NCBI RefSeq assembly: GCF_017377505.1
Contig: NZ_JAFREN010000036.1
Location: forward strand, 1-26,721
Source: Enterococcus sp. DIV0212c
Lineage (GTDB): Bacteria > Bacillota > Bacilli > Lactobacillales > Enterococcaceae
Direction: 5' to 3'
DNA length: 26,721 nucleotides
Positions within the stretch are counted from its first letter, which is position 1, and every line of letters begins with the position of its first letter. Both the position numbers and the translations under genes were made by a program. Shown one piece after another: positions 1-26,721 of this stretch. Under the pieces are notes generated by a model, which saw only the letters and a list, made by a program, of their open reading frames with translations, was not told the DNA's origin and searched no databases.

Positions 1-77
1 GATTTGCCATAATTTTTTTATCAATCAACCTTCAGTCAATCGCTTAGAAGTAGTCAAACAAAATATTTGATTATCGA

Positions 78-1013
78 TCACGCACCATTCTCTCTCAATT
101 TATCAGCAAATTCATTGATTTTACGAATCCGATGATTAATGCCTGATTTTGAAATGGCGCCAGAGGGAATCATCTCGCCTAATTCCTTTAAACTAACTTC
201 TGGGTACTCTAAACGTAATTCTGCAATTTCCTGCAATTTCCCTGGCAATGCGCTTAAGCCAACGACACTTTCGATATATTGAATGTTTTCAATTTGTTTG
301 GATGCAGCATCAATCGTCTTATTGAGATTTGCCGTTTCACAGTTAACTAAACGATTCACTGAATTACGCATATCGCGAACAATTCGAACATCTTCAAATT
401 TCAGCATTGAATTAGTCGCACCGATCAGCGTCAGAAAGTCTGCGATTCGCTCTGCTCCTTTTAAATAGGAAATATACCCATTTCGTCGTTCTAATGTTCG
501 TGCATTTAGATCATAATAATTCAGCATCTGACAAATATCATCGTTATGTTCTTCATATATCGAAAAAATTTCCAAATGATATCGACTGGTTTCTGGATTA
601 TTGACAGATCCTGAAGCCATGAAAGCTCCTCTTAGGTAAGACTTCATTTTTTGCGCATTTCCCATGATTTCATCTGATACATGCGTATTGAACATCATTC
701 CATCTAAAATATCTAAATCGGCAAGTACACTTTTCGTATCTTGCTTTAAACGTACGATATATACGTTATTCTTCTTTAGTTTCATTTTTTTTCGAACTAA
801 TAATTCTGAACGAACATCGTAATGATCTTTCAAAAGAGAATAGATTCGTCTAGCAATCGCTGCATTTTCTGTTTGGACATTCAATACAAACTGTTGATTC
901 ACTATACTTAACGACCCATTCATTCGAATCAAAGCAGCCAATTCCGCTCTAGCATGTTCTCGATGAACTTCTAAAGTCGTCAGCTCTTTTTTCACATCCG
1001 CTGCAAAAGACAA
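78..1013 (-). CDS. whiA: WhiA, DNA-binding protein with LAGLIDADG-like and HTH domains
   Basis: WhiA-family protein of 311 residues, the usual length. The N-terminal two thirds fit the degenerate LAGLIDADG homing-endonuclease fold of the family ([14 protein letters not shown] at about 127-140, then the [13 protein letters not shown] region). The C-terminus carries the helix-turn-helix (LKELGEMI, then [17 protein letters not shown]). In actinomycetes WhiA is a sporulation regulator; in Firmicutes it is nucleoid-associated and affects division and chromosome segregation. It is the last gene of rapZ-yvcK-whiA, 29 bases after yvcK. The start is TTG: AGGAGG lies 7 bases upstream and no ATG fits better. 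The family is certain; the regulatory role in this organism is inferred. Confidence 0.96.
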
Positions 1014-1042
1014 TTCTAGTCCTCCTCTCTTATTTTTTGCTG

Positions 1043-2041
1043 TTAATACCTTGCGCCAAATACAATGCGGAATAGTTCATCTACAACTTTATCGCCATCA
1101 TGGAAAACCCCGCCATCACGTAATTTTAAAAAGTCGGTGGAAATCACACGACAGCCTTCATCTCGTAACGTTTTAAAATCATGCTCTACTTGGACCAAAT
1201 ACTCATCATAGACTTCTGGATCCATATAGCCATCTGGTACTTTTTCCGTATTTACTAAAACAGTATCCACAAACTTACTTTGCAAATGCTCATGCAGTAC
1301 ACACACATGATCTGCATCTGTAAAATGTTCTGTTTCACCTTTTTGCGTCATGATATTACAGATATAAACAACTTCACCTTCGGCATTGATGATTGCATCC
1401 CCAATTTCACTAATGACTAAGTTAGGTAAAATACTGGTAAACATACTACCAGGGCCCAAAACAATCATATCAGCTTCTTCAATTGCTTTGACTACTTTTC
1501 TAGCAGCTTTAGGCTGTTCATTGTCATTTGTGTTCGTCACAAACACATGGTCGATCGTTTTTCGGTCAACAGCGATACTAGATTCACCAACTGCAATTGT
1601 GCCGTCTTTGAATACAGCATGAAGTGTCAAAGGTCGTTCAGATGAAGGATAAATATGTCCATCCACATGCATCATTTTTGAGAGCAGCTGAATAGCTTCG
1701 TAAGTGCTGCCGCGCATTTCTGATACTGCTGCTATGATTAAATTGCCAATTGCATGATTGGCAAAATACTTGTCTGATTTGTTAAAACGATATTGAAAAA
1801 TATCTTCATATAACTGAGGCATATCTGATAGTGCAACTAATACATTTCGTAAATCTCCCGGCGGTGTCATATTCATTGATTCTCGGATTTCACCGCTGCT
1901 TCCTCCATCATCTGCTACAGTCACAACTGCAGTGATATCAGCACTTTGGTTACGCAGACTTTTCAAGATGACCGGCAAACCAGTACCTCCGCCAACTACA
2001 ACGATTTTAGGTTTTCTAATGCGGTATGTTTTCATTTTCAT
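1043..2041 (-). CDS. yvcK: YvcK/GlmR family gluconeogenesis factor
   Basis: Protein of 332 residues with the CofD-like Rossmann core: VVGGGTGLP near residue 15, VADDGGSSG near 42, PPGDLRNVL near 60 and [12 protein letters not shown] in the C-terminal half. In Bacillus and Listeria this cytoplasmic protein binds UDP-sugars, steers carbon to cell-wall precursors through GlmS, and is needed on gluconeogenic carbon sources. Its ATG overlaps the rapZ stop by four bases (ATGA), so translation is probably coupled. A second ATG two codons in (at 2035) is possible. It shares the rapZ promoter. Confidence 0.96.
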
Positions 2042-2922
2042 GAACGATTCACCGTCTCTTTCCGTTTACCTTTATCGCGGTGAGTAATATTGACATGGTA
2101 TTCTTTACCTAGCTCTTCACCTAGACGTTCTGTCAACGCAACTGATCGATGTTGTCCACCAGTACAACCGATTGCAATCGTAACGCTTGATTTTCCTTCT
2201 TTTTCATAACCAGGCAATACATTTTTCAGCAAATCACTAAAACGAGTATAGAAACTTTCTGTTTCTGGGAAACTCATTACATAATCGTACACAGAAGAAT
2301 CTTGTCCTGTCAGTGGTCGTAGCTCTGGAATATAATGCGGATTTGGTAAAAAGCGAACATCCATAACAATATCTGCATCGATCGGCAAGCCATATTTGAA
2401 ACCGAAAGAAATCAATTCAACACGAAATTCATGGGTATCTCTGGATTTAAATTCTCCATTGATTCTTTCCCTTAATTGTCTAGGTGATAAATCAGTTGTA
2501 TCTATAACAACTTGGGCATCCCCTCTGATTTCTTCAAGGATTGCTCGTTCTTTTCTGATTCCTTCTGTGACTAAACCGTCCATTGCTAATGGATGGGCAC
2601 GTCGCGTTTCTTTATAACGTGACACCAATTCTTCATCCGTTGCATCTAAAAACATAATCGTTGTATCAATTAAATTCGTATTTTCAAGTTCAACTAACAT
2701 ATCCTGAATTTCTCTAAAGAAATTTCGTGAACGTAAATCGATAACCAACGCAATTTTTGTTACTTTTCCTGACTCTTTAATCAATTCCCAAAACTTAGGA
2801 ATCAAACTTGGAGGCATATTATCAATACAAAAATACCCCATATCTTCAAAACTTTGGATTGCTACAGTTTTTCCTGCTCCGCTCATTCCAGTAATTATCA
2901 CTAATTGTAAATTGTCAGCCAT
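2038..2922 (-). CDS. rapZ: RapZ/YvcJ, P-loop nucleotide-binding protein
   Basis: RapZ family protein of 294 residues. The Walker A motif GMSGAGKT is at about 12-19, and the C-terminal signature CTGGQHRSV is near 253-261. In E. coli RapZ is an RNA-binding adaptor controlling GlmS; the Firmicute homologue YvcJ hydrolyses GTP and lies next to yvcK and whiA, as here, linking the operon to cell-envelope precursor supply. The ATG has an AAGGAG about 10 bases upstream. It is the first gene of the operon, behind an extended -10 promoter at 2955-2963. A role in amino-sugar control here is inferred from homologues. Confidence 0.95.
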
Positions 2923-2954
2923 ATTTTTGACGCTCCTTTGGAAACATTTTATTA

Positions 2955-2963
2955 ATTATAACA
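2955..2963 (-). promoter_or_regulatory. extended -10 promoter of rapZ-yvcK-whiA
   Basis: On the minus strand the sequence reads TGTTATAAT, a full extended -10 (TGN-TATAAT) 33 bases before the rapZ start. No good -35 lies 16-18 bases upstream, which is usual for extended -10 promoters. CCCGGG sits just upstream in an otherwise AT-rich region. Confidence 0.7.
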
Positions 2964-3289
2964 TCCCGGGTGTATCAAAGAAAGCTTTTCAAGTAATTCT
3001 ACTGTTCGATTCAAACTTTCTTAGAAATTGAAGATTTTGATTATCTTCCTAAAATTGATAACTCTACCTATTTCTGACACTCTAAAAAAAAAGAATCTTT
3101 ATTCATCCCAGTCTCAAAAGGATTTGATAAAAAAAAGAACAAGAACAAAACTTTTATTGTTTTGTTCTTGCTCTTTTATACGATAAAATCAAAGAATTTT
3201 ACTTTATTTATTTTTATCATATTATATATATTGTGCTATAATTTATTTTGCTTAAACATAAAATAAATCAATCTTGGTACTTCCACGCA
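2964..3289. other. gap between rapZ and the 68-residue gene
   Basis: No gene is seen here. The right part holds the terminator at 3133-3177 and an AT-rich tail after the small gene. A plus-strand extended -10 (TGC-TATAAT, 3237-3242) has no convincing -35 and no plus-strand gene after it. The left part (2964-3132) is AT-rich with no other clear structure. Confidence 0.6.
3133..3177 (-). terminator. Rho-independent terminator after the 68-residue gene
   Basis: The arms GAACAAGAACAAAAC and GTTTTGTTCTTGCTC form a long stem with one wobble around a 7-base loop. The arms are flanked by A runs on one side and T runs on the other, so it could work in both directions. It lies about 115 bases after the stop of the small minus-strand gene and isolates the rapZ operon. 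Confidence 0.8.
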
Positions 3290-3496
3290 CTATGCATCTT
3301 CAATCACGTTAAAATAATCTAAATTTAAAATAGGATCATCACTGTTAATGATCGGACGATCAGCAGGGTGACATTTAACGACTCTGACTTGTAGATCATC
3401 TTCTTTTTTGGAGATGGCCTCTCCTACAAAAAACCAAGAAAAATTTGATCCATGACAAACATAATGAGCGCCAATTTTAACTTCTCTCTTTTCCAA
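3290..3496 (-). CDS. hypothetical 68-residue protein
   Basis: The family is not recognised. The product is soluble and mixed in charge, with no membrane segment or signal peptide. It has paired aromatics (SWFF), two cysteines (YVCHG, VKCHP) and an acidic C-terminus. The Cys-His pairs CH at two places could bind metal, but that is speculation. The start is probably TTG, with AAGGA about 10 bases upstream; no in-frame ATG is available. It is a single gene, followed by a terminator and preceded by an AT-rich region with a possible -10 (TATACT). Protein-like composition and its own terminator argue that it is real. Confidence 0.6.
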   Translation of the reverse strand: MEKREVKIGAHYVCHGSNFSWFFVGEAISKKEDDLQVRVVKCHPADRPIINSDDPILNLDYFNVIEDA

Positions 3497-3919
3497 GAAA
3501 TAATCATCCTTCCATTCTTTTTTTCGTAAGTATAGAATATCATGATTTCATAAGAATAATCATTCAACTTACGTATATATATTTTCTTTTTTTGACTATT
3601 TTTAGATTAAACTAATTAAAAAACATAAGTTTTCTTTATTTCTATTATTTTTTTCTCATTTTAATCTCAAAAATAATTCAATTTGAGTTTTTCACAAAAA
3701 AAAGTACAACCTTCAGTAATTGAAGGTTGTACTTTTTCTTTTTTGAACGGAATATTTATAGGAAGAAAGATATATACCAATTAAGTTGAACAATATATCT
3801 ATCTGATAGTGATTTTACTTTACTGGTTTAGAGAAATCAATACTAATATATAATTTTGTTTTAAACTTCAAACTTTCTTTAAAAACAATGATTATACTTT
3901 CAAAATGGAGTATACCAAT
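3497..3919. other. AT-rich intergenic region between the small gene and uvrA
   Basis: No gene is seen. It contains the strong hairpin at 3701-3735 that ends the uvrBA transcript. The rest is very AT-rich. The motif TATACCAATT occurs twice (near 3773 and 3911), without recognised meaning. Confidence 0.5.
3701..3735 (-). terminator. Rho-independent terminator of uvrBA
   Basis: Perfect 15-base arms (AAAGTACAACCTTCA and its complement) enclose the loop GTAAT. An A run on the left and a T run on the right make it able to work in both directions. It lies about 185 bases after the uvrA stop, so the uvrBA message would have an unusually long 3' untranslated end. Confidence 0.88.
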
Positions 3920-6736
3920 TTATAAAACACGCTTTAAATATTTCCCAGTATAGCTTGCTTTGACTTTGGCAATTGCTTCTGGAGTTCCAGTTGCTACAAT
4001 TGTTCCCCCGCCATCTCCACCTTCTGGTCCAAGATCGATCACATGATCTGCTGATTTTATTACATCTAAGTTATGCTCGATAACCAGTACAGTATTTCCA
4101 GCTTCAACCAGTCTTTCCAATACAAGAAGCAAACGGGCAATATCATCTGTATGCAAGCCGGTTGTCGGCTCATCTAAGATATAGAAATTTTTACCGTTCG
4201 AATTTTTATGAAGTTCACTTGCTAGTTTCATCCGTTGCGCTTCTCCTCCAGATAAAGTAGTAGCAGGCTGTCCTAACGTTACATAACCTAATCCCACATC
4301 GACGATTGTTTTCAATTTACGATGGATCTTAGGGATGTGTTTAAAGAATTCCACGGCATCTTCCACTGTTAAGTCTAAAATATCAGAAATATTTTTCCCT
4401 TTATAATGAACTTCCAACGTTTCAGAATTGTAGCGTTTGCCATGACAAACTTCACATGGAACATAAACATCTGGTAAAAAGTGCATTTCGATCTTAATGA
4501 TTCCGTCCCCACGACAAGCTTCACAACGACCGCCTTTGACATTAAAGCTAAAGCGTCCTTTTTTGTAGCCACGGACTTTGGCTTCATTGGTTTTGGCAAA
4601 TAAATCACGAATATCATCAAACACACTTGTATATGTTGCTGGATTACTTCGCGGCGTGCGTCCAATCGGGCTTTGATCAATATCGATAATTTTTTCAATA
4701 TTTTCATAACCAGTGATATTTTTATGTTTTCCTGGTTTATTAGAATTTCGGTTGATTTTTTGTGCTAGTGCTTTTTTCAATATTTGATTGACTAAGGTAC
4801 TCTTTCCTGATCCAGAAACTCCTGTCACTGCTACAAATTCTCCTAATGGAAATTCTACTGTAACATTTTTCAGATTATTTTCAGATGCACCGGTGACTTT
4901 GATTTTATCCCCATTACCTTTACGGCGTTCTGAAGGGACAGGAATCACTTTTTTTCCAGAAAGATATTGACCTGTTAAGGAATTAGGATTTTTAGCTACT
5001 TCTTCTGGTGTTCCTGAAGCAACGATTTCCCCACCTAAATGTCCAGCTCCTGGTCCTACATCGATCAGATAATCAGACGCCCACATAGTATCTTCATCAT
5101 GTTCAACAACAATCAGAGTATTTCCTAAATCACGCATTTTCTTAAGCGATTCGATCAAACGGTCATTATCCCGTTGATGCAGTCCAATCGATGGTTCGTC
5201 CAGAATATATAAGACACCAGATAAATTGGAACCAATCTGTGTTGCCAAACGAATCCGCTGAGCTTCTCCACCAGATAATGTTCCCGCTGCCCGACTAAGT
5301 GTTAAATAATCCAAACCAACATTTTTTAAAAAGTTCAAGCGATCTTCAACCTCTTTTAAAATAGGCTTGGCAATCATTTGTTCTTGTTCTGATAGTTTTA
5401 CCGTTTCAAAAAATTGTATGGCATTCTTAATCGCCAATCCAGTAACTTGACCAATATTAGTATTATCGATTTTGACTGATAAAGCTTGAGGATTTAAGCG
5501 ATAGCCTTTACAAGTATGACAAGTCAGTTCAGTCATATATAAACGCATTTGATCACGAGTAAAGTCACTATTTGTTTCGTGATAACGGCGCTTAATATTA
5601 GTCAAAACACCTTCAAATGGTACTTCCACATCACGAACTCCGCCAAAATCATTTTCATAATGGAAATGGAAAGGTTCACCATTTGACCCATTTAAAATAA
5701 TATCTTGATGTTCTTCTGGCAGTTCATTGAATGGCGTATCCATATCGATATTAAAACTATCTGCTGCTTGTTCCAGCATTTGTGGATAGTATTGTGAACT
5801 GATGGGATTCCACGGAGCAATCGCACCTTCACGTAAAGTTTTAGTAAGATCTGGAATCACTAAATCACGGTCAACTTCTAATTTGATCCCTAATCCATCA
5901 CAATCAGGACACGCACCAAATGGAGCATTGAAAGAAAACAATCTAGGCTCTAACTCGCCAACTGTAAAACCACAATACGGACAAGCATAGTGCTCACTAA
6001 AAAGCATTTCTTCCCCATCAATCACATCTACTAAAGCATACCCATCAGCTAAACGTAAGGCTGCTTCAAATGAATCAAATAAACGAGAACGAATCCCATC
6101 TTTGACAACGATTCGGTCAATTACGATTGCAATATCATGTTTTTTATTTTTCTCTAATTCAGGTGCTTCACTAACATCGTAGGTTTCACCATCAACACGC
6201 ATCCGAACATAACCTTCGCGTTGAATCATTTCAAAAACTTTTTTATGTTGTCCTTTTTTCTTAACAATTACAGGCGCTAACACTTGAAGTTTAGTCTTTT
6301 CTGGTAGTTCCAGCACTTTGTCTACCATTTGCTCAACCGATTGACTGGTAATTTCAGTTCCATCATTAGGACAAATTGGGTGCCCGACACGAGCAAACAA
6401 TAGTCTTAAATAATCATTGATTTCTGTTACTGTCCCAACTGTTGATCGAGGGTTTTTACTTGTTGTTTTTTGATCGATAGAAATCGCTGGGCTTAGTCCA
6501 TCAATACTATCTACATCTGGTTTATCCATCTGTCCTAAAAATTGTCGCGCATACGCTGACAGACTTTCTACATAGCGACGTTGACCTTCAGCGTACAATG
6601 TATCAAAGGCTAATGAACTTTTACCAGAACCCGACAATCCTGTAACTACAACCATTTTATCACGAGGAATTGTTACATCTATATCTTTTAAATTATGTGC
6701 GCGTGCGCCATGAATGACGATTTTATCATTTGCCAT
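3920..6736 (-). CDS. uvrA: UvrA, excinuclease ABC subunit A
   Basis: DNA damage-recognition ATPase of nucleotide excision repair; a UvrA dimer loads UvrB at lesions. The 938 residues match the family length. It has two ABC modules: Walker A GLSGSGKS at 33-40 and GVSGSGKST near 640, each with an LSGGEAQR signature. Zinc fingers are visible as CPYC/CPDC near 253-278 and CEAC/CEVC near 740-770. The start is the ATG at 6736 ([10 protein letters not shown]) because AAGGAG lies just upstream; a reading frame open to 6799 gives a 21-residue extension foreign to the family. It follows uvrB after a 160-base structured spacer. Confidence 0.98.
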
Positions 6737-6896
6737 TACTTCTCTCCTTTGCTGTGAAATACAGCGAGTATTCTTATGAGCTGATGTTGAACAGTACAAG
6801 GTGACCGTAGGGAACGTTGATCCTTGATTTTGTCGGTCCGACCTTCATTTCTTAGTGCTTTCGTACTTAGAAATTGTTGAGATAGTAGCTCCTTCG
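6737..6896 (-). other. structured spacer between uvrB and uvrA
   Basis: 160 bases inside the uvrBA operon with several inverted repeats on the minus strand. ATTTCTAAGT and ACTAAGAAAT form an arm pair with one mismatch. GGTCGGACCGAC is self-complementary. CAAGG pairs with CCTTG, and GACCG with a later CGGTC. A small hairpin, GCTGT-ATTTC-ACAGC, stands directly before the uvrA ribosome binding site. It resembles no leader family I can name and does not match the elements at 16663-19504. Confidence 0.5.
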
Positions 6897-8891
6897 TTAC
6901 TCTCCTGCTTTTAATTCCAGAATTGTATCACGTAGAGTTGCTGCAGTTTCAAAGTCTAGTGCTTTAGCAGCATCTCGCATTTCTTTTTCTAATTTCATCA
7001 ATAAATCTGCTTTTTCTTGACGAGTCAATTCATGGTAAGACTTATCAATCTTGAACGGTTCACCTTTTTCATTTGTCTTAGAAATAGAAATCAATTCACG
7101 GATTTCTTTAATGATCGTTTTTGGTGTAATCCCGTGTTCTTCATTATATTTTTCTTGGATGGAACGACGGCGAGCTGTTTCGTCGATCGCTTTTTGCATC
7201 GAATCCGTCATTTTATCCGCGTACATAATGACTCTTCCATCTGAGTTACGGGCAGCACGCCCAATCGTTTGAATCAGTGAGCGCTCACTTCTTAAGAAGC
7301 CTTCTTTATCAGCATCCAATATTGCAATCAGTGAAACTTCTGGTACATCCAACCCTTCACGAAGTAAGTTGATACCGATCAGTACATCAAATTCACCTAA
7401 ACGTAAATCACGGATGATTTCCGTTCGTTCTAACGTTTTGATATCACTATGAAGATACTTCACTTTGATCCCTAATTCTTTCAGGTAATCGGTTAAATCT
7501 TCAGACATTTTTTTCGTTAACGTAGTGATGAATACACGTTGATCTTTTTCCACTCGCTCATGGATCTCACCAACTAAATCATCGATTTGTCCCATGATTG
7601 GACGTACTTCGATCAATGGATCTAAGAGTCCAGTCGGTCGAATAATTTGAGGAATCACTGTATCTGTTTGTTCATATTCGTATGGTCCAGGTGTTGCCGA
7701 TACATAGACCACTTGATGAACGTGTTTTTCAAATTCTTCTAAACGCAACGGTCGGTTATCCAACGCACTTGGCAAACGGAATCCATAATCTACTAACATT
7801 TGTTTTCTGGCACGGTCACCGTTATACATTCCTCGAACTTGAGGCATTGTTACGTGAGATTCGTCAATCACTAACAAGAAATCATCTGGAAAGAAATCAA
7901 TCAGCGTATATGGCGGTTCTCCTTCTGAGCGGCCATCCATATGACGGGAATAATTCTCAATGCCGGACGTATAGCCCATTTCTCGCATCATTTCGATATC
8001 ATAATTGGTCCGTTGCTCTAAACGCTGAGCTTCCAGTAATTTATTTTCACTACGCAACACTTTTAAACGAGCATCTAATTCTTCTTGAATTTGTGAAATC
8101 GCATGTTCCATATGTTCATCATTGGTCACAAAGTGAGTTGCAGGGAAAATCGCTACATGTTCTGTTTCACCAATAATTTCACCTGTTAAAGCATCGACTT
8201 CTCTGATCCGTTCAATTTCATCACCAAAGAATTCAACTCTTAACGCATGTTCATCACGTGATGCCGGAAAGATTTCTACTACATCTCCTCGAACACGAAA
8301 ACGTCCCCGTTGAAAATCAATGTCATTTCGCTCAAACTGAATATTGACTAAACTTGTTAATAGTTGGTTGCGTTCCATCTCCATGCCTACACGAATAGAG
8401 ACAACCTGTTCACTATATTCTTTAGGATCTCCTAAACCAAATATACACGAAACAGAAGCAACTACGATCACGTCATTTCGTTCTAATAATGAGCTAGTCG
8501 CTGAATGTCGTAATTTATCGATCTCATCATTAATACTGGCATCTTTTTCTATATATGTATCACTAGAAGGAACATAAGCTTCTGGTTGATAATAATCATA
8601 GTAACTAACAAAATACTCGACCGCGTTATTAGGAAAGAATTCTTTAAACTCTCCATAAAGCTGTCCAGCTAATGTCTTATTATGAGCAATGACCAATGTC
8701 GGTTTGTTAACTTCTGTTATGACATTGGAAATCGTAAACGTCTTACCCGTTCCTGTGGCACCTAGCAAGATTTGTGCTTTTTCTCCGCCTTCGACACCTT
8801 CAACTAGCTTTTTGATTGCTTCGGGCTGATCTCCATCTGGCTCGTATTTTGATACTAAGTCAAATGTATTGGAGGTCTCTCTTTCTATCAT
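6897..8891 (-). CDS. uvrB: UvrB, excinuclease ABC subunit B
   Basis: Helicase-like damage verifier of excision repair; it is loaded by UvrA and then recruits UvrC. The 664 residues match the family length. The Walker A motif GATGTGKT is at 44-51. The beta-hairpin region ([12 protein letters not shown]) is near 95-106, DESH lies in the middle, and helicase motif VI is the RAAR region (TIGRAARN). A C-terminal UVR domain ([18 protein letters not shown]) is present for contact with UvrA and UvrC. The ATG is preceded by GGGGAGG. It is first in the uvrBA operon, with a LexA-type box over its promoter. Confidence 0.98.
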
Positions 8892-9041
8892 TTAACATCC
8901 TCCCCTTACTTTATTTAGTTATTGATCTCAATTCAATAAAAAGAGGCAAGCATCACTGTTAGATCAACTTATCCAAACTATACTTATCCACTCTTTTTAG
9001 TAAGAAACTTTCTCTTTCAATCAAAAAAATATCCTGTAATT

Positions 9042-9070
9042 ATTTTACCATACCGAACATATTTTCGCTA
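9042..9070 (-). promoter_or_regulatory. uvrBA promoter with LexA (SOS) box at 9054-9067
   Basis: On the minus strand CGAAAATATGTTCG differs at one base from CGAAC-N4-GTTCG, the Gram-positive LexA/DinR box. It lies between a weak -35 (TAGCGA, 9065-9070) and a -10 (TAAAAT with an upstream TG, 9042-9047) spaced by 17 bases. LexA bound there would block the polymerase. SOS control of uvrBA is known in Firmicutes; the promoter assignment is inferred. Confidence 0.75.
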
Positions 9071-9083
9071 GTTTTAGAATGCT

Positions 9084-9097
9084 TTGCGTATACGCAA
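9084..9097. promoter_or_regulatory. 14-base perfect palindrome TTGCGTATACGCAA
   Basis: This perfect dyad stands in the divergent uvrB/glnP region, just upstream of the uvrB -35 and about 170 bases before the glnP -35. It looks like an operator, but I cannot name the protein. It does not match LexA, GlnR or CcpA patterns. Confidence 0.45.
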
Positions 9098-9198
9098 TTT
9101 CAGCTAATTTACATTTTATTTAATCTTTTAGATAGGACAAAGAATAAAGGAAAACAATTATTCGTGTTAAAATCATAAAAACTTTTTTACCCACGTTA

Positions 9199-9215
9199 TG
9201 TCACTTTTCATAACA
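9199..9215 (+). promoter_or_regulatory. GlnR/TnrA-type box upstream of glnPQ
   Basis: TGTCA-N7-TAACA fits the GlnR/TnrA core TGTNA-N7-TNACA exactly and has a T-rich centre. The box is within a larger dyad (TTATG/CATAA). Repression of glnPQ by GlnR when glutamine is plentiful is known in streptococci and lactococci. Here the box is about 50 bases upstream of the best -35, so it may act from a distance or serve a promoter I missed. Confidence 0.65.
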
Positions 9216-9263
9216 TAAGATGTTAGGAAATGAGTTTTTTTTGACTTTCTCATTGTGAATGAC

Positions 9264-9293
9264 TTGTGCTTTTGCCTTTTCTTACTATATAAT
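9264..9293 (+). promoter_or_regulatory. probable glnPQ promoter
   Basis: The -10 is TATAAT at 9288-9293; the -35 is TTGTGC at 9264-9269, with an 18-base spacer. Transcription would start near 9300, giving a short leader before the ATG at 9324 (AGGAGG upstream). Confidence 0.55.
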
Positions 9294-9323
9294 TATCCAA
9301 TATGCAAATATAGGAGGTATTTT

Positions 9324-11483
9324 ATGAAAAGGAAACACTTTTTACTTTCATTCCTTGTGATGATGGCAAGTCTACTGACATTTACACTTGGGCAGTCTGC
9401 TCAGGCTGAGGAAAAAACATATAATATAGGAACTGATTTGACTTTTGCGCCGTTTGAATTTCAAGATTCTAAAGGTGAGTATGTTGGAATCGATGTTGAT
9501 TTACTACATGCAATCGCTGAAGACCAAGATTTTAAAGTAAATCTAAAACCACTCGGCTTTGATAGTGCCATTCAGGCCGTTCAATCAAAACAAGTTGACG
9601 CTATGATCGCTGGTATGAGTATTACGGATGAACGCAAAAAATCTTTCGACTTCTCTGAACCTTATTTCGATAGCGGTCTACAAATGGCTGTCAAAAAAGG
9701 CAATGACAAAATCAAAAGCTATGACGATTTAAAAGGTAAAACCGTTGCAGCAAAAGTTGGAACCGAAAGTGCAACGTTCCTAGAAAAAAATCAAGAAAAG
9801 TATGGCTACACAATCAAAAACTTCGATGACGCAACTGGTCTTTATCAATCACTTGAAAACGGTGAAGCTGATGCAATTTTTGATGATTACCCCGTTCTCG
9901 GTTATGCTATCACCAATGGACAAAAGCTACAATTAGTTGGTGAAAAAGAAACTGGAAGTTCTTATGGTTTTGCTGTAAAAAAAGGGCAAAACAAAGAATT
10001 GATTGAAAAATTCAATGCTGGTTTGAAAGACTTGAAAACTTCAGGTAAATATGAAGAAATCGTAGGCAAGTATATTACTACTGGAACTGAACCAGAAGCA
10101 AAAAACGATAGTAAGATGAAAAAGATTCAACCTAAAAAAGAGACTTATGTAATTGCTAGTGATTCTACATTTGCTCCATTTGAATTCCAAAATTCTGATG
10201 GTAAATATGAAGGAATCGATGTTGATTTAGTTAAACGTATCGCAGAATTACAAGACTTTGATATCGAATTTAAATTCATCGGTTTCAGTTCTGCCGTTCA
10301 AGCTGTTGAATCTGGACAAGCTGATGCAATGATCGCAGGAATGACGATCACAGATGAACGTGAAAAATCATTTGACTTCTCAACACCTTATTTCAACAGT
10401 GGTATTCAAATCGCTGTCAAAAAAGGCAATGACAAAATCAATGCTTATGAAGATTTAAAAGATAAAAAAGTTGGTGCTAAGATTGGGACTGAAAGTGCTG
10501 ATTTTCTTGAAACCAACAAACAAAAATATGGATATTCAATCAAATATTTAGACACAACAGATGCTTTATACAGCGCTCTTGAAATCGGTGAGATCGATGC
10601 AATGATGGATGATTATCCAGTAATTGGTTACGGCGTTGCTCAAAAACAACCTTTAACAACACCGATTCCTCGCGAAGAAGGCGGAAAATACGGCTTCGCT
10701 GTTAAAAAAGGTAAAAATCCAGAATTGATCCAAATGTTCAACGAAGGTTTAGCTGAATTAAAAAGAACAGGTGAATACGATGAAATCATCGGCAAATACG
10801 TAAAAGACGGTGCTTCTGAAAATAAAGTAGATGAATCAACATTCGTTGGTATGATCCAAAATAACTGGAAACGACTATTAAGTGGTTTATGGATGACTAT
10901 TCAATTAACATTGATTTCATTTATTTTAGCCTTGATCGTTGGTGTGATCTTCGGATTATTCAGTGCTTCTCCTTCTAAAGCGTTACGTGTACTTTCTACT
11001 ATCTATGTTGATATTATTCGCGGTATTCCTCTAATGGTTCTAGCTTTCTTCATTTATTTCGGCTTACCAGGAATTCTAGGTTTCAACATTCCAGTATTCC
11101 TTGCAGGAATCATTACGCTGACATTAAACGCCAGCGCTTATATCTCTGAAATAGTCCGCGGCGGAATCAACGCTGTGCCAGTTGGTCAAATGGAAGCTTC
11201 ACGTAGTTTAGGTCTTTCATACAACCGCACAATGCAAAAGATCATTTTACCGCAAGCAATCAAAATCATGATTCCATCTTTCGTCAATCAATTTGTTATC
11301 TCTTTAAAAGATACAACGATTCTTTCAGCGATTGGTTTGATCGAGTTATTACAAACAGGAAAAATCATCGTTGCAAGAAACTTACAAAGTACTATGGTTT
11401 ACTTCGTGATTGCTATGATGTATCTGATTTTGATCACGGCCTTGACGAAATTAGCTAAAGTTTTGGAAAAGAAGGTGAAATAA
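9324..11483 (+). CDS. glnP: GlnP: two substrate-binding domains fused to an ABC permease
   Basis: Membrane component of an ABC importer for glutamine and related amino acids. A signal peptide is visible at 1-28 (hydrophobic core, cut after AQA). Two consecutive SBP_bac_3 domains follow at about 31-258 and 273-498, each with the motif FAPFEFQ and an ITDER block. A transmembrane permease domain starts near 506 and has the ATPase-contact (EAA-type) loop near 611. Such tandem-SBD GlnP proteins are known from Lactococcus and streptococci, where the two domains differ in affinity for asparagine, glutamine and glutamate. The ATG at 9324 is chosen because AGGAGG lies 7 bases upstream and the signal peptide begins there. 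glnQ follows after one base. Confidence 0.93.
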
Positions 11484-11484
11484 T

Positions 11485-12222
11485 ATGGCTGAAAAAATTC
11501 TAGTAGAACATTTAGTAAAAAAATATGGTGATAATACTGTTCTTAACGACATCAACGTATCTATTCAAGAAGGCGATGTTGTTTGCGTCATTGGTCCTTC
11601 CGGCTCTGGTAAAAGTACTTTTCTTCGTTGTTTGAATCAACTTGAAGAAGCTACAAGCGGTGATATCATCATCGACGGAGCCAACCTAACAGATAAAAAT
11701 ACAAATATCAATAAAGTACGTCAACATATCGGCATGGTTTTCCAACATTTCAATCTATTCCCTCACCTGTCGATCATGGAAAATATTACATTAGCACCAA
11801 CAGATTTAGGTCGACTTTCAAAAAAAGAAGCGGAAGAGAAAGCAATCCAGCTTTTAGATACCGTTGGTTTAGCTGATAAAAAGGATAGCTATCCTGAATC
11901 ATTATCTGGTGGACAAAAGCAACGTGTGGCAATCGCTCGTGCCTTAGCAATGAATCCAGATATCATGCTATTCGACGAACCAACTTCTGCACTCGATCCT
12001 GAGATGGTTGGTGATGTATTGAATGTTATGAAAAAATTGGCAAAACAAGGAATGACGATGGTCATCGTAACTCATGAAATGGGATTCGCTAAAGAAGTAG
12101 CTAATCGGGTGATGTTTATCGATGGTGGTAATTTCTTAGAAGATGGCTCACCTCAACAAATCTTTGAAAATCCGCAAAATGAACGGACGAAAGATTTCTT
12201 GGATAAAGTGCTTAATATTTAA
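11485..12222 (+). CDS. glnQ: GlnQ, ATP-binding subunit of the glutamine-type ABC importer
   Basis: Polar-amino-acid ABC ATPase of 245 residues. The Walker A motif GPSGSGKST is at 37-45, then the Q-loop ([10 protein letters not shown]), the signature LSGGQKQR, Walker B IMLFDEP and the H-loop (VTHEMGFA). It powers the GlnP permease encoded one base upstream, with which its translation is probably coupled. It is the last gene of the unit, with a terminator six bases after the stop. Confidence 0.95.
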
Positions 12223-12227
12223 ACAAA

Positions 12228-12273
12228 AGAAGATGTATTGCTTCGTAATATAAGCAATCCATCTTCTTTTTTT
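12228..12273 (+). terminator. Rho-independent terminator of glnPQ
   Basis: The arms AGAAGATGTATTGCTT and AAGCAATCCATCTTCT pair over 16 bases with one mismatch, have an 8-base loop, and are followed by a run of T. Confidence 0.92.
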
Positions 12274-12289
12274 CGCTTTTGCTTTACAC

Positions 12290-12318
12290 TTGATAATTTT
12301 ATTTTTTTAAAGTAAATT
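12290..12318 (+). promoter_or_regulatory. possible promoter of the SLC13/ArsB-type permease gene
   Basis: TTGATA at 12290-12295 and TAAATT at 12313-12318 are spaced by 17 bases. The -10 is only a four-of-six match. It fits the position between the glnPQ terminator and the next gene. Confidence 0.4.
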
Positions 12319-12347
12319 TGAACAGACTATAAAAGGAGCGTTGTTCA

Positions 12348-13451
12348 ATGAAACGATTATATACCTTTTTTACCAATGATTTATTATTTTCACTCTCTTT
12401 TTTGATTGCTCTTATCAGTTGTTATTTCGGTAAATTCTCATTAAAGTCTATTGATTTCAACGTTATTTTTTGCTTATTTGGCTTGATGCTTTTTGTAAAG
12501 AACCTTGAGAAATTAGGCATTCTAAATTATTTCGCTGAAAAGATGATCGATTTTTCTTCTACTACTCGTAGCCTAATCAGAAATATTGTCTTTCTATCGT
12601 TTGTTAGCTCTATGATCCTGACGAATGACGTTGCGATTCTTACGCTGATGCCGATTTACTTGACGATCATAAAGAAATTTCCAGAAATGGAAAATAAACT
12701 ATTCGGTGCCGTCTTGCTGATTGTTGCTGCAAATTTAGGTAGTAGCTTTTTCCCATTTGGCAATCCACAAAATCTGTTTTTATTTTCTTACTATTCACTA
12801 AACACTTTGACTTTTTTTAAGTGGTCTGTTGTACTGCTTTTATCTTCAAGTTTGTTTTTATTGATTTCTTTTCTATTTATCAAAAAAAGACCGATTCCTG
12901 AACAACATGATCAGCTGCCGATAATCAATAAAAACAAAACAGTTTTTTTAAGTGTGATTGGAGGATTCATTCTTTTAGGTGTCTTTAATGTCTTCCCCTA
13001 TTATCTGATAATTCCAGTTGCTGTAATCATTCTCACCATTTATGATAAAAATATACTTACACAAATTGATTATAAATTGTTATGGACGTTTGTTTTTTTC
13101 TTTATTGCTGTTGGAAATTTTGCCCAAGTAGAGTTCCTTTCCTCGTTCATAAAAGAACAATTTACGACAAGTACACGTACTTTTTTTGGCAGTATTCTAG
13201 TCAGCCAGCTTATCAGTAATGTTCCTGCAGCTGTTTTGATTGCACCATTTACCGAACAATCTCAGGCACTTTTTTGGGGTGTTAATGTGGGAGGCTTAGG
13301 GACGATCATTGCTTCATTAGCTAATTTGATTGGTTTTAAACTATATAAAGAGTACTATCCTAAACAATCAAAAATTTTTCTTTGGCAGTTCACTGCTATA
13401 AACGTAGTATTTTTACTCTTCTTCATCATGCTTTTTAGCTTTATATTATAA
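12348..13451 (+). CDS. ArsB/NhaD/SLC13-type membrane permease
   Basis: Very hydrophobic protein of 367 residues with about ten membrane segments in two halves. Each half carries a conserved ion-transporter loop: NDVAILTLMP near 87-96 and SNVPAAVLIAPF near 289-300. GGLGTIIASLANLIG follows in the second half. This is the layout of the ion transporter superfamily (ArsB, NhaD, CitM, SLC13). It is shorter than typical ArsB proteins (about 430) and has no arsenic genes beside it, so the substrate is unknown; an organic anion is as likely as arsenite. It is a single gene with AAGGAG 9 bases before the ATG. Confidence 0.8.
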   Translation: MKRLYTFFTNDLLFSLSFLIALISCYFGKFSLKSIDFNVIFCLFGLMLFVKNLEKLGILNYFAEKMIDFSSTTRSLIRNIVFLSFVSSMILTNDVAILTLMPIYLTIIKKFPEMENKLFGAVLLIVAANLGSSFFPFGNPQNLFLFSYYSLNTLTFFKWSVVLLLSSSLFLLISFLFIKKRPIPEQHDQLPIINKNKTVFLSVIGGFILLGVFNVFPYYLIIPVAVIILTIYDKNILTQIDYKLLWTFVFFFIAVGNFAQVEFLSSFIKEQFTTSTRTFFGSILVSQLISNVPAAVLIAPFTEQSQALFWGVNVGGLGTIIASLANLIGFKLYKEYYPKQSKIFLWQFTAINVVFLLFFIMLFSFIL

Positions 13452-13468
13452 GAGTAATAATGAACTAA

Positions 13469-13515
13469 ACCGACCTCCAAACGTTAAATCAGAAATCTGA
13501 CGTTTAGAGGTCGGT
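13469..13515. terminator. hairpin between convergent genes
   Basis: The arms ACCGACCTCCAAACGT and the complementary ACGTTTAGAGGTCGGT form a stem with one wobble around a short inner loop. T tracts on both sides are poor (GTGTTTA and GTTTAGTT), so termination may be partial. It serves the permease gene from the left and trhO from the right. Confidence 0.65.
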
Positions 13516-13552
13516 GTGTTTATGGTGAAATACCGTTTTAGATTTAAATTAA

Positions 13553-14494
13553 TTAATTCGCAATCGCTTCAAGTCTAGCTTTCACATCTTGTTCTGATAG
13601 CTCATTTCTCATCACATAACGATTTGCAGGATGATGGCGACATTCATCTGAACAGCTGCCAAGATACTTCGCTTCGTTTTCTTCTGATGCTAAAATTTGT
13701 TTATTACAGAAAGGATTGGCACAATTGATATAACGTTCGCAAGGTGTTCCGTCAAACCAGTCTGTGCCGATGATTTTTTTATCAACATGATTGATTTCAA
13801 CACTGATTCGTTCATCAAAAACGTACATTTTTCCATCCCATAATTCGCCTCTTGTCTCTGGATCTTTTCCATAAACAGCGATTCCACCATGAAGTTGGGC
13901 TACATCTTCAAAGCCTTCTTTGATCAACCAGCCAGAAAATTTCTCACAACGAATGCCACCAGTACAGTAAGTGACAACTTTTTTGTCCATAAATTGTTCT
14001 TTGTTGTCTCTAATCCATTGTGGTAATTCTCTAAAGTTACGAATATCTGGACGAACAGCGCCTCTAAAGTGGCCTAAGTCATATTCATAATCATTTCTAG
14101 CATCGATTACAACAGTCTCTTCATCTAGCAGTGCTTCTTTAAATTCAGCTGGCTCTAAATATTTTCCTGTCAATTCTAACGGATTAACATCTTCTTCCAA
14201 GCTTAAAGAAACTAATTCTTTTCTAGGACGAACAAACATTTTATGGAAAGCATTTTCTGGTACTTCATCTATTTTGAAATACGTATCTTTAAAGCGTTCA
14301 TCAGCTAACATCGCTTCCATATAAGCATCTGTTTCAGCAATCGTTCCTGACAATGTGCCGTTGATTCCTTCAGTTGCTACTAAAATTCTGCCTTTTAAGT
14401 TCAATGACTTACAAAAAGCTAAGTGCTCCTTTGCAAATTCTTCGGGGTTTTCAATCGTCGTATATTTATAATAAAGTAATACGCGGTAATCCAT
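13553..14494 (-). CDS. trhO: TrhO, tRNA uridine(34) hydroxylase (rhodanese family)
   Basis: Rhodanese-fold protein of 313 residues, formerly YceA/UPF0176. It makes 5-hydroxyuridine at position 34 of certain tRNAs. An N-terminal domain holds the motif EGINGTLSG. The rhodanese domain has the catalytic cysteine in [10 protein letters not shown] near 178-187. A cysteine-rich C-terminus follows ([21 protein letters not shown]). The start is the ATG at 14494 ([11 protein letters not shown]), with AAGGAG 9 bases upstream. The frame stays open to 14569, but the extra 25 residues are lysine-rich and not typical of the family. It is transcribed alone, convergent with the permease gene. Confidence 0.93.
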
Positions 14495-14659
14495 TTTATC
14501 TTTCTCCTTTTTCTTAGAAACTGTTTTGCTATCTCCATAATAACTGTACAGTCCATTTTTTATCTTCATACGTATTTAGTATATAAAAAAGGAAATAGGA
14601 AAAGCGAGCTATTTGCTTGTGGAATAGTGAACATATGGAAATAAACAAATGTTCCAAAG

Positions 14660-14696
14660 AAAAAAACTACCCACACTTAGAAATGTTTGGGTAGTT
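14660..14696 (-). terminator. Rho-independent terminator of the VOC gene
   Basis: On the minus strand AACTACCCA pairs with TGGGTAGTT, followed by a T run. It lies about 20 bases after the stop of the VOC-fold gene. Confidence 0.85.
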
Positions 14697-14712
14697 CATT
14701 TAAATTGACTCT

Positions 14713-15084
14713 TTATTGACCAGATACCGCAAAGTAGTTCTCATCATTATCCGCAAAGTTGAAGACTAATCCAGTTGGTAATTGAACTAGCTCGCCGACG
14801 CGCACGCCAGCATCTTTCATTTTTTTGTATAAATTGATGACATCGTCTGCAAAAAACATCAATGACGGCGTATTGCCAGCAACTTCTGGTGAATGTTGTT
14901 GGATAAATTCTAGATCGTATAACACAATCATCGTCTCTGCCGTTTCACTTGGTGCAATCTCCACAACTAATGTACCGTCAACTGCATCTCTTTCCTTTTC
15001 TACAAAACCGATTTTTTGCCAGAACTTGCTTGATTCCTCTACATTTGTTACATATAACATTATTTTGATTTGGTTAGTAAACAT
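14713..15084 (-). CDS. VOC-fold (glyoxalase/bleomycin-resistance superfamily) protein
   Basis: Protein of 123 residues with the paired beta-alpha-beta modules of the vicinal oxygen chelate fold: YVTNVEESSKFWQKIGF in the first, ADDVINLYKKMKDAGVRV in the second, and a C-terminal FADNDENYFAVSG strand pair. These cytoplasmic proteins often bind metals or small ligands; the substrate cannot be told. The usual metal ligands are not clearly visible. The start at 15084 (MFTNQIKIM) is chosen because GGAG lies just upstream and the VOC fold begins there. A -10 (TATAAT, 15119-15124) is placed to give a short leader. It is a single gene. Confidence 0.8.
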   Translation of the reverse strand: MFTNQIKIMLYVTNVEESSKFWQKIGFVEKERDAVDGTLVVEIAPSETAETMIVLYDLEFIQQHSPEVAGNTPSLMFFADDVINLYKKMKDAGVRVGELVQLPTGLVFNFADNDENYFAVSGQ

Positions 15085-15118
15085 AATTTTCGCTCCTATT
15101 CTCATATTGTTCTTCTCT

Positions 15119-15124
15119 ATTATA
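15119..15124 (-). promoter_or_regulatory. -10 element of the VOC gene promoter
   Basis: TATAAT on the minus strand, about 35 bases before the ATG; no strong -35 was found at the right distance. Confidence 0.4.
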
Positions 15125-15184
15125 TACTTTCTATCATAGTCGATGGTGCGTTTTATGAAAATAATTTTGCTCAATAGAAATTAA

Positions 15185-15222
15185 AAAGTAAGATACAATC
15201 ATTTAAGATCATATCTTACTTT
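15185..15222 (-). terminator. Rho-independent terminator after tcyP
   Basis: Perfect 11-base arms (AAAGTAAGATA and its complement) around a 16-base loop, followed on the minus strand by TTTTTAATTT. It is about 40 bases after the tcyP stop. Confidence 0.8.
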
Positions 15223-15263
15223 CATAAAGGTAACTCTCTTGGGGAAGAGAAGTGAATCACTTT

Positions 15264-16655
15264 TTAAGCATTTTCTTCAATAACTAGACTACTATCATTC
15301 AGCACATCACGGTCTAACTCTTTAATTCGTGAACTAGTCACGATTCCCGCTACCATACTGTCACTGACGTTAACAGCTGTTCTAGCCATATCGATCAACG
15401 GTTCTACAGAAATAACCAATCCAACGATTGCTACAGGTAAGTTCATTGCACCCAACACGATTAATGAAGCAAACGTTGCCCCACCACCGACACCGGCTAC
15501 ACCAAACGAACTGATTGTTACGATTGCAACTAGCATCAAGATAAATTCTAAACTGAAGACATTGATTCCAACTGTTGGCGCAACTATTGTAGCCAACATA
15601 GCTGGATAAACCCCTGCACAGCCATTTTGTCCAATTGACATACCAAAACTTGCAGCAAAGTTTGCTGTGGCATCATCAACGCCTAAAGCTTTTGTTTGTG
15701 TTTCAATATTTAAAGGCATTGCTCCTGCACTTGATCTTGAAGTAAAAGCAAAACTCAATACTGGGAATGATTTTTTCAAATAATTCACTGGGTTTACTTT
15801 GACTGCCATCAAGATCACTAAGTGAACCAGCATTACGATAATCAATGCGGTGTACGAAGCTAATACAAATTTTCCTAAGTTAAGGATCGCATCAAAATCA
15901 CTTGTTGCAACAACATTCGTCATCAACGCTAAAACCCCATAAGGTGTCAAACGTAAAACTAATGTCACGATACGCATCGTGATTTTATAAAGACTGTCGA
16001 TCAAGTTTGCAAAAAATTCTGCTTCTTTTGGTGCTTTTCTTTTAATACCTAAATAGGCAATTCCAACGAATGCGGCAAAAATCACCACGCCAATCGTACT
16101 AGTAGGACGAGTACCGGCAAAATCTGCAAAAACATTTTTAGGAATAAAAGATAAAATTTGTTGAGGAATCGATAGGTTTTCAACGGTTTCCTGTCGTGTC
16201 GCAAGTTCTGCGATCCGTGCCGTTTCTGCCGTTCCTTCTGTAAATTTCGCACCTTGTAGTCCAAACAATAATGTTGTTCCAATTCCAACCAAAGCTGCTA
16301 TAGCCGTTGTTCCTAATAAGGTTGCCAGGACAGTAAAGCTAATTTTTCCAACTTGCTTGGATTCTTTCATCTTAGTAAATGCTCCTACGATAGAAACAAA
16401 AACCAAGGGGATTACGAGCATTTGTAAAAATGCTACATATCCATTACCTACAATACCGATCCATTCCATTGCTTGCGTTGTAACTTTGTCTTGGGTACCG
16501 AATGCGAATTGAATAATTGCACCTAATACAATACCGACACCTAATGCAGCAAAAACACGTGTTGAAAATTTGTAGTGTTTTGCTTGCATACGATAAAAGA
16601 CGTATAACACTGCAAGAAAAGCAAGGACCACTAAAACAGTGATGAGTGTTGTCAT
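15264..16655 (-). CDS. tcyP: TcyP-type L-cystine:cation symporter (DAACS family)
   Basis: Membrane carrier of 463 residues, the same length as Bacillus subtilis TcyP and very similar to it by eye. Family blocks are visible: LQMLVIPLVFVSIV, ARPTSTIGVVIFAAFVGIA, TPYGVLALM, SFAFTSRSSAGAMPLNIE, SIGQNGCAGVYPAMLA and SFGVAGVGGGATFA, with a last segment SVEPLIDMARTAVNV. It would take up cystine with a cation. The start at 16655 (MTTLITVLVV) is fixed by GGGAGG seven bases upstream; that ribosome binding site ends the leader element at 16663-16787. It is a single gene with its own terminator. Cystine as substrate is inferred from family resemblance. Confidence 0.88.
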   Translation of the reverse strand: MTTLITVLVVLAFLAVLYVFYRMQAKHYKFSTRVFAALGVGIVLGAIIQFAFGTQDKVTTQAMEWIGIVGNGYVAFLQMLVIPLVFVSIVGAFTKMKESKQVGKISFTVLATLLGTTAIAALVGIGTTLLFGLQGAKFTEGTAETARIAELATRQETVENLSIPQQILSFIPKNVFADFAGTRPTSTIGVVIFAAFVGIAYLGIKRKAPKEAEFFANLIDSLYKITMRIVTLVLRLTPYGVLALMTNVVATSDFDAILNLGKFVLASYTALIIVMLVHLVILMAVKVNPVNYLKKSFPVLSFAFTSRSSAGAMPLNIETQTKALGVDDATANFAASFGMSIGQNGCAGVYPAMLATIVAPTVGINVFSLEFILMLVAIVTISSFGVAGVGGGATFASLIVLGAMNLPVAIVGLVISVEPLIDMARTAVNVSDSMVAGIVTSSRIKELDRDVLNDSSLVIEENA

Positions 16656-16662
16656 TTTTTTC

Positions 16663-16787
16663 CCTCCTAAATTTGAAAGCGTGACGGGCTCGTTCAACTC
16701 TGACAGAAAAATAGGAAAATATATTTGTGACGCTTGTTGTCACAGTTAAATTTTATCTTTTTTCCCAAAGAGTTAGCTAGTGAAGCC
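16663..16787 (-). repeat. structured leader element C (upstream of tcyP)
   Basis: Copy of a family seen four times in the window (also 18900-19015, 19023-19127, 19436-19504). Read on the minus strand it has a basal stem (AACTCT with AGAGTT), a middle stem made of GGGAAAA and its partner TTTTTCTG, an asymmetric loop AGAT opposite CCTA, and an apical stem TGTGAC/GTCACA. It ends in CAAATTTAGGAGG, the ribosome binding site, 7 bases before the start codon. Confidence 0.75.
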
Positions 16788-17022
16788 AGAATCCGCAATT
16801 GAAATGACAAGTACATCAAAGGAAGTAAAGGTTCCCGGGGATCATTCTTCAACGATCCGCCCTAAAAATAAATCAATTCATTTTCAGTGATAGGTACATT
16901 GTACCTGATTTAATAGCCTGAGGGGTATTATTTTGTTTCTATAACGATAGAAAAAAGAGTTTGTGATAGCTAGAAACTATCACAAACTCTTTATAGTAGT
17001 TAAAATTAAGGCTTCCTGACAA
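16788..17022 (-). other. upstream part of the tcyP leader and promoter region
   Basis: No gene is seen. It contains the DUF1149 terminator (16954-16992), a 13-base palindrome GGTACATTGTACC at 16893-16905, and an inverted repeat at 16839-16858 (arms GGATCGTT and AATGATCC on the minus strand). A tentative promoter is TTGAAG (16847-16852) and TTTACT (16824-16829), spaced 17 bases; its -35 falls inside that inverted repeat. No T-box or S-box signature was found. Confidence 0.45.
16954..16992 (-). terminator. Rho-independent terminator of the DUF1149 gene
   Basis: The arms AAAGAGTTTGTGATAG and CTATCACAAACTCTTT are perfectly complementary around a 7-base loop, followed by a T run on the minus strand. 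It lies about 30 bases after the stop. Confidence 0.92.
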
Positions 17023-17412
17023 TTATGCTTCGGGTGCTGATTGGAAGTTTAATTGGATACCAGGTATGTCTAAAGCAATTTCAGTGATTTCATATGCCAT
17101 GCGTTGAACGATACTGAACAACGGACTAACTAATTCATCCACTTCTTCTTGGCTGATATCTTCTTGTTTTTCAATTTTGTGATTGATTACGTGATTGATT
17201 TGGCTAACTGAGCCTGACAAAACATATTCCTCAAAAACTAAACGAAACTCTAAACGAGCTGCAATGATTGAATTTTCTTTTGGGTAATTTTCATCTGTCG
17301 ATTCGATAGGTGAAAATCCCACTCTAAGGTCTGTTTCTACTTCTTCCATATCTTGTGTGCGCATATCATAATGAAAAGCCTCTACAACTTCTTGTTGACG
17401 TTTTAATTCCAC
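17023..17412 (-). CDS. DUF1149 family protein
   Basis: Acidic cytoplasmic protein of 129 residues. It starts MELKRQQEVVEAFHYD and has the central region RLEFRLVFEEYVLSGSVSQINHV typical of the DUF1149 family of Lactobacillales. A SecB-like fold has been reported for this family as far as I recall; the function is unknown. The start is GTG, with AAGGAG about 9 bases upstream. An extended -10 (TGT-TATAAT, 17500-17508) gives an 80-90-base leader. It is a single gene between the UPF0210 gene and tcyP. Confidence 0.8.
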   Translation of the reverse strand: MELKRQQEVVEAFHYDMRTQDMEEVETDLRVGFSPIESTDENYPKENSIIAARLEFRLVFEEYVLSGSVSQINHVINHKIEKQEDISQEEVDELVSPLFSIVQRMAYEITEIALDIPGIQLNFQSAPEA

Positions 17413-17499
17413 GTTGGTATTCTCCTTTTTCTTTTATGTCCGATAGCCATTATCTCTACCCTTGTGAAGCGTGTAAAAAATAATAGTTGTCTTTCATAT

Positions 17500-17508
17500 A
17501 TTATAACA
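17500..17508 (-). promoter_or_regulatory. extended -10 promoter of the DUF1149 gene
   Basis: TGT-TATAAT on the minus strand, followed by an AT-rich leader. The -35 is weak. Confidence 0.55.
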
Positions 17509-17548
17509 TACTTCTTTTTCTCACAAATACTAAGAAAATTTTTTTAAT

Positions 17549-18892
17549 CTAATTTTTAAAGGAATGAATCGGTGCTGGAATACGGCCGCCTCTTAAAATA
17601 AAATCTGTTGAAGCATACTCATTAACTTTCATAACTGGAGCTCTTCCCAATAAACCGCCGAATTCGACCATATCTCCAACCTTTGTACCTTTCGCAGGTA
17701 TGATTCTGACCGCAGTGGTTTTATGATTAATCACGCCGATTGCCGCTTCATCTGCAATCATTGCAGCAATCGTTTCAGCTGAGGTTTCGCCTGGAATCGC
17801 AATCATATCTAAACCAACTGAGCAAATTGCTGTCATCGCTTCTAATTTTTCCAAGTTTAATGCACCATTGTTAACAGCATCGATCATTCCCGCATCTTCT
17901 GAAACTGGAATAAATGCGCCTGATAGTCCACCAACATGATTACAAGCCATCACGCCACCTTTTTTCACTGCATCATTTAATAAAGCCAACGCAGCAGTTG
18001 TTCCGTGTGTTCCCACACTTTCTAAACCCATTTCCTCTAAAATATAAGCAACACTATCTCCAACAGCTGGAGTTGGCGCCAAAGATAGATCAACGATTCC
18101 AAAAGGAACATTCAAGCGTTCTGAAGCGATTTTACCAACTAGTTGTCCCATTCTGGTAATTTTAAAAGCGGTTTGTTTTACTACTTCTGCAACAACATCA
18201 AAAGGTTCTCCTTTGACTTTCTCCAATGCTCGTTTGACTACTCCTGGTCCGCTGACACCTACGTTGATCACACAATCCGCTTCACCCACACCGTGAAAAG
18301 CACCAGCCATAAATGGATTATCTTCTACAGCATTTGCAAAAACAACTAATTTTGCACAGCCCATATCTGATTTTTCGGCAGTTTCTTTGATTACATAGCC
18401 CATATGACGAACTGCATCCATATTGATTCCTGCTCTGGTTGAGCCAATATTCACGGATGAACAAACAAACTCTGTTTCCGCAAGTGCTTGAGGAATTGAA
18501 TTAATCAAGATCTCATCACCATGTTGATAGCCTTTTTCAACTAAAGCACTGAACCCACCAATAAAGTTAACTCCAACTGCCAAAGCTGCCTTGTCTAAAA
18601 CTTTAGCATATTTTACATAATCTTTATCTGGACTAGCAGCTGCGATAATGCCGATCGGTGTCACAGAAATTCGTTTATTGATGATAGGAATTCCGTACTC
18701 AGTCTCAATCTCTGCTCCAACTTTTACTAGATTTTTTGCTAAACGAGTAATTTTGTCATAAATTTTTTGACATGCTCGATCACTATCGCTATCGATACAA
18801 TCTAACAAAGAAATTCCCATTGTAATGGTTCTAATATCTAAATTCTCTTCTTCGATCATGCGAATAGTTTCTAAAATTTGATTTGTCTCCAA
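17549..18892 (-). CDS. UPF0210 (PFL-like) protein
   Basis: Protein of 447 residues of the UPF0210/DUF711 family, structurally related to pyruvate formate-lyase but with no proven function. Visible blocks are [27 protein letters not shown] at the N-terminus, [21 protein letters not shown] and [11 protein letters not shown], with [19 protein letters not shown] in the C-terminal third. The start is TTG at 18892: AGGAGG lies exactly 7 bases upstream, and the frame open beyond it would run into the leader repeat. It is almost always paired with an ACT-domain protein, as here, and shares the promoter at 19557-19584. Two structured repeats separate the two genes. Confidence 0.9.
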
Positions 18893-18899
18893 AATGATA

Positions 18900-19015
18900 C
18901 CTCCTAAATTTAAAAGCATAGCGGGCTCGTTTAGGCTCGTAGAAAAATAGGCTTGTGAAGCTTTTTGTCACTAGCAGATTTTATCTTTTTTCCTAGAGAC
19001 TAGCCCGTGAAGCTA
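18900..19015 (-). repeat. structured leader element B2 (upstream of the UPF0210 gene)
   Basis: Second copy nearest the gene. The basal stem uses GGGCT with AGCCC, the middle stem TAGGAAAA with TTTTTCTA, the same AGAT/CCTA loop, and an apical stem GCTAGTGA/TCACAAGC with one mismatch. It ends TTAAATTTAGGAGG, the ribosome binding site of the UPF0210 gene. Confidence 0.75.
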
Positions 19016-19022
19016 GATAATG

Positions 19023-19127
19023 TTAAAAGCTGAAAGAGCTCATTTAACCTTGACAGGAAAATAGGAAAAAATAACTGAGACGTTCTTTGACTCATTTATT
19101 TTTTATCTTTTTCCCGAAATGGAGCTC
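19023..19127 (-). repeat. structured element B1 between the ACT and UPF0210 genes
   Basis: Basal stem GAGCTC-ATTT with AAATGAGCTC, one bulged C; middle stem CGGGAAAA with TTTTCCTG; internal loop AGAT/CCTA; apical stem of A-rich bases ending TGAG/CTCA. Unlike the other copies it is followed not by a ribosome binding site but directly by B2, joined through AGCTTTTAACATTATCTAGC. Confidence 0.75.
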
Positions 19128-19158
19128 CCCATTGAGCCTAGTAACATAACGCTGATTC

Positions 19159-19428
19159 TTATAATTTATGCATAGCATTAAAGATTTCTTCATTTTGAAT
19201 ACTGATCGTCACACCGAGCTTCTCACCCAAAGTATTTAATTCTGAGCGGATATTTTCAAAATTATTTTTTCCCTTACCTATTTCCAAGACCATCATCATT
19301 GTAAAATAACTATCCATGATCGTTTGAGAAACATCCAGAATGTTCATATCAAGTTCAGCTAATTTTTGACTAACACCTGCAATGATCCCTACTTTGTCTT
19401 TACCAATTACCGTTAATACCGCACGCAT
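19159..19428 (-). CDS. ACT-domain protein, UPF0237 family
   Basis: Small protein of 89 residues that is a single ACT domain. MRAVLTVIGKDKVGIIAGVSQKLAE covers the first strand and helix, with the ligand-pocket turn GKDKVGIIAGV; a second strand-helix pair follows. ACT domains bind amino acids or other small ligands, so it may be a sensor for its partner UPF0210 protein; that is inferred. The ATG at 19428 has AGGAGG 7 bases upstream. It is first in the two-gene operon. Confidence 0.93.
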   Translation of the reverse strand: MRAVLTVIGKDKVGIIAGVSQKLAELDMNILDVSQTIMDSYFTMMMVLEIGKGKNNFENIRSELNTLGEKLGVTISIQNEEIFNAMHKL

Positions 19429-19435
19429 ATCGATT

Positions 19436-19504
19436 CCTCCTAATTTTAAAAGCTGAATGAACCGTTTATCTTTTTTCCGAGAGGCTGGTTCATGAAGCTA
19501 GATA
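19436..19504 (-). repeat. short structured leader element A (upstream of the ACT gene)
   Basis: Shortened copy. It has the left half with GGAAAAAAGATAAA but lacks the inner return arm. The basal stem is ATGAACC with GGTTCAT. It ends AAAATTAGGAGG, the ribosome binding site of the ACT gene. Upstream, CAGTTTTTGAATTATCTAGC matches the joint between B1 and B2, so a further copy may once have stood there. Confidence 0.7.
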
Positions 19505-19556
19505 ATTCAAAAACTGAATAAATCATTCTCTTTCAAAAGCAAAATAAGTTTTTCCT

Positions 19557-19584
19557 ATTATATCACAATCTGTGCAATTGTTAA
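19557..19584 (-). promoter_or_regulatory. promoter of the ACT-UPF0210 operon
   Basis: On the minus strand TTAACA (19579-19584), 16 bases, then TGA-TATAAT (extended -10, with TATAAT at 19557-19562). Transcription would start near 19550 and include element A in the leader. This is the strongest promoter-like sequence in the window. Confidence 0.8.
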
Positions 19585-19646
19585 CAAAAAATCAGAACGA
19601 AATACCCATAAAAATAAATATTGTTCGCTTTTTAAATAAATAAAAA

Positions 19647-19679
19647 AACTCTGAGATTTAGTGAATCTTCTCAGAAGTT
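19647..19679 (-). terminator. terminator after the zinc-ribbon gene
   Basis: The arms AACTCTGAGATT and AATCTTCTCAGAAGTT pair with small bulges; a T run follows on the minus strand. It lies just after the stop of the gene at 19685. Confidence 0.75.
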
Positions 19680-19684
19680 TTTCC

Positions 19685-20116
19685 TTATACTATTTTAGTA
19701 AATTGTTCTTTGCAAGTTGAACAGGTTACTTTAATCTTCCCTTTTCCTTTAGGCGCTCGCAATTGTTGTTTACAATTTGGGCATTTGAAAAAGGTATAGG
19801 TCTTACGTTCGCTAACTCTTTCTTTTGCATTGTGGAATTTCTTTCTAAGCTGCTGCATTTTTAAGACATAGCGAGTATTTTCATTTGAACGTGGATAAAT
19901 TCTTTTTGAGAAAAAACGGTAGTTTATCCAGATTAGTAGCGCTGCTGCTAGCCAAAAAGCGATGGATGTCGGTAAGAATAGATTGAGTAATAATAAGACT
20001 AAGCTGCTTTTCATCAACATATTGTTCAATTGATCCATCCGTGCATATCGTCCTACCAATAATTTTTGAATCTTTGCATTCCAGCGAAGTAATCGTTCAA
20101 GCCAAATTTGTCCCAT
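19685..20116 (-). CDS. membrane protein with C-terminal zinc ribbon
   Basis: 143 residues; function unknown. A basic N-terminus is followed by two membrane helices at about 36-50 and 52-67, then a charged coil region (KMQQLRKKFHNAKERVSERK), and a zinc ribbon with CPNC at 112-115 and CSTC at 132-135. The cysteine pairs and the KGKGKIKVTC linker fit a small zinc-binding domain found in many Firmicute membrane proteins. The ATG has GAGGG shortly upstream. It is transcribed in the same direction as the broken regulator upstream and may share its transcript. Confidence 0.7.
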   Translation of the reverse strand: MGQIWLERLLRWNAKIQKLLVGRYARMDQLNNMLMKSSLVLLLLNLFLPTSIAFWLAAALLIWINYRFFSKRIYPRSNENTRYVLKMQQLRKKFHNAKERVSERKTYTFFKCPNCKQQLRAPKGKGKIKVTCSTCKEQFTKIV

Positions 20117-20195
20117 ATGATCCCTCTTTTCTTTGCTATTATCTCAATCAATAAGCATTCTTTCAAGAGGTAAAATGAAATTTCAACTAAACGAA

Positions 20196-21083
20196 TCAAA
20201 AATAGATTTGGTTGATTTTTGTGACCTCATCTTTGATTTGTGTTTTTAATTTAGATGGCTTCATCACTTCGACTGCCGCACCAAAAGATAATAGGTAAGA
20301 AGTCAGCCAAGTTCCTTCTACCTGCCACGATTTTACTTTCGTATATTCTGCTGATTGCTCTATTTCAATATCCAGTAGGTCTTCTTGTACTCGATAAAGT
20401 AACTCATTTCTTATCTTAAATTCAATATATATCTTTGCAAACTCAGGCTGGTAATCTTTGATCAAATACGCTTCATCAATATCATTTTCAGATATGATCA
20501 ATTCAGCCATTCGTCTTAATTTAAATAGTCGAGTAGTTTCTCTAACGCAACAATAGCCAACTAAGTACCAAGCGTTTTGTTTAAAAATCAATTTATTCGG
20601 CATAGCTTCTCTTGTGGTCTTTTTACCATTACCATTAGTGTAGGAAAAAATAATACACTTTTTTTGATTTTTAGCCTTAGTGATCCGTCTAATTGCTACT
20701 GCCTCATCTTCTCGTCCTCATGTTGAAAAGTCAATATCGATCCAAGGCTCCACTTCTTTATTAAATAAGGAGGATAGCTTATTGACCAGTGGCGTAACAC
20801 TTTTTAAATCGGTCGCTTCTAAATTTTGTAAAGCGAACATAATCTGATCCTGTTCATCATCATCAACAAAAGTAGCAGACAGCTGGTGGGTGTCCAATAA
20901 ACGAATCCCGCCATCTCGCCCATTTTGGGAATATACTGGAAATCCTAATGAAGATAATGTATCGATATCTCGATAAATCGTACGTATAGAAACTTCCAAT
21001 TGTTCTGCTAATATTATCGCCTTGACTTTGCTATGAACAGTCAGATAATGCATAATATAAAACAATCTGGATAGACTATTCAT
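20196..21083 (-). pseudogene. WYL-domain (YafY-type) regulator interrupted by an in-frame TGA
   Basis: One frame of 296 codons is broken by TGA at 20718-20720. The N-terminal 121 residues carry a helix-turn-helix of the HTH_11 type (IILAEQLEVSIRTIYRDIDTLSSLGFPV). The rest, after the stop, continues in the same frame as a WYL ligand-binding region to the stop at 20196. Without the TGA the product would be 295 residues, the normal length for YafY-type regulators. The context is DIDFST-stop-GREDE, where relatives tend to have a tryptophan, so TGG changed to TGA is the simplest explanation. It overlaps the DUF3224 gene by 8 bases. A truncated HTH-only protein could still be made. Confidence 0.8.
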
Positions 21084-21477
21084 TGTCCTTAAAATCCAAG
21101 ATTAATTTACTATTTTCACCAACAAAATCATACTGATAAGAACCACTCAATGCGTGTAACTCTCCCGTACTCTTAATGATCATTCCTGGAGAATCAAGTA
21201 AGCCTTTATCAAAAATTCCTTTTTCAGCCGCTGTAAAGGTTCCTGTTTTTCCTTTATATTGGCCTTCAAAGTGAAGAAATCCAGAAATTCTTGCTGTTGC
21301 AAGATGACCGTCGTCTTGATTGCTTTCTAAATAATATAGAAGATACTCGACCCAAGCCTTCCTTTGTAAATCACCTTCAAGTTCATACTCAGCCCGAACT
21401 CGATTTATTGGGAAATCGATCTCTTCTTTGCTTACTGGTTGTTCATCCCATTTTGTTACGTTAAATGTTGCATTCAT
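21076..21477 (-). CDS. DUF3224 family protein
   Basis: Protein of 133 residues, probably a small beta-barrel related to allene oxide cyclase. It has the segments ATARISGFLHFEGQYKGKTGTF and IIKSTGELHALSGSYQYDF. Function unknown; these genes often stand next to a transcriptional regulator, as here. The ATG has GGGGGG upstream. Its promoter at 21501-21529 contains a LexA-like site. The end overlaps the regulator start by 8 bases, so they are coupled. Confidence 0.75.
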   Translation of the reverse strand: MNATFNVTKWDEQPVSKEEIDFPINRVRAEYELEGDLQRKAWVEYLLYYLESNQDDGHLATARISGFLHFEGQYKGKTGTFTAAEKGIFDKGLLDSPGMIIKSTGELHALSGSYQYDFVGENSKLILDFKDNE

Positions 21478-21500
21478 GCTTATCCCCCCTTATGAATAAC

Positions 21501-21529
21501 AGGATAGCAAACATACGTTCTTTTTACAA
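21501..21529 (-). promoter_or_regulatory. DUF3224 promoter with LexA-like box at 21508-21521
   Basis: The -35 is TTGTAA (21524-21529) and the -10 is TATCCT (21501-21506), with a 17-base spacer. Inside the spacer, on the minus strand, AGAACGTATGTTTG agrees with the Gram-positive SOS box (CGAAC-N4-GTTYG) except for the first base. The position between -35 and -10 is the same as in the uvrB promoter. Confidence 0.5.
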
Positions 21530-21576
21530 GCGAACAACCGCCTATTTTTTTAATTTTTTTCAGTGAGTGAAAATAC

Positions 21577-22107
21577 CTAATCCACTAAAAATTCTTTGAT
21601 TTTTCTACTGAACACAGTTACATTTTCTGATTTAGAGGCTGCTGTTGTCACCTCTAAATGTCCAGGATCTTTTGACCAGACTCCTGAATCTGCCGTTAAA
21701 TAAATACTTATTTTTTTCTCGTCTTTATGCTTATTGATATAGTCTAATGCTGGTTTCGGCGGGTCACTTGATTGAACAGTAGATAAGATAATTATTTTAT
21801 CCCAGTCTTCAACTTTATTTTCTCCGATTTCTTCAACAGGTTCCACCTTCAAGTAAATATTTTCATTTACTAAATTACTTTTAACTTCATCGATCACCTC
21901 ATTTTTAAATGCACGATCTTGGCTATAAATTACCGCTTTGTATGCATTCGGCTTATCTTTCAGTTCCTTGTTTATTTCATAGCTTGAACTCACTCCTTGG
22001 ACCCTTGACATACGATAATAGCCTAAAAATCCAGCTGCTCCTACTGCAATTAAAACAATTCCGATCAAGCCATATTTAAAGATTTTATTCTTCCATAATT
22101 TTTTCAT
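21577..22107 (-). CDS. membrane-anchored protein of unknown function
   Basis: 176 residues. A basic N-terminus and one membrane helix at about 12-31 are followed by a soluble domain, probably outside the cell. That domain alternates strands and helices (KAVIYSQ, VIDEVKSNL, WDKIIILST, KKISIYLTADSGVW), which suggests a flavodoxin-like or Rossmann-like fold, but no FMN-binding loop is visible. It is not a lipoprotein (no lipobox). It is the last gene of the ytr-like operon, 21 bases after the MacB-type gene, so it probably helps that transporter. Confidence 0.65.
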   Translation of the reverse strand: MKKLWKNKIFKYGLIGIVLIAVGAAGFLGYYRMSRVQGVSSSYEINKELKDKPNAYKAVIYSQDRAFKNEVIDEVKSNLVNENIYLKVEPVEEIGENKVEDWDKIIILSTVQSSDPPKPALDYINKHKDEKKISIYLTADSGVWSKDPGHLEVTTAASKSENVTVFSRKIKEFLVD

Positions 22108-22128
22108 TTATTTTTCCTACTTTCATTT

Positions 22129-24138
22129 TTATTCGTAGCGTAATGCTGTGATTGGATCTAATTTTGCAGCCTTTGCTGCTGGATATAAAGCGAAAATCAC
22201 TCCTAGTAAACTAGTTGTACCTAAAATAACCAAAGCATTCACCGGCGTTAGCTGAATCACTTCTTTAAACCCAATATTGGACTCGATCAGCGGATTTGCT
22301 ATTAATTGAATCACGTACGCCGCTGCAACTGAAAGACCGTTTGATAAAAACATAATATAAATTGCTTCCATTCTAAATAATCGCTTAATATATGCTTTTT
22401 TATATCCAATCGCACGTAAAACACCGATCTCTTTTGTTCGTTCAACCACGCCAATATACAAAACAACAGCAATCATCACGCCTGCAACAATCAAAGATAG
22501 ACCTGCAATAAAGGCTAAAAGATAAACGATAATATCAGTGAACTGTTTAAACGTATCTAAAAAAGAAGAGGCGTTTGTAATTGCATAGTTTTCATATTCG
22601 GGATCTTCTTTATACTTTTCGATAAAACTTTCTGCTGCTTTGGGTGTTTTTGCAAATGCATCTACAGTGTATACAGGCTTATCGATTCCAATTTTTTCAA
22701 TCATTTTTGCAAATGTTATTGGTGACGCCATGAAGCCTTGAACAAAGCCTTCTTCATCTGGTGATGTAATTCCTTTGATCGACGTTTCTATTTCTATTGT
22801 TTGAATGTCAGCCCCTTTGTCACGTCCTTGATAAACTAATTGGATTGGTTTATCAATCAATTCTTGAACATTTTCTTTTGTCATTTCCGAATTTTTTAAT
22901 CCTAATATTTCTTTTGCTGCTGAGGAAGGTAAAATAATTCCTTGAGCATCAGCTGACACAAAGGTTCCAGCTAATAAATATCCATCTGCTACGGTATTTG
23001 TTTGGTATCTTTTTTGATCCATAGTTGCTTCATCCATTTGAGTTGGTGCTAATTTTTCAATCACTTGGTCTTCATATTTGAAACGAATGCCAGTCACATT
23101 GGCTCTTGAATAGATTTCAGTAATCCCTTCATTTTGATATAACTCTGTAAGCTTTTGAATTTCATTTTTGCTTAGTAGCTCTGAAGGTCTCGGTGGTCCG
23201 CCTCTTTCAGGGTCTTGGTAATAAGCTGTAATCTGATTTGGGGAATACGCCGTTTGAAACATCTCTCCTAAAACGTTGGTGATACCATTACCAATTCCTA
23301 AAGCTAATAAAATAGCCGTGATCCCAATTGAGGTACCAAATGCGACTAGCAAATTCCTCAAAATTCTGCTAAAGAAGTTCTTTTTAACAAGTTGCAGCGT
23401 TGCACCTAGAGAAAGGGCAACTTTGGATTTAGCTTTGGGTGTCGATTGTTCCTGACTTGGCTTAGGTTGTTTGATTCTATCATCTTTTAAAATATGACCA
23501 TCTTTAACTCTTAAAACTTTAGTTGCATAATTCATCAGACTTTCATCGTGCGTGACTGTGATCACTAAAGTGCCTTCATTACTTAATTGTTTTAATAACT
23601 CAATAATTGCAGTGGCGGTTACTGAATCTAGGGCACCTGTAGGTTCATCTGCAATGATCACTTTAGGATCATTAGCAAGTGCTCTAGCAATCGCCACACG
23701 TTGTTTTTGTCCTCCTGAAAGTTGGTTTGGGTATTTGTTATAATGATCTGATAAACCAACTTTAGCTAAAAGCCTACTCGCTTGATCCGTTCGTTGAGAA
23801 GGACTTAACGTCTTATCTAAATAAAGGGCACTTTTGACATTTTCAAGTACAGACAAATGGGAAACTAAATTAAAACTTTGAAAAACAAAGCCTATTTCAT
23901 TTTTATGGAAGTCATCCATATTTTCTTCTTTTAAATTTTTCCCTTGATAGAAAATATCTCCTTCATATTCTGTATCCAAGCCGCTGATAATATTTAATAA
24001 TGTTGTCTTTCCACTGCCGCTCGCGCCAAGAATCAAAGCGAAGTCTCCAGCTTCGAATGTTGTAGTTATTTCATGTAAAACGGGTTCTTTTTTGTTGTCG
24101 ATCGAAAAACTTTTCGAGACTTTTTTTAATTGATACAT
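22129..24138 (-). CDS. MacB-type ABC transporter, ATPase fused to permease
   Basis: 669 residues. The N-terminal ATPase has Walker [10 protein letters not shown] at 38-46, signature LSGGQKQ at 140-146, Walker B IIADEP around 161-166 and the H-loop THD at about 196-198. After a charged linker (225-250) there is a first helix near 262-285, a large extracellular region (MacB_PCD type) to about 525, and three C-terminal helices. This is the topology of MacB/FtsX transporters, which move peptides or drugs by mechanotransmission. In Bacillus ytr the ATPase and permease are separate genes (YtrE, YtrF); here they are joined. The ATG at 24138 is chosen for AGGAGT upstream. Confidence 0.85.
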
Positions 24139-24148
24139 CTCTTTACTC

Positions 24149-24811
24149 CTATCTACCCTCAATTTGATTTTTTTCTAACCATAAATAACCGAACAAGATA
24201 CTTGCTGATAAACAAGCATTCAAAATAAATGTACTTGGATACAGTGCACCACTATTGATAGGCAATTCAATCGCTATGCTTTGGGGGAAATAATAACGAG
24301 CGACGTCATTTAACAGGATAATTATGAGCCAACCGACAGCTACGACGAAAGTTTTTGAGATATTTGGGAGCCAAAGTTTGGCAGTGATTCCTCGAAATAA
24401 AATCAAATAACTGATCATCCCAGCAAGATAAACGGCTAATTCTACTGTTAAAATCAGCAGTTCGGTTACGCCTAAAGAAATTGTAGCTGCATTAAATAAA
24501 AGATTGATTGCTGCAATCACTAAAACCTGAAAAAATGAAAGCAAATACTTTGCAACGATTTTACTAAACGTTGATTGTGTGATAGTACTAGCCAATGTTT
24601 GACGATTCGGTTGGATGTCTAATTGATTGATACGCCAAACTAACACAATTGATGCAATCACAGAAATCAAGATGGGTAAACGACTCCATTGTGATTCTGG
24701 CATTATTAACTGAAAAACATATTTTGCAAAATAACTTGTCAAAATCAAAAGTAAACTGCTAAAAAAAATCTTCTTGCTTTTTTCATGGTAAAAATTAAAT
24801 AAGCGTATCAT
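24149..24811 (-). CDS. six-helix membrane protein, probable ABC permease
   Basis: 220 residues with about six hydrophobic segments (16-36, 44-61, 90-111, 118-139, 151-173 and 194-212) and a cytoplasmic N-terminus. No sequence family is recognised with certainty; its position makes it the permease partner of the ABC ATPase, overlapping it by 17 bases. The MacB-type gene starts 10 bases after its stop. Confidence 0.7.
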   Translation of the reverse strand: MIRLFNFYHEKSKKIFFSSLLLILTSYFAKYVFQLIMPESQWSRLPILISVIASIVLVWRINQLDIQPNRQTLASTITQSTFSKIVAKYLLSFFQVLVIAAINLLFNAATISLGVTELLILTVELAVYLAGMISYLILFRGITAKLWLPNISKTFVVAVGWLIIILLNDVARYYFPQSIAIELPINSGALYPSTFILNACLSASILFGYLWLEKNQIEGR

Positions 24812-25502
24812 CAGCTTCCTCCTTATAAATTTCTTTTAGGGATAATCCTTTTTGTTCTCGTAATTCTTCAAGATTGATCACTTCACAATATCTAAACGGG
24901 TTCATAAACAAAACATCTGTAAATAAAGTATCCATATCTTCAATAAAATTTGTGGAAACCACGATTATTTTGTTTTCTCCACTGGCTTTTCTCAGCATTT
25001 TTTTGACCAGCAAACGAGATGAATAATCCAAATAAGCAAACGGTTCATCCAACAACAAAATATTGGTCGCTTTAGCATATTCACACACAATTTTCACCTT
25101 TACTTTACTGCCTTGAGAAAGCTCATGCCATTTTTGCTTTATAGAGATCTGCCATAATAACAATTGATCCACTGCTTTATTTAATTGAAAAGATGGAAAT
25201 AAAATAGTGTACTCTTTAAGAATTTGTTGAATCGTTTCAGACTCTTCAAACCAATCTTTCGTAGAGACATAAGCAATATCTGACTGAAACAACTCATTAT
25301 TTTGTGTGTGGTCATTGTACATGAGCATACCAGTCGTTACTTTTTTTTGACCTGCGAGACAATCAAGTAGGGTTGTTTTGCCTGTTCCATTTTTTCCAAG
25401 GATTCCTAATATTTGTCCCTCATTTAATTTGAAAGATACATCTTGAAAAACTACTTTTTCATATTTTTTTCCGATGTTTTTCACTTGTAGTTGATTCATC
25501 AT
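24795..25502 (-). CDS. ABC transporter ATPase, YtrB-like
   Basis: 235 residues. The Walker A motif GKNGTGKTT is at 36-44, signature LSQGSK at 128-133, Walker B ILLLDEP at 148-154 and FAYLD follows. The Q-loop glutamine is replaced (IAYVSTKDWFEE) and the H-loop histidine is an asparagine (VVSTN, 182-185). Such changes occur in YtrB-like ATPases paired with GntR regulators. It overlaps the GntR gene by four bases (ATGA). Confidence 0.85.
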   Translation of the reverse strand: MMNQLQVKNIGKKYEKVVFQDVSFKLNEGQILGILGKNGTGKTTLLDCLAGQKKVTTGMLMYNDHTQNNELFQSDIAYVSTKDWFEESETIQQILKEYTILFPSFQLNKAVDQLLLWQISIKQKWHELSQGSKVKVKIVCEYAKATNILLLDEPFAYLDYSSRLLVKKMLRKASGENKIIVVSTNFIEDMDTLFTDVLFMNPFRYCEVINLEELREQKGLSLKEIYKEEADDTLI

Positions 25503-25858
25503 TTTTCCCTCACTATTCGTTCAATAATGTGTTCTTTTTCTTCTTTAGTTAAATCAACTTTATCTAGGTGGCTGATAAACGTTTCTAAATACATTTCTAT
25601 TAATTGAAACCGTAACTCTATGATTTTTTCTGCTTCACTTGTCACGAATTTACCTACTCCTCTCTGATTGATCAACATGCCTTCTTTTTCTAAAGTACTG
25701 TATGCTCTTTGAACAGTTGTCGGATTGACTTCTAACGTTTCTGCTAGTTCTCTAACAGAGGGTATTTTTTCGTTTGTTTGAAAGTGTCCACTGATAATCC
25801 AATATTCGATCTGTTCTACAATTTGCTGGTAGATTGGTCTGTTTTCGTCATACTTCAC
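25499..25858 (-). CDS. GntR family regulator, YtrA-like
   Basis: 119 residues, the short YtrA-type GntR protein: winged helix at about 8-75 (PIYQQIVEQIEYWIISGHF, SVRELAETLEVNPTTVQRAYSTLEKEGML, GVGKFV) and only a short helical tail instead of a ligand domain. The start is GTG at 25858 with GGGAGG upstream. It is first in the operon and probably represses it through the palindrome at 25946-25970. In Bacillus this type responds to cell-wall antibiotics; whether it does here is inferred. Confidence 0.9.
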   Translation of the reverse strand: MKYDENRPIYQQIVEQIEYWIISGHFQTNEKIPSVRELAETLEVNPTTVQRAYSTLEKEGMLINQRGVGKFVTSEAEKIIELRFQLIEMYLETFISHLDKVDLTKEEKEHIIERIVREK

Positions 25859-25945
25859 TTACATCCTCCCTTTTCTAGATCAATGCTGTACTGCTTAGGT
25901 CACACACTCAGCTGATAAAACTTATTTTAGAGGAATAAAAAAAAA

Positions 25946-25970
25946 CAATTTATATCACTGATATAAATTG
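25946..25970. promoter_or_regulatory. 25-base perfect palindrome in the ytr-like/crp-like divergent region
   Basis: The arms CAATTTATATCA and TGATATAAATTG stand around a central C. On the minus strand a run of nine T follows, so it also resembles a terminator, but no minus-strand gene ends there. With a possible -10 (TAAAAT) just downstream it would cover the -35 of the GntR operon, the place for a repressor. Confidence 0.6.
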
Positions 25971-26007
25971 CTGTGTTTCAGGCTATTTTTATTCTAATTA
26001 CTAACTA

Positions 26008-26016
26008 TGCTATACT
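26008..26016 (+). promoter_or_regulatory. extended -10 of the Crp/Fnr-type gene
   Basis: TGC-TATACT on the plus strand, about 20 bases before the AAGGAG at 26039-26044. The -35 is poor. Confidence 0.5.
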
Positions 26017-26080
26017 AACTTCACTTATACTTTAGTAAAAGGAGCAATGACTTATCGAATTATATAAAGATAATACTCTT

Positions 26081-26686
26081 TTGATCGACTATTTAAAAAA
26101 AAGACTGCCCACTGGCTGGACTGAAAAAACATATACAAAAGATAAGTTGATCATTGATGAATACGAAAAAGCGTCTACTCTATATTATGTTGTGTCTGGA
26201 ATTGCTTGTGTTGAGATACTGAATGAGGGGCAACGCTATATTTCTTCTTTTATTTTCCCAAATGATTTTTTTGGGTTAGATAGTTTTTCCACGTTTAAGA
26301 AAAAATCACACTCTATTCGGGTTATTAGTACTGAAGCAACAATTTTCAGTATTCCTAAGGAGTTACTTTTGAGCACCTTGAACGAGGAACCAACTTATTA
26401 TGAATTACTTTTAAAGAACTTTGCTGATATTTTACAACGACACTACGGTTATTTTGACTTTCTACATCTGCCAACGACCGAACGAGTAAAGAATGCCCTG
26501 ACTTATTTAAGTGATCGCATTGGGAATTTAACACCTGACGAACATCTCGCATTGCCTTCATTTATTACGCAAGAAACGTTAGCCAAATTCTGCCGTACTT
26601 CACAATCAAGAGTTTCTATATCATTAAGTGAGTTGGAAAAAACGGGTTGGCTGCTAAAGAAAAAAGTGCCAATTACTATAAAATAG
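26081..26686 (+). CDS. Crp/Fnr family transcriptional regulator
   Basis: About 201 residues. The N-terminal cyclic-nucleotide-binding-type barrel spans about 15-120 (YYVVSGIACVEIL, ISSFIFPNDFFGLDSF). The C-terminal winged helix is near 150-195 (ITQETLAKFCRTSQSRVSISLSELEKTGW). Only two cysteines are present, so there is no Fnr-type iron-sulphur cluster; the ligand is unknown. The true start is uncertain: TTG at 26081 has a weak ribosome binding site, while AAGGAG at 26039-26044 is followed in this frame only by CTT and ATC codons. Homologous-looking sequence (IELYKDNTL) extends ten codons upstream. The gene is divergent from the ytr-like operon. Confidence 0.8.
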   Translation: MIDYLKKRLPTGWTEKTYTKDKLIIDEYEKASTLYYVVSGIACVEILNEGQRYISSFIFPNDFFGLDSFSTFKKKSHSIRVISTEATIFSIPKELLLSTLNEEPTYYELLLKNFADILQRHYGYFDFLHLPTTERVKNALTYLSDRIGNLTPDEHLALPSFITQETLAKFCRTSQSRVSISLSELEKTGWLLKKKVPITIK

Positions 26687-26721
26687 AGCCTAAAACAAAA
26701 TGATGTGCGCCCCAAAAGTTG
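26687..26721 (+). other. end of window, possible start of a terminator hairpin
   Basis: GAGCCTAAAACAAAAT directly after the stop looks like the left arm of the long hairpins that follow many enterococcal and staphylococcal genes; the right arm would lie outside the window. Confidence 0.3.

Follow-up and report, generated by a model that had tools for sequence, protein, structure and literature searches.

The four related elements in the 26,721-nt stretch of Enterococcus sp. DIV0212c DNA analyzed here (the window) are members of a repeat family whose unit is an imperfect palindrome of about 122 bp. The copies probably represent a non-autonomous, MITE-like mobile element that inserts at TA just 5' of Shine-Dalgarno (SD) sequences, and whose arms covary through upkeep of the palindrome at the DNA level. 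If this reading is right, the repeat is unusually strict in landing at the SD, and in each genome it changes the leaders of many genes, including those of tsf, codY, fabD, pyrB and cas5c.

Repeat copies in the window and in the genome

The four copies described in an earlier note on this DNA were found where it placed them, all on the minus strand (Table 1). Its observation that AGGAGG lies seven bases before the start codons of three unrelated genes was confirmed, and the names it gave those genes agree with the profile matches. The four copies do not, however, occupy four separate sites. c3 and c2 lie in tandem in a single array (model matches 18906-19122), and the window thus contains three arrays: c1, c3+c2 and c4. 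c3 lacks its own SD, and c4 is a shortened derivative that has lost its middle and retained the outer stem. The AGAT/CCTA internal loop previously ascribed to all three complete copies does not hold for c2, where the alignment reads TCTA. When the predicted folds were compared with those of shuffled sequences, c3 alone was clearly better (z of -3.16); the values for c1, c2 and c4 (-1.26, -1.62 and -0.24) speak against an unusually stable fold.

Table 1 Repeat units, Shine-Dalgarno sequences and downstream genes in the window.
Feature	Position	Strand	Evidence
c1, one full repeat unit, single-unit array before the tcyP-like symporter gene	16669..16791	-	nhmmer/alignment
AGGAGG SD abutting c1, 7 nt before ATG	16663..16668	-	sequence
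Sodium:dicarboxylate symporter family gene (tcyP-like in the earlier note), downstream of c1	15264..16655	-	Pfam SDF
c2, 3' arm 9 nt shorter, last unit of two-unit tandem array	18906..19018	-	nhmmer/alignment
AGGAGG SD abutting c2, 7 nt before TTG	18900..18905	-	sequence
DUF711/UPF0210 gene, downstream of c3+c2 array	17549..18892	-	Pfam DUF711, NF003700
c3, upstream unit of tandem array, left arm degenerate (model matches 19020-19122)	19019..19140	-	nhmmer/alignment
c4, internal deletion, outer stem ATGAACC/GGTTCAT kept	19442..19503	-	sequence, folding, alignment
AGGAGG SD abutting c4, 7 nt before ATG	19436..19441	-	sequence
ACT-domain protein gene, downstream of c4	19159..19428	-	Pfam ACT_6, NF001220

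Two unselected stretches of the DIV0212c genome (658 kb) contain 29 copies in 20 arrays, which corresponds to about 100 arrays per genome if the spread is even. Arrays comprise one to four units, all in the same orientation. The unit has the character of a MITE: it is short (122 nt), A/T-rich and palindromic, with arms that pair over 36 positions, and noncoding as judged by length alone. The model also matched 47 of 105 Enterococcaceae genomes, mostly away from SDs at the loci read, and in six genomes at a greater distance one of the 29 relatives read abuts an SD. The earlier note recognized no named family, and indeed Rfam offers none; the lone match in the window at E up to 1 is below the cut-off and lies elsewhere.

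Placement at Shine-Dalgarno sites

In the 658 kb of the DIV0212c genome, 15 of the 20 arrays end within 35 nt of, or overlap, the start of a same-strand open reading frame. Arrays and intergenic TA sites were then scored with equal windows for a neighboring SD, start codon and open reading frame in unselected stretches of four genomes (G000, G011, G024 and G026). The combination was present at 41 of 57 arrays, as against 466 of 20417 TA sites (2.28%); with a tighter window the counts were 36 of 57 and 193 (0.95%), respectively. Together with the genome searches, these results bear out the proposal that the copies belong to a dispersed family adjoining the SDs of unrelated genes, spread in the manner of BOX elements. 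The downstream genes, among them tsf, codY, fabD, trpB, pyrB and cas5c, share no common pathway. Four arrays on contig C34 (104223, 178211, 242235 and 266961) do not abut an SD, and two of these are antisense to both neighbors.

At the right ends, TA or TAA stands immediately 5' of GGAGG in 52 of 65 cases. A TA is present at the left junction in 36 of 48, a count that includes the first base of the unit itself at ends that are A/T-rich in any case, which weakens the reading of TA as the target.

Filled and empty loci

The aroB-aroC junction was compared in 22 genomes, of which 6 are filled, 14 empty (DIV0212c among them) and 2 unread. TA directly precedes a G-rich SD in 12 of the 14 empty alleles. 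The insert is exactly 122 nt in G011, the cleanest case, where it lies between TA and GGAGG and no target bases were lost, and 121 nt in G025; TA flanks both ends in the two genomes, as expected of a target-site duplication. This is the sole clean locus, the flanks in the remaining full/empty comparisons being degenerate. E. crotali and E. ureasiticus (L009, L010) lack the c1 unit at the equivalent position. In sister species the corresponding genes likewise have either no element or a decayed one. The combination of SD adjacency with filled and empty aroC alleles that differ by an exact 122-nt insert argues for a mobile, MITE-like element that lands just 5' of SDs and amplifies in tandem. Many sites are common to most species of the clade, which suggests that movement there is old or slow; tsf, for example, carries a unit or a remnant in 17 of 22 genomes, with unit numbers that differ among species.

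Relation to known repeats

It is possible, though we consider it doubtful, that the repeat is a sister-species form, with a different unit composition, of the EFAR (E. faecalis repeat) miniature insertion sequences, with which Efa-1 presumably forms one family. EFAR elements belong to the same genus and are palindromic, intergenic and modular, and composite copies carrying a second module are also present here. EFAR insertion deletes most of a stem-loop target, whereas the aroC insertion in G011, a single locus, left its target whole. In the part of PMC3733652 that was accessible, EFAR elements are counted among the MITEs 'in Enterococci'. Efa-1, as described in the available portion of PMC2267715, is a 163-bp unit with two adjacent stem-loops and thus differs from the 122-nt unit with one long stem-loop described here. 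The accessible text of PMC1590033 gives Efa elements a preference for the 3' ends of genes, in contrast to the SDs occupied here, and cites unpublished data that Efa RNA may stabilize co-transcribed mRNA. Both repeats are thus enterococcal, palindromic and MITE-like, and they are set apart by their descriptions rather than by sequence.

The pneumococcal RUP element targets TA and is linked to an IS630 transposase. In this respect the DIV0212c repeat differs, as its genome gave no match to IS630-type (DDE_3) or Y1 transposases, the two families searched, and hence no candidate partner. Across 22 genomes of the genus, Y1 was matched in 12 and DDE_3 in 2. MIRU of mycobacteria are polar tandem repeats at translation-initiation junctions inside operons; unlike the SD-side hairpin described here, they use stop/start overlaps and can be read as coding sequence. 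RUP, as presented in the accessible part of PMC3049150, does resemble the repeat in being short, with terminal inverted repeats and a target-site duplication. The same portion of that source describes the BOX elements of Streptococcus pneumoniae as dispersed, folded repeats between genes, with inner modules in tandem and arrays of variable size, sometimes transcribed and judged by its authors to be parasitic rather than specialized for the host (PMC3049150). These features recall the DIV0212c repeat, a likeness of description and not of sequence; BOX differs in its A-B-C modular build, and SD-abutting placement is not mentioned in that portion (PMC3049150). An SD-abutting enterococcal repeat was not found described in the literature searched, in which subscription papers are thinly covered. 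Annotated plasmids and phages gave no blastn match to c1. In viral contigs a short core pattern occurred in seven stretches, three of them with merely weak partial matches to the model.

Proposed mode of insertion and target choice

The MITE-like element would insert at TA just 5' of the SD (TA|GGAGG or TA|AGGAGG), mostly sense to the next gene, leaving TA at both ends, and tandem amplification or repeated insertion at the same SD would then build arrays of one to four units. Its position between the promoter or upstream cistron and the SD implies that it should be transcribed. In the transcript it would fold into a long hairpin, with its base about 10 nt upstream of the SD; the SD should remain usable, and the effect on the gene may be mild or neutral. 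Movement would presumably depend on an enzyme encoded elsewhere, and recognition of the target appears preferable to selective retention at SDs. In a stronger version, which is tenable but to which we give slightly less than even credence, the element targets the ribosome-binding site itself (TA+GGAGG) and so spreads in a single orientation through 5' leaders and operon junctions across the genome, leaving genes unbroken, while correction of the palindrome at the DNA level renews its arms. This would be a natural case of textbook 'compensatory' covariation without functional RNA.

Insertion at many TA sites, with survival only of the SD-abutting copies, since they do no harm or are of use in that position, is rather unlikely. 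The TA at both ends, the minority of arrays away from SDs and an A/T-rich right end suited to an open SD all agree with such retention, yet an insertion 10-40 bp farther upstream ought to be just as well tolerated, and most junctions lie right at the SD.

Stem covariation and leader RNA

The stems covary strongly, as had been proposed. In 64 aligned DIV0212c copies (alignment A2, from which 13 of 77 copies were omitted), 28 of 36 pairs have changed on both sides, and 92.1% of cells are paired, as against 80.0% after shuffling and 35-50% with the partner slid. Such covarying helices are what an RNA family would display. The mismatches are not: among 4769 cells (31 core pairs in 157 distinct copies) one-sided mismatches were G.U in 129 and A.C in 138, whereas tRNA stems from the same DNA, used as a control, gave 37 G.U and no A.C in 488 cells. 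Five of the 36 pairs were excluded from this test on the grounds that their failure to pair looks specific to subtypes; including them brings the counts to 138 G.U and 217 A.C. That A.C is as common as G.U, unlike in tRNA, argues that the palindrome is maintained as DNA and that the arms covary for this reason and not through selection on a leader RNA. The upkeep may occur by hairpin or quasipalindrome correction during replication, or through a need for folded DNA in movement.

The earlier note had suggested a transcribed RNA structure that might mask or free the ribosome-binding site. A selected cis-regulatory leader of this kind, in which the transcript hairpin gates the ribosome-binding sites across a regulon and compensatory changes reach fixation for the sake of the RNA structure, would account for the strong covariation, the position at the SD and the persistence at tsf. 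It is nevertheless improbable in view of the mismatch counts, the unshared pathways of the downstream genes, the absence or decay of the element at corresponding genes of sister species (14 of 20 readable genomes are without it at aroC) and the scarcity of SD-abutting copies among the distant relatives. The predicted folds do not hide the SD consistently. Predicted SD accessibility with the element in place is below that for joined flanks (0.33 versus 0.47, p 0.01), a result that tends to favor the earlier suggestion, and above that for shuffled upstream sequence (0.35 versus 0.26, p 0.02); as the two comparisons point in opposite directions, SD sequestration as a design feature was rejected. 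An old tandem-repeat (VNTR) family expanding and shrinking in place would fit the varying unit number at tsf and the often similar linkers within one array, but is very improbable and already disfavored, given the dispersal across many unrelated loci and the filled and empty aroC alleles of sister species, since every empty site would have to be a deletion.

The repeat also carries a warning for RNA discovery: the covariance test taken alone would have announced a strong new RNA family, whereas comparison of G.U with A.C points to DNA-level upkeep of a palindrome. With its scores of copies in each genome, the family allows a direct test of whether stems can covary in the absence of selection on RNA. 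Template switching that alters both sides in one step was considered and rejected, as copies less than 5% diverged carry 30 one-sided changes and 1 two-sided change. Two-sided changes accumulate only at greater divergence, which indicates that compensation is stepwise.

Repeat copies and their placement at Shine-Dalgarno sequences

A sequence check found all four copies claimed for the window (c1 to c4) where they had been placed, on the minus strand. The downstream genes were confirmed as a symporter (after c1), DUF711/UPF0210 (after c3 and c2) and ACT (after c4), with AGGAGG seven nucleotides from each start codon. Copies c2 and c3 form a single tandem array, and c4 is an internally shortened unit that keeps its outer stem. 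When each copy was folded alone, only c3 clearly exceeded the stability of its own shuffles. Among named contigs, the DUF711 protein best matched Enterococcus crotali, ureasiticus, plantarum, quebecensis and moraviensis, which places the window in an Enterococcus belonging to this group.

Further copies are plentiful: own-genome searches with c3 and c1 as queries listed 71 and 68 matches, respectively, and a profile run on 40 fetched stretches and the window gave 77 copies in 44 arrays of one to four units. As the fetched stretches had been picked by similarity, two long stretches of own DNA (658 kb) were scanned without selection. They held 29 copies in 20 arrays, 15 of which overlap a same-strand ORF start or end within 35 nt of one; a sixteenth, on C40, has AGGAGG ahead of a short ORF. 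An automatic test for the Shine-Dalgarno sequence (SD; at least five of the six bases of AGGAGG, a start codon 4-12 nt on and an ORF of at least 50 codons) was passed by 41 of 57 arrays on unselected stretches of four genomes. With the window kept equal, the pass rate for intergenic TA sites in three of these stretches was 466 of 20417 (2.28%); a tighter window gave 36/57 for arrays and 193/20417 (0.95%) for TA sites. Several failing arrays have a visible AGGAGG but a short or truncated ORF.

The 37 downstream genes scanned (34 behind fetched arrays and three in the window) include matches to pstC, trpB, fabD, tsf, lgt, dapA, cas5c, clpB, pyrB, proV, hslV and codY, and rarA-like, fdrA-like and mfd-like genes. 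Some are cut by the end of a stretch, and the names therefore follow E-values and not always curated cut-offs. Nine had no match at E 1e-20, and no common pathway was evident among the 37.

Located features in the window and on own-genome contigs
Sequence	Position	Observation
Window	3127-3179 (-)	Sub-threshold Rfam match, plastid psbA 3' UTR family, 29.2 bits vs cut-off 55.8; taken as chance
C8	near 233736	Unit directly 5' of the SD of type I-C cas5c (locus L102)
C40	235842	AGGAGG ahead of short ORF
C34	104223-104579	Truly not at an SD; divergent subfamily, right end CGCTTTTCTATG-like, core GGAAAATAGATAATCTTCACATGGAAC-like
C34	178211	Truly not at an SD
C34	242235-242470	Truly not at an SD; same divergent subfamily
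C34	266961	Truly not at an SD

Filled and empty sites

Sequence comparison indicates that the repeat element moves between sites. The aroB-aroC junction, readable in 20 of 22 genomes, is filled in six and empty in 14, the own genome being among the latter. Twelve of these empty alleles have TA immediately 5' of a G-rich SD (TAGGAGG in seven, TAGGGGG in three, TAGGGAGG in two); the other two, from the distant genomes G004 and G022, lack TA directly before the SD. The insert of genome G011, placed between TA and GGAGG, is exactly 122 nt long and has TTA as its last bases; that of G025 is 121 nt, and the filled alleles of G001, G002, G023 and G024 are longer and modular. Further full and empty pairs agree in outline, with degenerate flanks. 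Array right ends have TA or TAA immediately 5' of GGAGG in 52 of 65 cases, and left junctions have TA in 36 of 48, the A being the first base of the unit itself. At tsf, by eye, 17 of 22 genomes have one or more units or remnants and the other five have none, an occupancy that speaks against recent movement; unit number there differs among species.

In some arrays two units are joined by another module, roughly 90-100 nt long, that starts with GCTTTGAAAC and ends near GTTGTTACCATGCATT; it occurs in L235 (aroB-aroC, G024), L233 (G001) and L119 (own genome). Its GCTTTG and CAAAGC parts could also pair, and composite elements with this module may carry two stem-loops.

The repeat works in the manner of the BOX- and RUP-type MITEs described in PMC3049150, in line with the BOX-like dispersal proposed in the earlier note. 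That note recognized no named family: Rfam indeed offered no usable match, and the nearest named enterococcal repeat is EFAR/Efa-1 of E. faecalis. The size and double stem-loop given for Efa-1 in PMC2267715 do not fit the own-genome unit, but the two may still be related. A literature search, with most subscription journals outside its scope, yielded no description of an enterococcal repeat that abuts SDs.

Stem covariation and SD accessibility

The expected stem covariation was borne out in 64 own copies, with 92.1% of cells paired against 80.0% after shuffling and 35-50% after sliding; two-sided change occurs at 28 of 36 pairs, with 333 double-change cells observed and 118 shuffled. A selected RNA should accumulate mostly G.U among its one-sided changes, as was seen in a control set of distinct tRNA genes from the same DNA (22 genes; 37 G.U and 0 A.C in 488 pairs). 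Over 31 core pairs of 157 distinct copies from several genomes (4769 cells) we counted 4365 Watson-Crick, 129 G.U, 138 A.C and 137 other, and G.U/A.C was 109/112 and 55/53 after thinning to copies below 90% and 82% identity. Over all 36 pairs the counts were 138 G.U and 217 A.C, or 44 and 73 in the 64 own copies. The claim of a selected RNA structure is thus not supported, as G.U shows no excess over A.C, unlike in the tRNA control. Copy pairs less than 5% diverged differ almost only one-sidedly and two-sided differences rise with divergence, which indicates stepwise compensation. The pattern is in keeping with palindrome correction or with a requirement for folded DNA. PMC8794818 describes template switching as a process that creates and maintains hairpins, and itself calls its part in stem upkeep "less clear".

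The earlier note also proposed that the structure may hide or expose the SD. Across 34 arrays, predicted SD accessibility was 0.33 with the element and 0.47 for the joined flanks, most arrays being lower with the element; it was 0.35 with the element versus 0.26 when upstream sequence was shuffled. Being below one reference and above the other, these values do not predict consistent hiding.

Distribution in other genomes

Blastn with c1 matched 12 of 21 genomes, namely 12 of 13 of the own genus (own included) and none of eight from other families of the order. With a covariance model, matches at E <=1e-5 were obtained in 47 of the 105 Enterococcaceae genomes, covering 8 of 17 genera. At most 34 candidates per genome were scored, so the matches do not give copy numbers; the model constrains sequence only loosely (0.59 bits per position) and its E-values are rough, and some of the more distant matches may be hairpin repeats of other kinds. 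Thirty distant loci were fetched, from G012 of the own genus and from five genomes that represent four other genera; 29 were read (L301 was truncated), all 117-125 nt long. In five of the six genomes both ends are like those of the own unit (start RTCTRGCTTCA-like, end AGCYTTT-like); in G097 the ends differ. Only L287 of the 29 is directly followed by an SD and start codon (by eye), so SD placement looks like a feature of the subfamily found in the own-genome clade.

The divergent C34 subfamily likewise lies away from SD sites, which also holds for most of the relatives from other genera. L287 and L304 (one array, G073) and the L286-L309 loci of G101 are 122-124-nt relatives from other Enterococcaceae genera; their arm sequences differ, the layout is the same and some are tandem.
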